Source: Ralstonia sp. UNC404CL21Col
Lineage (GTDB): Bacteria > Pseudomonadota > Gammaproteobacteria > Burkholderiales > Burkholderiaceae
Direction of reading: 5' to 3'
Length of the DNA: 64,000 nt
Assembly: GCF_000620465.1 (NCBI RefSeq)
Contig: NZ_JIBE01000003.1
Location: 310,001-374,000, forward strand
The first letter of the stretch is position 1. Every line of letters begins with the position of its first letter. The notes under the pieces are model-generated. The model was not told the DNA's origin and did no database searches. It was given only the letters and a program-made list of their open reading frames with translations. Below, piece after piece: positions 1 through 64,000 of the stretch. A program made the position numbers and the translations under genes.

Positions 1-223
1 TGTCGTCGATGTCGGTGATGTTGCGCACGTAGGTCACCTCGTAACCTGACGCACGCAGCCAACGCTGCACCATGTCGAACACCACCATGACCCGCGCATG
101 CCCCACGTGACAGTAGTCGTACACCGTCATCCCGCACACGTACATGCGCACGCGGCCGGGCTCGATGGGGACGAACGTCTGTTTCTCACGCGCGAGCGTG
201 TTGTAGATCTTGAGTGATTCCAT
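1..223 (-). CDS. cysS: Cysteinyl-tRNA synthetase, N-terminal part (cut by window edge)
   Basis: This class I aminoacyl-tRNA synthetase charges tRNA-Cys with cysteine in the cytoplasm. The 74 residues visible begin [10 protein letters not shown] at an ATG. They contain the zinc-binding region CGMTVYD (C30) and the HIGH signature as HVGH (39-42), followed by the conserved NITDIDD segment. This N-terminal layout is specific to CysS. The gene runs off the left edge, so the KMSKS loop and anticodon-binding domain are not seen. It is divergent from the TPR gene that starts 254 bases away. Confidence 0.95.
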
Positions 224-476
224 GAAGCGGTGTCGGGAGACTCAGCGCGCCGCGCATGCGAGGTACAACGTTGCGGGCGGACTAAATTGGAGGCAATCGG
301 CGCCGGCGAGGCGCCTGCAAAACTAGCGGCATATCTTACCGGAACTGCGCTGACGGGACCGCCTGCCAGTGCGCCTGGCATGCTCCCCGTCAAGAACCTT
401 TCCCGGCGCGCACGGCCGCTGCTGCGCACAAAGACGGTTTGTTAGAATGCGGCGGAGTATAACGGAACCGATTCTC

Positions 477-1127
477 ATGAACAGACCGCTGCGTCAGACC
501 GCTGCAACCCTGGCTAGCCTGCTCGCGATGTCCGCGGCACCGGCCTTCGCCCAGACCGCCGGCTTTGCCTTGCCGGCCGATTTGATGCCCAGCACGCAGC
601 AAGCGCCCGAGGTGGCACGCCAGAAGCGCATCGACGACGCGTTGGCCAAGAAGCAATACGCCGAGGCGCTGACCGAGCTGGACAAGGATGTCGCCTCTCA
701 GCCGCGCAACGCGCAGGCCCGCTTCCAACGCGGTGTTGCACTTGCCGGCCTCGGCCGCGCAGACGACGCGATCGTCGCCTTCAGCCAGATGACGCAGGAC
801 TTCCCGGAGCTGCCCGAGCCGTACATCAACCTGGCCGCGCTGTACACCGAGCGGGGCGAACTCCTCCGTGCACGTGACAGCCTGATCATGGCGAACCGCG
901 TGGCGCCGGAAAATGCGCTGGCGCAATCGAATCTGGGCGATGTCTACGTTCGCCTGGCCGCACAGTCGTACCAAAGCGCCATCAAGCTGAACCCGAAGAA
1001 CGCCACCGCGCGTGCACGCCTGGATGCCTTGCCCGATCTGCCGGGCGTACGCCCTGCGTCGAAACCCGCCACGACCACGCTGCCCGCAGCCAGCGGCGTG
1101 AGCGCCAAGCCGGCCAAGCGTCAGTAA
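477..1127 (+). CDS. Exported tetratricopeptide (TPR) repeat protein
   Basis: Predicted 216-residue periplasmic protein. A signal peptide spans residues 1-25, with a likely cleavage AFA/QT. TPR-type helical repeats fill about residues 55-190 (segments such as RFQRGVALAGLGRADDA and ALAQSNLGDVYVRLA), followed by a low-complexity Ser/Pro/Ala/Lys tail. TPR proteins mediate protein-protein contacts, and the partner is unknown here. An upstream in-frame ATG at 369 would add 36 residues ahead of the signal peptide, so the start at 477 is preferred. The next gene, a periplasmic cyclophilin, lies 51 bases downstream on the same strand. The shared operon and periplasmic location suggest an envelope role, which is inference. 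Confidence 0.8.
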   Translation: MNRPLRQTAATLASLLAMSAAPAFAQTAGFALPADLMPSTQQAPEVARQKRIDDALAKKQYAEALTELDKDVASQPRNAQARFQRGVALAGLGRADDAIVAFSQMTQDFPELPEPYINLAALYTERGELLRARDSLIMANRVAPENALAQSNLGDVYVRLAAQSYQSAIKLNPKNATARARLDALPDLPGVRPASKPATTTLPAASGVSAKPAKRQ

Positions 1128-1178
1128 AAAGACGCGGCCGATCCTGCTTTTCCCAACCCAAGTTCTCTCTCGCTGACC

Positions 1179-1760
1179 ATGCTCCGTATTCGCTCTCTCT
1201 TAGCCGGACTCCTGTGTGCACTCGCCGTAACGGCCACCGCCGCCACGGCAGCCACCGCGTCTGCGCCGCGCGTGCAGTTCAAGACGTCGATGGGCAATTT
1301 CACCGTTGAGGTGTATCCGGACAAGGCACCGAAGACGGTCGCCAACTTCCTTCAGTATGTGAAGGACGGTTTCTACAAGGGCACGATCTTTCACCGCGTG
1401 ATGGACGGCTTCATGATCCAAGGCGGCGGCTTCACGCCCGACATGAAACAGAAGGACACGCGCCCGCCGGTCGAAATCGAATCGAAGAACGGCCTGAAGA
1501 ACGACAAGTACACGATCGCCATGGCGCGCACCATGGACCCGAACTCCGCCACCGCGCAGTTCTACGTGAACGTGGTCGACAACAACATGCTGAACTACCC
1601 TGGTCAGGACGGTTACGGCTATACCGTCTTCGGCAAGGTCGTCGAGGGCACCGACACCATCGACAAGATCAAGGCGGTGGAAACCACCACCAAGTTCCCG
1701 CACCAGAACGTGCCCGTGAAGCCGATCTTGATTGAATCGGCCACCGTCGTCTCCAAGTAA
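1179..1760 (+). CDS. ppiA: Periplasmic cyclophilin-type peptidyl-prolyl cis-trans isomerase
   Basis: Catalyses cis-trans isomerisation of Xaa-Pro bonds during folding of exported proteins. The 193-residue product starts with a signal peptide (about residues 1-28, Ala-rich before APRVQFKT). A bacterial cyclophilin domain follows, with the active-site stretch [13 protein letters not shown] (catalytic Arg) and the substrate-pocket segment [10 protein letters not shown]. It is followed 29 bases later by a second cyclophilin without a signal peptide, so the pair covers periplasm and cytoplasm. The start was chosen because it gives a complete signal peptide. Confidence 0.92.
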
Positions 1761-1789
1761 CGCTTTTTGCCCTACCCAAGGAATTCACC

Positions 1790-2296
1790 ATGACCCAAGT
1801 CAAGCTGCACACCAACCACGGCGACATCACGCTGGCCCTGGACGCCGAGAAGGCACCGAAGTCGGTTGCGAACTTCGTCTCCTATGTGAAGGATGGCCAC
1901 TACAACGGCACGGTGTTCCACCGCGTCATCAAGGGCTTCATGATCCAGGGCGGCGGCTTCGAGCCGGGCGAGAAGATGAACCAGAAGCCCACGAAGGCTC
2001 CGATCGACAACGAAGCCAACAACGGCCTGAAGAACGAGCGCGGCGCCATTGCCATGGCACGCACCAACGACCCGCACTCGGCCACGGCCCAGTTCTTCAT
2101 CAACACGGTCGACAACGACTTCCTGAACCACACGTCGCCGACGCCGCAAGGCTGGGGCTACGCCGTGTTCGGCAAGGTGACCGAAGGCATGGACGTGGTC
2201 GACAAGATCCGCTCGGTGCGCACGGGCAACCGTGGCTTCCACCAGGACGTGCCGATGGAAGACGTGATCATCGAAAGCGCTGAAGTGATCGAATGA
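1790..2296 (+). CDS. ppiB: Cytoplasmic cyclophilin-type peptidyl-prolyl isomerase
   Basis: 168-residue PpiB-like prolyl isomerase beginning directly with the cyclophilin fold ([15 protein letters not shown]), with no signal peptide, so a cytoplasmic enzyme. The catalytic segment is [15 protein letters not shown] and the pocket segment is [17 protein letters not shown]. It closely resembles the periplasmic paralogue immediately upstream, which fits tandem duplication followed by relocation. An AAGGAA ribosome-binding site precedes the ATG. The stop codon overlaps the lpxH ATG (ATGA), and a strong intrinsic-terminator structure lies 38 bases past the stop, inside the lpxH frame. Confidence 0.95.
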
Positions 2297-3111
2297 TCGA
2301 CGCAGCGCACGCCGCACAGGCCTCCGCGCTGAAGACACCGGTCCGGGTTTCCGGGCCGGTGTTTTTTATTTCGGATCTGCACCTCACGGCCAGCATGCCG
2401 GCCACTGCCGCCGTGTTCGAGCGCTTCCTGCGCACGCGCGCCCGCGAGGCACGCACGCTCGTCATCTTGGGTGACTTTTTCGAATACTGGGTCGGCGATG
2501 AAGAACTCGCTGATCCGTTCCACCAGCACATCGCCCACCTGCTTGCCGAACTCGCAGCGGCCGGCACGCGCGTGCTGTTTATGCACGGCAATCGGGACTT
2601 CCTGCTCGGCAAGCGTTTTCTGAAGGCTGCGCACGCCACGCTGCTGCCCGACCCCTCCGTGCTCGAAACGGACGAAGGCCGGCGCATCGTGCTTGCGCAC
2701 GGCGACGCCCTCTGCACGCGCGACACGGCGTACATGCGCTTCCGCCACTGGACGCGCAAGCGCTGGGTGCAGTCGATATTCCTGGCGATGCCGCTGCGCT
2801 GGCGGCTGAGGATCGCGCAGAAGATGCGCGCGGAAAGCGAAGCCGGCCGCGCCATGTCCGCCAATGTCGCCGGTGAGCCCCGCGCTGCCGCGATGATGGG
2901 CGACGTCGCTCCCGAAGCGGTGGATGCGCTGCTCAAGGCATCGGGCACGTCCACGCTCATTCACGGCCACACGCACCGCCCGCAACTGCATCATGAGCCG
3001 AGCGGTGACCGCTGGGTTCTTTCCGACTGGGATTTCGATCAGGTACAGCCGCGCGGCAGCTTCCTCAAACTGCAGGACGGCGCGCTCACGGTCGAGCAAG
3101 TGACGGCCTGA
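2293..3111 (+). CDS. lpxH: UDP-2,3-diacylglucosamine pyrophosphohydrolase (lipid A synthesis)
   Basis: Cleaves UDP-2,3-diacylglucosamine to lipid X and UMP, the fourth step of lipid A synthesis, at the inner membrane. Metallophosphoesterase motifs are in order: FFISDLHL (DxH), ILGDFFEYW (GDxxE), MHGNRDF (GNRD), LAHGDALC and IHGHTHRP. The longest product is 272 residues. The ATG at 2293 overlaps the ppiB stop by four bases, which suggests translational coupling. The first 22 residues precede the conserved fold. An in-frame GTG at 2359 would start the protein as (f)[10 protein letters not shown] terminator hairpin at 2335-2367 lies between these two possible starts, so the true start and the way lpxH is transcribed are uncertain. 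Confidence 0.93.
2335..2367 (+). terminator. Intrinsic-terminator-like hairpin after ppiB, inside the lpxH frame
   Basis: A 12-bp stem (2335-2346 with 2351-2362, one G-T wobble) closes a four-base loop and runs straight into six T residues (2362-2367). By sequence it is a textbook rho-independent terminator for ppiB. It lies 42-74 bases inside the ATG-started lpxH frame. Confidence 0.8.
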
Positions 3112-3133
3112 CCTGTCATCACGCGCCCGCCGC

Positions 3134-3880
3134 TTACTTGAGCATCTGCTTCAGTTGGCTTGCGTCGAATGGATCGTTCGGCGAATTCTCCAGGTGCGCG
3201 CCCAGGCGATCCAACGCAGAAAGAATCGACTCGATGCGCTCCTGCTGAAGCTCGCTGTGGTCGATCAGCCGCTTAAGCGCCAGCGATACCGGGTCGTCCG
3301 CATCCGGCGTAATGCCATACGCTGAAAACTCCTGCTTGAGCACAGACTGGGCCTCGGTCGCCACATCGCGTTCGATGATGCGCGCCGGAATGCCAACCGC
3401 CGTTGCCCCCGGCGGCACGGGTTTGAGCACGACCGCGTTGGAGCCAACGCGCGCGCCATCCCCGATGACAAAACCGCCAAGCACCTTGGCACCCGCACTG
3501 ACCACCACGCCCTTGCCGAGCGTCGGGTGCCGCTTGGCGCCCTTGTAGAGCGACGTGCCGCCGAGCGTGACACCTTGGTAGATCGTGCAGTCGTCACCGA
3601 TCTCAGCCGTTTCGCCAATCACGACACCCATGCCGTGGTCGATGAACACGCGCCGGCCGACCGTCGCGCCGGGATGAATCTCGATGCCGGTGAGAAAGCG
3701 CCCGAGGTGCGAGAACCACCGCCCCAGCCACCGGAAGCCGCCGTGCCAACACGCATGCGCGACCCGATGGACGATGATGGCGTGCAGACCTGGGTAGCAG
3801 GTCAGCACTTCCCAGCGGCTGCGCGCGGCCGGGTCTCGCTCCATGATGGCGCCGATATCTTCGCGAATGCGTGTGAACAT
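3134..3880 (-). CDS. cysE: Serine O-acetyltransferase
   Basis: Acetylates L-serine with acetyl-CoA to O-acetylserine, the first step of cysteine synthesis in the cytoplasm. The 248-residue protein has the N-terminal helical region typical of CysE, then a left-handed beta-helix of hexapeptide repeats (about residues 65-180). The catalytic pair D81-H82 lies in [11 protein letters not shown], followed by GVTLGGTS and the KHPT-like loop KRHPTLGKG. The tail beyond residue 185 is longer than the minimal fold, with predicted helices. It converges with lpxH, 22 bases away. Confidence 0.95.
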
Positions 3881-3987
3881 CTTGAGGTGTGTGGATTGTT
3901 ATATCTATATGCGCGATGCGCTGAGGGCAGTGTAAGGCATTGCCTTACCGCGCTGCGGCAAGGGTTTTAGCCAGACATGCAGGGAAT

Positions 3988-4017
3988 GCCGCCCTGCTGG
4001 ATCAACAAGGGGGCGGC
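3988..4017 (-). terminator. Possible trmJ transcription terminator hairpin
   Basis: A seven-base inverted repeat GCCGCCC/GGGCGGC (3988-3994 and 4011-4017) with a 16-base loop lies 11 bases past the trmJ stop. Only a weak T-poor tail follows in the minus direction, so termination is uncertain. Confidence 0.3.
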
Positions 4018-4028
4018 TTTCGGGGCGA

Positions 4029-4877
4029 TCAGCGACAGTCGTCGGCAGCGCCGGTGGGCGGCGTAGTGGCTTCGGCACGGCGGCCGAGCATGCGCTTGGC
4101 GATCCCGCGCAGGATGTTGACCTCTTCGGTCTCCAGCTGCGTGCGGGCGAACAGACGCCGCAGGCGCGGCATCAGCTTTTTCGGCTGGGCCGGGTCGAGA
4201 AAGCCGATCTCGACCAGGCCCAGCTCCAGATGTTCGAACATCCCGTCGATCTGCTCGGCCGTGGCTGGCTCGCCGACAAAGCCGACGCCTTCCATGCGCG
4301 TGTCGCCCGTGCCGGTGCCGGCCAGCAGCGCCATGCGCACCTCGTACGCAATCAACTGCACGGCCTGCGACAGGTTCAGCGAGGCATACGCCGGGTTGGC
4401 TGGAATGTGCGTGACCACATGGCAGCGCTCCACCACCTCGTTGGGCAACCCGAACCGCTCGTTGCCGAAGACGAAGGCGACGGTGGTGTCCGGCGCGGCC
4501 AGCAATGCGGCCACTTCTTCTGCAGCGGCACGCGGGCCGATGCGGCGCGGACCGAATTCGCGCGGGCGGGCCGTCAGCGCAATGGTGAGCGAGGCGCCGG
4601 CCAGCGCTTCGCCAATGTCGTCAATCACGCGGGCGGCGGCCAGCACGTCATCGGCGCCGCTTGCCATGGCAACGGCATCGGCGTGGCGTTGGGCCTCAGC
4701 CTCGCGCGGGCGGACGAGCACGAAGCTGCCGGGCTCGCCAAATCCCATCGTCTTGAGCGCACGTGCCGTGGACCCGACATTGCCCGGGTGGCTGGTCTCG
4801 ACCAGGACAAAACGGCACCGCGCGGCGCGCTGGCGCAGCGTTTCGGGGTCGGCGGGGGTGGTGTTCGGGGTGCTCAT
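4029..4877 (-). CDS. trmJ: tRNA (cytidine/uridine-2'-O-)-methyltransferase TrmJ
   Basis: SPOUT-family enzyme that 2'-O-methylates position 32 of several tRNAs using S-adenosylmethionine. The 282-residue protein shows the TrmJ N-terminal signature FVLVETSHPGNVGSTARALK, the cofactor-knot region with AFVFGNERFGLPNEV, and HIPANPAYASLNLSQAV near the C-terminal side of the fold. A helical TrmJ-type extension follows. The ATG at 4877 is preferred. The frame is open 17 codons further upstream, but that extension is not family-like. It is divergent from suhB, as is common in beta- and gammaproteobacteria. Confidence 0.93.
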   Translation of the reverse strand: MSTPNTTPADPETLRQRAARCRFVLVETSHPGNVGSTARALKTMGFGEPGSFVLVRPREAEAQRHADAVAMASGADDVLAAARVIDDIGEALAGASLTIALTARPREFGPRRIGPRAAAEEVAALLAAPDTTVAFVFGNERFGLPNEVVERCHVVTHIPANPAYASLNLSQAVQLIAYEVRMALLAGTGTGDTRMEGVGFVGEPATAEQIDGMFEHLELGLVEIGFLDPAQPKKLMPRLRRLFARTQLETEEVNILRGIAKRMLGRRAEATTPPTGAADDCR

Positions 4878-5047
4878 TGGCGCAATTCGCGGGGCGCCGG
4901 AGGCGGGGTTCATATACAATACGGCCACTCTTTTGACGGCGGGCAGGATCGCGAGATTGGCCCGCCGCTCGTTCTTCTACAATTCGTTGTGTTGTTTCGC
5001 CTGCAGCCGCTTCCGAAAAATCGGCGCGCCAGGCGCGGAGATCCCAC

Positions 5048-5860
5048 ATGCATCCGATGCTCAATATCGCCGTCCGGGCTGCTCGCAAGGCCGGCACCGT
5101 CATCAACCGCGCGTCCTTCGACGTCGATAGCCTGCGCACCGAGCGCAAACAACACAACGATTTCGTCACCGAAGTCGACCGCGCAGCTGAAGCGGCGATC
5201 ATCGAAGTCATCAAGACTGCCTACCCCGATCACGCGATTCTAGCGGAAGAGTCCGGCCAATCCTGGGCCGACGGCGAAACCGCCAGCGAAAACGTCTGGG
5301 TGATCGACCCGCTGGACGGCACGACCAACTTCATCCACGGCTTTCCGCAATATGGCGTATCGATCGCGCTGATGCAGCGTGGCGTCGTCACGCAGGCCGT
5401 GGTGTACGACCCGACGCGCGACGAACTCTTCACCGCCTCCAAGGGCGCCGGCGCGTTTTTGAACAACCGTCGCATCCGCGTCACGCGCCGCGACAAGCTG
5501 GCTGACTGCCTGATCGGCACGGGCTTCCCCTACCGCGATCTGGAAGGCCTGTACGACTACACCCGCCTGTTTGCGACCATGACGGAAAACTGCGCCGGCC
5601 TGCGTCGCCCCGGCGCCGCCGCGCTGGACCTCGCCTACGTCGCCTGCGGCCGCCTCGACGGCTTCTTCGAGCAAGGCCTGAGCAAGTGGGACATGGCCGC
5701 AGGCTCGCTGCTCGTGACGGAATCGGGCGGCCTGGTGGGCAACTACACCGGCGAATCGGGCTATCTGGACCAAGGCGAAATCCTGGCCGGCAACCCGAAG
5801 GCTTTCGTGCAGATGATCAAGATCACCTCGCCATTCTCGCGGTCGAAGGCTGAAGCTTGA
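5048..5860 (+). CDS. suhB: Inositol-1-monophosphatase family protein SuhB
   Basis: Mg-dependent phosphatase of the inositol monophosphatase family. In enterobacteria SuhB also binds RNA polymerase antitermination complexes at rRNA operons. The 270-residue protein has AEESG (E67-E68), the metal-binding motif DPLDGTTNF (D87, D90) and the second signature [15 protein letters not shown]. Length and motif spacing fit the family. A strong terminator follows 20 bases after the stop, so suhB is probably a single-gene transcript or the last gene of one. Confidence 0.95.
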
Positions 5861-5880
5861 TTGCTTCAAGCAGGCACTGA

Positions 5881-5910
5881 AAAGCCCTCGCCCAGTGCGA
5901 GGGCTTTTTT
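5881..5910 (+). terminator. Intrinsic terminator of suhB
   Basis: An eight-base GC-rich stem (5884-5891 with 5897-5904), extended by A-T pairs, with a five-base loop and a run of six T residues. It is placed 20 bases past the suhB stop. Confidence 0.9.
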
Positions 5911-6060
5911 GTTTGAGCTATCCAGCAATACGCAACTGCCTGGAAACGCAGTTCGCTCAATAGAACACCATATCCCGGCAATCCCCCGCAAACCGCACGG
6001 GTTTTGCGTGCCGCGTACCTCATTCACAATGAGCCCCCGCCCTCAACGCCATCGCCTGCC

Positions 6061-6765
6061 ATGAAGACCGCCCTCGCCCCGCGCCACGTTCCATTCGAGC
6101 ACCTTGGCATCCTGCAGCCGCTGGTGGAAGCGCGCGGCTACACGGTGCGCACCGTCGACGTGGGCGTGCAGCCGGTGCCGACCGACGACATGGTGGATGC
6201 CGATCTGTTGATCGTGCTGGGCGGGCCCATCGGCGCGTATGACGATGCGACGTATCCGTTCGTACGCGATGAAGCCGCCGCCATTGCGCAGCGGCTGGCC
6301 GCCCGCAAGCCGCTGCTGGGCATCTGCCTCGGCGCCCAGCTGATCGCACGGGCGCTGGGTGCGGCAGTCAAGCCGATGGGCGTAAAGGAGATCGGCTTTG
6401 CACCGGTGACGCTCACAGCCGACGGCGCAGACTCGCCGCTCGCGCCGCTGGCCGACGGCACGCCGGTGCTGCACTGGCATGGCGACCGATACGATTTGCC
6501 GCCCGGCGCGCGACGGCTGGCGTTCACGGAAGTCTGTACAGAACAGGCTTTCGCCATCGGCAACCACGCGCTCGCGCTGCAATTCCACCTGGAGGCAAAT
6601 CTGGAGGAGCTGGAAGCCTGGCTGATCGGGCATGCTGCGGAACTCGGCGCAGCGGGTGTCGACCCGCGCGCGTTGCGAGCACAGGTGCCCTCGGTGGCGC
6701 AGCGCCTGTCGCAACGTGCGCGCGAGGTCTTCGCTGCCTGGCTCGACCGCGTGGAGGCCGCATGA
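6061..6765 (+). CDS. Class I glutamine amidotransferase-like protein
   Basis: 234-residue stand-alone amidotransferase domain resembling the GMP-synthase-type subgroup annotated as glutamine amidotransferase. The catalytic triad is visible: nucleophile C89 in GICLGAQL, and H176 and E178 in LQFHLEA. The oxyanion segment is LGGPIGAYD. No synthetase domain is attached, so its ammonia acceptor or hydrolysed substrate is unknown. Relatives include gamma-glutamyl hydrolase-like enzymes. The start at 6061 was chosen over an upstream ATG (6004), which adds a non-conserved stretch. It overlaps the MOSC gene by four bases (ATGA), so the two are almost certainly co-translated. Confidence 0.85.
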   Translation: MKTALAPRHVPFEHLGILQPLVEARGYTVRTVDVGVQPVPTDDMVDADLLIVLGGPIGAYDDATYPFVRDEAAAIAQRLAARKPLLGICLGAQLIARALGAAVKPMGVKEIGFAPVTLTADGADSPLAPLADGTPVLHWHGDRYDLPPGARRLAFTEVCTEQAFAIGNHALALQFHLEANLEELEAWLIGHAAELGAAGVDPRALRAQVPSVAQRLSQRAREVFAAWLDRVEAA

Positions 6766-7466
6766 CGCTGCCCGGCCCCATCCGCATCGAGACCCTCCTC
6801 GCCGGACGCGCGGTCGACTACACGCGCCCAGGCTCACGCAGCGCCATCGACAAGCGCCCCGTACGCGACACAGTGGAAGTCGGCATCAACGGCATCGTGG
6901 GCGACGAGCAAGGCGACTTGCGTGTGCACGGCGGCCCTGACAAGGCAATCCACCACTATCCGTTCGACCACTACGCGGCCTGGCAAGTGGATATCGGCGC
7001 GCAACCCGTGCTCGCACAGCCCGGCGCGTTTGGCGAGAACGTGAGCACCACCGGCATCACCGAAGCGGACATCTGCGTGGGCGACCGTCTGCGCGCGGGC
7101 AGTGTGATGCTGGAAGTGTCGCAACTGCGCCAGCCGTGCTGGAAGCTCAACGACCGCTTCAACACGCGCGACATGGCGCGCCGCGTGCAACACACGGGCC
7201 GCACGGGCTGGTATTACCGGGTTCTGGAAGGCGGCACGCTGCGCGCGGGCGATACGCTGGAATGGCTCGAGCGCCCGTGGCCGCAATGGCCGCTGTCGCG
7301 CGTGCTGGATGTGCTTTACCGCAACATGCTCGACCGTGCAGCGCTGACCGACATGCTGAGGCTGCCGCTCACGCCGTCATGGCGCAAGCTGGTGGAAGGC
7401 CGCCTTGCGCGAGGCGAGGTGGAAAGCTGGGCCAAACGCATCGATGGCCCAGCGCTCGAAGCTTGA
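6762..7466 (+). CDS. MOSC domain protein, YiiM type
   Basis: MOSC domains carry sulfur or work with the molybdenum cofactor. The related E. coli YiiM gives molybdenum-dependent detoxification of N-hydroxylated bases. The 234-residue protein has the MOSC core with VHGGPDKAIHHYP (55-67), GAFGENV, and the conserved cysteine C126 in QLRQPCWKLN. A C-terminal three-helix extension typical of the YiiM subgroup follows. It is translationally coupled to the amidotransferase upstream. Substrate is unknown. It converges with the chemoreceptor gene, with 12 bases between stops. Confidence 0.85.
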   Translation: MTLPGPIRIETLLAGRAVDYTRPGSRSAIDKRPVRDTVEVGINGIVGDEQGDLRVHGGPDKAIHHYPFDHYAAWQVDIGAQPVLAQPGAFGENVSTTGITEADICVGDRLRAGSVMLEVSQLRQPCWKLNDRFNTRDMARRVQHTGRTGWYYRVLEGGTLRAGDTLEWLERPWPQWPLSRVLDVLYRNMLDRAALTDMLRLPLTPSWRKLVEGRLARGEVESWAKRIDGPALEA

Positions 7467-7478
7467 GTTCGCAACCGA

Positions 7479-9290
7479 TCAGAACGTTTCCCAATCGGCG
7501 TCGGAACCACCACCGGCCACAGCCAGCGGTTGCTTGCGTGCGGGAGCGGCAGCCGAAACGACTGCGGCAGCAGCGACCGGCGCCGACGCCTGAGTTGCCG
7601 TCTTCGCTTCACGCTTGCGCAGCGCGGCACGTGCGGGCTTGGCTGCGCTGACCGGCTTGGCAGTGGCCTTGGCCGCAGGCTTGGCAACCTTCTCCGGCTT
7701 CTGCACGGCTACGGCGGCGGTCTCTGCACCATCCAGCCGGAACTGCGACACCACCTGCGTGAGGTTCTGCGCCTGTTCTTCCAGCGACTGCGCGGCAGCG
7801 GCCGCCTGTTCGACCAGCGCGGCGTTCTGCTGCGTCACCTGCTCCATTTCCGTCACAGCCTGGCCGATCTGCAGGATGCCCTGCGTCTGCTCGGCCGAGG
7901 CGGAAGCAATGTCTTCAACGATATTGGCGACGCGGCGCACGGCTTCCACCGTCTCGGAGATGGTCTCGCCGGCTTGCGCCACCTGCGAGTGCCCGGCTTG
8001 CACGCGCGACACCGAATCGTCGATCAGCGTCTTGATTTCCTTGGCGGCCGCAGCGCTGCGTTGAGCCAGCGCGCGCACCTCGCCGGCCACCACGGCAAAA
8101 CCGCGGCCCTGCTCGCCGGCGCGGGCCGCTTCCACTGCCGCATTCAGCGCGAGGATGTTGGTCTGGAAGGCAATGCCGTCAATCACGCCAATGATGTCGG
8201 CCATCTTTCGTGAGCCCGCGCTGATGTCGTCCATGGTGGCTACCACGCCGCGTACGACCTCGCCGCCGCGCGAAGCGAGGTCTGCCGCATTTGACGCCAG
8301 CGCGCTGGCCTGGCGGGCGTTCTCGGAGTTGTTGGTGACGGTGGAGGTCATCTGCTCCATGCTCGCGGCCGTCTTCTCCAGCGAGGCGGACTGCTGCTCG
8401 GTACGCGAAGACAGATCGAGATTGCCGCTGGCGATTTCGTGCGCGCCGGTGTTGACCGAATCCGAGCTGTTGCGCACCTGGCGCACGGTGTTCACCAAGC
8501 TCTCGCGCATGCGGCCCACGGCAGCCAGCAGGCGGCCGAGTTCATTGCGGCCACCCGTTCTGACGTGCACGGCCAGATCGCCCTCGGCCACGCGGCTGAG
8601 CACAGCGACGGCTTCGTTAAGCGGGGTGATCACGAAGGCCTTGAGACCGTAGAACACCGCCACGATCAACGCGAGTGCCATGGCAATGCCGAGCGCCACG
8701 AACTTCAGGATCGTTTCGTAACGCGCACGGCCGTCGTCGGCCTCGTCCTTGGCCAGCTTCTTGACGAGCTGCTGGAAATTCTCGATCTGCACCGACCACG
8801 CGGCGCCGGTATCGGTCACGTCTTTGTAGTTGAGCTGCGCATATGCAGCGGCATCGCCGGCGCGCAACGCCGCCAGGGCGCGCTGCACGGCTTCGATGTG
8901 CGTTTGCGCGGCCTGGACGATCGCCTGACGCAGCGACTCGTCGACCCCTTCGATGCGTGGCGCATTCTTGAAGGCTTCCACCTGTTCGATAGCCTTCTTG
9001 AGGCCTTTCTCCGAACTGGCAAGCGCTGCCGTCTTTGCCGCGTCGTCCATGTTTTCACGCAGGACGCTGTACAGGCGTGACATGCCGGTGCGTGCGCGCT
9101 GCATGTCCTTGTACGCGTCGTTCAGCAGCATGCTGCGCTCGGAAATCTCGTGCACGCGCTCAGTCGCGGCGTTCGTGGTACGCAGCGCCAATACACCCAC
9201 CGCCGCCCCGACCACAATCATCAGTGCAAAGGTGATCAGAATCGCCAGCAGGCCAGCGCGCACGCTGGTGTTCTTCAAAACGCGGTCCAT
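7479..9290 (-). CDS. Methyl-accepting chemotaxis protein with four-helix-bundle sensor and CheR-tether tail
   Basis: 603-residue inner-membrane chemoreceptor. Order of parts: TM1 about 12-34; a periplasmic helical sensor of the 4HB_MCP type; TM2 about 192-214; HAMP about 215-268; then the coiled-coil signalling domain. The hairpin tip is [20 protein letters not shown]. The very C-terminus, after an Ala/Lys-rich linker, is DWETF, matching the xWxxF pentapeptide that tethers the methyltransferase CheR and the esterase CheB in high-abundance receptors. It lies 75 bases after a second receptor gene on the same strand with no visible promoter between, so the two are likely co-transcribed. The ligand is unknown. 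Confidence 0.94.
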   Translation of the reverse strand: MDRVLKNTSVRAGLLAILITFALMIVVGAAVGVLALRTTNAATERVHEISERSMLLNDAYKDMQRARTGMSRLYSVLRENMDDAAKTAALASSEKGLKKAIEQVEAFKNAPRIEGVDESLRQAIVQAAQTHIEAVQRALAALRAGDAAAYAQLNYKDVTDTGAAWSVQIENFQQLVKKLAKDEADDGRARYETILKFVALGIAMALALIVAVFYGLKAFVITPLNEAVAVLSRVAEGDLAVHVRTGGRNELGRLLAAVGRMRESLVNTVRQVRNSSDSVNTGAHEIASGNLDLSSRTEQQSASLEKTAASMEQMTSTVTNNSENARQASALASNAADLASRGGEVVRGVVATMDDISAGSRKMADIIGVIDGIAFQTNILALNAAVEAARAGEQGRGFAVVAGEVRALAQRSAAAAKEIKTLIDDSVSRVQAGHSQVAQAGETISETVEAVRRVANIVEDIASASAEQTQGILQIGQAVTEMEQVTQQNAALVEQAAAAAQSLEEQAQNLTQVVSQFRLDGAETAAVAVQKPEKVAKPAAKATAKPVSAAKPARAALRKREAKTATQASAPVAAAAVVSAAAPARKQPLAVAGGGSDADWETF

Positions 9291-9365
9291 CTTGTCTCCG
9301 GGATCCCCACAGGCAAGCCCATGCTTGCGGTGCGCGGGGTCAACGAGGGGAAGGTCAGTCGTGGG

Positions 9366-11231
9366 TCAGAACGTTTCCCAGTCGGCGTCGTCTCCAGCGG
9401 CGACCAGAGGCTTCGCCTTGGTCAGGCTCGCGGGAATCGCTGCCGGTGCAGCCGGGCTCTTTTCGGTTCGCTCGACCGGCTTGGCAGCCGCCTTTCGCAA
9501 CACAGGCGGCTTGCGCGACGTCAGCTTGGGCTTAGCGGCTTCGGTGCTCGGCTTGGCGGCCCCGCGCCGCGGCGCTTCGTCCTTGGGTGCTGCCGGTGCC
9601 GTCGGCGTTGCGAGTGCCACGGGCTTGGCCGGCGCAACAGGCGGTTCAACCCGCGCCACCATGGCCGGCGCACGCAGCGCATGCGCGTCAAGGCGGAACT
9701 GCGCCACCACCTGCGTCAGGCTCACGGCCTGCTCTTCCAGCGATTGCGCAGCGGCGGCCGCCTGCTCCACCAGCGCAGCGTTCTGCTGCGTGGCGTCGTC
9801 AAGCTGCGTGACCGCGTGGCTCACTTCTTCAATGCCCGAGCGCTGTTCCTGGCTCGCCGACGAAATTTCGCCAACGATGTCGGTCACGCGCTTCACGCTC
9901 GCGACGATCTCGCGCATAGTCGTGCCGGCTTCTTCCACCAGCGCGCTGCCTGCATCCACGTTGACCACGGAATCGTCGATCAACGCCTTGATCTCCTTGG
10001 CGGCAGCAGCGCTGCGTTGCGCAAGGCTGCGCACCTCACCGGCCACCACGGCAAAACCACGGCCCTGTTCGCCCGCACGGGCGGCTTCCACCGCCGCATT
10101 CAGCGCAAGGATGTTCGTCTGGAACGCAATGCCGTCAATCACGCCGATGATGTCGACGATCTTGCGGGACGACGCGTTGATCGAGCCCATGGTTTCCACC
10201 ACGCGCGTCACCACATCGCCGCCGCGCACGGCCACATCCGAGGCAGAGGCCGCCAATTGGTTGGCCTGCTGCGCGTTGTCGGCGTTCTGCTGCACGGTCG
10301 ACATCAGCTGCTCCATGGCCGAAGCCGTTTCTTCGAGCGAGCTGGCCTGCTGTTCCGTGCGCGACGACAGGTCCAGGTTGCCGCTGGCGATCTCGCGCGT
10401 GGCCGTACCGATGGTTTCCGACGCGCCCTTGATGCGGCCGATGGTGTCCACCAGCGCGCCGCGCATGCGGCTCATGGCGTAGAGCAGGCTGTGGTTGTCG
10501 TCGGCGCGGGTGGCAATCTCCACCGTCAGGTCGCCACCGGCGATGCGGTTGGCCACATCGGCCGCGTAAGCCGGATCACCGCCCAGCGTGCGTTGCAGGC
10601 CGCGATTGGCGATGCTGCCCAGCAGGACCAGCAAGCCGCCCACGAGCACGAGCAGGCCGCCGGTCTGGTAAAGCGAAGTCATGAACGCGGCGTTGATGTC
10701 GTCCATGTAGACGCCAGTCGAGAAGACCCAATCCCACGGCTCATAGCGCATTGCAAACGCCGTCTTGGGCACCGGATCCGTGCCACCGACTTTCGGCCAA
10801 ACGTAGCTCGTGAATCCGCCCTTCGGGTCTTTGGCCGCGTTGGTCAGGCCCACGTAGACCGCATTGCCTTGCGCATCCTTGAAGCCGGATTGATCCTTGC
10901 CGATGAACTCCGGCTTGATCGGGTGCATCACCACCACGTTGTTGGAGCTGGTGATGGTGAAGTAGCCGTCCTTGTCGTAGCGCAGCGCCTTGAAACGGTC
11001 GAGCGCCTGCTTCTGCGCGGCCTCTTTGCTTAACGTGCCGTTCTTGGTCAGGTCGTCGTACTGCTTGACCAGGTTCATCGCCATGGTCGTCACGCTGATG
11101 AGGTTGTTCTTGCGCTCCTCCACGCGGATCTCGCGCGCCTGATATGCGTTGAATACCGAGATCAACGTCAGCGCGACAAGGCTGATGACCAACGGCAGCC
11201 AAAGCTTTTGGCGAAAGCTGAGCTTGCTCAT
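9366..11231 (-). CDS. Methyl-accepting chemotaxis protein with single Cache sensor and CheR-tether tail
   Basis: 621-residue chemoreceptor. TM1 is about residues 9-29. The periplasmic sensor is a single Cache (sCache_2-like) domain, recognised by [17 protein letters not shown], the segment GFTSYVWPK and [18 protein letters not shown]2, HAMP and the methyl-accepting domain follow, with the tip [20 protein letters not shown]. Like its neighbour it ends in DWETF. Cache sensors of this type often bind small carboxylates, but the ligand here is unknown. The ATG at 11231 was chosen because the 12 residues before it in the open frame are not receptor-like. A sigma-28-like promoter lies about 80 bases upstream. 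Confidence 0.94.
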
Positions 11232-11260
11232 TCCAGAGTCTCCGGATGCGGAACCGCGAG

Positions 11261-11426
11261 GCGCCATTTGCGCAAACGCGTTCCCACTATGGTTTTAGGG
11301 GTCCGAATGGTCTATCGGCAGGCAGGCCGCCAACCTTGAGGGGACGACCCCGAGCAACGGCCGGCCGCCCTCCGTTTGCACCGATCCACCGCGAGCCGCG
11401 CCCCAAGCGATCTTTGCAAATGGCGC
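11261..11426. repeat. Separated inverted repeat between chemoreceptor and LysR genes
   Basis: GCGCCATTTG at 11261-11270 is repeated in inverse orientation as CAAATGGCGC at 11417-11426. The matching bases continue for four more positions (CAAA/TTTG) after a two-base insertion in one arm. The arms lie 30 and 44 bases upstream of the two divergent start codons. Function is unknown; it may be a paired regulator site. Confidence 0.5.
11312..11339 (-). promoter_or_regulatory. Sigma-28 (FliA) type promoter for the chemoreceptor pair
   Basis: Read on the minus strand it is TCAAGGTT, 12 bases, GCCGATAG. The flagellar sigma factor consensus is TAAAGTTT-N11-GCCGATAA. Seven of eight bases match in the -10 element and six of eight in the -35 element, with one extra spacer base. 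The -10 sits 80 bases before the ATG of the Cache receptor. The known class 3 control of chemoreceptors supports the call. Confidence 0.7.
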
Positions 11427-11469
11427 CATATTGGGCAGAATTCTTTTGATCTGAAATTGATAATCGAAC

Positions 11470-12366
11470 ATGAAAACCACGCTCGAAGAACTGCTCGCCT
11501 TCCGCACGGTGGTCGACACGGGCTCTGTCACGGCGGCGGCTGAGCAGCTCGGCCAGACGGTATCTGGCGTAAGCCGCGCGCTGCGCCGCCTGGAAGAGAA
11601 GCTGGACACCACCCTGCTCTCGCGCACCACGCGGCGGCTGTCGCTCACCGACGAGGGCGCGACGTTTCTGGCGCAGGCGCGCAGCATCCTCGCCGCCGTC
11701 GACGAGGCCGAAGAGCAGATGGCCCTGCGCCGCCAGCAGCCCGCCGGCCGTCTGCGCATCAACGCTGCCATGCCGTTCATGCTGCATGTGGTGGCGCCGC
11801 TGGTGCCGGATTTCCGCGCGCAGTATCCGCAGATCGAGCTGGAGCTGAACACCGACGACCTGATCATCGATCTGCTGGAAGAAGACACCGACGTGGCGAT
11901 CCGCATCGGCCCGCTGCGTGACTCCACCCTGCGGGCGCGGCTGCTCGGCACGCGGCGGCTGCGCGTGCTGGCAAGCCCCGCCTATCTGAAAGCGCACGGC
12001 CGGCCACGCAACGTCGACGACTTGCAGAAGCACATCCTGCTCGGTTTCGGGCAGCCGGAATCGCTGAACCAATGGCCCCTGCGCGGCCCGCATGGCGACC
12101 GGTTGCGCATCGAACCCACCCTCAAGGCCTCCAGCGGTGAAACGCTGCGGCAGCTTGCTCTGCAGGGCGTCGGCATCGTCTGCCTGGCTGACTTCATGAG
12201 CGCTGAAGACCGACGCACGGGGGATCTCGTGCAGGTGCTGCCGGATGCCACGGTCGAGGTGCTGCAGCCGATTCACGCGGTGTACTACCGCAACACGCAG
12301 CTGGCCTCGCGGATCGCGTGCTTTCTCGACTTTCTCGAAGCCCGGCTCACCGACGATGGACGGTGA
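11470..12366 (+). CDS. LysR-family transcriptional regulator
   Basis: 298-residue regulator. The N-terminal winged helix-turn-helix spans about residues 5-64 (LLAFRTVVDTGSVTAAAEQLG, then SRALRRLEEKLDTTLLSRTTRRLSLT). A periplasmic-binding-protein-like effector domain follows (about 90-295), with segments such as GRLRINAAMPFMLHVVAPLV. It resembles the large subgroup whose members act on a neighbouring operon. Here the divergent neighbour is the chemoreceptor pair, but its sigma-28 promoter argues against simple LysR control. The target and effector cannot be named. Confidence 0.9.
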   Translation: MKTTLEELLAFRTVVDTGSVTAAAEQLGQTVSGVSRALRRLEEKLDTTLLSRTTRRLSLTDEGATFLAQARSILAAVDEAEEQMALRRQQPAGRLRINAAMPFMLHVVAPLVPDFRAQYPQIELELNTDDLIIDLLEEDTDVAIRIGPLRDSTLRARLLGTRRLRVLASPAYLKAHGRPRNVDDLQKHILLGFGQPESLNQWPLRGPHGDRLRIEPTLKASSGETLRQLALQGVGIVCLADFMSAEDRRTGDLVQVLPDATVEVLQPIHAVYYRNTQLASRIACFLDFLEARLTDDGR

Positions 12367-12463
12367 AGCCGCATCGCGGGTGTGCAACAATTGCGCGATT
12401 CAACACCTTCCGCGCGCGGCCTGATCGGATCACATCGGGCGGCGCGCTGCGCTTTGAGCACTC

Positions 12464-15106
12464 ATGGCTGAACACTCCGCTCCGGTTCTGGAGATCGACC
12501 CGAAATACGGCCCTTTCGACAAGCACACTCCGATGATGCAACAGTACCTTCGCTTGAAGGCTGGGCATCCGGACACGCTTGTCTTCTACCGCATGGGCGA
12601 CTTTTACGAACTCTTCTTTGAAGACGCCGAAAAAGCCTCCCGCCTGCTCGACATCACCCTCACTGCACGCGGCAGTTCCAACGGACATCCGATCCGCATG
12701 GCGGGCATCCCGTTCCACGCCGCGGAGCAATACCTCGCCAAGCTGGTCAAGCTGGGCGAATCCGTCGCCATCTGCGAGCAAATCGGAGACCCCGCCACGA
12801 CCAAGGGACCGGTCGAGCGCAAGGTCGTGCGCGTCGTCACACCCGGCACGTTGACGGACGCCGCGCTGCTCTCCGACAAGGTCAACAACCATCTGCTGGC
12901 CATCGCGCACCTGCCCGGCAAGCGGGGCGCGGCACCGCTGATGGGCCTGGCGTGGCTCAACCTCGTGGGCGGCGAATTGCGCGTGATGGAATGCAGCCCC
13001 GACCAGCTCGACCGCGAACTCGAACGCATCCGCCCCGCCGAAGTGCTGGCCGACGATGCGACGCTCAATACCCTCCAGGTGGATGTCGCCCGCACGCGCC
13101 TGCCCGATTGGCATTTCGACGTGGAAGCCGGCACGCGCCGCCTGCGTGAACAACTCGGCGTGGCGAGCCTCGTCGCCTTTGGCGCGGAAACGTTGACGGC
13201 CGCACTGGCGGCTGCCGGCGCGCTGCTGAACTACGCAGCGGCCACGCAAGGCCAATCGCTGCGCCACGTGATCGGCCTGACCGTCGAGCACGAAAGCGAA
13301 TTCATCGGCCTGGACACCGCCACGCGCCGCAACCTTGAGCTGACCGAGACGCTGCGCGGGCAGGAATCGCCGACGCTGTTCTCGCTGCTCGACACCTGCG
13401 CGACCAGCATGGGCAGCCGCCTGCTGCGCCACTGGCTGCATCATCCGCTGCGGGATCGCGCCGTGCCTCAAGCGCGTCAGCAGGCGATTGAAGTGCTGCT
13501 CGGCAGCGATTGGCAAACGTTGCGTGCGACGCTGCGCACGCTGTCAGACGTGGAGCGCATTACGGGGCGGCTGGCGCTGCTGTCAGCGCGGCCGCGCGAT
13601 CTGTCGTCGCTGCGTGACACGCTGGCGCGCCTGCCCGAGATTCGCGAAGAACTGCCGCAAAGCGACGCGGCTCCGCTGTTGACCGAGCTGTACGCCGCGC
13701 TCAGCTTGCCCGAAGACGCCCACGCCCTGCTGCAGCGCGCCGTGATGGCCGAGCCGGCGGCCATGGTGCGCGACGGCGGCGTCATCGCGCGCGGCTACGA
13801 TGCCGACCTCGACGAGCTGCGCGACATCTCGGAAAACTGCGGCCAGTTCCTCGTCGATCTGGAAGCCCGCGAACGCGAGCGCACCGGCATCGCTAATCTG
13901 CGCGTCGAATACAACCGCGTGCATGGCTTCTACATCGAAGTCACCAACGGCCAGGCCGCCAAGGTGCCGGACGATTACCGCCGCCGCCAGACGCTGAAGA
14001 ACGCCGAGCGCTACATCACACCCGAGCTGAAGGCGTTCGAAGACAAAGCGTTGTCCGCGCAGGACCGTGCCCTGTCGCGCGAGAAAGTCCTCTACGAAGA
14101 GTTGCTGCAAAAACTGCTGCCGCATCTGGCCGAGTTCAAGCGCATTGCCGCCGCGCTGGCGCAGGCTGATGTGCTGGCAACGCTCGCCGAGCGCGCGCAT
14201 GCGCTGTCGTGGTCGCGCCCCACGCTGACCGATGCACCCGGCATTGAGCTGACGCGCGCACGCCATCCCGTGGTCGAACAGCAAGTCGAACAGTTCGTCG
14301 CCAACGACTGCATGCTGCAGGAGGCGCGCAAGCTGTTGCTGATCACCGGCCCGAACATGGGCGGTAAATCGACCTTCATGCGGCAAACCGCGCTGGTCGT
14401 GCTGCTCGCCTACGTGGGCGCATTTGTGCCGGCGGAAGCGGCCGTCATCGGCCCGATCGACCGCATCTTCACGCGCATCGGCGCCGCCGACGATCTGGCG
14501 GGCGGTCGTTCGACCTTCATGGTCGAAATGACGGAAGCCGCCGCCATCCTGCACCGTGCAACGCCCAACAGCCTCGTGCTGATGGACGAGATCGGCCGCG
14601 GCACGAGCACGTTCGACGGCCTTGCGCTCGCCTGGGCGATCGCGCGTCACTTGCTGTCGCACAACCGCAGCCACACGCTGTTCGCCACGCACTATTTCGA
14701 GCTGACGCAACTGCCGCAGGAGTTTGCTCAGGCCGCCAACGTGCACCTCTCCGCCGTCGAACATGGTGACGGTATCGTCTTCCTGCATGCCGTGCAGGAG
14801 GGCCCGGCCAGCCAGAGTTACGGCCTGCAGGTCGCGCAGCTGGCGGGCGTGCCGCAGCCGGTCATTCGCGCCGCGCGCAAGCGGCTCGCGTGGCTGGAGC
14901 AGCATTCCGCCGACACCGGCGCCACCCCTCAGCTGGACCTCTTCGCACTTGCCGCCGATACGCCCATCGACGATGAAGACGAGGCCGACGCCCCCGACAG
15001 TGCACTGACGGAGGCACTCGCCGGCATCGATCCCGATGACATGACGCCGCGTGAAGCGCTCGATGCGCTGTACCGGCTCAAGGCGCTGGCGAGCCCGTCC
15101 GCCTGA
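12464..15106 (+). CDS. mutS: DNA mismatch repair ATPase MutS
   Basis: Recognises base mismatches and small loops and starts mismatch repair with MutL. The 880-residue protein has the mismatch-binding motif GDFYELF (F47 and E49, which contact the mispair). Core, connector and clamp domains follow. The ABC-type ATPase carries Walker [10 protein letters not shown] (about 629-637), Walker B with [16 protein letters not shown], and the ATHYFELT segment. A C-terminal acidic tail ([11 protein letters not shown]) precedes a terminal helical segment like the MutS tetramerisation motif. Length is normal for the family. Confidence 0.97.
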
Positions 15107-15111
15107 TTCCG

Positions 15112-16188
15112 ATGACACGGCGCGGCGCAACTTCCCGCAGGTTTCCATGCATCGCCTTGGCATTGGCGATGCTGCTGCCGGTGGCTGCGCCCGCTGCGTC
15201 CAAGAGCGCGAAGCCTGCAAATGACGCGCCGTCCGCCTTCGCCTTCACGGTCATCGGCAACCTTCCCGAACGCCCCGAAGATGTCGCGCCCGTGCGCACG
15301 CTGCTGGACGCCATCGACGCCGAACATCCGGCCTTCGTCGTTCACCTGGGCAACCTCAAGGGCCGCGATGAATCGTGCGCCGACACGCTGCTCGAAGCGC
15401 GCCACGACCTGCTCGACAGCCTGATCGCACCCGTCATCTACATCCCGGGCGACCACGACTGGAGCGACTGCCAGCGCCCCGCGGCGGGCAGCTTCGACCC
15501 GGTGGAGCGCCTGGTGCGCCTGCGCGAGCTGTTCTACCCCGACGACAACACGCTCGGCCAGCGCACTATGACGGTCATGCGCCAGTCGGATCAGGCCAAG
15601 TTCCGCAGCTACCGCGAAAACACGCGCTGGACGATGAACGACGTGTTGTTCGTCACCCTCAACGTGCCCGGCGACAACAACAACTACAAAACCGCGGGCG
15701 GGCGCAACGGCGAATACGAAGACCGCCTCGAAGCCAATCGTCAATGGCTCGCTCGCGCCTTTGCCGTCGCGCGTCAACGCAAGATGGCCGGCGTGGTCGT
15801 CATGATGCAAGCCGATCCGCTCTTCGAAGATGGCTGGGAGCGGCGCCGCGCACCCACCCTGCTCGACGGTTTATTGCGCCGCCGTTCGCATGACGGTTAT
15901 CTGGCGCTCAAGCGCCAGTTGCGCACGCTCACGCGCGACTACGACGGTGCCGTCCTCCTGATCCACGGTGCCAGCCAGACGTTCATGCTCGACCGCCCGC
16001 TCAAGGACGAAGACGGCCGGCCGGATCCGCACGTCATGCGCGCACGCACCTATGGTTCGCCGGTGCTCGACCGCTGGCTGGAGGTGTCTGTCACGCCGGG
16101 CCGCACGCCGCTCTTCCATATCCGCAGCCGCCGCCTCGACAACACGCCGGCGCCCGCCCCGGAGATTGCACCGGCGCCCGCGCAATAA
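15112..16188 (+). CDS. Exported calcineurin-like phosphoesterase-fold protein with degenerate metal site
   Basis: 358-residue protein with a signal peptide (about 1-29, AAPAAS). The fold resembles a secreted metallophosphoesterase. The first metal motif (usually DxH) reads VIGNLPE, and the second (usually GDxxD/N) reads LGNLKGRD (80-86). Only the third, PGDHDWSDC (112-120), looks intact. It may therefore have reduced or altered catalysis, or bind a ligand only. It follows the mutS stop by five bases, so it probably depends on the mutS transcript, and it ends at a strong bidirectional terminator. Substrate is unknown. Confidence 0.7.
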   Translation: MTRRGATSRRFPCIALALAMLLPVAAPAASKSAKPANDAPSAFAFTVIGNLPERPEDVAPVRTLLDAIDAEHPAFVVHLGNLKGRDESCADTLLEARHDLLDSLIAPVIYIPGDHDWSDCQRPAAGSFDPVERLVRLRELFYPDDNTLGQRTMTVMRQSDQAKFRSYRENTRWTMNDVLFVTLNVPGDNNNYKTAGGRNGEYEDRLEANRQWLARAFAVARQRKMAGVVVMMQADPLFEDGWERRRAPTLLDGLLRRRSHDGYLALKRQLRTLTRDYDGAVLLIHGASQTFMLDRPLKDEDGRPDPHVMRARTYGSPVLDRWLEVSVTPGRTPLFHIRSRRLDNTPAPAPEIAPAPAQ

Positions 16189-16214
16189 AAAACGGGAGCC
16201 GAAGCTCCCGTTTT
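16187..16214. terminator. Bidirectional intrinsic terminator
   Basis: A seven-base GC-rich stem (CGGGAGC/GCTCCCG) with loop CGAA is flanked by six A residues on the left and four T residues on the right. It can therefore terminate the phosphoesterase gene on the plus strand and the SlyD-like gene on the minus strand. Confidence 0.88.
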
Positions 16215-16235
16215 CGTAACTCGATAAACCGCCGA

Positions 16236-16763
16236 TCAGTGCAGCGTGTGCGGCTTGTCGTCGTCTTCGTCCTCGTCCACCACTTCGAGGCCGGTTTCAC
16301 CATGCACGTGGCCGTGCTCGATTTCTTCCGCGGTGGCTTCACGCACTTCCGTCACCTTCAGCTCGAAGCGCAGCGCCATGCCGGCCAGCGGGTGGTTGCC
16401 ATCCAGCACAACCTTGTCTTCCGCCACATCCGTGACGGTGTAGACGATGGCATCTTCTTCATCGCCATCTTCGGGCACGCCCTCGAACTGCATGCCGACT
16501 TCGAGCGGCTCGGGGAAACGATCGCGCGGCTCGATCTTGATCAGCTCTTGATCGTAGTCACCGAAAGCGTCGTCCGGCTCGAGCTGCAGTTTGGTCTCGT
16601 AGCCTTGCTCGTGGCCGTCCAGCGCTTCCTCGATCTTGGGGAACGTGCCATCATAGCCGCCGTGCAAATACACCATCGGCTCATCGGATTCCTCGATGAC
16701 GTTGCCCTGCGCGTCGGACAGTTTGTAAGCCACCGACACCACCGTATTCTTCGCGATTTTCAA
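16236..16763 (-). CDS. slyD: FKBP-type peptidyl-prolyl isomerase, SlyD-like
   Basis: 175-residue prolyl isomerase and chaperone. FKBP half-domains flank an insert-in-flap domain: KNTVVSVAYKLSDAQG, YLHGGYDGTFPKIEEALDG, then FGDYDQELIKI in the insert, and GNHPLAGMALRFELKV closing the barrel. The C-terminus is acidic with scattered histidines (EHGHVHG, DEDEDDDKPH). This is shorter than the His/Cys-rich nickel tail of E. coli SlyD. A TTG start is chosen because GGAG lies seven bases upstream and the product then begins MKIAKNTVV, as in the family. Longer ATG/GTG frames would overlap the divergent gene. Confidence 0.88.
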   Translation of the reverse strand: MKIAKNTVVSVAYKLSDAQGNVIEESDEPMVYLHGGYDGTFPKIEEALDGHEQGYETKLQLEPDDAFGDYDQELIKIEPRDRFPEPLEVGMQFEGVPEDGDEEDAIVYTVTDVAEDKVVLDGNHPLAGMALRFELKVTEVREATAEEIEHGHVHGETGLEVVDEDEDDDKPHTLH

Positions 16764-16774
16764 TTGCGCACTCC

Positions 16775-18004
16775 ATGAACGAAGTCCCATTATACGCTGC
16801 CGATGGCGGCGTCCAACCTGCTCTTCCAGCGGGGCATCCGGCGCAACTTCTCGGCGGTCTGTCACCGCGCGATTTCATGCGCACGCACTGGCAGAAAAAG
16901 CCTCTGCTGATCCGTCAGGCACTTTCTCCCGACGAGATGCGTGCGCTGCACTTTCCGCTCTCGCCCGAACGCGTACTTGCCCTGGCTGCGCGCCACGATG
17001 TCGAGTCCCGACTGATCGCGCAATCGCGCGGGCGCTGGTCCTTCAATCACGGCCCCTTCGACGAACGCCCGCTACCGTCGCGCAAGACCCGCAACTGGTC
17101 GGTGCTTGTGCAAGGCGCGAACCTCGTCGAGCCGGCGGTCGAAGCGCTGATGCAACGTTTCCGGTTCATTCCCGACGCGCGGCTCGATGACGTGATGATC
17201 AGCTTCGCAACCGACGGCGGCGGCGTCGGCCCGCACTTCGATTCGTACGATGTGTTCCTGCTGCAAGCGCACGGCAAACGCCGCTGGCGCATCTCCGCAC
17301 AGGAGGACCTCACGCTCATCCCTGATCTGCCGCTGAAAATCCTCGCCAATTTCCGGCCCGAAGAGGAATTCGTGCTCGAACCCGGCGACATGCTCTATCT
17401 GCCCCCGCACTACGCGCACGACGGCGTGGCCGAGGGCGATTGCATGACATACTCGATCGGTTTCCGCTCACCGTCGTACCGAGAATTGGCGGGCCACTTT
17501 CTGGGCTTCCTGTCGCAAACGCTGGAAGACGATCCCAACTTTGAAGGTCGCTACGCAGACCCCGACCAAAAGCCGACCGAACACCCCGGCGAACTGCCCG
17601 CCGCCATGGTCAAGGCGCTTGCGCAGAAGCTCAACGCATTGCGCTGGACGCCTGATCTCGTTGGTGAATTCCTCGGCGCGTATCTGTCCGAGCCGAAGGA
17701 TCACGTCGACTTCGTGACGCAGCCCCGCTTGCCGCTTGCACGCTTCACGGCCCGGGCGCGCAAGGAAGGCATCGTCCTCGATGCGCGAACGCAGGCGCTG
17801 TATGACGCGCAACGCTTCTGGATCAACGGCGACACGTTCGAGCCGTCGGGAACGCTGCTTGCGTGGCTTTCCGCGTTGGCCGACGCACGTCGTGCGAGCG
17901 CCGCGTCGGTGGATGCGGCGGCCGGCCTGCCGGATCTGATGGACACGCTGCACGCATGGTACGAAGAAGGCTGGCTGAGGTTGGCTGGCCCTGCGCAGCG
18001 ATGA
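16775..18004 (+). CDS. roxA: Ribosomal protein uL16 arginine hydroxylase-type cupin (RoxA/YcfD)
   Basis: JmjC-fold Fe(II)/2-oxoglutarate oxygenase. The family hydroxylates an arginine of ribosomal protein L16. The 409-residue length fits YcfD. The N-terminal signature is LLGGLSPRDFMRTHWQKKPLLI. The iron ligands are H154 and D156 in GPHFDSYDVF and the distal H215 in PHYAHDG. The 2-oxoglutarate-contacting region GKRRWRIS follows the HxD motif. A C-terminal dimerisation/winged-helix part runs from about residue 250. The ATG lies 11 bases from the start codon of the divergent slyD, and no clear Shine-Dalgarno precedes it. Confidence 0.9.
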   Translation: MNEVPLYAADGGVQPALPAGHPAQLLGGLSPRDFMRTHWQKKPLLIRQALSPDEMRALHFPLSPERVLALAARHDVESRLIAQSRGRWSFNHGPFDERPLPSRKTRNWSVLVQGANLVEPAVEALMQRFRFIPDARLDDVMISFATDGGGVGPHFDSYDVFLLQAHGKRRWRISAQEDLTLIPDLPLKILANFRPEEEFVLEPGDMLYLPPHYAHDGVAEGDCMTYSIGFRSPSYRELAGHFLGFLSQTLEDDPNFEGRYADPDQKPTEHPGELPAAMVKALAQKLNALRWTPDLVGEFLGAYLSEPKDHVDFVTQPRLPLARFTARARKEGIVLDARTQALYDAQRFWINGDTFEPSGTLLAWLSALADARRASAASVDAAAGLPDLMDTLHAWYEEGWLRLAGPAQR

Positions 18005-18068
18005 TTCCGCGTTGAAACAGATCGTTACAAAAGCGTTTGAATCGTACGTGCGTCAGGCCCGACTCAAC

Positions 18069-18097
18069 TACACAGGGTAGGTAAAGGTCGCTATAAT
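18069..18097 (+). promoter_or_regulatory. Sigma-70 promoter of the small lipoprotein gene
   Basis: TACACA, 17 bases, TATAAT. The -10 is perfect and the -35 matches four of six bases at optimal spacing. It implies a leader of about 140 bases before the ATG at 18244. Confidence 0.7.
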
Positions 18098-18111
18098 CCG
18101 ACGCTAGCTTG

Positions 18112-18190
18112 CAAGCCGAGCAGCCCTCGTGCGGCTTGGCTGCCAGCATAGAAGAAGGTGTAGTACCTGAGCGATAATTACCGGTAATTA
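18112..18190 (+). promoter_or_regulatory. Structured leader with hairpin and 16-bp palindrome
   Basis: Within the predicted untranslated leader, CAAGCCG (18112-18118) pairs with CGGCTTG (18132-18138). Further on, TAATTACCGGTAATTA (18175-18190) is a perfect 16-base palindrome. The palindrome could be a protein-binding site or form an RNA hairpin. No riboswitch family is recognised. Confidence 0.5.
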
Positions 18191-18243
18191 TTCATCGCCC
18201 TTTCTGTTGTTCGCTTTCCATATTCAGTTTAAGGATCGAAAAA

Positions 18244-18486
18244 ATGAAAAAGTCTCTCCTGATCGCCTCGCTGATGGCTGCTGTTGCTCTGGCTGCTTGC
18301 GGTAAGAAAGAAGAAGCTGCTGCTCCGGCCGCTGCTCCGGAAGCTTCGGCTCCGGCCGCTGCTGCTCCGGCTCCGGCTGCTTCGGACGCTGCTGCAGCTC
18401 CGGCTGCCCCGGCTGCCCCGGCTGCTTCGGACGCTGCCGCTTCGGCTCCGGCTGCTGACGCTTCGGCTCCGGCTGCTAAGCAATAA
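18244..18486 (+). CDS. Small Ala/Pro-rich lipoprotein
   Basis: 80-residue predicted lipoprotein. The signal peptide MKKSLLIASLMAAVALAAC ends in lipobox LAAC with C19 as the acylated residue. The mature part is GKKEE followed by about 55 residues of Ala, Pro, Ser and Asp only, in irregular units such as EASAPAA, ASDAAAA and APAAPAA. Such a sequence is expected to be unstructured and could act as a spacer in the cell wall or periplasm. The consensus promoter, AAGGA ribosome-binding site and strong terminator suggest high expression as a single-gene transcript. Function is unknown. Confidence 0.88.
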   Translation: MKKSLLIASLMAAVALAACGKKEEAAAPAAAPEASAPAAAAPAPAASDAAAAPAAPAAPAASDAAASAPAADASAPAAKQ

Positions 18487-18504
18487 TCGCGTTTCTCGCG
18501 AGAC

Positions 18505-18533
18505 AAAAAGCCGACCCTCGGGTCGGCTTTTTT
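18505..18533 (+). terminator. Intrinsic terminator of the lipoprotein gene
   Basis: A GC-rich stem (CCGACCC/GGTCGG with flanking A-T pairs) and three-base loop are preceded by five A residues and followed by six T residues, 18 bases past the stop. Confidence 0.92.
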
Positions 18534-18638
18534 CATGGGCGCGATCTAAGTTTCAGTTCGTGGCAGCAATGACGCGCCCATCCGCCATTCAAAGTTGTTT
18601 CTGAATCTTACAAGCCGCTCCAGACAGGCCTCAGGCCC

Positions 18639-19424
18639 TCAAACGGTGCGCCAAAGCAGGCCCTCTTCCTGATCGGCGATCGGCACGTCTTCAACGCAAG
18701 CGCCCAGCGGCGCGGCAATCGCTTCGGCAGCCAACAACGGCGTGTTGTTCTGCTTGGACAGATGTGCAGCCACCACCGTATGCAACGCATCGTGGCGCAC
18801 GCGCGTGAGGATCGCGGCGGCAATGTCATTGGCCAAGTGGCCAAAATCCCCGCCGATGCGACGCTTCAACGACCACGGATACGCTGAATTGGCCAGCATG
18901 TCGCGGTCGTGATTGCATTCGAGCACAAGGGCGTGCATCCCTGCCAGATGCGTGCAGAGATATTCCGTCGACATGCCAGCGTCGGTCAGCACCCCCAGGC
19001 GCCGTGCCCCGTCGTTGAAGACGAACTGCAGCGGCTCGCGCGCGTCATGCGGCACGGTGTAAGGCAAGATTTGCAGATCGCCGACGGAGAACACATCGTC
19101 GGCGCGGCAGAAACGCACGGCCGCGCGGTCGGCGCCGCGCAGGTTTTCGGTCGCGCGATATGTGCCGTGGCTGGTCCAGACCGGGATATTGAATTTGGCG
19201 GCAACCGCGTAGGCGCTGCCAACGTGATCGCTATGCTCGTGCGTGACAAGGATAGCGTTGAGAGATTCCGGCGTGCAGCCCAGGCGTTCGAGCCGCCGCA
19301 CAGTCTCGCGGATACCGAATCCGCAGTCGAGCAGAATGCGCGTGCATGTCGCACCGCTCGCCGATTCGACGAGCAGCGCATTCCCTTCACTGCCGCTGCC
19401 AAGGCTGGCGAATCTCAGTGTCAT
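18639..19424 (-). CDS. MBL-fold metallo-hydrolase, YycJ/VicX type
   Basis: 261-residue metallo-beta-lactamase-fold hydrolase. The start MTLRFASLGSGSEGNALLVE is typical of the YycJ/VicX group. The zinc-binding motif is THEHSDH (H62, H64, D66, H67). Other fold segments are VPHDAREP and LVLECNHD, with AHLSKQNNT near the C-terminus. Family members are single-domain hydrolases linked to nucleic acid or signal metabolism, and the substrate here is unknown. It is last in the minus-strand run dapA-bamC-MBL, 34 bases after bamC, an arrangement common in Burkholderiales. The ATG at 19424 excludes an unrelated 47-residue upstream extension. Confidence 0.87.
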   Translation of the reverse strand: MTLRFASLGSGSEGNALLVESASGATCTRILLDCGFGIRETVRRLERLGCTPESLNAILVTHEHSDHVGSAYAVAAKFNIPVWTSHGTYRATENLRGADRAAVRFCRADDVFSVGDLQILPYTVPHDAREPLQFVFNDGARRLGVLTDAGMSTEYLCTHLAGMHALVLECNHDRDMLANSAYPWSLKRRIGGDFGHLANDIAAAILTRVRHDALHTVVAAHLSKQNNTPLLAAEAIAAPLGACVEDVPIADQEEGLLWRTV

Positions 19425-19458
19425 CGCCCACCCAGGCAGCCGTACTGCATAACGTCGA

Positions 19459-20655
19459 TTAGCGCAGTTGCTCGTCGAGCAGCGACAGGATGCGCTTGCC
19501 GATGTCACCGGTTTGCGCGGAGCCGTCGTCGTTCTGCACCAGCACCGTCGACGACGTGCCGGCATCCTTCACCACCACGCGGTAACGCTTGGCACGCTTG
19601 AGGTCTTCGATCTTCGTGCCCGAGAACAGGCGCGAGAAGAAGCCCGGTGCATTCGCTTCGGCACGCGTATCAGCGTAGCGGACGAAGTACACGCCTTGCG
19701 AACGGTCGCGATCATCCACGGTGAAGTTGACGCGATCCAGTGCAAGACCCACGGTGCGCCAGGCGCGGTCGAAGGGTTCCGGTACTTGCAGAGCCGGCTG
19801 ACCATTCGATTGCGTCAGCAGCGACGGGCCCGTGCGCGGAGCAGGCTCGGCCTTCGCGCCGTCTTGCACCGGATGCACAGCCTGCGTTTGTGCGAGCTTC
19901 TGCTGCGCGGCTTCCTTGCTGGCGCCCAGACGCTGCATCAGGCGTGAGAGGAATTCGGCCTCGAGTTCGGGATCGGCCGGGCGCGGCGTCCACACGGTCT
20001 GGTCCTTGGACGAACCCACCAATTGTTCCTGCGCGCCACGATGCGAGATATAGACCTCGACCGAGCCATTCGGCCCCTTCTCGATGCGGGTGCGGAACTT
20101 GTCGCGCTCCGACGTCGAGTACAGACCATCGAACACCTTGCCGACGGTGCGGCGGATGATGTCCTGCGGAATCTTCGCGCGGTTCTCGGCCCAGTCGGTT
20201 TCCATGATGCCGGTCTCGGGCGAGTCGATCACCAACAGGAAGCCCAGCTCTTGCCAGAAGGTGCGCAATTGCGGCCACAGGGCATCCGGCGTGGTCTTCA
20301 CGACCAGCCAGCGCTGATTGCCATCACGCTCGATGCGCATGTCGGACACGGCGGGCAGCACGTTGTCAGTGCCCGAGCCCGGCGTCGTGACCTTCGGCGC
20401 CGTCGACGTATAGGCCGACAGCGTGGTCGTGCCCGTGTCCGGTGCAGCATAGCGGCGATCCGCCTGGATGCCGGTCAGGTCGGGCGGGACCTCAAGGGTC
20501 GGGCCCTTCTTGGCCTGCGATTTGTAATCGATGCGGTCCGGCTGCATCACCTCATTGACGGTATCGCAACCGGAAATCAGGGCAACCGACAGCGCGGCCA
20601 GCAACAGTTGAGCGGACGTCGCCACAGCCCCGCGACGGGTTTGGTGCAGTTTCAT
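19459..20655 (-). CDS. bamC: Outer membrane assembly lipoprotein BamC
   Basis: 398-residue lipoprotein component of the Bam complex that inserts beta-barrel proteins into the outer membrane. The signal peptide ends with lipobox LISGC. The mature N-terminus DTVNEVMQPDRIDYKSQ corresponds to the long unstructured BamC segment that binds BamD. Two helix-grip (NlpB) domains follow (about 115-220 and 290-398). The position directly downstream of dapA, 61 bases away, is the conserved dapA-bamC order also seen in E. coli (dapA-nlpB), which supports the call. Confidence 0.92.
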   Translation of the reverse strand: MKLHQTRRGAVATSAQLLLAALSVALISGCDTVNEVMQPDRIDYKSQAKKGPTLEVPPDLTGIQADRRYAAPDTGTTTLSAYTSTAPKVTTPGSGTDNVLPAVSDMRIERDGNQRWLVVKTTPDALWPQLRTFWQELGFLLVIDSPETGIMETDWAENRAKIPQDIIRRTVGKVFDGLYSTSERDKFRTRIEKGPNGSVEVYISHRGAQEQLVGSSKDQTVWTPRPADPELEAEFLSRLMQRLGASKEAAQQKLAQTQAVHPVQDGAKAEPAPRTGPSLLTQSNGQPALQVPEPFDRAWRTVGLALDRVNFTVDDRDRSQGVYFVRYADTRAEANAPGFFSRLFSGTKIEDLKRAKRYRVVVKDAGTSSTVLVQNDDGSAQTGDIGKRILSLLDEQLR

Positions 20656-20716
20656 TGACTTGCGATCCTTCAGATGAGAACGATGGCTTAAGGGCCTGAG
20701 AAGCGCCTTGAAACAA

Positions 20717-21601
<885 letters not shown>

Positions 21602-21719
21602 GGTTTCGAAAGCAGACAAAAGCGTGAACGTAAACAGTCGGATTGTACCGGATCGTCAGAACGGATTCGCCACATCTGAGACCCGCCAAGAGACGGGTAA
21701 GCCGCCGTCCTCAGCAACT

Positions 21720-22286
21720 TCAAAGTGCGTAGCGCGGCGCAACCGCTCCAGCAGGCTCGCGAACCGCGCAAACCCGCTGCACGTAAGCCTCGCGGGGCGA
21801 TGCGAGAAAACCGTCTTCGTAGCCGATCACCCGCAACGGGCCTCGCACCGCGTCAAGCAATTCACCCGGCGCCAGCAGGAATGCCGGGTTCGACGGTTTC
21901 CCGACGGTTTCGTTTCCCGCGGCAAAGGTTTCGTAGATCAACCGGCCGCCCGGCGCGACGGCTGCAAGCAAGCGCGACCATAGCGGCCGGTGCAGGTAGT
22001 TCGTGACGACAACCGCATCGAAAGTGGCCCCGGCGGGCAACGGCCACGGGTTCCCTTCGATGTCGGCGACGAGGGTTTGGGCGATGCCCGCAAGGCCCGA
22101 AAGCGCTACCGCGTCACGGTCGATGCCGGTTACGCGCAGGCCGCGTGCAGCCAGCCAACGCGCATGGCGGCCGCTGCCGCAGGCCACGTCCAGCACGGAG
22201 GCGCCCGCCGGCAGTTCAGCCGCCCAGCGCAGCACCCACGGCGACGGCGCAGCAAGCGTATGCGGATCCGATGCGGCAGCAGACAT
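21720..22286 (-). CDS. Class I SAM-dependent methyltransferase
   Basis: 188-residue single-domain methyltransferase. Motif I is VLDVACGSGRHARWLA (about 31-46), followed by GIDRD (motif II acidic end) and FDAVVVTNYLHRPLW (motif IV/V). The size and the LDVACGSGRHA variant fit the small tellurite-resistance TehB-like group, but the substrate is unknown. It lies 10 bases after trpS on the same strand, so it is probably part of the same transcript. Confidence 0.8.
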   Translation of the reverse strand: MSAAASDPHTLAAPSPWVLRWAAELPAGASVLDVACGSGRHARWLAARGLRVTGIDRDAVALSGLAGIAQTLVADIEGNPWPLPAGATFDAVVVTNYLHRPLWSRLLAAVAPGGRLIYETFAAGNETVGKPSNPAFLLAPGELLDAVRGPLRVIGYEDGFLASPREAYVQRVCAVREPAGAVAPRYAL

Positions 22287-22296
22287 CGACGGCCTA

Positions 22297-23499
22297 TCAG
22301 CTGTACGTCAGACCCATCGCCTCGCGCACTTCGCGCATGGTCTCTTGCGTGACCTTCCGGGCGTTGTCGCAGCCGTCGGCGATGATGGCGCGCAGCAGGG
22401 ACGGATCGTCCATGTATTTCTGAGCGCGCTCGAGCATCGGCTGCTGTTCACGCAGGATGCCCTCGATCACCGGCTGCTTGCATTCCAGGCAGCCAATGCC
22501 TGCGCTGCGGCAGCCCTTCTGCACCCATTCCTTCGTGTCGGCATCGGAGTAGACCTGGTGCAGCTGCCAGACCGGGCACTTGTCCGGATCGCCCGGATCG
22601 GTGCGGCGCACGCGGGCCGGGTCGGTCGGCATGGTGCGAACCTTTTTCTCGACGGTTTCCTTGTCCTCGCGCATGCGGATCGTGTTGCCGTACGACTTGG
22701 ACATCTTCTGGCCATCAAGACCGGGCATGCGCGATGCCTCGGTCAGCAGCACCTGCGGCTCGGGCAGGATGATCTTGCGAGCACCTTCCAGGTAGCCGAA
22801 CAGGCGTTCGCGGTCGCCCATCGAAAGGCTCTGCGACTCGGCCAGCAGTGCGCGGGCCTGCTCCAGGGCTTCGTCTTCACCACGCTCCTGGTAGGCGGTG
22901 CGCAGTTCCAGATACAGCTTGGCGCGCTTGCCACCGAGCTTCTTGGCCGCTTCCAGCGCCTTCTCTTCGAAGCCGGGTTCGCGGCCGTACAGGTAGTTGA
23001 AGCGGCGGGCCACTTCACGCGTCATCTCGACGTGCGGCACTTGGTCTTCGCCCACGGGGACAAAGCCAGCGCGGTAGATGAGGATGTCAGCGGCCTGCAG
23101 CAGCGGGTAGCCGAGGAAGCCGTAGGTGGAGAGATCCTTTTCCTTCAGCTTCTCGATCTGATCCTTGTACGTCGGCACGCGCTCGAGCCAGCCCAGCGGC
23201 GTGCCCATCGAGAGCAGCAGGAACAGTTCGGCGTGTTCGGGCACGCGGCTCTGGATGAACAGCGTGGACTGGGTCGGATCCACGCCTGCAGCCAGCCAGT
23301 CGATCAGCATCTCCCACACCGACTCCTCGATCACCTCGGGCGACTCGTAGTGCGTGGTCAGCGCATGCCAGTCGGCGACGAAGAAGAAGCACGGGTACTC
23401 GGCTTGCAGCCGGACCCAGTTTTTCAGGACGCCGTGGTAATGCCCCAGGTGCAGCGCACCGGTCGGACGCATGCCAGAGAGAACGCGGTCAGGAAACAT
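22297..23499 (-). CDS. trpS: Tryptophanyl-tRNA synthetase, with an iron-sulfur-type cysteine motif
   Basis: Charges tRNA-Trp. The 400-residue class Ic synthetase has HLGH (17-20) in TGALHLGHYHG and KMSKS (265-269). It carries a helical insertion at about 172-240 not found in the short E. coli-type enzyme. Near the anticodon-binding region it has C308-x21-C330-x6-C337-x2-C340. This closely matches the C-x22-C-x6-C-x2-C motif that binds a [4Fe-4S] cluster in the Thermotoga maritima enzyme. The synthetase identity is certain; cluster binding is inferred from the motif. Confidence 0.96.
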   Translation of the reverse strand: MFPDRVLSGMRPTGALHLGHYHGVLKNWVRLQAEYPCFFFVADWHALTTHYESPEVIEESVWEMLIDWLAAGVDPTQSTLFIQSRVPEHAELFLLLSMGTPLGWLERVPTYKDQIEKLKEKDLSTYGFLGYPLLQAADILIYRAGFVPVGEDQVPHVEMTREVARRFNYLYGREPGFEEKALEAAKKLGGKRAKLYLELRTAYQERGEDEALEQARALLAESQSLSMGDRERLFGYLEGARKIILPEPQVLLTEASRMPGLDGQKMSKSYGNTIRMREDKETVEKKVRTMPTDPARVRRTDPGDPDKCPVWQLHQVYSDADTKEWVQKGCRSAGIGCLECKQPVIEGILREQQPMLERAQKYMDDPSLLRAIIADGCDNARKVTQETMREVREAMGLTYS

Positions 23500-23520
23500 G
23501 TGGGAAATGGAGTTGAAGAC

Positions 23521-24186
23521 TCAGGAAAACAGCATCTGCAGCGGACTCAGAATCCACTGCAGCAGTTGAAACAGCAGCGCCATGATCGGGCGCATCCAGA
23601 CATTGGTAATGACGTTGGAAATGATCAACGCCATCACGATGAAGAAGCCGAACGGTTCTATGCGTGACAGCCCCAGCGCCATCCTGGGCGGCAGCAGTGC
23701 AGCCAGCACACGGCCGCCATCGAGCGGCGGCAGCGGGAACATGTTGAACGCCGCCATCACCATATTGACCAGAATGCCGGCGCGCGCCATGCCGATCAGG
23801 AACGGCTCATTCACGCCGCCCACCGCGAACACAACTGCCAGCACGCCCCAGAAAATCGCCTGGACAAAGTTGGTGGCAGGCCCGGCCAGCGCCACCCACA
23901 TGCCATGCCAGCGCGGATCACGCAGATGGCCAAAGCGCACCGGCACCGGCTTGGCATAACCAAACACGAACGCGCCCTTGGTGGCGAAATACAGCAACAG
24001 CGGCATCGCAATCGTGCCGATGGGATCGATGTGCCGCAGCGGGTTGATGCTGATGCGGCCCATGACATAGGCCGTATCGTCGCCGAAATGCTTCGCGACA
24101 TAGCCATGCGCCGCCTCGTGGAGCGTGATGGCAAACAGGACGGGGATCGCGTAAACCGCGATGTTCTGGATCAGTGTGGGGTCCAT
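23521..24186 (-). CDS. Site-2 protease family (M50) membrane metallopeptidase
   Basis: 221-residue integral membrane protein with several hydrophobic segments. The zinc motif HEAAH (H23-E24-x-x-H27) lies in the first membrane helix. A downstream PPLDGGRVLAAL segment supplies the third (Asp) ligand motif (NxxPLDGG type). This is the compact M50 group without a PDZ domain, so it differs from RseP. The substrate is unknown. It lies between the Sua5-like gene and trpS on the same strand, with short spacers. The start at 24186 excludes a 17-residue non-conserved extension. Confidence 0.88.
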   Translation of the reverse strand: MDPTLIQNIAVYAIPVLFAITLHEAAHGYVAKHFGDDTAYVMGRISINPLRHIDPIGTIAMPLLLYFATKGAFVFGYAKPVPVRFGHLRDPRWHGMWVALAGPATNFVQAIFWGVLAVVFAVGGVNEPFLIGMARAGILVNMVMAAFNMFPLPPLDGGRVLAALLPPRMALGLSRIEPFGFFIVMALIISNVITNVWMRPIMALLFQLLQWILSPLQMLFS

Positions 24187-24252
24187 AGGCGGGCTATTGT
24201 AGCAAGCGCGCGCCGCACCACGGCGCCACCGAAGCACGCGCCAAGGCGTCGC

Positions 24253-24876
24253 CTACAACCCCACGCGGGCAGGATCGCCCCGGCCCTGGCGCACGAGTTC
24301 GGGCTCGCCGCTCGTCAGGTCGACGACGGTGGTAGGTTCGGCCGGGGCCGGGCCACCGTCGATGACGAGTTCAAGCTGCTTTTCGAGCCGATCGCGAATG
24401 GTCTCGGCCTCGTTGAGCGGCTCGTCATCGCCGGGCAGCTGCAGCGTGGCGGAAAGCAGCGGCTCACCCAGTTCGGCCATCAGCGCCAGGGGAATCGCGT
24501 GTTCCGGTACGCGCAGGCCGATCGTCTTGCGCGACGGATGCGAAAGCCGGCGCGGCACCTCCTTGGTCGCTTCCAGCAGGAAGACGAACGGCCCAGGCGT
24601 GGCCGCCTTCAGCACGCGATATTGCTTGTTGTCGACGCGCGCAAACGTGGCCAGCTCGGAAAGGTCACGGCACATCAGCGTGAGGTGATGCTTTTCGTCG
24701 ATGCCGCGCACGCGGCGCAGGCGCTCGACGGCGGATTTGTCGTCCAGATGGCAGGCGAGCGCGTAACAGGAATCGGTAGGCAGCGCGACCAGGCCGCCGG
24801 CGCGGATGATCTCCGCCGCTTGGCGAATCAAGCGCCCTTGCGGCGTGGTCGGATGAATCTGGAAGAACTGGGACAT
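24253..24876 (-). CDS. Sua5/YciO/YrdC family protein (L-threonylcarbamoyladenylate synthase-like)
   Basis: 207-residue single-domain protein of the family that makes threonylcarbamoyl-AMP for the t6A37 modification of tRNA. The nucleotide/RNA-binding surface is seen in GGLVALPTDSCYALAC, and the segments KHHLTLMCRDLSEL and TPGPFVFLLEAT follow. The opening MSQFFQIHPTTPQGRLIRQA and the length suggest the YciO branch. Its members have weaker or uncertain t6A activity than YrdC/TsaC, so the enzymatic role is likely but not certain. It is 13 bases after the PHP phosphatase gene, as in E. coli, where yciO and the PHP gene yciV (rnm) are neighbours. Confidence 0.88.
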   Translation of the reverse strand: MSQFFQIHPTTPQGRLIRQAAEIIRAGGLVALPTDSCYALACHLDDKSAVERLRRVRGIDEKHHLTLMCRDLSELATFARVDNKQYRVLKAATPGPFVFLLEATKEVPRRLSHPSRKTIGLRVPEHAIPLALMAELGEPLLSATLQLPGDDEPLNEAETIRDRLEKQLELVIDGGPAPAEPTTVVDLTSGEPELVRQGRGDPARVGL

Positions 24877-24889
24877 GGCAGGCGCGCGC

Positions 24890-25750
24890 TCAGGACATCC
24901 ACCGGCTCCAGACCGGTGTCAGGTTGTCGGGCAGCGGCGGCAGCGTGCCAAGTTCGACGCGGCCCTCACCCGGGCCGTGGAAATCTGAACCGCGCGACGC
25001 CAGCAGGCCGTAGCGACGGGCAACGTCGGCATACAACGCGTATTGGTCGGGCGTATGGCTGCCGGTGATGACCTCGACGCCCTCCCCGCCCAGCGCCTTG
25101 AATTCATCGAACAGCGCGCCGTGCTCGACCAGCGATAGCGTGTACCGCCCCGGATGCGCCATCACCGCGACGCCCCCGGCGCCCTTGATCCAGTGGATCG
25201 CCTCGGCGAGGCGCGACCAGCGATGCGGCACGTAACCCGGCTTGCCGTCGCCCAGATAGCGGTCGAACACCTCGTGGATATCCCGGCAGTGGCCATGCTC
25301 GACGAGGAAGCGCGCGAAGTGCGTGCGGGAGACCATGTCCGGATTACCGGCGTAGCGCAACGCACCTTCGTAAGCGCCTTCGATACCGAGTTTGGCAAGC
25401 GCCGCGCTGATGTCTTCCGCGCGGGCGCAGCGGCCGGAGCGCGTGCGTTCCAGCCCCTGCACCAGATCGGCATTTTCAGGATCGATGCCGAGGCCAACGA
25501 TGTGCAGCGTGCGCCCGGCCCACGTCACCGAAATCTCGACGCCCGCGAGGTATTCCATGCCCAGCGCCGTCGCGGCTTCGCGTGCGGCGGCCTGTCCGCC
25601 CACTTCGTCGTGGTCGGTCAACGCCCAGAGCGTCACGCCGTGGGCGGCAGCGCGCGCGGCCACTTCGTGCGGCGCAAGCATGCCGTCCGACACGGTCGAA
25701 TGGCAGTGCAGATCGGCATTTCGGGCGGAGGCGGCGGAGATGTTCGGCAT
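24890..25750 (-). CDS. rnm: PHP-domain phosphatase/exoribonuclease (RNase AM, YciV type)
   Basis: 286-residue PHP-fold metal-dependent enzyme. E. coli YciV removes 5' nucleotides from short RNAs and matures 5' ends of rRNA, and it also hydrolyses 3',5'-nucleoside bisphosphates. The metal-binding start is DLHCHSTVSDG (D13, H15, H17), followed by ALTDHDEVGG, GVEISVTWAGR, VMAHPGRY and a final SRGSDFHGPG. These are the complete PHP ligand set. Adjacency to a YciO-like gene matches the enterobacterial arrangement. It is the first gene of the long minus-strand block and is divergent from the reductase gene. Confidence 0.9.
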   Translation of the reverse strand: MPNISAASARNADLHCHSTVSDGMLAPHEVAARAAAHGVTLWALTDHDEVGGQAAAREAATALGMEYLAGVEISVTWAGRTLHIVGLGIDPENADLVQGLERTRSGRCARAEDISAALAKLGIEGAYEGALRYAGNPDMVSRTHFARFLVEHGHCRDIHEVFDRYLGDGKPGYVPHRWSRLAEAIHWIKGAGGVAVMAHPGRYTLSLVEHGALFDEFKALGGEGVEVITGSHTPDQYALYADVARRYGLLASRGSDFHGPGEGRVELGTLPPLPDNLTPVWSRWMS

Positions 25751-25899
25751 TCCGCCATTTTACTGCTGCGGCGCGCAACGCGGGGCCCTGCCCGCCACCG
25801 CTCGGCATCCGGAAGACCTGACAGCCCGTGGCGGTGTTCGCGGCGCGCCGCTTGCTGCAGGCTATAGTGCCCGCATTGTTTCGTTCCCTGCGCTTTGCC

Positions 25900-26979
25900 A
25901 TGACCTCCGCCGCCACTCTGAATGCCGCTTCCCCCCAGCCCGTGGAACAACGTATCGACGTGCTCGTCGTGGGCGCCGGGCCGGTCGGGCTGTTTGCGGC
26001 GTTCCAGGCGGGCGTGCTCGGCATGTCGTGTGTGTTGGTGGATGCATTGGACCGCCCGGGTGGTCAATGCACCGAGCTGTACCCGGAAAAGCCCATCTAC
26101 GACATCCCGGCGCTGGTGTCGTGCACCGCACAGGAACTCGTCGATCGGCTGATGGCCCAGTGCGCGCCGTTCAATTACCCCATTCTGTGCAACCGACGCG
26201 CTGAGACCGTCGAAACGCTGGAAACCGAGCACGGCCAGCGCTTTCGCGTCACGACAAGCGCCGGGGACGCGTTCGACTGCGCCGCCGTCCTGATTACGGC
26301 GGGCAACGGCGCGTTCACGCCACAACGCGTGGCCCTGCCTGAAGCGGCCGCGCTGGAAGGTCGCCATCTCCATTACGCCGTGCGCGACACCGCGCGCTTT
26401 GCAGGCAAGCGCGTCGTCATTGCCGGCGGCGGAGATTCCGCGCTCGACTGGGCACTCGCGTTGCGCAACGTCGCCGCACGCGTGACGCTGGTCCATCGGC
26501 GAGAGGGCTTCCGCGCAGCCGACGCGAGCGTTGCTGAAATGCGCGCCGCCGTGGCCGCCGGCGAAATGGACTTTGTGCTCGGCATGCTTTCGCGCCTGGA
26601 CAGCACGCCCGACGGCACACTCACCGGCGCAGCCATCCGCGGGCGCGACGGCGAAACCGTGCTGCCCTGCGATGAACTGATCGCGCTATATGGGCTGGTC
26701 TCCGAGCCGGGCCCCATTGCCAACTGGGGCGTGGAAATGCGCGCGGGCCGCATCACCGTGGAAACAACGGCGTACGAGACGTCGCGCCCTGGCGTGTTTG
26801 CGGCCGGCGATATCGCGCTGTATCCGAACAAACAGAAGTTGATCCTGTCTGGCTTCCATGAAGTGGCGATGGCGCTGCGGCGCGCTTATCGCTACGCGAA
26901 CCCCGACAAAACGCTCGTGCATACGCATTCGAGCAACGATGCGGGGCTGCAGACGAAGCTGCATGTCACGGCGGAATAA
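25900..26979 (+). CDS. Ferredoxin/flavodoxin-NADP reductase, thioredoxin-reductase-like type
   Basis: 359-residue FAD/NAD(P)-binding oxidoreductase. The FAD motif is VLVVGAGPVGLFAAFQAG (residues about 22-39), followed by QCTELYPEKPIYDIP. The NADPH motif is VIAGGGDSALDWAL and the closing FAD motif is GVFAAGDIA. There is no CxxC redox pair, so it is not a thioredoxin reductase but the TrxR-like ferredoxin-NADP reductase group. It would pass electrons between NADPH and ferredoxin. The start at 25900 excludes 24 upstream residues. DUF4166 and DCC genes follow at 15 bases and with overlap. Confidence 0.9.
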   Translation: MTSAATLNAASPQPVEQRIDVLVVGAGPVGLFAAFQAGVLGMSCVLVDALDRPGGQCTELYPEKPIYDIPALVSCTAQELVDRLMAQCAPFNYPILCNRRAETVETLETEHGQRFRVTTSAGDAFDCAAVLITAGNGAFTPQRVALPEAAALEGRHLHYAVRDTARFAGKRVVIAGGGDSALDWALALRNVAARVTLVHRREGFRAADASVAEMRAAVAAGEMDFVLGMLSRLDSTPDGTLTGAAIRGRDGETVLPCDELIALYGLVSEPGPIANWGVEMRAGRITVETTAYETSRPGVFAAGDIALYPNKQKLILSGFHEVAMALRRAYRYANPDKTLVHTHSSNDAGLQTKLHVTAE

Positions 26980-26994
26980 GGAATAAGTTCTCGC

Positions 26995-27540
26995 ATGCGC
27001 GCACCGTCGCTCTACGAAACCGTGCTCGGCGCGCGGTATGCGGAGCTGGCGCCGGCCGTGCAGACATTCCACCGAATGACCGGCGCGGTGACCCTGCACG
27101 GCGAGGTCGAAACGGAACCGCCCGCATCGCGCCTCGCACGCGTGCTTGCATGGTGCATTCGCACGCCGCGGACACCGACGCGCGGCCCGATCCGCATCAC
27201 GCTTCAGACCGCAGCCACGGAAGAAACCTGGACACGCCAATTCCCCCGCCACACGATGCGCTCGACCTTGTCGCTGCGCCGGGGGCACCTCACAGAGCGG
27301 CTCGGCGCGGTGCGTCTGTTCTTTGCGCTGGAGACACATCAAGGCGTGTTGCAGATGCGCCTGCAAGGCTTACGCTTTCTCGGCATCCCGTGCCCTGCCT
27401 GGCTGCGGCCCGCCGTGTTGGCCGAGGAGTCAGGCGACGGTGACCGCTTCCACTTCAACGTCCGCGCCAGCGTGCCGTTGCTCGGCGTGGTAGCGGCGTA
27501 TCGAGGTTATCTCGATCTGGCGACGGTGGAACGCGCATGA
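26995..27540 (+). CDS. DUF4166 domain protein
   Basis: 181-residue protein without signal peptide or membrane helix. It resembles DUF4166, a domain found alone or fused behind saccharopine-dehydrogenase-like modules. Recognisable family segments are LYETVLGARYAELAPAVQTFH at the start, TWTRQFPRHTMRSTL in the middle and FNVRASVPLLGVVAAYRGYL at the end. No function is established for the domain. It follows the ferredoxin reductase gene by 15 bases and overlaps the DCC-protein gene by four bases, so all three are probably one operon. Confidence 0.8.
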   Translation: MRAPSLYETVLGARYAELAPAVQTFHRMTGAVTLHGEVETEPPASRLARVLAWCIRTPRTPTRGPIRITLQTAATEETWTRQFPRHTMRSTLSLRRGHLTERLGAVRLFFALETHQGVLQMRLQGLRFLGIPCPAWLRPAVLAEESGDGDRFHFNVRASVPLLGVVAAYRGYLDLATVERA

Positions 27541-27926
27541 TCGTCGTCTACGATGCGCACTGCCTGCTGTGCAGCGGCTCCATCCAGTTTCTGCTGCGAC
27601 ATGATCGACAAGGCATGCTGCGCTTTGCCTCCATGCAAGGCGAGACCGGGCGACGGTTGCTCGCGCAGGCCGGCGTGGATCCGGATGACGTCGATACCGT
27701 CCTGTTCGTGCGTGACGGCAAGGCGTGGCGGGAAAGCGCTGCCGTCCTGCGCATCCTGCATGTGCTCGGCTGGCCGTGGCGGTTGGCATGGATCGGTTGG
27801 TTGATCCCTGCGGCACTGCGCGACGCCGTTTACCGCCGCGTCGCGCGCAACCGCTATCGATGGTTTGGGCGGTCAGACACCTGCATCCTGCCGCCGGCCG
27901 GCACGGCACAGCGGTTTCTCGATTGA
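27537..27926 (+). CDS. DCC-family thiol-disulfide oxidoreductase (DUF393)
   Basis: 129-residue predicted thioredoxin-fold redox protein. The family signature DxxCxxC is present near the N-terminus as DAHCLLC (C9, C12), and LRFASMQGETGRRLL and DTVLFVRDGKAWRESAAVL are typical family segments. A hydrophobic helix at about 78-95 may touch the membrane. The physiological partner is unknown. The ATG overlaps the upstream stop (ATGA), showing translational coupling with the DUF4166 gene. Confidence 0.88.
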   Translation: MIVVYDAHCLLCSGSIQFLLRHDRQGMLRFASMQGETGRRLLAQAGVDPDDVDTVLFVRDGKAWRESAAVLRILHVLGWPWRLAWIGWLIPAALRDAVYRRVARNRYRWFGRSDTCILPPAGTAQRFLD

Positions 27927-27934
27927 GCTTCCGC

Positions 27935-28852
27935 TCAACGCTGCATGCAGAACTCTTCAATGAGCGCGGCCACCTGCTCCGGCTGATCGTGATGCAGCAT
28001 GTGGCCCGCATCTGCAATCAGCACCTCACGGAAATCAGGGAACGCCCCAAAGCGCGTCTTGAATTCGGCCAGCGGCACATCGCCTGCAATGGCTTTTAGC
28101 GTGGGCGAATCGACGGCCTCGACGTGGAGCACGGGCGCGGTAACCCGGCGCCAGATTTCCATCACCTCATCCAACCGATACAGCTGCGGATTGATGATCT
28201 TGTGCGCCGGGTCGCCAAGGATTTCCCAGCGGCCTTCGGCATTCCGGCTCGACCAGTGCTGCGCCAGGAATGCCGCCTTGTCGGCCGGCAAACGCGGATT
28301 CGTTTTCTGGAGGCGCGCGGCGACGTCTTCGACGGTGGCGTAGGTGTTGAGGCGCGGCTTGTCCTTCAGTTCATCGAGCCAGCGCGCATAGCGGCGCGGC
28401 GCCTGCGACGCCTTCGACGCCGACATGCCGAAGCCTTCCAGATCTACCACGCGCCGAACGCGCTCGGGCCGGATGCCCGCGTACAGGCACACCACGTTGG
28501 CGCCCAGGCTGTGCCCGACCAGCGTCACCTGCCCCTCCGGCTGATAGTGATCGATGATGGCTTCGAGGTCGGCCACGTAATCGGCAAACCAGTAGCTCTC
28601 GACGCCGGGGGCATCGGTGGGCCGGGCGGTCTGGCCGTAGCCGCGCCAATCCGGCGCCACGATATGCCAGCGCTCGCGCAGCGCATCGACCAGAAACTGG
28701 AACGACGCCGACACATCCATCCACCCGTGAAACAGGAACAAGATGGGCGCCCCCGGCTCGCCCCATTCGCGGATGTGGTAGCGCAGGCCGCGCACGGGTA
28801 GATAGGTCGAGCGGGAGGCCTGACGTGCGGCAGGCTGTGTGGTGGAGTCCAT
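27935..28852 (-). CDS. Alpha/beta-fold hydrolase
   Basis: 305-residue serine hydrolase. The oxyanion segment is FHGWMDVSASFQF, the nucleophile elbow GHSLGAN (S115), and the C-terminal histidine lies in DAGHMLHHDQPEQVA. The cap region suggests an epoxide-hydrolase or esterase-like enzyme. The reaction is not identifiable. The ATG at 28852 is preferred over a GTG four codons upstream, because GGAA lies just before the ATG. A -10 element and a perfect palindrome immediately upstream suggest repressor control. Confidence 0.85.
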   Translation of the reverse strand: MDSTTQPAARQASRSTYLPVRGLRYHIREWGEPGAPILFLFHGWMDVSASFQFLVDALRERWHIVAPDWRGYGQTARPTDAPGVESYWFADYVADLEAIIDHYQPEGQVTLVGHSLGANVVCLYAGIRPERVRRVVDLEGFGMSASKASQAPRRYARWLDELKDKPRLNTYATVEDVAARLQKTNPRLPADKAAFLAQHWSSRNAEGRWEILGDPAHKIINPQLYRLDEVMEIWRRVTAPVLHVEAVDSPTLKAIAGDVPLAEFKTRFGAFPDFREVLIADAGHMLHHDQPEQVAALIEEFCMQR

Positions 28853-28876
28853 GGTTTCCGTCACCGAGTAGAAATC

Positions 28877-28905
28877 GAACGATCGTTCTTTTTCCGGCGA
28901 TTATA
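28877..28905 (-). promoter_or_regulatory. Promoter -10 with overlapping TetR-like palindromic operator
   Basis: On the minus strand a perfect TATAAT (28905-28900) is followed 11 bases later by the perfect 12-base palindrome GAACGATCGTTC (28888-28877). This places the palindrome at the expected transcription start and early leader. The position and symmetry fit a TetR-family operator controlling the alpha/beta hydrolase. No regulator gene is adjacent. Confidence 0.55.
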
Positions 28906-28931
28906 GCGGCGGATGGACAACCCCGTAGCGC

Positions 28932-29774
28932 TTAGAACGAGGCTTCCAGCGCAGCAATCTCATCGTCGTCGAAACCGGCCTGACGCCGCGCTTCAAGGTT
29001 GAACGGCCCGCGCAAACGCGGCGCACCGTATTGTTCGGCCAGCTTGCGATACGTCGGCACGGGGTCCAGCCCTGCGCGCTCGCAGAGCCAGCGGTACCAC
29101 CGGTTGCCGACCGCGACGTGGCCAATCTCGTCCCGCAGGATGATGTCGAGGATGCCTGCAGCCGCCATATCGCCAGCCTGCGCGAGCTTGGCGCGGATCG
29201 GCGGCGAAGCATCGAGCCCGCGCGCCTCCAGCGTGCGCGGCACGAGCGCCATGCGCGCGAGCGGATCGGCGGCGGTTTTCTCCGTCATTTGCCAGAGGCC
29301 GTCGTGGGCGGGGTGATCGCCGTAGCGGCAATCCAGCGTGGCCAGATGGGCGGAAAGCAGCGAAAAGTGCGTCGCCTCTTCCGCCGCCACGCGCGTCCAG
29401 TCTTGATAGAAGGCCACCGGCATGCCGGCAAAACGCCACACGGCGTCGAGCGCAAGATTGATGGCGTTGAATTCGATGTGCGCGAGCGCGTGCAGCAGCG
29501 CGCCCCGACCGCGTGGCGTATCGATCGCACGGCGACGCGGAACCTCGGCAGGCGGCACGAGCACCGGGGCCTCCGGCCGCCCGGGCACACCGCCTTCCGG
29601 TGCCGCAATGGCTTCGTCAATACCCCAGCGCGCGGCGTCGACGCCCTTGGCACGCTCGCCCAGACGAAGGGTGACGTCCACCTTGCTGGCCGGATCGGTG
29701 AGACACAGCGCGGCAAGGGCTGCATGACGGAGCGTGTCAGCGGGCGTTGGGTGGCGAGGTTGCGGAGCGGTCAT
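28932..29774 (-). CDS. DUF455 family ferritin-like protein
   Basis: 280-residue protein of DUF455, a ferritin-like di-iron fold of unknown reaction. Helical segments carrying conserved Glu/His pairs are visible: LLHALAHIEFNAINLALDAVWRF, TRVAAEEATHFSLLSAHL and IILRDEIGHVAVGNRWYRWL. These E-x-x-H pairs are the likely metal ligands. The ATG at 29774 excludes a 39-residue upstream frame without family character. It is divergent from the gamma carbonic anhydrase gene. The enzymatic role is unknown; similarity to MiaE-like hydroxylases is only at fold level. Confidence 0.85.
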   Translation of the reverse strand: MTAPQPRHPTPADTLRHAALAALCLTDPASKVDVTLRLGERAKGVDAARWGIDEAIAAPEGGVPGRPEAPVLVPPAEVPRRRAIDTPRGRGALLHALAHIEFNAINLALDAVWRFAGMPVAFYQDWTRVAAEEATHFSLLSAHLATLDCRYGDHPAHDGLWQMTEKTAADPLARMALVPRTLEARGLDASPPIRAKLAQAGDMAAAGILDIILRDEIGHVAVGNRWYRWLCERAGLDPVPTYRKLAEQYGAPRLRGPFNLEARRQAGFDDDEIAALEASF

Positions 29775-29889
29775 CAGCGTACAATTTGGACTTTCCGCCA
29801 TTTTAATTCGACGCATCGGCTTGCCTTGCCCGGCAAGCTTGAAGACGCGCCCCTTTCCCCCATCTACGCAGATTCTGGAGACCGATCGC

Positions 29890-30417
29890 ATGGCCCTCTA
29901 CCAACTCGGCGATGTTGCACCGACCATTGACGCCAACGCCTATGTGGCCCCCGAAGCGACCGTCATCGGCCGCGTGGAGCTGAAAGCGCGCGCGAGCGTA
30001 TGGCCCGGCGCCGTCATCCGCGGCGACAACGAGCCGATTACCGTGGGCGAGGCCAGCAACGTGCAGGAAGGCTCGGTGCTGCACACCGATCCTGGCTGCC
30101 CGCTGAACATCGGCGACCGCGTAACGATCGGCCACCAGGCCATGCTGCATGGCTGCACGATCGGCGAAGGCTCGCTGATCGGCATTCAGGCGGTGGTGCT
30201 CAATCGCGCGGTGATCGGCAAGAACTGCCTGGTGGGCGCGGGTGCGATCGTCACCGAAGGCAAGGTCTTCGAAGACGGCACGCTTATTCTGGGCGCGCCC
30301 GCCAAGGCTGTGCGCAAACTGACGGAAGACGACATCGCCAAGATGCACTTGAACACCGAAACGTATGCGGTGCGCCAGGCGATGTACAAGCAGCAACTGA
30401 AACGGATCGATGGATGA
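29890..30417 (+). CDS. Gamma-class carbonic anhydrase family protein
   Basis: 175-residue left-handed beta-helix protein of the gamma carbonic anhydrase/YrdA group. Hexapeptide repeats fill residues 12-140. The three zinc-ligand histidines are H65 (VLHTDPG), H82 and H87 (IGHQAMLHGC), as in active members. Many YrdA-type proteins lack proven CO2 hydration activity, so catalysis is uncertain. The stop overlaps the hslO start by four bases (ATGA). The ATG at 29890 is the family N-terminus (MALYQLGD). Confidence 0.9.
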   Translation: MALYQLGDVAPTIDANAYVAPEATVIGRVELKARASVWPGAVIRGDNEPITVGEASNVQEGSVLHTDPGCPLNIGDRVTIGHQAMLHGCTIGEGSLIGIQAVVLNRAVIGKNCLVGAGAIVTEGKVFEDGTLILGAPAKAVRKLTEDDIAKMHLNTETYAVRQAMYKQQLKRIDG

Positions 30418-31427
30418 CTGACGAGCTGAAGAAATTTGTATTCGACGCCGCGCCCGTGCGCGGTGAACTGGTGCGCCTGGAAGGGACGTGGCAGGAGGTG
30501 CTGGGCCGCCGCCGCTACCCTGCCCCGGTCAGTACTCTGCTGGGCGAGATGATGGCCGCCGCCGCGCTGCTGTCGGCCAACCTCAAGTTCAACGGCGCGC
30601 TCGTCATGCAGCTGCACGGCGACGGCCCGGTGCACATGCTGGTCGTCGAGTGCAACTCCGACCTGTCGATGCGCGCCACCGCCAAGATTGCCGAAGACGC
30701 TGAGATTGCCGACGACGCCACGCTGGCCGCCATGGTCAACGTGCATGGCAACGGACGATTCGCCATCACGCTCGATCCGCAGGACAAGCTGCCCGGCCAG
30801 CAGCCATATCAAGGCATCGTGCCGCTGTCCGACGAGAACGGACCGCTCGCGAGCATTACCGAGGTGCTTGAGCACTACATGCAAAGCTCCGAGCAGCTGG
30901 ACACGCGCCTGTGGCTGGCTGCCAACGACAAGGTCGCCTCGGGCATGCTGCTGCAGCGCCTGCCTTCATATGGCGGGGCAATGGAAGGCCGCACCGGCCA
31001 TGCCCCCGCGCAGGTCGGTGAAACGGGCCAGCCGCTGCACAAGGACGTGCAGGAGCAGGACCTCGACACGTGGGAACGCGTTTGCCAGCTCGGCAAGACC
31101 CTGCGCCGCGACGAACTGCTCGAGCAGCCGATCGACACGCTCATCAAGCGCCTGTATTGGGAAGAAATGGAATCGGCCGGCATCCGCATGTTCGAGCCAC
31201 AGAGCCCGCGTTTTCGCTGCTCGTGCTCTCGGCTGCGCGTGGGCTCCATGCTGCGTACGCTTGGCCAACCCGAAGTCGACAGCATTCTGGAAGAATGCGG
31301 CAAGGTGGAAATCGATTGCGAATTCTGCGGCCAGCACTACAGCTTCGATGCTGTGGATTGTGCACAGCTCTTCGCCCAAGAGACGGTCGCACAAGGCATT
31401 CAGGAAGCATCCGACCAGCGCCACTGA
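30414..31427 (+). CDS. hslO: Redox-regulated chaperone Hsp33
   Basis: 337-residue cytoplasmic holdase that is activated by oxidation. The core domain (about 1-240) includes GTWQEVLGRR, LGEMMAAAALLSANLKF and the NVHGNGRFAITLD region. The redox switch near the C-terminus has C269-x-C271 and C302-x-x-C305, the canonical zinc-binding CxC and CxxC pair. Length is somewhat above the E. coli protein (about 290). Its start overlaps the gamma carbonic anhydrase stop. Confidence 0.96.
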   Translation: MTDELKKFVFDAAPVRGELVRLEGTWQEVLGRRRYPAPVSTLLGEMMAAAALLSANLKFNGALVMQLHGDGPVHMLVVECNSDLSMRATAKIAEDAEIADDATLAAMVNVHGNGRFAITLDPQDKLPGQQPYQGIVPLSDENGPLASITEVLEHYMQSSEQLDTRLWLAANDKVASGMLLQRLPSYGGAMEGRTGHAPAQVGETGQPLHKDVQEQDLDTWERVCQLGKTLRRDELLEQPIDTLIKRLYWEEMESAGIRMFEPQSPRFRCSCSRLRVGSMLRTLGQPEVDSILEECGKVEIDCEFCGQHYSFDAVDCAQLFAQETVAQGIQEASDQRH

Positions 31428-31532
31428 ACACGGCGACATAGTATGAAGTACGCGTGGCGCGCGGCACTTATCAGGGCCGCCCACGCTCTAAGTCGCCAGT
31501 TACCTCATCTGCCGCCTGCTGCGGAACGCACC

Positions 31533-31946
31533 ATGTCCGAGCCCACGACTTCGTCCCTACGATCGTTGATTCTTTCACGCGCTGCCGCGCTGGCCTTGCC
31601 GCTCGGGGCGGCGCTGCTGGCTTCAGCCTGCGTTGCGGTACCGCGTGGCCCGGGCGGCACACCCTACACCGCCCGGCTGCCGGACGATACGCAGGCTGCG
31701 GCACCGGCACCGCTGTCGCCAGAAGAGCGCAAGAAGCTGGACGCGCTGAATGCCAAGGCGCTGCGCGAATCCGATCAGGCCATCCAGCGTGACGCCCAAG
31801 CGCGCGCTTATGCGGCCGCGCCGTACTACACGCCGTACCCGTACTACGGAGGCTATTCGGTGTATTACGGCAGCGGATGGCGCCACCGTGGGGGCTGGGG
31901 CGTCAGCTACGGTGCACCCGTCTGGGGCTATCCGTACTACTGGTAA
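31533..31946 (+). CDS. Small lipoprotein with Tyr/Gly-rich tail
   Basis: 137-residue predicted lipoprotein. After MSEPTTSSLRSLILSRA a hydrophobic helix leads to LLASAC, an acceptable lipobox with a candidate acylated cysteine. The middle carries PLSPEERKKLDALNAKALRE, a predicted helix. The last 40 residues are rich in Tyr, Gly, Trp and Pro (YYTPYPYYGGYSVYYGSG). Such tails occur in envelope proteins of Burkholderiales without known function. The ATG at 31533 is preferred to one at 31443, because the extra 30 residues precede the signal peptide and GGAA stands before 31533. Confidence 0.75.
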   Translation: MSEPTTSSLRSLILSRAAALALPLGAALLASACVAVPRGPGGTPYTARLPDDTQAAAPAPLSPEERKKLDALNAKALRESDQAIQRDAQARAYAAAPYYTPYPYYGGYSVYYGSGWRHRGGWGVSYGAPVWGYPYYW

Positions 31947-32003
31947 ATCCGGGGAGTTGCCTTCAACACGAGCGCGTCTGCGGGACGCGTTCGCACGACA
32001 GCG

Positions 32004-32339
32004 TCAGTGATGCGCCTGCTGGCCCGCCGGAGGAGGCGGTGGCGGCGGGGTTTCGCTGGTTCTCGGGGCCGGTGCGACAAACTGCACGAAGCCTTCGTCG
32101 TCCTTGACCATCCCAAGCTCGTAGCGCGCGCGCTCTTCAATGGCGCCCGTGCCTTCCTTCAGGTCCTTCACTTCGCCTTCAAGCTTGGTGTTGCGCAGCT
32201 TCAGTTCAGCGTTGCGCTGATTCTGGGCCGTCACCTGCTTCTGCATGTCCCACACGCGCAGCCAGCCACCTTTGCCCAGCCAAAGCGGGTACTGGATGGC
32301 AAGCAGCAACAACAGCAGGAACAGCGTAATGAGGCGCAT
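32004..32339 (-). CDS. ftsB: Cell division protein FtsB
   Basis: 111-residue bitopic membrane protein of the FtsQLB complex that controls septal cell-wall synthesis. One N-terminal membrane helix ([18 protein letters not shown], about 3-20) is followed by a periplasmic coiled coil ([22 protein letters not shown], about 35-60) and the conserved [12 protein letters not shown] Pro-rich tail ends the protein. It lies directly downstream of eno on the same strand, the conserved eno-ftsB order of proteobacteria. Confidence 0.95.
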
Positions 32340-32378
32340 AGGGACAAGCGTTGGCGGTACTCGGGCTCCAAATACCAT

Positions 32379-32401
32379 GCGACCGCCAGAGCGGCGGTCG
32401 C
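32379..32401 (-). repeat. Strong hairpin between eno and ftsB
   Basis: A perfect nine-base inverted repeat GCGACCGCC/GGCGGTCGC (32379-32387 and 32393-32401) with a five-base loop. No T run follows in the minus direction, so it is not a standard terminator. It may stabilise the eno mRNA 3' end or partially separate eno from ftsB expression. Confidence 0.7.
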
Positions 32402-32430
32402 ACAGTCATGCGGAGCAAAACTGCGAGGGA

Positions 32431-33768
<1,338 letters not shown>

Positions 33769-34059
33769 TTAAACGCCTTCGACCACGATCATGTTCATGT
33801 GGGCAGCCTTGGCGCGCGCATTGCGGGCAGCGAGATATTCCTCGCTGTCGTAGAACGCCTTGGCAGCGTCGTAGCTCGGGAACTTGAGCACGACGATGCG
33901 AGTGGGGTTCCACTCGCCTTCCAGTTGCTCGGTCTTGCCGCCGCGCACCAGCGGCTCGGCGCCATGCGCTTGCATGGCCTTGGTCGACAGCGTCTTGTAT
34001 TGCTCGTATTGCACGGGGTCTGTCACGTCCACGTACGCGAGGATGTAGCCAGCGGCCAT
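33769..34059 (-). CDS. DUF1330 family protein
   Basis: 96-residue small ferredoxin-like (dimeric alpha-beta barrel) protein of DUF1330. Family segments are GYILAYVDVTDPVQYEQYK at the start, RIVVLKFPSYDAAKAFYDSE in the middle and the closing strand MIVVEGV. No function is known for the family. It lies between kdsA and eno on the same strand with gaps of 91 and 54 bases, so it is probably co-transcribed with them. The ATG at 34059 gives the usual family start MAAGYILA. Confidence 0.9.
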   Translation of the reverse strand: MAAGYILAYVDVTDPVQYEQYKTLSTKAMQAHGAEPLVRGGKTEQLEGEWNPTRIVVLKFPSYDAAKAFYDSEEYLAARNARAKAAHMNMIVVEGV

Positions 34060-34150
34060 GTGTCTCTCTCCGGAAGCCAAAACGAAAGCTGAACTGAGCG
34101 GAACCGAAAACGACAGCGGCGGCTGGTGTGGCCGCCGATGGTCAGAAAAA

Positions 34151-35005
34151 TCAGTCGAACTGATTTTCCAGGAAACCGCTGCGCTTGGTGAGCGCGTCCA
34201 GTTCTTTCAGTACTGACAGCAAGTCTTTCATGCGGCGCAGCGGCACGGCATTCGGGCCATCTGATTTCGCGCATGCGGGATCAGGGTGCGTTTCCATGAA
34301 GACACCCGCAACGCCCGTCGCGATAGCTGCCCGGGCCAGCACCGGCACGAACTCGCGCTGACCGCCGGAGCTGGTGCCCTGGCCGCCCGGCAATTGCACC
34401 GAATGCGTCGCGTCGAACACGACCGGTGCGCCCGTCTCGCGCATGATCGCCAGCGAGCGCATGTCCGACACGAGATTGTTGTAGCCGAACGAAGCGCCAC
34501 GCTCGCAGGCCATGAAGTTGTCTTCCGGCAGGCCGGCATCGCGAGCCGCGTGACGCGCCTTGTCGATGACATTCTTCATGTCGTGCGGCGCGAGGAACTG
34601 GCCCTTCTTGATGTTGACGGGCTTGCCGCTCTGCGCGCAGGCACGGATGAAATCGGTCTGGCGGCACAGGAACGCCGGCGTCTGCAGGACGTCCACGACC
34701 TCCGCTACCGGCTTGATCTCATCGATCTCGTGGATGTCGGTCAGCACGGGCACGCCCACCTGGCGACGCACTTCCGCCAGGATGCGCAGGCCTTCTTCCA
34801 TGCCCAAGCCGCGGAACGAAGCGTCCGACGAGCGGTTCGCCTTATCGAACGACGACTTGTAGATGAACGGAATGCCCAGCGCGCCGGTGATTTCCTTGAG
34901 CGTGCCGGCGGTGTCGATCGCCATCTGCTCGGATTCGATCACGCAAGTGCCGGCAATCAGGAAGAACGGTTTGTCGAGGCCGACTTCGAAATCGCAGAGT
35001 TTCAT
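34151..35005 (-). CDS. kdsA: 3-deoxy-D-manno-octulosonate 8-phosphate synthase
   Basis: Condenses phosphoenolpyruvate with arabinose 5-phosphate to Kdo-8-phosphate for lipopolysaccharide core synthesis. The 284-residue TIM barrel begins [20 protein letters not shown] and carries [12 protein letters not shown]-type (here [12 protein letters not shown]), [21 protein letters not shown] and [12 protein letters not shown]. These are the family active-site segments. It follows pyrG by 23 bases, the common pyrG-kdsA pair. Confidence 0.97.
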
Positions 35006-35028
35006 CGTATTTCCCGTGCGCCAGCGCG

Positions 35029-36696
<1,668 letters not shown>

Positions 36697-36718
36697 CTAG
36701 CTTGCCGGGGAAAGCCGG

Positions 36719-36727
36719 ATTATAGCA
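36719..36727 (-). promoter_or_regulatory. Extended -10 promoter of pyrG
   Basis: TGCTATAAT on the minus strand combines a perfect -10 with the TGn extension. It sits 26 bases before the pyrG ATG, and no convincing -35 is present. A short leader of about 18 bases follows. Confidence 0.6.
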
Positions 36728-36784
36728 AAGGTCCCCCCTCCGCTCCGTGACAGAACGGTGGAATTTGCCCGAGAGCAGTCTCGC

Positions 36785-37606
36785 CTACGCGGCGTGCCGC
36801 ATGGCGCCTGCGTTGGCGCGCATTTCGCCGATCAATTCGCGGATCAACTCGGCCGTTTCCAGCGGTTTTTCCATCGGATAGAGATGGCTGCCCTCGATCC
36901 AGCGCAGCCTGCTGCCGACGATGCGCCGCGTCGCACCCAGTCCGACCTGACGAATCTCGCGCGAACGGGTGCCGGCCACAAAGCTGACCGGGAATGCCGT
37001 GCCGCCCGCGACCTTTCGCCCCATGTTGGTCGGCAAGGTGCGGTAAATCTGGTATTCGATTTCGCGCGAGAAGCGCAGTGTGCGCTCGCGATCACGGCCG
37101 GTGGGCTCGGTGCCATGTTCGACATAGTCGCGCAGCACGTCTTCGTCCCAACGATCGAACTTGCGTTTGGCCTTGAAGTGGCTCCAGACGGCGTCGAGGT
37201 CGGGCCACAGATGGCGCCGGTTCTTCGTCGCCGCGGCGGGCGACTGGCTCTCGTCGATGTCCAGCCATTGCGCCACGCGCAGCAGCTTGGCGCGCCATCC
37301 CGCGATGATCGGCGAATCGAGCATCACGACGCCGCGCACGCGTTCGGGCCGGCGCAACGCCGCCATCAGGCTCAGGAAGCCGCCCAAGGAATGGCCGACC
37401 AGCCAGACCGGCTCGGCCTGCGCGTCGATTTCTGCCAGCAGTTCTTTCACCAGGCCGGGCCAGGAGCGAGTGACCGGAAAACGCGGATCGTGCCCAAAGC
37501 GCTCCACCGCGCGGATGTCGAATTCATCCCCGAGCACACCGAGCATCTTGCGATAGGTGCCGACCGGAAAGCCGTTGGCATGCGAAAACAGCATCACGTC
37601 GCGCAT
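36785..37606 (-). CDS. Alpha/beta-fold hydrolase linked to the Anbu cluster
   Basis: 273-residue serine hydrolase. The opening MRDVMLFSHANGFPVGTYR is the oxyanion segment, the nucleophile elbow is VGHSLGGF (S73), and the catalytic histidine lies in EGSHLYPMEKP near the C-terminus. It is a probable esterase or peptidase-like enzyme with unknown substrate. It starts 17 bases after the Anbu gene on the same strand, so it is probably co-transcribed with the ATP-grasp/alpha-E/transglutaminase/Anbu genes. Whether it belongs to that system functionally is inference. The ATG at 37606 excludes an unrelated 69-residue extension. Confidence 0.85.
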   Translation of the reverse strand: MRDVMLFSHANGFPVGTYRKMLGVLGDEFDIRAVERFGHDPRFPVTRSWPGLVKELLAEIDAQAEPVWLVGHSLGGFLSLMAALRRPERVRGVVMLDSPIIAGWRAKLLRVAQWLDIDESQSPAAATKNRRHLWPDLDAVWSHFKAKRKFDRWDEDVLRDYVEHGTEPTGRDRERTLRFSREIEYQIYRTLPTNMGRKVAGGTAFPVSFVAGTRSREIRQVGLGATRRIVGSRLRWIEGSHLYPMEKPLETAELIRELIGEMRANAGAMRHAA

Positions 37607-37623
37607 TGCAGGTCCCGTGCCGT

Positions 37624-38526
37624 TCAGCGTGACTTCTGGGATCCGCCGGCCACGCGCTGGATCGTCGACACCTGCTCCAACGCGGGGCCGGGCGCGCGGT
37701 CCGGCGTGGCGGGCGCCTCGGCAGCGGGCGGCGCAATGCGCACGGGCCCCACCTCTGCAGAGGGATGCCCCTCCCGGCGCAAGGGGTGCGACGGTGAAGT
37801 GCCGGTTTCCCAATCCGGATCCTCGATTTCAGCAAACACTTGGCGCAGGCGCTTGCCCCACGTGCCGCGAATCATCGCGAAATACGGATTCTCTTCGTCG
37901 ATGGCCACAAAGCGCGTCACCCGCAGGGAGTCGGTTTCGTAGACCAGCAGATCCAGCGGCAACCCTACCGAAATATTCGACTTCAGCGTCGAATCCATCG
38001 AGATGAGCGCGCACTTCGCGGCTTCGTCCAGCGGCAGCCCCGGGCTGACCACGCGGTCAATGATCGGCTTGCCATACTTGGCCTCGCCGATCTGGAAGTA
38101 GCAGTTCTCGGGCGTGGCCTCAATGAAGTTGCCCGCCGCGTAGACGTTGAACAGGCGCGGCCGCTCTGCGCCGATCTGCCCGCCAAAGATGATGCTGACA
38201 TTGAAGTCGATCTTGGCCTTGGCCAGCGCCGCGGCGTCGCGGTCATAGACATCGCGTACGGCTTCGCCGACGATCGTGGCGGCCTCGAACATGTCCCGCG
38301 CCGTCCACAGCGAGCGCGGCTTGCCGCGTGCTTCGGTCAACACTTGGCGCACGGCCTGGCTGATCGCCAGATTCCCAGCCGTCAGCAGCACCATGACGCG
38401 ATCGCCTTCGCGCTCGAAGACGGTCATCTTGCGGAATGTGGAAATGGCGTCCACACCCGCATTCGTGCGGGAGTCGGACAGGAACACAAGGCCTGCGTCC
38501 AGGCGCATGGCGACGCAATAGGTCAT
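37624..38526 (-). CDS. Anbu (bacterial proteasome-homologue) peptidase
   Basis: 300-residue proteasome-type N-terminal-nucleophile hydrolase. After removal of the first Met the chain begins TYCVAMRLDAGLVFLSDSRT. Counting from that Thr, T1, D17 and K32 fall at the positions of the proteasome catalytic triad (T1, D17, K33). The rest follows the beta-subunit fold. Anbu proteins assemble into open helical rings and are linked to ATP-grasp, alpha-E and transglutaminase genes in many genomes, exactly as here. The substrate is unknown. Start MTYCVAM is diagnostic of the family. Confidence 0.93.
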   Translation of the reverse strand: MTYCVAMRLDAGLVFLSDSRTNAGVDAISTFRKMTVFEREGDRVMVLLTAGNLAISQAVRQVLTEARGKPRSLWTARDMFEAATIVGEAVRDVYDRDAAALAKAKIDFNVSIIFGGQIGAERPRLFNVYAAGNFIEATPENCYFQIGEAKYGKPIIDRVVSPGLPLDEAAKCALISMDSTLKSNISVGLPLDLLVYETDSLRVTRFVAIDEENPYFAMIRGTWGKRLRQVFAEIEDPDWETGTSPSHPLRREGHPSAEVGPVRIAPPAAEAPATPDRAPGPALEQVSTIQRVAGGSQKSR

Positions 38527-38609
38527 GGGCGAAACGACAAACGGAAACGGTGGGTTGGGGGCATTCTAGCGCGCCGGTCGGAACCCATCCGCGCGCTTGG
38601 AAGAGGTGC

Positions 38610-39455
38610 TCAATTCACGCCGACAGCCTCGACGGGCAGCGGCTCGATGGAAATACGGACGTCGAGCGTCTCCGCACCTCCGCCCTGCCGCACGCCACGC
38701 ACCGGCGCGGCCGATTGATAATCGCGCCCGACTGCCAGGCGGATGTGCCGCGTATCGGTAAAGCACTGGTGAGTGACGTCGATGCTGCACCAGGTGTGCG
38801 ATTCGGCGTCGAGGCACACGTCGGCCCAGGCGTGGCTGGCCAGATCTTCTTCCCCGACGGCATGGAAATAGCCGCTGACGTAGCGCGCCGGCACGCCCAG
38901 CGCGCGGCAGCAGGCGACCATCACCTGTGCCTGGTCCTGGCATACGCCGGCGCCCAGACCAAATGCCTCCGCAGCGGCCGTACCGACATGCGTGGTGTTC
39001 GGCTTGTAGCGCACGCGCTTGGCGATGGCCTGCGCCAGCCGCATCGCCGATTCAGCATCGCCCGGCACCAGCGCGTGCTCGCGCGCAAAGTTGACCATCT
39101 CCGGCGGCGCGGAAGTCAGCGGCGTGGCGGTCAGAAAATACAGCGGCGAAACGCGATAGCGCCCTTGGCCCGGTGCATCGACAAAGCGTTGGCTGCCGGG
39201 CGCGCCCGTAGGAAACGCCTCGACAACGCCGCGCGCCTCGATGGTGACGTCTTCCGTACGCGTGCCGAGGGTGAAGTGATGGACGACGTTGCCGAAACCG
39301 TCGGTGGCGCGCGTGAGGTTGCCGGGCGCGTGGATCTGCCAGCTATCCACCTGCTGCAGCTCGCCGCTGCGAGGCGTCAGCCGCAGCTCATGCACGCTAT
39401 GGCGTAGCGGCTCGGCATAACGGTAGACCGTCGTATGTCGAATTTGGTATTTCAC
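38610..39455 (-). CDS. Transglutaminase-like cysteine protease/amidase
   Basis: 281-residue protein. The N-terminal bacterial transglutaminase-like domain (MKYQIRHTTVYRYAEPLRHS) is followed by the papain-like core with catalytic C172 in GAGVCQDQA, H208 in ASHAWADV and D226 in SIDVTH. Bacterial members usually act as peptidases or amidases. The gene starts with GTG. It lies between alpha-E and Anbu genes with gaps of 58 and 83 bases, the standard place in this cluster. There is no signal peptide, so it is cytoplasmic. Confidence 0.9.
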   Translation of the reverse strand: MKYQIRHTTVYRYAEPLRHSVHELRLTPRSGELQQVDSWQIHAPGNLTRATDGFGNVVHHFTLGTRTEDVTIEARGVVEAFPTGAPGSQRFVDAPGQGRYRVSPLYFLTATPLTSAPPEMVNFAREHALVPGDAESAMRLAQAIAKRVRYKPNTTHVGTAAAEAFGLGAGVCQDQAQVMVACCRALGVPARYVSGYFHAVGEEDLASHAWADVCLDAESHTWCSIDVTHQCFTDTRHIRLAVGRDYQSAAPVRGVRQGGGAETLDVRISIEPLPVEAVGVN

Positions 39456-39513
39456 GATGACACGGGCGCGGCCCGAAAGCGGCGCCCCGATGTATGCACA
39501 ATGCCCTGCAGCG

Positions 39514-40464
39514 TCATGCGACTTCGAGCGGCACCAGGAAATCCTGACTGATGCCGTTGCCCAGGTCGCCGATCCGCTCCAGGAAGTTGGTCAGCCAGGC
39601 ATGCAGGCCGACCGAAAAGATATCTTCAATGCGGGCGTACCGCAGGTCGGCGTGCAGTTTACCAGCGCGCCGCTCCGTCTCCGCCGATTGACTGTTGCGC
39701 ACGGTGGAAAGAATGCTGACCACCTCGTCCATGCTGGCCAGGAGGGAGCGCGGCATATCGCTGCGCAGGATCAGCAGCTCCGCCACGCGCGTCGGCGTAA
39801 TGACGTTGCGATAGATCTTGCGATACACCTCGAAACCCGATACGGAGCGCAGCGTGGCGGCCCAGTGATAGAAGTCGCCCTGCTCGGCGGCCGATTCATC
39901 GCGCGTTGGCGTCGACTGGAACTTCACGTCGAGCAGCCGGGCCGTGTTGTCCGCACGCTCCAGGAAGGTCCCCAGCCGCATGAACTGGAACGCGTCATCC
40001 GTCAGCATGGTGCCGACCTGCACACCGCGCGACAGGTGCGAGCGGAACTTCACCCATTCAAAGAATTGCGATGGATCGTCGCGCAGCATGCCTTCGCCAA
40101 TCAGGCGCTGCACATCCAGCCAGGTGGTGTTGATGGTTTCCCACACCTCCGTGGTGAGGGAGCCGCGCACGGCTCGGGCGTTCTCGCGCGCGCCGCGCAG
40201 GCAGCTCATGATCGAAGACGGGTTGGTCATGTCGCGCACCATGAAGTCGATCACGTCGTCGCGCGAAAGCAGGCCGTAGCGGTCGGCAAAAACCCGGGTG
40301 AGTTCGGAAATATCGAGCATTGCCCACCAGCCCTGCTCCGCCACTTCGGCCGATTGCGGCATCAGCGAGGTCTGGTAGTTCACGTCGAGCATGCGGGCGG
40401 TGTTCTCGGCGCGTTCGGTGTAGCGCGCCATCCAGAAAAGGTGGTCTGCGGTGCGGCTGAGCAT
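39514..40464 (-). CDS. Alpha-E domain protein
   Basis: 316-residue all-helical protein of the alpha-E family, beginning MLSRTADHLFWMARYTERAE, the diagnostic N-terminus. Conserved acidic and arginine residues recur, as in FLERADNTARLLDVKF and the closing FLERIGDLGNGI. The family was defined by its strict association with circularly permuted ATP-grasp proteins, and its molecular role is unknown. AGGGAA stands five bases before the ATG. The upstream frame is open further but not family-like. Confidence 0.92.
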   Translation of the reverse strand: MLSRTADHLFWMARYTERAENTARMLDVNYQTSLMPQSAEVAEQGWWAMLDISELTRVFADRYGLLSRDDVIDFMVRDMTNPSSIMSCLRGARENARAVRGSLTTEVWETINTTWLDVQRLIGEGMLRDDPSQFFEWVKFRSHLSRGVQVGTMLTDDAFQFMRLGTFLERADNTARLLDVKFQSTPTRDESAAEQGDFYHWAATLRSVSGFEVYRKIYRNVITPTRVAELLILRSDMPRSLLASMDEVVSILSTVRNSQSAETERRAGKLHADLRYARIEDIFSVGLHAWLTNFLERIGDLGNGISQDFLVPLEVA

Positions 40465-40546
40465 GGCGTTCCCTTCTACGTATTCGATATGCGGTGGATC
40501 GACTGATCGATTGATCGATGGCCAGGTTGCGTCGCTGCGCGAACGT

Positions 40547-42031
40547 TCAGCGCTCCAGCACCCACGTGTCCTTCGTTCCGCCGCCCTGCGATGAGTTGAC
40601 CACCAGCGAGCCGGCCCGCAACGCCACGCGCGTGAGGCCGCCGGGCACCATGCGCACGTCCTTGCCGGACAGCACGAACGGCCGAAGATCGATGTGGCGC
40701 GGCGCGATACCGGCTTCCACATACGTTGGGCAAGTCGACAGCGCCAGGGTAGGCTGCGCGATGTATTGATCGGGGCGGGCCTTCACCACCTCGCGGAAAG
40801 CCGCGATCTCCTCCTGCGTGGCTGCCGGGCCGACCAGCATGCCGTAACCGCCCGCGCCGTGCGTCTCTTTGACGACCAGTTCGCCCATGTGGTCCAGGAC
40901 GTATTGCAGGTCATCCGGCCGGCGGCACATGTACGTCGGCACGTTGTTCAGAATCGGCTCCTCGCCCAGGTAGAAGCGGATCATGTCCGGCACATACGGA
41001 TAGATCGACTTGTCGTCTGCCACGCCGGTGCCGATGGCATTGCAAATGGTGACGTTGCCCGCGCGATAGACCGACAACAGGCCGGCTGCGCCCAGCGAAG
41101 AATCGGGCCGGAAGACGAGCGGATCGAGGAAGTCGTCGTCCACACGGCGGTAGATGACATCGATGCGCTGCGGGCCCTGCGTCGTGCGCATGTAGAGATG
41201 GTCGTCCTGCACGAACAGGTCGTGCCCCTCCACCAGCTCGACACCCATCTGCTGCGCCAGGAACGCATGTTCGAAATACGCGGAGTTGTACATGCCGGGC
41301 GTGAGCACCACCACCGTCGGGTCGGCAATGTTCTGCGGCGAGACGCTGCGCAGCATGTCGAGCAGCATGTCGGGGTAATGCGCGACCGGCGCCACACGAT
41401 TGCGTGCGAACAACTCCGGAAACAGCCGCATCATCATCTTGCGGTTTTCCAGCATGTACGACACACCGGAGGGCACGCGCAGGTTGTCTTCCAGCACGTA
41501 GAACTCGCCCTCGCCGGCGCGCACGATGTCGATGCCCGCCACGTGCGCGTAGATGTCGCGCGGCACGTTGACGCCAAGCATGTCCGGGCGATATTGGGCG
41601 TTGTTGTAGATCTGGTCGGGCGGGATGACGCCCGCGCGCAGGATGTTCTGCTCGTGGTAGATGTCGTGGAGGAAGCGGTTCAGCGCATCAACGCGTTGTC
41701 GCAGACCGCGCTCGAGCGTGGCCCACTCGCTTGCGGGGAAGATGCGCGGAATGATGTCGAACGGGATCGTGCGCTCGGTGCCGCTGTTCGATTCGTCCTT
41801 GTCGCCGTACACCGCAAAGGTGATGCCGACCCGGCGGAAGATCAGGTCCGCCTCGGCGCGCTTGTTCTGCAGCGTTGTGGCGGATTGCGCGCCCAGCCAT
41901 TCGGCGAAACGTCCGTAGTGGCTGCGAACCTCGCCCTGCTGGACGAGCGCTGCCGGGGCCGGTTCGGCGGCATGGGGACTGCGGTCCCCGTCATGCCAGT
42001 TGAGCATTTCATCGTAGAACCGGACTGCCAT
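40547..42031 (-). CDS. Circularly permuted type 2 ATP-grasp protein
   Basis: 494-residue predicted ATP-dependent carboxylate-amine ligase. The family is recognised by the segment FDIIPRIFPASEWATLERGL, by DIVRAGEGEFYVLEDNLRVPSG (ATP and metal site region), and by VVKETHGAGGYGMLVGP and the C-terminal PFVLSGKDVRMVPGGLTRVAL. Such enzymes are predicted to join amino acids or short peptides, but no product has been firmly shown. It heads the alpha-E, transglutaminase, Anbu, hydrolase run on the minus strand. N-terminal residues before the conserved core may not all be translated. Confidence 0.93.
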   Translation of the reverse strand: MAVRFYDEMLNWHDGDRSPHAAEPAPAALVQQGEVRSHYGRFAEWLGAQSATTLQNKRAEADLIFRRVGITFAVYGDKDESNSGTERTIPFDIIPRIFPASEWATLERGLRQRVDALNRFLHDIYHEQNILRAGVIPPDQIYNNAQYRPDMLGVNVPRDIYAHVAGIDIVRAGEGEFYVLEDNLRVPSGVSYMLENRKMMMRLFPELFARNRVAPVAHYPDMLLDMLRSVSPQNIADPTVVVLTPGMYNSAYFEHAFLAQQMGVELVEGHDLFVQDDHLYMRTTQGPQRIDVIYRRVDDDFLDPLVFRPDSSLGAAGLLSVYRAGNVTICNAIGTGVADDKSIYPYVPDMIRFYLGEEPILNNVPTYMCRRPDDLQYVLDHMGELVVKETHGAGGYGMLVGPAATQEEIAAFREVVKARPDQYIAQPTLALSTCPTYVEAGIAPRHIDLRPFVLSGKDVRMVPGGLTRVALRAGSLVVNSSQGGGTKDTWVLER

Positions 42032-42136
42032 GCTTTTCTCCCCTGACGGCGCCGCGCGATGTACGCGGCACGTGGTTTTTATAGCACAGCGGTTTTAACC
42101 CCCACAATGGGGCCAACCCGTTGTGCCACCAAGTTT

Positions 42137-44659
42137 TCACGGCTGGGCGTCGAAGGCGCCGGTGGCCGTTGCCAGGGGTTCCACTTCCTGTGCGGAAGAC
42201 CAGTACCGCGGCCGCATGGCGCGGGCAGTCTGGATGTCCAGCACATCGCCGTCGGTCTGAATGACGACGGCACCGGTCTTGTCCGTGCGCAAACCGTCGA
42301 TGTCGCGCGCCACGTAGCGCTGCCAAACCTGCGGATGCGGATGTCCGTACCGATTGCGGTAGCCGACCTGGAAAACCGCCACCTGCGGAGAAACCGCGTC
42401 CAAGAACGCGCCGCTGGAGCTTGTCTTGCTGCCGTGATGAGGCACAAGCAAGATGTCTGCCATCAGTCGCTCAGGCGTTTCCGCAGCGATGAGTGCGCTT
42501 TCCTGGGCGGCTTCGATATCGCCGGTCAGCAAGGCAGCGTGGCGGCCGTTGGCGATACGAAGCACACAACTGCGGGCGTTGCTGGACACGCGCTCGCTTT
42601 CAGCCGGCACGCGGCGCGGGTGCAGCACCTCAAATTCAACGCCGTCCCACGTCCATGCTTGCCCAGCCAAACAATCGGCAAAACCGATGTCTTTGGCCTC
42701 GGCCGTGCCGCGCAGGGCATGCCCGGGAGGCAAAGACGCCAACATGGTGCGCACCGGCACCGCGCCGATCACCGTTTCGGTGCCACCGGCGTGGTCGCTG
42801 TCTTCGTGACTGACGACAAGCGTGTCGAGCGCTTCCACGCCGCGTGCTCGCAGGTAGGGAGCGATGACGCGGGCGGCGGCATCCGCATGGTCGCCGTAGC
42901 GGGGGCCGGTGTCGAACAGCAGGCGGTGGTTGGCCGTTTCGACCAAGGCCGCCGCACCCTGGCCGATGTCGAAGGCGACGAGCCGGAATTCGCCGGGCGA
43001 TGGCAATGGCACGCGCGCCAGCACCAACGGCAAGAGGAGCAAGGCACCCTGCGCACGCCACGCCCATGCGCGCAGACCACCCGGCACCAGCAATAACGCC
43101 ACCGCAACCATCGACAGCAACACTGCCCACATGGGCGCAACCGGCGCAACCCACACAGACCAGCGCGGCGCCGCCAGCCATTCAAGCCAGACGACCAGCC
43201 ACCGGAAGCTCGCTTCGGCCAACATCAGAACCGGCTGCGCCAGCGGGTCCGGAAGCGCCGCGCCGATCAGCGCCAACGGCGTCGTCACAAAACTGACCGC
43301 GGGAATCGCCAGCCCATTCGCCGCTGCGGAAACGATCGAGGTTTGCTGGAACAGCAGCAACGTCAAGGGCAACAGCCCGAATGTGACCGCGAACTGAATC
43401 CGCGTGCCGCCAGCCAGCGTGCGGCGCGTGCGTTCGACCCAGCCGTCTGCGTTGTCGTTGCGATGACCATCGAGCGCCATCTGTGCGGCGATGAAGATGA
43501 TCGCCACCGCGCCGAACGACAGCCAGAAGCCCGCCGACATGACGGCCCACGGGTCTACCACCGCCACCACGGCCGCCGCCCAGCACAGCGAGAGGCTGGC
43601 CGGCACATTGCGGTCGGTCAGCCGGGCGATGGCGACGGTGGACAACATCAGCAGCGTGCGCTGCGCCGGCACGCCCATCCCGGCGAGCAGGCAGTAGACG
43701 AACGCCGCCAGCATCGCCGCGATGGCGCCTGCGCGTGGAGCCGGCATGCGTAGCGGCAATGGCACGCGCAGCCGGCGCGTCAGCCCGAACGAGCGACGCC
43801 ACAGCGCCATCCACAACGCTGCAAACAGCCCGGCGATCATCGTGATGTGCAGCCCGGAAATGCTGACGAGGTGACTGATGCCGGTGCGACGAAACAGGTC
43901 CCAGTCGTCGCGGGCGATGCCGCTCTGGTCGCCCACCACCAGGGCGACGATGACCGCCGCGTAGCGCGCATCGGGCAAGGCGTGAACGATGTGGCGCCGC
44001 ACGCTGGCCCGCCAGCGCTCCACGCCGATGCTGAAACCGGTGCCTGCCCCATCCAGCGCGATGTTCTGTGCGCGCTTGCCTGTGCGCACATAGCCGACGG
44101 CGCGGATGTTGTCGGCGAGCATCGCGTATTCGCCGTCGAAGCCGCCCGGGTTGGTCAGGCTGTGCGGACGCTTCAGGCGCAGCGTCAGTTGCCAGCGTTG
44201 GCCGGGCTGCAGATCGGGGATGCCGGCACGTCGGTCTGGCTTCGCATCTTCCTCGCCCGCGTTGCTCCACGTCCGTGCGCCATACCAGGACAGGCGCACG
44301 CGGGGCGGCACGGCATCACCCGCATTGCTGGATTCGATGTGGAAGAGAAAACGCGTGGCGTCATCACCGGTCTGCGGCAGCTCGGCCACCACGCCGGTCG
44401 CGATGATGTCCTTGCCTTCCCACGCAGGACTGAGCGCGACGGCCAAGCGTTGCTGCGCGCGCCAATCGCTCCAGCCAAAGCCCACGGCGATGGTGCTGGC
44501 GACGAACAACACAGGAAACAACATCGGCCGACGCCGCGTGACAGCGGCCAGCGACAGACAGAGCACCAGCACGCCAAGCGGCAGCCATACCGGCGGCAGC
44601 GTCGCCTGCATCTGCAATGCCACGCAGCCGGCAACAAAGCCGATCAACCCGAGACGCAT
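42137..44659 (-). CDS. comEC: DNA internalization channel protein ComEC/Rec2
   Basis: 840-residue inner-membrane protein that carries single-stranded DNA into the cytoplasm during natural transformation. The N-terminal hydrophobic region includes a DUF4131-type part. The Competence domain has many membrane helices (HLVSISGLHITMIAGLFAALW, YCLLAGMGVPAQRTLLML). A C-terminal metallo-beta-lactamase-like domain carries FDIGQGAAALVET, VVSHEDSDHAGGTET and LLTGDIEAAQE. All three parts are present, so the gene looks intact. Ralstonia species are known to be naturally competent. Confidence 0.95.
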   Translation of the reverse strand: MRLGLIGFVAGCVALQMQATLPPVWLPLGVLVLCLSLAAVTRRRPMLFPVLFVASTIAVGFGWSDWRAQQRLAVALSPAWEGKDIIATGVVAELPQTGDDATRFLFHIESSNAGDAVPPRVRLSWYGARTWSNAGEEDAKPDRRAGIPDLQPGQRWQLTLRLKRPHSLTNPGGFDGEYAMLADNIRAVGYVRTGKRAQNIALDGAGTGFSIGVERWRASVRRHIVHALPDARYAAVIVALVVGDQSGIARDDWDLFRRTGISHLVSISGLHITMIAGLFAALWMALWRRSFGLTRRLRVPLPLRMPAPRAGAIAAMLAAFVYCLLAGMGVPAQRTLLMLSTVAIARLTDRNVPASLSLCWAAAVVAVVDPWAVMSAGFWLSFGAVAIIFIAAQMALDGHRNDNADGWVERTRRTLAGGTRIQFAVTFGLLPLTLLLFQQTSIVSAAANGLAIPAVSFVTTPLALIGAALPDPLAQPVLMLAEASFRWLVVWLEWLAAPRWSVWVAPVAPMWAVLLSMVAVALLLVPGGLRAWAWRAQGALLLLPLVLARVPLPSPGEFRLVAFDIGQGAAALVETANHRLLFDTGPRYGDHADAAARVIAPYLRARGVEALDTLVVSHEDSDHAGGTETVIGAVPVRTMLASLPPGHALRGTAEAKDIGFADCLAGQAWTWDGVEFEVLHPRRVPAESERVSSNARSCVLRIANGRHAALLTGDIEAAQESALIAAETPERLMADILLVPHHGSKTSSSGAFLDAVSPQVAVFQVGYRNRYGHPHPQVWQRYVARDIDGLRTDKTGAVVIQTDGDVLDIQTARAMRPRYWSSAQEVEPLATATGAFDAQP

Positions 44660-44668
44660 GTGCGGGCG

Positions 44669-45481
44669 TCAGGCTTGCAGGAGCGCTGCCAGGCGGGGAA
44701 TGGCGTCGATGCTGTTGCGGCGCGCCTGGTCGGCCAGCGCCTCAATGGAGATACCGCGCAGTTGCGCCATCGCGTCGGCAATGCGGGCGACTTCCGTGGG
44801 CGCATTGCGCACGGCGCTCTGCTCGCCGAACTGGTCGTCGGCAAGCCACGCGGGGGCCAGGTCGGGCGCGTCGGTTTCCAGCACGATCGACTCGATCGGC
44901 ATTTCCTGCGCCAACCGACGCACGCGATTGGCCCGCGAAAACGTAAAGACGCCGCCAAACCCGAGCTTGAAGCCGGAATCGACAAAGCGACGCGCCTGTT
45001 CCGGGCTGCCGTTGAATGCATGCGCAATGCCGCGCACGCCCGCTTTGGCGGCGGCGCTGCACACCTGATCCTGCGACTTGCGCACGTGCATCAGCACAGG
45101 CAGGTCGAATTCGCGTGCGATACGCAATTGCGCGCGGAACACGGCGCTCTGCCGTTCAACGTCGTAATTGGGAATGAAAAAATCGAGACCGATCTCGCCA
45201 ACGGCCACGAAACGCGGGTCGTCCATTGACGCAGCAACCTGGCGGCGCAGTTCGAGCAGATCGTCGTCACTGGCCTGCGCGGCGTAGATCGGATGGATAC
45301 CCAGCGCATAACTGCAACCGGCATGCCGATGCGCCAGCGCCCGCACCGTGTCGAAATTCCAGCGTGCCACCGCCGGCACGACGATGTGGTTGACGCCCGT
45401 CGCACGCGCCTGCGCAACGACCGCATCACGGTCGGCATCAAAGTCGCTGGCGTCGAGGTGGCAATGGGTGTCGATCCACAT
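44669..45481 (-). CDS. TatD-family metal-dependent deoxyribonuclease
   Basis: 270-residue TIM-barrel hydrolase. Metal ligands are H6 and H8 in IDTHCHLD, then EIGLDFF, PVLMHVRKSQDQ, IAHAFNGSPEQARRF and ETDAPDLAP. TatD-like enzymes act as 3'-5' exonucleases and in DNA repair. Proteobacteria carry several paralogues (TatD, YcfH, YjjV), and the segment set here fits the YjjV-like branch best, with modest certainty. It precedes comEC by nine bases on the same strand. The ATG at 45481 gives the family start MWIDTHCHLD. Confidence 0.9.
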   Translation of the reverse strand: MWIDTHCHLDASDFDADRDAVVAQARATGVNHIVVPAVARWNFDTVRALAHRHAGCSYALGIHPIYAAQASDDDLLELRRQVAASMDDPRFVAVGEIGLDFFIPNYDVERQSAVFRAQLRIAREFDLPVLMHVRKSQDQVCSAAAKAGVRGIAHAFNGSPEQARRFVDSGFKLGFGGVFTFSRANRVRRLAQEMPIESIVLETDAPDLAPAWLADDQFGEQSAVRNAPTEVARIADAMAQLRGISIEALADQARRNSIDAIPRLAALLQA

Positions 45482-45579
45482 GGTCAGTTCTGCGTTGGAA
45501 AAAGCACGCAACGTACCCGAAAGGTGGTGATCCTAGAATCCGCGATTTCTGATATTGGCGCCCGTGCGCGCACAACCCG

Positions 45580-45885
45580 ATGAAAACAGCCTCCTTGACC
45601 TGCGCAGCGCTTGCCCTGGCGCTGGCGACCCTGTCCGCCCACGCGGAAACCCTGCGCTGTGGCACCGGCTATATCGTCAAAGCCGGCGACAACAAGGCCG
45701 ACGTCCTGCAGAACTGCGGGGAACCGGTCATGCGCGACACGTTCTGCAGCGCGTCGCGCAACGACAGTTCCTGCGGCAACGTCGAAGAATGGACGTACAA
45801 CCCCGGTCCAGGCCAGTTCATGACGACGCTGCGCTTTGTCGAAGGCCGGTTGCAATCCATCCGCTACGGCAATCGGGTGCGCTGA
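45580..45885 (+). CDS. Small exported DUF2845 protein
   Basis: 101-residue protein with a signal peptide (about 1-22, LSAHAE). The mature part has the DUF2845 pattern LRCGTGYIVKAGDNKADVLQNCGEP. Four cysteines follow the signal peptide (in LRCG, QNCG, TFCS and SSCG), so two disulfides are possible. Function is unknown. It is divergent from tatD and convergent with lolD. Confidence 0.88.
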   Translation: MKTASLTCAALALALATLSAHAETLRCGTGYIVKAGDNKADVLQNCGEPVMRDTFCSASRNDSSCGNVEEWTYNPGPGQFMTTLRFVEGRLQSIRYGNRVR

Positions 45886-45905
45886 AACGCAGCGTCGCGC
45901 GGCCA

Positions 45906-46634
45906 TCAGCGCTCCTGGTGCAGATGGCCGTCGCGCAGGCGGAAGATGCGGTCGCAACGGCCGGCCAGCTCGATATCGTGCGTGACGATGACGAAGCTGG
46001 TGCCCAGCGTGCGCGTGAGTTCCAGCATCAGGTCAAACACTTCACCGGCGGTGTGATCGTCAAGGTTGCCGGTGGGCTCGTCAGCCAGCACGCAAGCCGG
46101 AGACCCGACCAGCGCGCGCGCAATCGCCACGCGCTGGCGCTCGCCGCCGGACAGCTCGCCCGGACGGTGTGCCGTGCGCGGGCCCAACCCCACGCGTTCG
46201 AGCATCGCCTGTGCGGTGTGACGCGCTTGCGCTTCTTCCACGCCGCGGATACGCAGCGGCATCGCGACGTTGTCCAGCGCTGTGAATTCGGGCAGCAGAT
46301 GGTGGAACTGATAGACGAAGCCGAGCGCCTGGTTGCGCAGCATATTGCGCTCGCGCTCCTTCATGGCCGTGAACGGCTTGCCGAGCAGCGAAACGCGACC
46401 CGACGTCGGCTCATCCAGCCCGCCCAGCACATGCAGCAGCGTGCTTTTGCCCGAGCCCGACGCGCCGACGATGGCGACTTTCTCGCCTACGCCGATGCGG
46501 ATGTCCACACCCTTGAGCACATCGACGTTCAGGCCGCCCTGGCGGAACGACTTGGACAGCCCTTCGGCCTGCACCACCACACCCTGCGGCGCCGCGGCCG
46601 GCGCTTCCATGGAAGTCATGACGGCCTCACTCAT
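45906..46634 (-). CDS. lolD: Lipoprotein-releasing ABC transporter ATPase LolD
   Basis: 242-residue ATPase that powers release of outer-membrane lipoproteins from the inner membrane. Walker A is GASGSGKST (57-65), the signature [13 protein letters not shown], and Walker [26 protein letters not shown] is the Q-loop region, with the LolD-type HHLLPEF segment. It overlaps the lolC gene by eight bases, so the two are translationally coupled. Confidence 0.96.
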
Positions 46635-47877
46635 AGCGCAGTGCCTCCGCCGGGTTCACGCGCGAGGCGTGCCAGCTTGGATACAGCGTCGCCACCGACG
46701 CGAGGATGAAGGAAATGACGCCAATGGTCGCAATGTCGTTCACGCGGGGGTCCGAGGGCAGTTCGCTAATGAAATAGATGTCACGCGGCAGGAATTGCAC
46801 GTGGAAGAGACGCTCGATGAACGGCACGATCACGTCGATGTTGTAAGCGATGAGCGTGCCGAAGCCGACGCCCAGCAACGTGCCGATAAACCCGATCGCC
46901 ACGCCCTGCACGATGAAGATCTTCATGATCGACGCCGGCTGTGCGCCCATGGTGCGCAGGATGGCGATGTCGGCCTGCTTGTCCGTCACCGTCATCACCA
47001 GCGTCGACACCAGGTTGAACGCCGCCACGGCGATGATCAACGTGAGGATGATGAACATCATCTTCTTTTCGGTCTTCACGGCGGCAAACCAGTTGCGGTT
47101 CTGGCGCGACCAGTCGCGGATATACAGCTCGCCGGACAGCGTGCGCGACAGGGCTTCGGCAACCTGCGGGGCGCGGTCCATGTCGACCAGCTTCAGACGC
47201 ACGCCGGTCGGGCCATCGAGGCGGAACAGGCGTTCGGCGTCTTCCATGTTGACGAGTGCCAGCGAGCTGTCGAACTCGTAGTGACCCGATTCGAAGATGC
47301 CCGTCACGGTGAACTGCTTCAGCCGCGGCAACACGCCCGCCGGCGTGATGGTGCCCTGCGGCGCCACCAGCGTGACCTTGTCTCCTTGATGCACGCCCAG
47401 GCCGTTGGCCAGCTGGCTGCCGAGGGCGATGCCGAATTCGCCGGGTTTCAGATCGTCGATCGTGCCCGATTTGAAGTCCTTGGCGATGTCCGACACCTTC
47501 GGCTCGTCCGCCGGCGACACCCCGCGCAGCAGCACGCCGCGCACCGCCTCGTCCCGCGTGATCATGGCCTGCGCGCCCACGTAGGGCGCCGCGCCGATGA
47601 CTTCCTTGTTCTGCATCGCCTCATTGGCGGTACGCTGCCAGTCCGGCAGACTGTTCGGCGCCATCACTTCGATATGCGCCAGCACCGAGAGCATGCGGTC
47701 CCGCACTTCCTTCTGGAAGCCGTTCATGACCGAAAGCACGATGATCAGCGCCGCCACCCCCAGCGCAATGCCGAGCATGGAGATGAGCGAAATGAAAGAG
47801 ATGAAGCTGTTGCGGCTGGCGCGCTTGCTTGCGCGTGTATACCGCCAGCCGATCTGCCATTCGTATGGAAGTTTCAA
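46627..47877 (-). CDS. lolC: Lipoprotein-releasing ABC transporter permease LolC/LolE
   Basis: 416-residue permease of the Lol lipoprotein exporter. It has the N-terminal [21 protein letters not shown] segment, a first membrane helix [16 protein letters not shown], a large periplasmic domain and three C-terminal helices. Only one permease gene is present, so it may work as a LolF-like homodimer, or a partner may be elsewhere. A TTG start with GGGGA eight bases upstream gives MKLPYEWQ, the usual family N-terminus. A GTG 12 codons further upstream (47913) is possible but has no ribosome-binding site. Confidence 0.92.
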
Positions 47878-47948
47878 AGGGGGTTCCCCGTGGGTGTGAT
47901 TTGTCCGGCTCACTGGCCAACGAGCCGGAAGTTTACAATCTCGGAGCC

Positions 47949-49040
47949 ATGATTCCTGAACTCACCCTGATTGTCCCGTTTTGCGCGCCTGCTGCCGAGG
48001 TGGCCGACGACGCTTACCGTCAATTGACCTTGCCGGGCCTGGAAAGGTTGCTCGCACGTGCGCGCGAGGCCGAGCGCGAGCGCCACGACGACGCCTACCT
48101 GCCCACGCTGCCGCACGAGCGCTGGCTGGCCAAGCACGCCGGGCTGCCCATTTCTCCGCTGCCGTCCGCGCCCTACATGCGCCTGGCAGACGGCGGCACC
48201 GCCGACACGCGCACGTGGGCCTGCCTGCAGCCGGTCCACATCCACGCCGCCCGGGACCATCTGGTGATGCTCGACCCATCCCAGCTCCGCCTGGAAGCCG
48301 CCGACGCCGACGCCCTGCACGCCGCCATCGCCCCCCTCGTCGACGAGATGGGGATCACGCTCGATGCCACGCACGCCGCCCGCTGGTACGTCGCCGATTC
48401 GCCCTTTGGCGACCTCATTGCCGCCGCGCCGCAGCGCGCCTCCGGCCACAACATCGACATCTGGATGCACAAGGGGGAGCAGGAGCGCGCCTGGCGCAAG
48501 TTCCAGAACGAGATCCAGATGACGTGGTACGACCACACCGTCAATCAGGCACGCGAGGCGCGCGGCCTGCTGCCGGTCAACTCGGTCTGGCTATTCGGCC
48601 AGGGCGCGCTGGTTGACGCCCGCCCCATTGCCGAACGCATGATCGGCGCTGATCCGTTCTTCGCAGGCTTATGCCACGCCGGCAACGCCACCGAGCTGTG
48701 CGCCGAAACCTTGGCCGCGGTGCCGTTCGACGACACAAGCGCCGCCGCGCTGCTGGGCGACGCCGGCAAGCCCTATCTTTCCGCCGACTGGTACGACTGG
48801 ATCGAAACCCTGCGCGCCTACGATCGCGACTGGTTTTCCCCCGCCGCCGATGCGCTGGCCGACGGCCGCATCGGCGCCGTTTCGCTCGTGCTGACCGGCG
48901 ACTCGCATTACGCCCACTACCGCGTCACCCGCCGCGAACTGGCCAATGGTCCGCTCGGGTGGCTGCGCCGCTTGAGCCATCCACTGAGTCGCCCTCGCAC
49001 CTTGCGCGACGCGCTGTCCCCGCTTTCCATGGCCGCTTGA
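47949..49040 (+). CDS. RpfE-type protein (phosphoglycerate-mutase-fold-like)
   Basis: 363-residue cytoplasmic protein starting MIPELTLIVPFCAPAAEVAD, with GGAG four bases before the ATG. It resembles proteins annotated as RpfE-type regulators or as cofactor-independent phosphoglycerate-mutase-like, with conserved segments LVMLDPSQLRLEAADADAL, WMHKGEQERAWRKFQNEIQM and NSVWLFGQGAL. In Xanthomonas rpfE lies beside recJ, as here (22 bases), which supports the assignment. No catalytic metal site is evident to me, and the function is unknown. Confidence 0.7.
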   Translation: MIPELTLIVPFCAPAAEVADDAYRQLTLPGLERLLARAREAERERHDDAYLPTLPHERWLAKHAGLPISPLPSAPYMRLADGGTADTRTWACLQPVHIHAARDHLVMLDPSQLRLEAADADALHAAIAPLVDEMGITLDATHAARWYVADSPFGDLIAAAPQRASGHNIDIWMHKGEQERAWRKFQNEIQMTWYDHTVNQAREARGLLPVNSVWLFGQGALVDARPIAERMIGADPFFAGLCHAGNATELCAETLAAVPFDDTSAAALLGDAGKPYLSADWYDWIETLRAYDRDWFSPAADALADGRIGAVSLVLTGDSHYAHYRVTRRELANGPLGWLRRLSHPLSRPRTLRDALSPLSMAA

Positions 49041-49062
49041 GCCTGCCTGAGCCCGATTCCGC

Positions 49063-50757
49063 ATGACCCGCATCGCTGTCCGCTCGCATTCCCCTGACGC
49101 CGCCACCACGTTGGCCGGCCACGGCATCCATCCCGTCCTCGCGCGCATCCTCGCCGCCCGCGGTGTCGCGCGGCCCGACGAACTGTCGACCGAGCTGACC
49201 GACCTGCTGCCGCCCACGCAACTCAAGGGCATTGACGACGCGGCGCGCTACCTGGCCGACGCCATCGCCGCCAACAAGCGCATGCTGATCATTGCCGACT
49301 ACGACTGCGACGGCGCGACGGCCTGCGCCGTAGGCGTACGCGGCTTGCGCATGCTGGGCGCGCAGGTCAGCTACATCGTCCCCAACCGCTTCGAGTACGG
49401 CTACGGCCTGTCGCCCGAAATCGTGGCACTCGCCGCGCGCGAGAAGCCCGACGTGCTGGTCACCGTCGACAACGGCATCGCCGACGTGGCTGGCGTGGCG
49501 GCCGCCAACGCGCTGAGTATCGACGTGGTCGTGACGGACCACCACATGCCCGGCGCGCAATTGCCCGCGGCGCGCGTGATCGTCAACCCGAACCAGCCGG
49601 GCTGCGGCTTCCCGAGCAAGAATCTGGCGGGTGTCGGCGTGATGTTCTACGTCCTGCTGGCCCTGCGGGCGGAATTGCGCAAGCGCGGTGTGTTCACGCC
49701 GCAGGATCAGCCGCGCCTTGATGCGCTGCTCGACCTGGTGGCGCTCGGCACCGTGGCCGACGTGGTCAAGCTCGACGCCAACAACCGCCTGCTGGTCGCG
49801 CAGGGCCTCAAGCGCATGCGCGCCGGGCGGATGTGCCCGGGCATCGCCGCGTTATTCCGCGTGGCCGGCCGCGAGGCGCGTCGCGCGTCGACGTTCGATC
49901 TGGGCTTCGGCCTTGGCCCGCGCCTGAATGCTGCAGGGCGCCTGGCGGACATGTCGCTCGGCATCGAATGCCTGCTCACCGACGACTACGACCGCGCCAT
50001 GTCCATCGCCGCCGAACTCGACGGCATGAACCGCGAACGCCGGGAGATCGAAGCCGGCATGCAGCAGGAAGCGCTAGCCATCCTCGACAGCATGAACGCC
50101 TTCGACGGCGCGGGCCGCCACACCATCGCGGTCTACAACGAGACGTGGCACCAGGGCGTGATCGGCATCGTCGCGTCGCGTATCAAGGACAAATTCCACC
50201 GCCCGGTCTTCACCTTCGCGCCCGGCGACGATGGCGTCATCAAAGGCTCGGGCCGCTCGATTCCCGGCTTCCACCTGCGCGATGCGCTGGACGCCGTTCA
50301 CAAGCGCAGCCCGGGGCTGATCGTCAAGTTTGGCGGCCACGCCATGGCGGCGGGGCTCACGCTGCGCGAAGACGGCTTCGAGACATTCGTCGCCACCTTC
50401 GAGGCGGTCGGCCGCGAATGGCTGACCGAGGCCCTGCTCTCACGCGTGCTCGAAACCGACGGCGAAGCCGACCCGGAATGCTTCACGCCGCAGTTCGTCG
50501 AGCTGCTCGAAACCCAGGTCTGGGGTCAGGGTTTTCCGGCGCCGAGCTTCTGCGGCGAGTTCGATGTGCTGTCGCAGGCCGTGCTGAAGGAAAAACACCT
50601 CAAGCTCAAGCTGGGCCGGGGCAAGCAGCATTTCGACGCCATTTGGTTCAACCACGCCGAGCCGCTGGGCGCCTCGGCCTATGTGGCCTACCGGCTCGAC
50701 AACAACACCTTCAACGGCATCACGCGCGTGCAGATGGTGATCGAGCATGCGCAATAG
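49063..50757 (+). CDS. recJ: Single-stranded-DNA exonuclease RecJ
   Basis: 564-residue 5'-3' exonuclease used in recombination and mismatch repair. DHH-family motifs are complete: IIADYDCDGATA (D79, D81, D83), VTVDNGIAD, VVTDHHMPG (D159-H160-H161), and GLGPRLNAAGRLAD. The DHHA1 region has VYNETWHQGVIGIVASRIK and the motif GGHAMAAGLTL. A C-terminal OB-like domain follows. Length is normal. Confidence 0.96.
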   Translation: MTRIAVRSHSPDAATTLAGHGIHPVLARILAARGVARPDELSTELTDLLPPTQLKGIDDAARYLADAIAANKRMLIIADYDCDGATACAVGVRGLRMLGAQVSYIVPNRFEYGYGLSPEIVALAAREKPDVLVTVDNGIADVAGVAAANALSIDVVVTDHHMPGAQLPAARVIVNPNQPGCGFPSKNLAGVGVMFYVLLALRAELRKRGVFTPQDQPRLDALLDLVALGTVADVVKLDANNRLLVAQGLKRMRAGRMCPGIAALFRVAGREARRASTFDLGFGLGPRLNAAGRLADMSLGIECLLTDDYDRAMSIAAELDGMNRERREIEAGMQQEALAILDSMNAFDGAGRHTIAVYNETWHQGVIGIVASRIKDKFHRPVFTFAPGDDGVIKGSGRSIPGFHLRDALDAVHKRSPGLIVKFGGHAMAAGLTLREDGFETFVATFEAVGREWLTEALLSRVLETDGEADPECFTPQFVELLETQVWGQGFPAPSFCGEFDVLSQAVLKEKHLKLKLGRGKQHFDAIWFNHAEPLGASAYVAYRLDNNTFNGITRVQMVIEHAQ

Positions 50758-50935
50758 CGGATTGGCCAAACCTTGCGCCTGCGCATAAACACATGCCAAA
50801 ACTGTCTGACCGCGCACGGATGACACAGCGGTCAGCGACAGCCGGTGCGTTACAATGCGGGATTGCCGGCATGGAGACGCACAAGCATCCGTGACCGCGC
50901 GCCCCACGAATTCCTAGCATCAACTTCCAAGCGAA

Positions 50936-51265
50936 ATGACTCACGTCGTTACCGAAAGCTGTGTCCGCTGCAAGTACACCGACTGCGTGGACGTCTGCCC
51001 CGTCGACTGCTTCCGCGAAGGCCCGAACTTCCTGACCATTGATCCGGATGAATGCATCGACTGCGCCGTCTGCGTGGCCGAGTGCCCGGTCAACGCCATC
51101 TACGCCGAAGAAGACGTGCCTGCCGATCAGCAGAAATGGATCGCCATCAATGCAGAGCTGGCGCAAGCCGGCTGGCCGTCGATCACCAAGACCAAGCAGC
51201 CCTTGCCCGACGCCGACGACTGGAAGGACGTGAAGGACAAGGAGCAGTACCTCGACCGCGGCTGA
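50936..51265 (+). CDS. fdxA: Seven-iron ferredoxin
   Basis: 109-residue 3Fe-4S/4Fe-4S ferredoxin that carries electrons at low potential. The N-terminal cluster region is [19 protein letters not shown] (C9, C12, C17, C21), and the second is [17 protein letters not shown]. The long C-terminal extension after residue 60 ([19 protein letters not shown]) is typical of Azotobacter FdI-type ferredoxins. A TACAAT -10 candidate at 50851-50856 lies in the 178-base upstream gap, without a good -35. It is transcribed toward the tRNA-Asn gene. Confidence 0.95.
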
Positions 51266-51282
51266 ACGCGTTGAGCGAACTT

Positions 51283-51329
51283 GCCCGACACACTTTTTGT
51301 CGTGCATCGCAAAAAAGGTGTTGACGGGC
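51283..51329. repeat. Imperfect inverted repeat after fdxA
   Basis: GCCCGACACACTTTTT is followed 12 bases later by AAAAAAGGTGTTGACGGGC, an imperfect inverted match of about 15 pairs. It may terminate fdxA or bind a protein. Its right arm contains the -35 of the tRNA-Asn promoter, so the two could interfere. Confidence 0.4.
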
Positions 51330-51350
51330 AGATCGGAAACTAGCTAGAAT
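51321..51350 (+). promoter_or_regulatory. Promoter of tRNA-Asn
   Basis: TTGACG, 18 bases, TAGAAT. Both hexamers match the sigma-70 consensus at five of six positions. The -10 ends 25 bases before the tRNA. Confidence 0.75.
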
Positions 51351-51374
51351 TCATTTCTTCGCTGCTACAGCGAT

Positions 51375-51450
51375 TCCCCGATAGCTCAGTCGGTAGAGCG
51401 CCGGACTGTTAATCCGTAGGTCCCTGGTTCGAGCCCAGGTCGGGGAGCCA
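51375..51450 (+). tRNA. tRNA-Asn (anticodon GTT)
   Basis: 76-base cloverleaf. The acceptor stem TCCCCGA pairs with TCGGGGA, followed by G and the encoded CCA. The D arm is GCTCAGTCGGTAGAGC. The anticodon stem GGACT/AATCC region has loop CTGTTAA with anticodon GTT. The T arm contains GGTTCGAGCC. It reads codons AAC and AAU. Confidence 0.97.
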
Positions 51451-51457
51451 AAATAAC

Positions 51458-51486
51458 AAAACGCCTCGCTTCGTGCGAGGCGTTTT
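51458..51486. terminator. Intrinsic terminator after tRNA-Asn
   Basis: ACGCCTCGC pairs with GCGAGGCGT around loop TTCGT, with A residues on the left and four T residues on the right. It starts seven bases past the tRNA. Confidence 0.9.
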
Positions 51487-51530
51487 CATTTGTGGCATCG
51501 GTGTCGTGTATTGTTTTGCACCCGCCCCAA

Positions 51531-51621
51531 GCCCGAGTGGTGAAATTGGTAGACACCGCGGACTTAAAATCCGCTGCGCCCTAATCGGCGCGTGCCGGTT
51601 CGATCCCGGCCTCGGGCACCA
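51531..51621 (+). tRNA. tRNA-Leu (anticodon TAA)
   Basis: 91-base class II tRNA with a long variable arm (TGCGCCCTAATCGGCGCG region). The acceptor GCCCGAG pairs with CTCGGGC, followed by A and the encoded CCA. The anticodon stem GCGGA/TCCGC closes loop CTTAAAA with anticodon TAA, which reads UUA and UUG. The T arm contains GGTTCGATCC. A T-rich stretch follows without a clear hairpin. Confidence 0.95.
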
Positions 51622-51661
51622 AATCCTCTCTTCGCTTCTTTCCCTCTTTCGCTTGAGTGCC

Positions 51662-52396
51662 TTACGTCGCGCAGCACCCGTGCGTCTTCGGTGCGTCTTC
51701 ATATTCGTCGTGACGGCGCACCCATGACATCGGGCCGCTCTCGTTGCGGCCGAGCGGCGCGCGATCAAGCAGCAGCAGTGTGCCGACCATGTCTTCCAAG
51801 CCGCGCGCATACGTCGAATACGTGTGGAAGACGTTGCCGGCCTCATCCTTGTAGAACGCGCTCATCCCAGGCAGTTCGTCGTGAGCCTCTTCGCGTGGCG
51901 TGGCCGTGTAGTTGTAGTCGACCGAGCCGCTTGCGAGTTCGTCCTGCGAGAAACTCACGCGATAGTCGTGATTGAACGTCGAGCCGGACGATGACACCCA
52001 CGGGAATTGCCAGCCCATGCGTTTCTTGTACGCCGCGATTTTGTCCATCGGCGCACGCGAGACCGCAACGAACGTCACGTCGTGGTGGTTCAGATGCGTA
52101 AGCATTCCGCCAACATGATCGGACAGGAAAGAGCACCCAGGGCAGCCCGCATCCCAATCGGGACCAAGCATGAAGTGATAGACCATCAACTGACTGCGGC
52201 CGTCGAACAGCTCGCCAAGCGTCTTCCTGCCTTCCGGCGACGCGAACACGTATTCCGTATCGACCTTGACCCACGGCAGCGCCTGACGCTCGGCATTGAT
52301 AGCGTCGCGCAAATGGATGGCCTCTTTCTCGCGGGCCAGCAGCGCCCGGCGTTGGATGAGCCATTCATCTCTTGAGACTACGGGATGCGCTTGCAT
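51662..52396 (-). CDS. DUF899 thioredoxin-fold protein
   Basis: 244-residue predicted thioredoxin-like protein of DUF899. The family opening is VVSRDEWLIQRRALLAREKE, followed by GRSQLMVYHFMLGPDWDAGCPGCSF. Here the pair C-x-x-C (GCPGC) sits where thioredoxins carry their redox cysteines. FVAVSRAPMDKIAAYKKRMGW and FHTYSTYARGLE are further family segments. The reaction is unknown. The last residues are HGCCAT. The ATG at 52396 excludes an upstream non-conserved stretch. Confidence 0.88.
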   Translation of the reverse strand: MQAHPVVSRDEWLIQRRALLAREKEAIHLRDAINAERQALPWVKVDTEYVFASPEGRKTLGELFDGRSQLMVYHFMLGPDWDAGCPGCSFLSDHVGGMLTHLNHHDVTFVAVSRAPMDKIAAYKKRMGWQFPWVSSSGSTFNHDYRVSFSQDELASGSVDYNYTATPREEAHDELPGMSAFYKDEAGNVFHTYSTYARGLEDMVGTLLLLDRAPLGRNESGPMSWVRRHDEYEDAPKTHGCCAT

Positions 52397-52515
52397 GGTC
52401 GCCCCTTTGTCGAAGACACAGGACTTCATACTAGGCGGCCGCGCACGAATGAAAAGTCGCGGCGCACAAGTCGGCAATCGGATGCGACTTGCACGCCATG
52501 GAGGCGAACTTGCCG

Positions 52516-52528
52516 CCCCCCCCCCCCC
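52516..52528. repeat. Run of 13 C residues
   Basis: Homopolymer C13 in the 155-base gap between the DUF899 start and the yeiH stop, 120 bases upstream of the DUF899 ATG. It is far longer than any other C run noticed in this window. It could be a slippage tract or an assembly length error. Confidence 0.9.
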
Positions 52529-52551
52529 GGCTCACCGCTTCGGAGGCCTGA

Positions 52552-53655
52552 TCAACCTACCAGCCAACGCACGCCCACATTGATGAGCGCGCCACCGCCC
52601 ACCAGACCGATCCACAACACCGCAGCGGACAGCAGCGGACGCACACCGGACTTCAGCAGCATCGGCACATGCGTTTGCGTACCGATGGCAAACATCGCGC
52701 AGGCCAGCATGGCGGTGTCGACGGCGTCGATGGGGGCGTGCCATGCATCGGGAATCGCACCAGCGGAATTCAGCAGCGTCACGATCAGCAGGCCCACCGC
52801 AAACCAGGGCATCGCCTTCCAGGCATGGCCGGCGGCCTTGCGAAGCGCACCCTCGGAAGGCGCCGAAGCGGAAGCCGGCCCTTCGGCGGGCGTCGTGCAC
52901 GCCAGCACCACCAGCAGCGGAGCCAGCGCCAGCACGCGCACCATCTTGCTGACCACGGCCGCGTTGGTGGCGTCGTCGCCCAACGGACGCGCAGCGGCAA
53001 TCACCTGCGCGACCTCGTGCACCGTCGAACCGATGTAGACACCAAAGTGCTCAGGCGTGACGGCCGCACCAGCATGCGCAACCAGCGCGTACAGCCACGG
53101 ATACAGAAAGATGCCGACCGTGCCGAACAGGACGACGCTGGCGATCGCTACGGCTGTCTCACGCGGCGACGCCTTCACCGCTGGCGCAACGGCCAGCACG
53201 GCCGCAGCCCCGCACACCGCACTACCCGCCGCCACCAGCACGGCTTGCGAACGCGTGAGGCGAAACCAGCGCGTGCCGATCCACGTACCGGCGAGCATCG
53301 TCGCGGCCAATACCACCAGGGGAATCACCACGCCCGACGTACCCAGATCCTGGATCTGCGCAAGCGTCAGCCGGGCGCCGTAGAGAATCACACCGGCGCG
53401 CAGCAGCGTATGGCGTGCAAACTGGATCGCCGCCGGGGTCAGCCAACGTTGATGCCCCGGCACATGGCCCACGGCCATGCCGAGCAGGATGGCAAGCGTC
53501 AATGCGCTCAGCCCCAGATGCGCCGCCCACGGCATGGCCCCAAGCGCTACGGCCACGCCTGCACAGGCGAACAACACCGTCACGCTGGCAAGCGTCCGCC
53601 CATCGAACCCCGCCGCCATGCTCGAGGGTGCCAGCTGTTTCTGCGCAATCGTCAT
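52552..53655 (-). CDS. yeiH: YeiH/UPF0324-type membrane protein (putative sulfate/sulfonate exporter)
   Basis: 367-residue protein with about ten membrane helices. UPF0324 features are GLSALTLAILLGMAVGH near the start, FARHTLLRAGVILYGARLTL, and AVCGAAAVLAVAPAVKASPRE, followed by HFGVYIGSTVHEVAQVIAA. Family members are annotated as putative sulfate exporters, and this has limited direct proof. The divergent LysR gene and the operator between them repeat the yeiE-yeiH arrangement of enterobacteria. The start at 53655 excludes 28 residues. Confidence 0.88.
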   Translation of the reverse strand: MTIAQKQLAPSSMAAGFDGRTLASVTVLFACAGVAVALGAMPWAAHLGLSALTLAILLGMAVGHVPGHQRWLTPAAIQFARHTLLRAGVILYGARLTLAQIQDLGTSGVVIPLVVLAATMLAGTWIGTRWFRLTRSQAVLVAAGSAVCGAAAVLAVAPAVKASPRETAVAIASVVLFGTVGIFLYPWLYALVAHAGAAVTPEHFGVYIGSTVHEVAQVIAAARPLGDDATNAAVVSKMVRVLALAPLLVVLACTTPAEGPASASAPSEGALRKAAGHAWKAMPWFAVGLLIVTLLNSAGAIPDAWHAPIDAVDTAMLACAMFAIGTQTHVPMLLKSGVRPLLSAAVLWIGLVGGGALINVGVRWLVG

Positions 53656-53669
53656 CACATCCGCCTTGC

Positions 53670-53697
53670 TTATTCGATATGCGCATAACGATATGCG
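53670..53697. promoter_or_regulatory. LysR-type operator between yeiH and the LysR gene
   Basis: TTAT, 11 bases, ATAA (53670-53688) is a perfect inverted repeat of the T-N11-A type used by LysR regulators. Overlapping it are two direct copies of CGATATGCG (53675-53683 and 53689-53697) spaced 14 bases apart. The site lies 15 bases upstream of the yeiH start and 51 bases upstream of the LysR start. Confidence 0.7.
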
Positions 53698-53747
53698 GAC
53701 CGTGATAACATGTAAAACAGGTAATTTTCGTAATTCCAACCACTTTT

Positions 53748-54674
53748 ATGGATAACAAAGCGCCTCGCGTCACATTGCGGCAGTGGGCCGTCTTCGCCGC
53801 CATCGCGCAAAGTGAGACGACCACCGCTGCCGGCGAAGTCCTTGGCCTGTCGCAATCCGCTGTCAGTGCGGCGCTGGCCGAGTTGGAATCCACGCTCGGG
53901 CATCCGCTGTTTGACCGGCATGCGCGGCGCCTGCACCTGAATGCGCTGGGCCGGCAGCTTCTGCCGCAAGCACAGGCGCTGCTCGACCACGCCGATGCGC
54001 TGGAACACGCGACCGCCCAGCCGAACGTGCGCCTGAAGCTGGCCGCCAGCAGCACGATCGGCAACTATGTGCTGCCCGCCCTGCTCGCTGGCTTCCGGCA
54101 TGAGATCGCACCCAATAGCCAGCTCGACGTGCTGATCGGCAATACGCAGGACGTGGTCGATGCCGTGCAGCGTTTCGAGGTCGACATCGGCCTGATCGAA
54201 GGCACGTGCCGCGGCGAGGCATTAGAGATCGAAACGTGGATCGACGATGAGATGGTGATCGTGGCCGCGCCGGGGCACCCGCTCGCTCAAGGGACGGAGC
54301 CTGTCTCACACGCGGCGCTGCGCGAAGCGGGCTGGCTGATGCGCGAACCGGGCTCCGGCACGCGCGAACTGGTCGATAGCCGCATCGCTTCGGTGGTCGG
54401 GCCGCTGCATGTGGCGCTCGAACTGGGGCACTCCGAAGCCATTCAGCGCACGGTGGCGGCGGGCTATGGGATCAGCTGTCTGTCGCGCCACGTGGTGGCC
54501 GACGCATTGCGTGACGGCCGCCTCGTCGAGGTGAACAGCGGCCTGCCGCGCATCGCCCGGCCGCTGCTGATCGTGCGCCATCGGGACAAGCATCCGACGC
54601 ACGGGCTCACCCAATTCATCGACGTGCTGCGCAGTCACAGCGCCGATTCGAAAAAAATTCGCGCAAAGGACTAG
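53748..54674 (+). CDS. LysR-family regulator, YeiE/CbbR-like
   Basis: 308-residue regulator. The winged helix-turn-helix is at about residues 8-66 (TLRQWAVFAAIAQSETTTAAGE, then SAVSAALAELESTLGHPLFDR). The effector domain begins LKLAASSTIGNYVLPALLAGF and includes GLIEGTCRGEALEIE and LMREPGSGTRELVDS, typical of the CbbR/CysB-like branch that holds YeiE. YeiE-type regulators control the divergent yeiH gene and have been linked to sulfite sensing. Control of the neighbouring exporter is inferred from the shared operator. Confidence 0.9.
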   Translation: MDNKAPRVTLRQWAVFAAIAQSETTTAAGEVLGLSQSAVSAALAELESTLGHPLFDRHARRLHLNALGRQLLPQAQALLDHADALEHATAQPNVRLKLAASSTIGNYVLPALLAGFRHEIAPNSQLDVLIGNTQDVVDAVQRFEVDIGLIEGTCRGEALEIETWIDDEMVIVAAPGHPLAQGTEPVSHAALREAGWLMREPGSGTRELVDSRIASVVGPLHVALELGHSEAIQRTVAAGYGISCLSRHVVADALRDGRLVEVNSGLPRIARPLLIVRHRDKHPTHGLTQFIDVLRSHSADSKKIRAKD

Positions 54675-54694
54675 CGCGATCCAAAAAAGGTTGA

Positions 54695-54700
54695 TATAGT
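54695..54700 (+). promoter_or_regulatory. -10 element of tRNA-Lys
   Basis: TATAGT lies 13 bases before the tRNA. No good -35 is seen, so the call is tentative. Confidence 0.35.
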
Positions 54701-54713
54701 CTCGTTTCTTCGC

Positions 54714-54789
54714 GGGGCGTTAGCTCAGTTGGTAGAGCAGCGGACTCTTAATCCGTAGGTCGAGTGTTCGAGTCACTCACGCCCCACCA
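54714..54789 (+). tRNA. tRNA-Lys (anticodon CTT)
   Basis: 76-base cloverleaf. The acceptor GGGGCGT pairs with ACGCCCC, followed by A and the encoded CCA. The D arm is GCTCAGTTGGTAGAGC, the anticodon loop CTCTTAA with CTT, which reads AAG, and the T arm contains GTTCGAGTC. A strong terminator follows. Confidence 0.97.
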
Positions 54790-54795
54790 GTATTT

Positions 54796-54828
54796 AAAAG
54801 GCCCGACAGGCAACTGTCGGGCCTTTTT
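54796..54828. terminator. Intrinsic terminator of tRNA-Lys
   Basis: GGCCCGACAG pairs with CTGTCGGGCC around loop GCAA, with four A residues on the left and five T residues on the right. It may also stop minus-strand transcripts coming from the transporter gene. Confidence 0.92.
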
Positions 54829-54937
54829 CATTTGCGCGATTTGCGATGCGCTCTCGCCTCGGTGCGCAGACAACAAAAACGGCCGACACTCTGCGCGCCG
54901 GTCGCTCATTCTTCAGACTTACCCTCGCCTTTTTTGC

Positions 54938-56260
54938 TCAGTGCAGCACCTTGAGCAGAATCGTCGCAGCCACCACCATCGCAGCCCCGCCGATGCGCGT
55001 CGAGATCTGCGCGAACGGCATCAGCCCCATGCGATTCGACGCCGACAGAATCGCCACATCGCCCGTGCCGCCCAACCCGCTGTGGCACGCCGTCACGATG
55101 CCCGACTCCACCGGATACATCCCCAGCCATTTGCCGACGAAGAAGCCTGACGCCACCAGCGCCAGCACCGTCGCCGCGCAGATCGCGAAATAGCCTGGCG
55201 TGAAGGCAGCCATCAGCTCTTTCCACGAGACGAACAACGCGCCAAGACCGACGAGGATCGCGAACGTCAGATTGGTCGAAACGAACTTGTACATCTGGTA
55301 AGCGCCCAGCTCCATGTTCTGCGGGAGCACCTTCGACACCTTCAGCAGCGCCGCACTGACGATCATGAGAATCGGGCCGGGAATGCCGGTGAAGCGCGAC
55401 AGCAGCGCGCCGAAGATGAAGAACGCACAGCTGATCAACAGGCCGGCGCCCATCAGGCCCAGGTTGAGCGGCGCGTCGGTGCGATCGTTGGCCAGCAGAT
55501 CGGCATCATTGCCGGATTTGACGAGATCACCATGGCCGGTCAGGTGCGGCCGCTTCTCACCCAGCGACTTAAGCACGCCGCTCGACAGGATGGCGACAAC
55601 GTTACCGAGGAGCGCCGCCGGCACCAGCATCGCAATCAGCTCTGCCTGCGGCCGGCCGAGAATCTCGGAATACCCGATCGACAGCGGCAAGATGCCTTCG
55701 CCAATGCCGCCCCCGACGATCGGGATGACGATGAAGAAGAACGTGTGCTTGGGGTCGTAGCCGAAGAACAGCCCGACCGTCACGCCCGCCACGATGGCCG
55801 CCAGCGTGCCGATCAGCAACGGAACGAACATCCGCATGAAGCCCTGCACCAGCACGCGATGGCTCATCCCCAGGATGCTGCCCGCCACCAGGCAGGCGAT
55901 GTACAGATATTGCAGGTTGGCCGTCTTCATCGTCGTCGTGAGCGCCTTCAACATCTCGGGGTCGATCACCTTGTAGCCGACCAGCGCGGACGGCACGAAC
56001 AGACAAAGAATGGCCGCCCCGCCAATGTGCTTGAACACCGGCAGCCGCGCACCGATTTCGCCCAGCAGGAAACCGAGCAGCATCAGCACGGCCAAACCGC
56101 CGATCATGTCGTCGGGCAACTTCTTGTTGAGCGCCGCGAGCAGCGTGATGACTGCAATCGCGGCGTACACGGGAAGAGGCAACGGCCCGATCCTGTAGCC
56201 GCTGAGCGTGCGCCAAAGGCCCGCGCGCGTGTTCTCCTGCGCCCGAATGGATGCTTCCAT
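54938..56260 (-). CDS. 2-hydroxycarboxylate (citrate/malate type) sodium symporter
   Basis: 440-residue secondary transporter of the 2-hydroxycarboxylate family (CitS, MaeN, CimH). About eleven membrane segments are visible. The two hairpin-loop motifs with GGxG are IVGGGIGEGILPL and CHSGLGGTGDVAILS, characteristic of the family. CimH/CitS-like members carry citrate, malate or citramalate with sodium ions; the exact substrate is not clear from sequence. It lies 98 bases after leuD on the same strand, so it is likely co-transcribed with the leuCD-like genes. Confidence 0.92.
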   Translation of the reverse strand: MEASIRAQENTRAGLWRTLSGYRIGPLPLPVYAAIAVITLLAALNKKLPDDMIGGLAVLMLLGFLLGEIGARLPVFKHIGGAAILCLFVPSALVGYKVIDPEMLKALTTTMKTANLQYLYIACLVAGSILGMSHRVLVQGFMRMFVPLLIGTLAAIVAGVTVGLFFGYDPKHTFFFIVIPIVGGGIGEGILPLSIGYSEILGRPQAELIAMLVPAALLGNVVAILSSGVLKSLGEKRPHLTGHGDLVKSGNDADLLANDRTDAPLNLGLMGAGLLISCAFFIFGALLSRFTGIPGPILMIVSAALLKVSKVLPQNMELGAYQMYKFVSTNLTFAILVGLGALFVSWKELMAAFTPGYFAICAATVLALVASGFFVGKWLGMYPVESGIVTACHSGLGGTGDVAILSASNRMGLMPFAQISTRIGGAAMVVAATILLKVLH

Positions 56261-56358
56261 GATGTCTCCTGATCAGCCGCGCGGCGCGCCTCGTCTTCAC
56301 GCGAGGTGGACTGGCGCCGGCGTCGCTGTGTGGGGTTTCGAAATCGTGTTGGGAAAAT

Positions 56359-57021
56359 TCAGAGGCTGCCGCTCGGCGCCATGGCAGCCAGACGTGCGCG
56401 AGTGGTAGCCGCGATGTCGCGCAGCCACGGGCGCGTCTTCCAATGCGCCTGCTGGAAGGCGTCGATGTCGCTCCAGCGTGCGAGCGTCGCGCCGATCATG
56501 TCGAGCCCGTGCAGGAACATGTGGCGGTGGCGTTCGGACAGCGTGAACGACGCCTCCACGCTATGGCTGCGCACGGTCATCGATTCCACGTCGATGGCGA
56601 TGCGGTTCGTAGCCGCGTCCGACACGTCGGCCAGGATGCGTTCCACCGTCGCCTCGTCGAGCATCACAAGCAGCAGGCGGTTGTTCATGGCGTTGCTGTA
56701 GAAGATCTCGCCAAAGCTGGGCGCAATCACGGCGCGGATGCCGAATTGCTGCAGCCCCCACACCGCGTGCTCGCGGCTGGAACCGCAACCGAAGTTGCTG
56801 CCGCCCACGAGGATCGACGTGCCCTGATACGCCGGCTGATTGAGCACGCAATCGCTGCGCAACTGGTGATCGGCGTCGTAGCGCAGGTCGTAGAGCAGGC
56901 CCTTGTCGAGCCCCGATTTGTCGATGCCGCGCAGGAACTGCTTGGGCATGATCTGATCGGTGTCGAGGTTGGGCGTGGGCAGCGGTGCGGCCGTGCCTTC
57001 GATGCGTTTGGTGTCAGACAT
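56359..57021 (-). CDS. leuD: 3-isopropylmalate dehydratase small subunit-like protein
   Basis: 220-residue swivelling domain of the LeuCD/aconitase superfamily. The conserved start IEGTAAPLPTPNLDTDQIMPKQFLRGIDKSG is followed by the active-site loop ILVGGSNFGCGSSREHAVW. The chain then runs to GHRHMF-like RHRHMFLHGLDMIGATL. In the leucine pathway it converts 2- to 3-isopropylmalate. Coupling to a transporter and the absence of leuB leave open a different hydroxy acid. It overlaps the leuC stop by eight bases. Confidence 0.9.
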   Translation of the reverse strand: MSDTKRIEGTAAPLPTPNLDTDQIMPKQFLRGIDKSGLDKGLLYDLRYDADHQLRSDCVLNQPAYQGTSILVGGSNFGCGSSREHAVWGLQQFGIRAVIAPSFGEIFYSNAMNNRLLLVMLDEATVERILADVSDAATNRIAIDVESMTVRSHSVEASFTLSERHRHMFLHGLDMIGATLARWSDIDAFQQAHWKTRPWLRDIAATTRARLAAMAPSGSL

Positions 57022-58435
57022 GGGCAGCCTCCGCTTGCGCCGGTTGCGATTGCAGTTGACGGACGTCGGTGATGCGACCGGTAATGGCAGCGGCCGCCGC
57101 CATGGCCGGGCTCATCAGATGCGTGATGCCGCCCCGCCCCTGACGCCCTTCAAAGTTCCGATTCGTGGTCGAGGCGCAGCGCTCGCCAGGAGCGAGAACG
57201 TCGTCGTTCATGGCAAGGCACATTGAGCAGCCCGGCTGGCGCCATTCAAAGCCGCTGGCGATCAGGATGTCGGCAATCCCCTCTTGCTCGGCCTGCACAC
57301 GCACGGCGCCGGAACCCGGCACGACCATGGCGCGCACGCCCTGCGCCACCTTGCGGCCCTTGACGATGCCGGCCACGGCGCGCAGGTCTTCGATACGCGC
57401 GTTCGTGCACGAGCCGATGAACACGCGCTGCACGGGCACGCCCTCGATGGCGGCACCAGCCTGCAGGCCCGTATAGCGCAATGCCCGGGCCGAAGCGTCC
57501 TCAACGGCCTCGGGGTGCGGAATCCTGCCGGTGATGGGAATCGCCTGATCGGGGCTGGTGCCCCATGTCACGTACGGGGCAACATCGCGCGCGTCAAAGG
57601 CGTGCTCGACGTCAAAATGCGCATCCGCATCGCTGAACAACTGGCGCCAATCCGCCAGCGCGGCGCTTACATGGGTATGCGCCACGTCGCGCGCATGTTC
57701 GAGCACGTAGCGCGTGGCCTTGGCGTCGGGCGCGATCAGTGCGCCACGCGCGCCGGCCTCGACAGCCATGTTGCACAGAGTCATGCGCGCCTCCATCGAA
57801 AGCCCGGCAATGGCACTGCCCGTGAACTCGACCACGTAGCCGCGTGCGCCCTGCGCGCCGATGCGGCTGATGATGTGCAGGATCAGGTCTTTTGCCGTGG
57901 TGCCGATGGGCAGTTCGCCTTCTACACGGATGCGCATGTCCTGCGCCAGCCGGTAGACCAGCGTCTGTGTGGCCAGCACGTGCTCGACCTCCGACGTGCC
58001 GATGCCAAAGCCGAGCGCACCGAACGCGCCGTAGGTCGTTGTGTGGCTGTCTCCGCAAAGCACCACCATGCCCGGGCGGATCATCCCCAACTCGGGCGCA
58101 ATCACATGCTCGATGCCCTGCAGCGCATCGTTGGTGTCGAACAGGACGATGCCGTGTTCGCGGCAGTTCTTTGCCAAGTTGGACGCCTGCAGTGCCGACG
58201 CCGGGTCCTGGATGACCCGCACGCGCACCGGGTGCGTGGGGATGATGTGGTCCACCACGGCCATGTGCTGGCCCGGCACGGCCACCGTGCGGCCCGCTTC
58301 CGCCAAGCCGGCGAAGGCCTGCGGGCTGGTGTACTCGTTCATGATGTGCAGGTCTGCGTAGAGCAGCACGTTCTGCGCATCGAGCTGGGCAACGGTGTGC
58401 GATTCGACCAGCTTCTGATACAGCGTCTTCGCCAT
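57014..58435 (-). CDS. leuC: 3-isopropylmalate dehydratase large subunit-like protein
   Basis: 473-residue aconitase-type [4Fe-4S] hydro-lyase subunit. It begins AKTLYQKLVESHTVAQLD. HTTTYGAFGALGFGIGTSEV holds the catalytic loop. The cluster cysteines lie in FIGSCTNARIEDL and in QPGCSMCLAMN. The C-terminal STTNRNFEGRQG is complete. The annotation as LeuC fits by sequence. The operon leuC-leuD-transporter with a divergent LysR suggests a catabolic role with another hydroxy acid, such as maleate or citramalate (inference). The ATG at 58435 excludes 19 residues. Confidence 0.92.
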   Translation of the reverse strand: MAKTLYQKLVESHTVAQLDAQNVLLYADLHIMNEYTSPQAFAGLAEAGRTVAVPGQHMAVVDHIIPTHPVRVRVIQDPASALQASNLAKNCREHGIVLFDTNDALQGIEHVIAPELGMIRPGMVVLCGDSHTTTYGAFGALGFGIGTSEVEHVLATQTLVYRLAQDMRIRVEGELPIGTTAKDLILHIISRIGAQGARGYVVEFTGSAIAGLSMEARMTLCNMAVEAGARGALIAPDAKATRYVLEHARDVAHTHVSAALADWRQLFSDADAHFDVEHAFDARDVAPYVTWGTSPDQAIPITGRIPHPEAVEDASARALRYTGLQAGAAIEGVPVQRVFIGSCTNARIEDLRAVAGIVKGRKVAQGVRAMVVPGSGAVRVQAEQEGIADILIASGFEWRQPGCSMCLAMNDDVLAPGERCASTTNRNFEGRQGRGGITHLMSPAMAAAAAITGRITDVRQLQSQPAQAEAAHV

Positions 58436-58526
58436 GCTTCCTCCCATTCGCGTGGCCGGCCCACCCGCCTGACTGAAGGCGACCCGGGCCACTGGCGAGA
58501 CGAAGTGTAGACACGCAGAACGGTTT

Positions 58527-58571
58527 TATAATTGGCGCGAAAATTTATCTATTCTTCATCTGAATTGAATA
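58527..58571. promoter_or_regulatory. Putative promoter and LysR site between leuC and the LysR gene
   Basis: A perfect TATAAT lies at 58527-58532 without a good -35. TATTC (58550-58554) and GAATA (58567-58571) form an inverted repeat with a 12-base centre directly before the LysR start, suggesting autoregulation. Confidence 0.4.
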
Positions 58572-59486
58572 ATGGATCGCGTATCGGATCTGGAGTTTTT
58601 CACCCAGCTCGTCAAGCAGGGTTCGCTGGCCGCGCTGGCGCGCGAGCTTGGCGTGACGCCGCCGGCCATCACCGCGCGCCTGGCGCAGCTGGAAAAGCGG
58701 CTTGGCGTGCGGCTGCTGAACCGCACCACGCGGCGGCTGAGCGTCACCCACGAAGGCGAAATCTATCTGGCGACCGGCGCACGCCTGCTCGAAGAGCTGC
58801 AGGAGCTGGAGCAGGTGGTCTCCAGCAGCCGGGGCACGCCCAAGGGTCTGCTGCGCATCAACGCCACGTTCGGCTTTGGGCGGCGGCACGTGGCGCCCGC
58901 CATTGTGGAATTCGCGCGGCGGTATCCGGAGGTGGAGGTGCAGCTTGAACTGACCGACCGCTCCGTCAACCTGACCGACAAGGCCTTCGACATCGGCATC
59001 TGGTTCGGCACGGTGCCGGATTCACGCATGGTCGCGCGCAAGATCGTGAGCAACAAACGCGTGCTGTGCGCCTCACCCGATTACCTGAAGCGTGCCGGCA
59101 TGCCGCAGGTGCCGCGCGATCTGCAGTCGCATCAGTGCATCGTGCTGCGCGAGAGCGACGCGGCTTACGGCACGTGGTACCTCACGCGCGGCACTCGACA
59201 GGAAACCATCAAGGTGCGCGGCGTGCTCAGCTCGAACGACGGCGAAACCGGCGTGCTGTGGGCGCTGGCCGGTTACGGCATCCTGATGCGATCGGAATGG
59301 GACATCCACGAGCACGTGCGCGCCGGCCGGCTCGTGCCGGTGCTGGCGGACTGGGCGCTGCCCGTGGCGGACATCTTTGCGGTGTACCCGGAACGCGCCA
59401 ACCTGTCGGCCAAGGTCACCGCGTTTATCGATTTCCTGACGGACTGGTTCGGCAAGGAAGCCGCGTGGGCGGACGCAGCCCGGTAG
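58572..59486 (+). CDS. LysR-family transcriptional regulator
   Basis: 304-residue regulator. The DNA-binding helix-turn-helix is near the N-terminus (LEFFTQLVKQGSLAALAREL, then AITARLAQLEKRLGVRLLNRTTRRLSVT). The effector domain includes KGLLRINATFGFGRRHVAPA and TDKAFDIGIWFGTVPDSRMV. It belongs to the same broad subgroup as the regulator at 11470. It is divergent from leuC, 136 bases away, and probably controls the leuC-leuD-transporter operon. The effector is unknown. Confidence 0.9.
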   Translation: MDRVSDLEFFTQLVKQGSLAALARELGVTPPAITARLAQLEKRLGVRLLNRTTRRLSVTHEGEIYLATGARLLEELQELEQVVSSSRGTPKGLLRINATFGFGRRHVAPAIVEFARRYPEVEVQLELTDRSVNLTDKAFDIGIWFGTVPDSRMVARKIVSNKRVLCASPDYLKRAGMPQVPRDLQSHQCIVLRESDAAYGTWYLTRGTRQETIKVRGVLSSNDGETGVLWALAGYGILMRSEWDIHEHVRAGRLVPVLADWALPVADIFAVYPERANLSAKVTAFIDFLTDWFGKEAAWADAAR

Positions 59487-59500
59487 CGCGGCGAGGCATT

Positions 59501-60436
59501 TCAGGCCATTGCTTCGATGCGCAGTTGCATGCGCATGTGCAACGTCTCGCCAGGTGCCAAAGCGCGCAGGCCGGTGCCTTTCCACCCCTGCGCCGCCAGA
59601 TTGATCGCATCGGCCACGTGCGAAATCGGCTCCAGGCAGAAATACGGCTGCCCGTGCGGCGCGTGGAGGATGAAGTGGTCGAGCGGGTCATCGGCGCTCA
59701 GGGTGAGCACGCCGCCCGCGCGGGACACCACGGCACGTCGCTGCCATTCGCTGTAGTAGACGCTGAGCGGTGCGTCCGGCAATGCGCCGGCGTGACGAAA
59801 ATCTTCCCGCGGCGTGATCGGCTCGCGGCGGACGGCAACTTCAGCGGCATCGGTCGGCCACATCGTCGCAGCATCGAACTGCACGTGCGTATCGGCCGTG
59901 CGCACGAAATATGGATGGAAGCCGCCACCGGCCGGCATGCTGCTGTCGCCATCGTTACGCAGCGTCATGACGGCATCCAGGCCGGATTCAGTCAGCACCA
60001 GCGTTTGCGTCGCGGTGAACGGCCAGGGCCAGTTGTCTGCCTCCGGCACATAGCGCAAGCCGAGTTCGATCGACGACGTTGTCACCTGCTCCACCGTCCA
60101 GGCACGCGCATGCGCCAGTCCGTGCATGGCGTGGGCCTGGCCGGGATGCGGCGCGAGACGGATCGCGCGGCCGCCCCATTCAAAGCGCCCATCGCGGATG
60201 CGGTTGGAGAACGGCAGCAGCGGATAGCACCCGGCCTTGGGCCATGCCAGCCCCTCGAAGCCGTCGCGCAGGGACTCGGCGGACATCGGCGCCAACCAGT
60301 CGACACGCTGGCCGCCCTCGCCGGCCGACGCCAGCGAGGCAATGCGGCCACCTGCCGCCGGCGCGACGACCATCGTCAACGCGCCGGCCTGCAGCGTGTG
60401 CACTGGCCCGGGCGCAAGCCAGGTCCGGCTATGCAT
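59501..60436 (-). CDS. Aldose 1-epimerase (galactose mutarotase) family protein
   Basis: 311-residue beta-sandwich sugar epimerase. Family segments are RIASLASAGEGGQRVDWLAP, CYPLLPFSNRIRDGRFEWGG, AHAMHGLAHARAWTVEQ (active-site His) and GGGFHPYF (second His). The final acidic segment is YFCLEPISHVADAIN, with the probable catalytic Glu. It overlaps the porin stop codon by one base (TGATG) and is the last gene of a GH31-porin-epimerase operon. The sugar specificity is unknown. Confidence 0.9.
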   Translation of the reverse strand: MHSRTWLAPGPVHTLQAGALTMVVAPAAGGRIASLASAGEGGQRVDWLAPMSAESLRDGFEGLAWPKAGCYPLLPFSNRIRDGRFEWGGRAIRLAPHPGQAHAMHGLAHARAWTVEQVTTSSIELGLRYVPEADNWPWPFTATQTLVLTESGLDAVMTLRNDGDSSMPAGGGFHPYFVRTADTHVQFDAATMWPTDAAEVAVRREPITPREDFRHAGALPDAPLSVYYSEWQRRAVVSRAGGVLTLSADDPLDHFILHAPHGQPYFCLEPISHVADAINLAAQGWKGTGLRALAPGETLHMRMQLRIEAMA

Positions 60437-61644
60437 CAGAACGAGTGCCGAATGCCGACCATGCCCACAAACTGGCTGCGTCCATTCGACGGCGTACCGT
60501 TCTGCGAATCGCCTACCGACGCCACCGCATCGACGATGGAGGTGCTCGTCCCGGAAGCGCGCAGCGTCTGGCCATTGGCGCGCTGATACGCCTGGATCGC
60601 GTAGAACGCTGTGCGCTTGGACAGCGAATACAGCTGCTCCATCGAGAACTGGTTGTACTTGGCCGGCGAGCTGATGCCGTTGCGCGCCTTCTCGGCCGTG
60701 TAGCTGTAGCCGAAGGCGAGCCGCAATGCCGGCGTCAGATCGTAGGTCGCAATCGCGCCCACCGTATTGAACATGGCCGATTGCGTGAACAGCGACAGCG
60801 CGCCCGGCTTGTACTGAACATTCGAGTAGTTCAGGCCAACCATCAGCTTGCCGAACGTATAGCGCGCTGCCGTGGCAATGAGCTGCGCGGAGTCTGCCGT
60901 GGCATAGCCGGAATTGACCGGCGAGTTGTTGGCGAACGTCCCGACGTTGCTGAAGTTGCCGGCCGTCGTACCGCTCGACACGTTCTTCAGGCGCGTATAG
61001 CCGACGCCCCACGAGAAGGCCTGGTAGTCATAGCGCAGCGCGGTGCTCACGCTGCTGCCGTTCGAAATGCTGCCAGCCTGCTCGCCAAAGCCGTATTGCA
61101 CGCCCGCCTGCAGACCGCCCCACACCGGCGTGCTGTAGGTGATGGAATTGTTGAAGCGCAGCGTGGTGTCCAACGCATCCACGTCGCCTGGGTGTGCGCC
61201 GGTGGCCCCCGTCAGCACATTGGTCGGCCCCAGTGATGCGACGTACTGGAAGTAAGGCGTGTACGCACGGCCCAGCGTGACCTGGCCATAGTTCGTGTTG
61301 CTCAGGCCGACGTAGGCCTGACGGTTGAAGATGACCCCGGCTTGGGCTTGCTGCCCCGTGTCGGCGTTGAAGCCGCTCTCCAGCCGGAACAGCGCCGTGT
61401 TGCCACCACCCAGATCTTCCGTGCCGTACAGGCCGAACTTGCTGGCCAGCAAGGCACCCGAGTTGATGTAGACGTTGGAATGCCCGCCCTGGTTGCTCGA
61501 ATAGGCAAAGGCGTTATCGACCACGCCATACAGCGTGACCGACGTTTGCGCTGCAGCATGCATCGACACGCCCGCGCAGAGCAGCGCTGCCGATGCGTAG
61601 ACCGGGCGGATCGAAAGGGAACGTTTGGCTCGTGTGGTTTTCAT
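60436..61644 (-). CDS. Gram-negative porin (Burkholderia general porin type)
   Basis: 402-residue outer-membrane trimeric beta-barrel porin. The signal peptide ends AHAAAQ-like (HAAA/QTSV), and the mature start QTSVTLYGVVDNAFAY is the diagnostic N-terminus of betaproteobacterial porins. It ends in HSF with the C-terminal Phe that marks outer-membrane barrels. Many aromatic-girdle strands (GVQYGFGEQAG, GLNYSNVQYKPG) fill the chain. It lies between GH31 and epimerase genes, so it may admit oligosaccharides. GGAG-type ribosome-binding sequence stands upstream of the ATG at 61644. Confidence 0.93.
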   Translation of the reverse strand: MKTTRAKRSLSIRPVYASAALLCAGVSMHAAAQTSVTLYGVVDNAFAYSSNQGGHSNVYINSGALLASKFGLYGTEDLGGGNTALFRLESGFNADTGQQAQAGVIFNRQAYVGLSNTNYGQVTLGRAYTPYFQYVASLGPTNVLTGATGAHPGDVDALDTTLRFNNSITYSTPVWGGLQAGVQYGFGEQAGSISNGSSVSTALRYDYQAFSWGVGYTRLKNVSSGTTAGNFSNVGTFANNSPVNSGYATADSAQLIATAARYTFGKLMVGLNYSNVQYKPGALSLFTQSAMFNTVGAIATYDLTPALRLAFGYSYTAEKARNGISSPAKYNQFSMEQLYSLSKRTAFYAIQAYQRANGQTLRASGTSTSIVDAVASVGDSQNGTPSNGRSQFVGMVGIRHSF

Positions 61645-61681
61645 CGTTGTTATCTCGGAAATCTCCTGCACCAAGGGAACA

Positions 61682-61724
61682 CTGCGCATCACCGTGCCTC
61701 TGCGGACCCGATCGTGATGCGCAG
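61682..61724 (-). repeat. Hairpin between GH31 and porin genes
   Basis: CTGCGCATCAC (61682-61692) and GTGATGCGCAG (61714-61724) form a perfect 11-base inverted repeat with a 21-base loop. It begins 14 bases after the GH31 stop. No T run follows, so it may stabilise or separate the two transcripts or be an operator. Confidence 0.65.
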
Positions 61725-61737
61725 CGAGAATGCGGCA

Positions 61738-64000
61738 CTAGGCCGGCAATTGCAACGTCAGGCGGCGCCAGCCACCCACAACAACGGTTTCCAGCACGCG
61801 GGCATGCGGCGTCTGCACCGGCCGCGCATCACCGGCGGGCAGGTGAATCTCCACCGTGTCAGCCGGCGTCGGCATCTTGCCTTCGCGCGATACGTGCAGC
61901 GTGATGGATTGCGCGTCTGACACCGCACGCACGCTCCAGCGGCCCTGCTCGCCGTTGCGCCACGCTTCGGTTTCGCCATCGTCTTCAACACTGCCGCCAG
62001 CGGTCTCGCCAACACCCTGCATGGGCACGACAAGGAAGCCGCGTTGATCGGCGCGCCGGTCGAAATGCTGCTCCGCCACGTTCAGCGCGATCACCCCGCC
62101 TTCGCGAATCAGCATGACGGGTTGGTCCCACGGCGAAGGCAGCGTGACGGTCTGTCCGCCCTCGAACGCCTCGCCGCTCCAGTACGAAACCCATCGCGCG
62201 CCGGCCGGCAGATAGACGGTGCGCTCGGTCTGCCCTTCGTCCACCGTCGGCGCCACCAGCAGCGACGAGCCGATCATCATGTCGTCGCACTCGGCGTAGC
62301 ACCGGCGGTCGTGCGGGAACTCGGCAAACGTCGGGCGCAGCACCGGCTCGTAGGCCTGCGTGGATTGCCACAGCAGTTCGTACAGATACGGAATCAGCCG
62401 ATAGCGAAGCTTGATCAGCGAGGCAATCTGCGAGGTGACCTGCGGATACATCCACGGCTCGTTGACGGTCTTGTCGTCGTTCCACGAGTGGATGGAGAAG
62501 CGCGGCAGGAACACGCCAAAGGCCACCCAGCGCACGAGCAGCTCGGGCGACGGCGCTGGGCCTGCAAACCCGCCGATGTCGTGCCCGATGTTCGAGACGC
62601 CCGACAGCGCCAGCCCCAAGCCCATCTTCAGGTTGTAGCGCAGCGTTTCCCATGAGGTGTAGTTGTCGCCGGACCAGGTCTGCACGTAGCGCTGCATGCC
62701 GACACCGCCCGAGCGCGACACCAGGAACGGCCGATGCTGCGGTGCGAATTCGAGCTGCGCTTCGCGCGAGGCGCGCATCATCAGCATGGTGTGCAGCACC
62801 TTGGCTTCGCGGATGGGCGCTTTCTTGCCGAACCCGTGAGCGAAAGCATCGGGCGTCCAGACTTCGAACTCGTTGTTGTCGTTCCAGGTGGACGCCATGC
62901 CGTATTCGAGCAGCGCGCTCTTGACGTTGGCCTTCCACCAGTCGAGCGTTTTCGGGTTGGTGAAGTCGAGATACGCGCCAACTTCATCCCAGAATTGCAC
63001 CCAGGCCGGCTCGCCGTTTGCGTCGCAAATCAGCAGGCCGGCTTCTCTCGCTTCTTCAAACTTCGGGTGATCGCGCAGCAGGCACGGCTTGATGTTCGGG
63101 CACAGGCGAATGCCCGCGTCCAGATAGCTCTGGACGAAGCCGCGCGCATCCGGGAATTTGTCGGTGTTCCAGTTGAAGACGTAGCGCTTCGGCCCGATCG
63201 ACGTATAGCCCGACGACAGATGGAACGAATCGCAGAGGATGTCGTGCTCACGACATCCCTTGATGAACTCGGCCATCTGTTCCTGCGCGTTGGGCGCGTC
63301 GGTGTACGTCATCGTCGAGCCGGAATAACCGAGGCCCCATTTCGGCATCCACGCGGGGCGGCCAGTCATCCACGTAAAGCGGCGCGTGGCGTCGAGCGGC
63401 GTGTCGGGCGAGGCGATGAAGTAGTAGTCGAGATCGCCATGCGGCGCGACAAAGTAGCGATAGAGGCCGTGATAGTTATCCAGCTCGCGGCCCATGTCGA
63501 AGCTGCAATCGGACAGCGTGTCGTAGAACAGCCCGAAGCCGGTGCGGTTTTCCGGCTGCCACGTGACGTAGAACGGGATGTGCTTGTACAGCGGATCGGT
63601 CGTGCGCGCGCTGTAGCCCATCGCGTCGATGTTGCGCATCTCATAACGCTGGTGCGCACGGTTCATGTCGCCGGCGCGCTCGCCCAGGCCGAAGTACATC
63701 TCGCCGGGTTCGCGGCGCACGTAGTGGTAGACCTGCTCGTCCCAATAGCCGAAGTTGTACGCCTGCGTGGGGCGATCGTTCAGCACGGTCTGCCACCCGC
63801 CGGCGCCGCGGATCTGCCATGTGCAAAAGCCGCCTGCCAGGGCGACGCTCAGGCGAATCTTGCTGGTTTCCACGCGCAGCGTGTCGGCATCGCTGTGCAG
63901 CGCAAATGGGGGCAGCGCGAAGCCGCTCAGGTCGCGGCGGTCACGCCCTTCGAGGGGCGTGTCGTCACCGCCGGGGGCGATCGACCACGTGGCCGGGCCG
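61738..64000 (-). CDS. GH31 family alpha-glucosidase (5' end cut by window)
   Basis: Glycoside hydrolase of family 31 that removes alpha-linked glucose or xylose by a retaining mechanism. The visible 754 codons cover the N-terminal beta-sandwich region (with YWDEQVYHYVRREPGEMYFG), the (beta/alpha)8 barrel and the C-terminal sheets. The nucleophile motif is STWNDNNEFE (Asp codon 62878-62880), and the acid/base region is TWSGDNYTS (Asp codon 62665-62667). The frame is open to the right edge, so the start lies outside. No signal peptide can be judged. It is first of the operon with porin and epimerase. Confidence 0.93.
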   Translation of the reverse strand, partial: GPATWSIAPGGDDTPLEGRDRRDLSGFALPPFALHSDADTLRVETSKIRLSVALAGGFCTWQIRGAGGWQTVLNDRPTQAYNFGYWDEQVYHYVRREPGEMYFGLGERAGDMNRAHQRYEMRNIDAMGYSARTTDPLYKHIPFYVTWQPENRTGFGLFYDTLSDCSFDMGRELDNYHGLYRYFVAPHGDLDYYFIASPDTPLDATRRFTWMTGRPAWMPKWGLGYSGSTMTYTDAPNAQEQMAEFIKGCREHDILCDSFHLSSGYTSIGPKRYVFNWNTDKFPDARGFVQSYLDAGIRLCPNIKPCLLRDHPKFEEAREAGLLICDANGEPAWVQFWDEVGAYLDFTNPKTLDWWKANVKSALLEYGMASTWNDNNEFEVWTPDAFAHGFGKKAPIREAKVLHTMLMMRASREAQLEFAPQHRPFLVSRSGGVGMQRYVQTWSGDNYTSWETLRYNLKMGLGLALSGVSNIGHDIGGFAGPAPSPELLVRWVAFGVFLPRFSIHSWNDDKTVNEPWMYPQVTSQIASLIKLRYRLIPYLYELLWQSTQAYEPVLRPTFAEFPHDRRCYAECDDMMIGSSLLVAPTVDEGQTERTVYLPAGARWVSYWSGEAFEGGQTVTLPSPWDQPVMLIREGGVIALNVAEQHFDRRADQRGFLVVPMQGVGETAGGSVEDDGETEAWRNGEQGRWSVRAVSDAQSITLHVSREGKMPTPADTVEIHLPAGDARPVQTPHARVLETVVVGGWRRLTLQLPA

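Follow-up and report, generated by a model that had tools for sequence, protein, structure and literature searches.

Given that five co-oriented genes of a Ralstonia genome include a homologue of the proteasome (Anbu), we questioned which of them belong together, and whether Anbu is a component of peptide synthesis or an independent protease, a matter debated since 2009 (a structure paper of 2017 inclined to protease). The locus lies in a 64,000-nucleotide window (the whole stretch of DNA analysed). Open reading frames read from the window sequence, and the lengths of the gaps between them, bear out the sequence-only reading, in which five genes followed one another in one direction at short distances. 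The genes and their surroundings are as follows:

42137..44659, minus strand: upstream flank, which we take to be a comEC-type gene (same flank in Ralstonia soli, Cupriavidus-type loci and Burkholderiaceae PBA)
42113..42128, minus strand: sigma-54-like sequence TGGCAC-N6-TTGG between comEC and ATP-grasp, a possible remnant; its spacer exceeds the proper length by one base and its last base is wrong
40547..42031, minus strand: circularly permuted ATP-grasp type 2, predicted amide ligase, 494 aa (Pfam PF14403, CP_ATPgrasp_2, E 1.5e-171; PDB 3n6x, E 9.9e-217)
39514..40464, minus strand: alpha-E, 316 aa (Pfam PF04168, E 1.2e-97)
38610..39455, minus strand: transglutaminase-like protein, GTG start, 281 aa (Bact_transglu_N, E 4.6e-23; Transglut_core, E 7.9e-20)
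37624..38526, minus strand: Anbu proteasome homologue, 300 aa (Pfam Proteasome, E 4.4e-05; best solved structure 5loy, E 3.2e-94)
36785..37606, minus strand: alpha/beta hydrolase, 273 aa (Abhydrolase_6, E 7.1e-13), a neighbour judged to lie outside the unit
35029..36693, minus strand: downstream flank, presumably pyrG (CTP synthase), syntenic in relatives

The gaps measure 105 bases between comEC and ATP-grasp, 82 between ATP-grasp and alpha-E, 58 between alpha-E and the transglutaminase, 83 between the transglutaminase and Anbu, 17 between Anbu and the hydrolase, and 91 between the hydrolase and pyrG. No terminator-like sites were called on the gene strand in the gaps of the locus, including those of 58–83 bases inside the cassette. 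Shared direction and short gaps are not peculiar to the five genes, as they share their orientation with comEC on the upstream side and with pyrG and kdsA on the downstream side. The order ATP-grasp, alpha-E, transglutaminase-like and Anbu on one strand is that of the published four-gene Anbu operon, reportedly described by Iyer in 2009, and is repeated in Ralstonia soli (the closest named relative found) and Cupriavidus-type loci. We therefore identify these four genes of a Ralstonia relative with the published Anbu operon, which in the window's lineage lies between comEC and hydrolase-pyrG. This known operon, of which the locus holds a well-preserved copy, couples an enzyme predicted to form peptide bonds with one that resembles the proteasome.

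Alignments confirmed that the catalytic positions singled out earlier in Anbu and the transglutaminase-like protein are intact. In Anbu, Met is followed by the catalytic Thr1, and Thr1/Asp17/Lys32 (T2/D18/K33 with Met counted) are invariant in 17/17 aligned sequences. The window's Anbu matches five distinct solved Anbu sequences (5loy, 5nyw, 5nyj, 5nyf and 5lox, all at E 5e-65 or better), the top structural match, 5loy, being a designed Anbu. The transglutaminase-like protein has the Cys-His-Asp triad of its superfamily (C172/H208/D226), with His208 and Asp226 present in 23/23 aligned sequences and Cys172 in 22/23 (Ser in L118). In ATP-grasp, Glu181, Asn183, Lys341 and Lys388 are invariant across all 18 aligned sequences; we take K341 and K388 to serve as the lysines, and E181 and N183 as the acidic/Asn metal ligands, of ATP-grasp enzymes generally. 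Loss of Thr1 or of the ATP-grasp ligands, which the sequence-only reading had held would argue against activity, was thus not seen. The ATP-grasp of the Yersinia bercovieri Anbu operon released phosphate from ATP, according to the available part of PMC6376114.

The alpha-E protein is predicted to be all-helical (AlphaFold pLDDT 87.3, pTM 0.87) and is internally duplicated in tandem: the ER motif occurs twice, and the two halves align with each other (hhalign probability 98.4). A comparison with PDB sequences gave zero matches up to E 1. The two copies of the ER motif offer targets for mutagenesis. The window's genome also has a second locus (G000:C4, L161), comprising a transglutaminase-DUF2126 gene, an ATP-grasp-alpha-E fusion and a transglutaminase. 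It draws on the same families as the Anbu cassette, albeit with ATP-grasp and alpha-E fused, and no Anbu was found there. The ATP-grasp residues are eroded in this fused type, unlike in the Anbu-linked ATP-grasp, whose intactness marks it as the ligase to assay. The predicted model of the fusion does not confidently place its domains (pTM 0.60).

We assessed how the presence of Anbu associates with that of its operon partners. Across 250 genomes of the order, Anbu was found in 136 and alpha-E in 145, both together in 132, and alpha-E with ATP-grasp in 143. In a phylum sample (n = 160), 56 of the 57 Anbu genomes also had alpha-E and ATP-grasp, and alpha-E occurred without Anbu in 33. The coupling of Anbu with ATP-grasp and alpha-E persists after physical unlinking: in 6/6 genomes examined from one group (f49), contig positions place the two partner genes 87 kb or more away from Anbu. 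Overall, 184 of 188 distinct Anbu genomes retain ATP-grasp or alpha-E (four lack both), even where these are unlinked. This argues against the view that Anbu is a free-standing general protease (acting in protein turnover, e.g., in nitrogen limitation) with loosely associated operon partners. Nor was peptidase activity detected on standard substrates for the Anbu proteins assayed, as far as the accessible text of PMC6376114 goes. However, three genomes (G084, G249, G466) carry an intact-looking Anbu with neither partner. Moreover, the available part of PMC5666114 describes Anbu as raised in nitrogen-limited Pseudomonas putida, and in it Fuchs et al., persuaded by proteasome-inhibitor binding, differing Anbu-1/Anbu-2 pockets and a ring-like architecture, favoured the protease and deemed a peptide-synthesis role less likely. 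On balance we regard a free-standing protease as unlikely. The survey is independent evidence on the role of Anbu, which is rarely found without ATP-grasp or alpha-E and is not co-inherited with its nearest physical neighbour, the hydrolase.

The best explanation, and in our judgement a reasonably probable one, is that the operon makes an amide product through ATP-grasp and alpha-E that is cleaved by Anbu, with a nitrogen link in many relatives and the hydrolase as a bystander. ATP-grasp, with alpha-E as its constant partner, would activate a carboxylate as an acyl phosphate and then couple this to an amine; the resulting amide-linked compound or tag would, in many relatives, probably be made in nitrogen limitation. 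Anbu, as a split-ring N-terminal-threonine hydrolase, would cleave or recycle this product, and the transglutaminase-like protein could be an optional amidase or peptidase acting on the same material; the hydrolase would have no part in the pathway. Coupling of ATP-grasp, alpha-E and Anbu is supported because they are co-inherited in both the order and phylum samples, and the ATP-grasp-alpha-E fusion at the second locus was also counted in favour of the explanation, as were phosphate release by the Yersinia bercovieri enzyme, the nitrogen-limitation induction of PP_2685-2688 and the sigma-54-type sites of relatives. Counted against are the three partnerless genomes, Fisher tests for co-occurrence that ignore phylogeny, the low pTM of the fusion model, the lack of a canonical sigma-54 site in the window, the view of Fuchs et al., and the absence both of peptidase activity and of any specific interaction detected among Anbu-operon proteins in the available part of PMC6376114. 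The peptide-ligation and processing system proposed from the letters alone corresponds, for its four operon genes, to the published hypothesis; co-inheritance supports the coupling of three of them, ATP-grasp, alpha-E and Anbu, whereas membership of the hydrolase is unsupported; the transglutaminase-like gene is common in Anbu genomes, yet optional (a Bact_transglu_N match is absent from 12/136 Anbu genomes of the order).

Two known systems offer analogies. Pup-proteasome tagging may share the logic of a ligase combined with a proteasome-like chamber, although its ligase fold is different and Anbu has no known AAA+ partner. Connectase is a proteasome homologue that ligates, and by analogy Anbu might be a dedicated transferase/hydrolase, not a protease, that acts on what ATP-grasp and alpha-E produce; the duplicated alpha-E, whose two ER sites are equivalent, would present this product in a cycle that in many relatives responds to nitrogen limitation. 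We consider this version improbable.

The hydrolase had been put forward as a fifth member, and its gap to Anbu of just 17 bases favours this. Moreover, in one family (f49) the hydrolase lies directly 3' of Anbu in 56/95 genomes with resident-type Anbu; in many named loci with this arrangement, pyrG was not found inside the locus. Order-wide, hydrolase and Anbu co-occur (p = 7e-5, Fisher test, phylogeny ignored). However, the hydrolase correlates equally with alpha-E, ATP-grasp and the transglutaminase, and genome size or descent may be the cause. Its orthologue is missing from 99/136 Anbu genomes of the order, and where both are present they are adjacent in 8/37. Within f49 (n = 130), the hydrolase occurs in 85/105 genomes with Anbu and in 16/25 without (p = 0.11, Fisher test, phylogeny ignored), and 20 of the 95 resident-type Anbu genomes lack it. 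Among 26 regions with the hydrolase away from Anbu, comEC adjoins in five, with pyrG on the opposite side in four of those, and the comEC-hydrolase(-pyrG) arrangement occurs without the cassette in L049, L050 and L052-L054. Conversely, Anbu stands immediately ahead of pyrG with no hydrolase in L175 and L176, and the hydrolase ahead of pyrG with no Anbu in L177 and L178. Because its presence does not track Anbu within the family, it can adjoin comEC and pyrG in the absence of the cassette, and Anbu can adjoin pyrG in its absence, membership is unsupported: a functional fifth member is improbable, and the hydrolase is probably a bystander. A weak link to the cassette is possible, given the frequent adjacency in one family.

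We also scanned upstream of gene starts for sigma-54 sites (TGGCAC-N5-TTGCW type, at most one mismatch). Among 37 named loci, a site was present upstream of ATP-grasp in 26 within 500 bases (20 within 150), compared with 0/41 for alpha-E, 0/37 for the transglutaminase, 1/80 for Anbu and 0/29 for the hydrolase. In 40 further genomes, 13 had a sense-strand site and none an antisense one (shuffles: mean 0.8, maximum 3). Sites heading many cassettes point to nitrogen limitation as the condition of interest, and would match the induction of Pseudomonas putida PP_2685-2688 in nitrogen limitation, listed as ntrB/ntrC-regulated in the available part of PMC7801951. Excerpts of two further papers give a Bradyrhizobium CP_ATPgrasp_1 gene tabled with the site TGGCCCGGCCCTTGC (PMC13207237), which recurs in L206 and L207, and a Burkholderia cenocepacia DUF404/407, DUF403 and transglutaminase cluster dependent on NtrC and sigma-54 (PMC5491218). 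Against this, sites are absent ahead of ATP-grasp in 11/37 named loci and 27/40 further genomes, and no passage on the cassette families was found in PMC5748707 on nitrogen starvation in Paraburkholderia phymatum. A nitrogen-limitation module activated by NtrC and sigma-54, whatever its chemistry, is nevertheless moderately well favoured and compatible with the amide-product explanation.

For the window's own copy, such control is a more tentative proposition. No canonical site was found ahead of its ATP-grasp, only the mis-spaced TGGCAC-N6-TTGG (TGGCAT-N6-TTGG in Ralstonia soli) and a coding match: in both the window and Ralstonia soli, the sole match within the one-mismatch limit is some 430 bases upstream, within comEC, in codons of the MADILLVPHHG motif. 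Weaker matches in the window are at chance level (39 versus a mean of 40). The match in Burkholderiaceae PBA, 476 bases upstream, is by position also within comEC; therefore, two of the 26 named matches are coding.

Based on the accessible parts of the respective papers, the Yersinia bercovieri operon (Piasecka 2017, PMC6376114) has the same four families and Thr1/Asp17/Lys32(33), whereas the window has a hydrolase 17 bases on and its cassette between comEC and pyrG. The Pseudomonas putida cluster (PMC7801951) likewise unites proteasome-like and transglutaminase genes, and differs in being induced in nitrogen limitation where the window copy has no canonical sigma-54 site. Pseudomonas aeruginosa Anbu (Fuchs 2017, PMC5666114; 5lox) is of the same family (E 5e-65 to the window's Anbu) with the same triad, but the window's Anbu has an extra C-terminal tail past about residue 240, which is variable among relatives in the alignment.

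The cassette is genuine and intact, and belongs to a known operon that is still unexplained. The sequence-only reading had proposed a five-gene cluster, probably for peptide ligation and processing, and the five consecutive minus-strand frames on which it rested are present:

40547..42031 (-), ATP-grasp
39514..40464 (-), alpha-E
38610..39455 (-), transglutaminase-like
37624..38526 (-), Anbu
36785..37606 (-), alpha/beta hydrolase

Pfam assigned the first four to the circularly permuted ATP-grasp type 2, Alpha-E, transglutaminase-like and Proteasome families, and the fifth to the alpha/beta hydrolases. A PDB sequence search backed the Anbu identity with five sequences of solved Anbu structures and matched ATP-grasp to one solved structure (3n6x). 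Alignment also upheld the catalytic residues that had been proposed: the Anbu triad was invariant (17/17 sequences), and C172 of the transglutaminase triad was present in 22 of 23 sequences and H208 and D226 in all 23. No loss of ATP-grasp residues was seen, Glu181, Asn183, Lys341 and Lys388, whose roles are presumed by analogy with other ATP-grasp enzymes, being invariant (18/18). Gene order is the same in Ralstonia soli, the nearest named relative among the matches listed (Anbu 94% identical over the best segment). In a Pararobbsia transglutaminase-like protein (L118:9058-9858), Ser replaces the catalytic Cys172, and the Pro/Ala-rich C-terminal tail of the window's Anbu (37624-37800, about 60 residues) varies in length and sequence among relatives.

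The four-gene operon, the split ring of Anbu and expression under nitrogen limitation are already published (PMC6376114, PMC5666114, PMC7801951), and passages of PMC6376114 report no peptidase activity for Anbu and phosphate release by the operon's ATP-grasp. A passage of PMC8665760 states that Anbu has no known function; excerpts of PMC5491218, PMC3597751 and PMC13207237 were also drawn on.

Anbu was detected in 136 of 250 genomes sampled across the order, alpha-E in 145, ATP-grasp in 146 and Bact_transglu_N in 138, with Anbu and alpha-E together in 132. Anbu genomes of this sample lacked alpha-E in four cases, ATP-grasp in five, both in three (G084, G159 and G249; the best Anbu match in G159 spans just 44 residues) and Bact_transglu_N in 12, and alpha-E occurred without Anbu in 13 genomes. 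In a phylum sample of 160 genomes, both partners were found in 56 of the 57 Anbu genomes (the exception being G466), a stand-alone alpha-E lay within 10 kb of Anbu in 49 of the 57, and 33 genomes had alpha-E without Anbu. The samples overlap by five genomes, and four of the 188 distinct Anbu genomes had neither ATP-grasp nor alpha-E. G084, G249 and G466 each carry an apparently intact orphan Anbu gene, and none of 16 frames near these genes could be recognised as a substitute ligase. This asymmetry, in which Anbu is rarely without its partners and alpha-E also occurs without Anbu, fits Anbu acting on the ATP-grasp/alpha-E product. We lean, with moderate confidence, towards a make-then-cleave mechanism, in which the ATP-grasp ligase and alpha-E would make a product that Anbu would cleave. 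A passage of PMC5666114 deems a peptide-synthesis role for Anbu less likely; the co-inheritance seen here, however, speaks in the opposite direction. In one MAG, a TPR-GGDEF protein (L092:7230-9011) lies between ATP-grasp and alpha-E, and no transglutaminase was found at that locus; a similar 1.7 kb gap separates the two genes in L100.

Direction sets no boundary to the five-gene run, the same strand being used by comEC upstream and by pyrG and kdsA downstream (we assume the names comEC and pyrG), and membership of the hydrolase therefore needed a comparative test. Orthologues (cut-off about 110 bits) were present in 46 of the 250 order-wide genomes, 37 with Anbu and nine without, and absent from 99 Anbu genomes; the two genes were adjacent in 8 of the 37 holding both. 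The association with Anbu was significant (p = 7e-5), and no weaker with alpha-E, ATP-grasp or transglutaminase; this and all other co-occurrence p values ignore the relatedness of genomes. A second test covered 130 genomes of f49, a family-level group that we term comamonad-type, since the same Anbu-hydrolase pair is seen in named loci from Comamonadaceae and of Sphaerotilus type. Among its 95 genomes with resident-type Anbu (at least 56% identity), the hydrolase was directly downstream of Anbu in 56, on the same strand within 12 kb in eight, elsewhere in 11 and missing in 20. It lay elsewhere in all 10 genomes with only distant-type Anbu, and was kept in 16 of the 25 Anbu-less genomes and missing in nine. 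Presence was independent of Anbu (p = 0.11 over the 130 genomes, relatedness ignored; 0.19 omitting the ten distant-type genomes, 0.64 if these are scored as without resident Anbu). Furthermore, pyrG directly follows Anbu without the hydrolase in two loci (L175, L176), and the hydrolase without Anbu in two others (L177, L178). The proposal of a fifth member was thus not borne out and, on the best reading, the hydrolase is a neighbour.

In 26 fetched regions centred on hydrolase orthologues not beside Anbu, comEC directly adjoined the hydrolase in five (L049, L050, L052, L053 and L054; one genome from the window's family and four from group f8), four of which had pyrG within 1.1 kb on its other side. 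Neither gene was found adjoining it in the remaining 21, some on short contigs; in one of these (L051), comEC lies 8 kb away. The cassette sits between comEC and hydrolase-pyrG in the window, in genome G158 and in five named loci (Ralstonia soli, three Cupriavidus-type and Burkholderiaceae PBA); in the Cupriavidus-type loci, other genes spanning about 4 kb separate comEC from ATP-grasp. In all six f49 genomes examined, ATP-grasp and alpha-E lie 0.1 to 4.2 kb downstream of comEC, and Anbu and hydrolase are paired at a different place; these pieces resemble the window's arrangement split into two halves. In a quick Anbu tree (81 rows), the Ralstonia-Cupriavidus and comamonad-type groups come out side by side, with weak support (79). 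At L061-L066 of f49, with ATP-grasp and alpha-E near comEC and far from Anbu, no transglutaminase was called after alpha-E, and two f49 genomes (G093, G133) had no Bact_transglu_N match at all. In Aquabacterium commune (L130:10001), the stop of a gene that we take to be mutS-like overlaps the start of Anbu, and the stretch from Anbu to pyrG gave no hydrolase match.

The window's genome also carries a second locus (L161, G000:C4), in which no Anbu was found:

transglutaminase-DUF2126, 1177 aa
L161:11103-13691, ATP-grasp-alpha-E fusion, 862 aa
transglutaminase, 295 aa

Eighteen stand-alone ATP-grasp proteins were compared with 12 fused proteins; one more fused sequence (L197) was badly cut and left out as unusable. 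Glu181 and Asn183 were retained in none of the 12, Lys341 and Glu389 in one each and Lys388 in five. With these residues eroded, the fused ATP-grasp is probably no ordinary ligase, and the intact copy is the Anbu-linked protein.

The alpha-E protein (39514-40464) is an internal tandem duplication. Its halves (1-155 and 156-316) are homologous in one hhalign comparison (probability 98.4, E 4.4e-15; 101 columns, 23% identity), and their plain local score was 81 against a maximum of 49 among 500 shuffles. The AlphaFold model is all-helical (pLDDT 87.3, pTM 0.87; 33 sequences). E17/R18 and E169/R170 are invariant in 33 of 33 stand-alone proteins, and all 13 fused proteins keep the equivalent residues E549/R550 and E707/R708. 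The ER motif occurs twice, as ERAENTARMLDV and ERADNTARLLDV. No PDB sequence matched alpha-E up to E 1, and no convincing PDB relative was found.

Candidate sigma-54 promoters, defined as sequence matches to the -24/-12 pattern TGGCACNNNNNTTGCW with at most one mismatch, lay within 500 bases upstream of ATP-grasp in 27 of the 39 loci scanned (L047 and 38 named ones; in L047 the site lies after the preceding frame and before ATP-grasp). The background in these loci was 0.011 sites per 530 bases. Among named loci whose upstream sequence reached 300 bases or more, sites were found within 500 bases in 26/37 (two, L081 and L085, inside comEC) and within 150 bases in 20/37; the same scan gave 0/41 for alpha-E, 0/37 for transglutaminase, 1/80 for Anbu and 0/29 for the hydrolase. 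The nearest sites were those of Achromobacter, Bordetella, Paraburkholderia, Pararobbsia, Janthinobacterium, Duganella and kin, and Cupriavidus-type sites lay 211-228 bases upstream. In 40 of the 57 phylum-sample Anbu genomes, chosen before scanning, 13 had a sense-strand site and none an antisense one (shuffled mean 0.8, maximum 3, 30 runs). The sole match in the window and Ralstonia soli is coding, within comEC about 430 bases upstream of ATP-grasp. In the gap before ATP-grasp, a position at which a proper site is present in many relatives, the window has only a sigma-54-like TGGCAC-N6-TTGG (42113-42128), its spacer one base too long, and Ralstonia soli has TGGCAT-N6-TTGG; the promoter may therefore have been lost or altered in this lineage. 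In agreement with the sites, PMC7801951 reports that nitrogen limitation induces the Pseudomonas putida genes PP_2685-2688 and lists them as ntrB/ntrC-regulated; a search of PMC5748707 for these families returned no passage. Given this induction and the sites in relatives, we consider nitrogen-limitation control likelier than at first. The scan of ATP-grasp upstream regions reported NtrC-like dyads (TGCACC-N5-GGTGCA type) only in two Achromobacter loci (L111, L114), 393 bases upstream.
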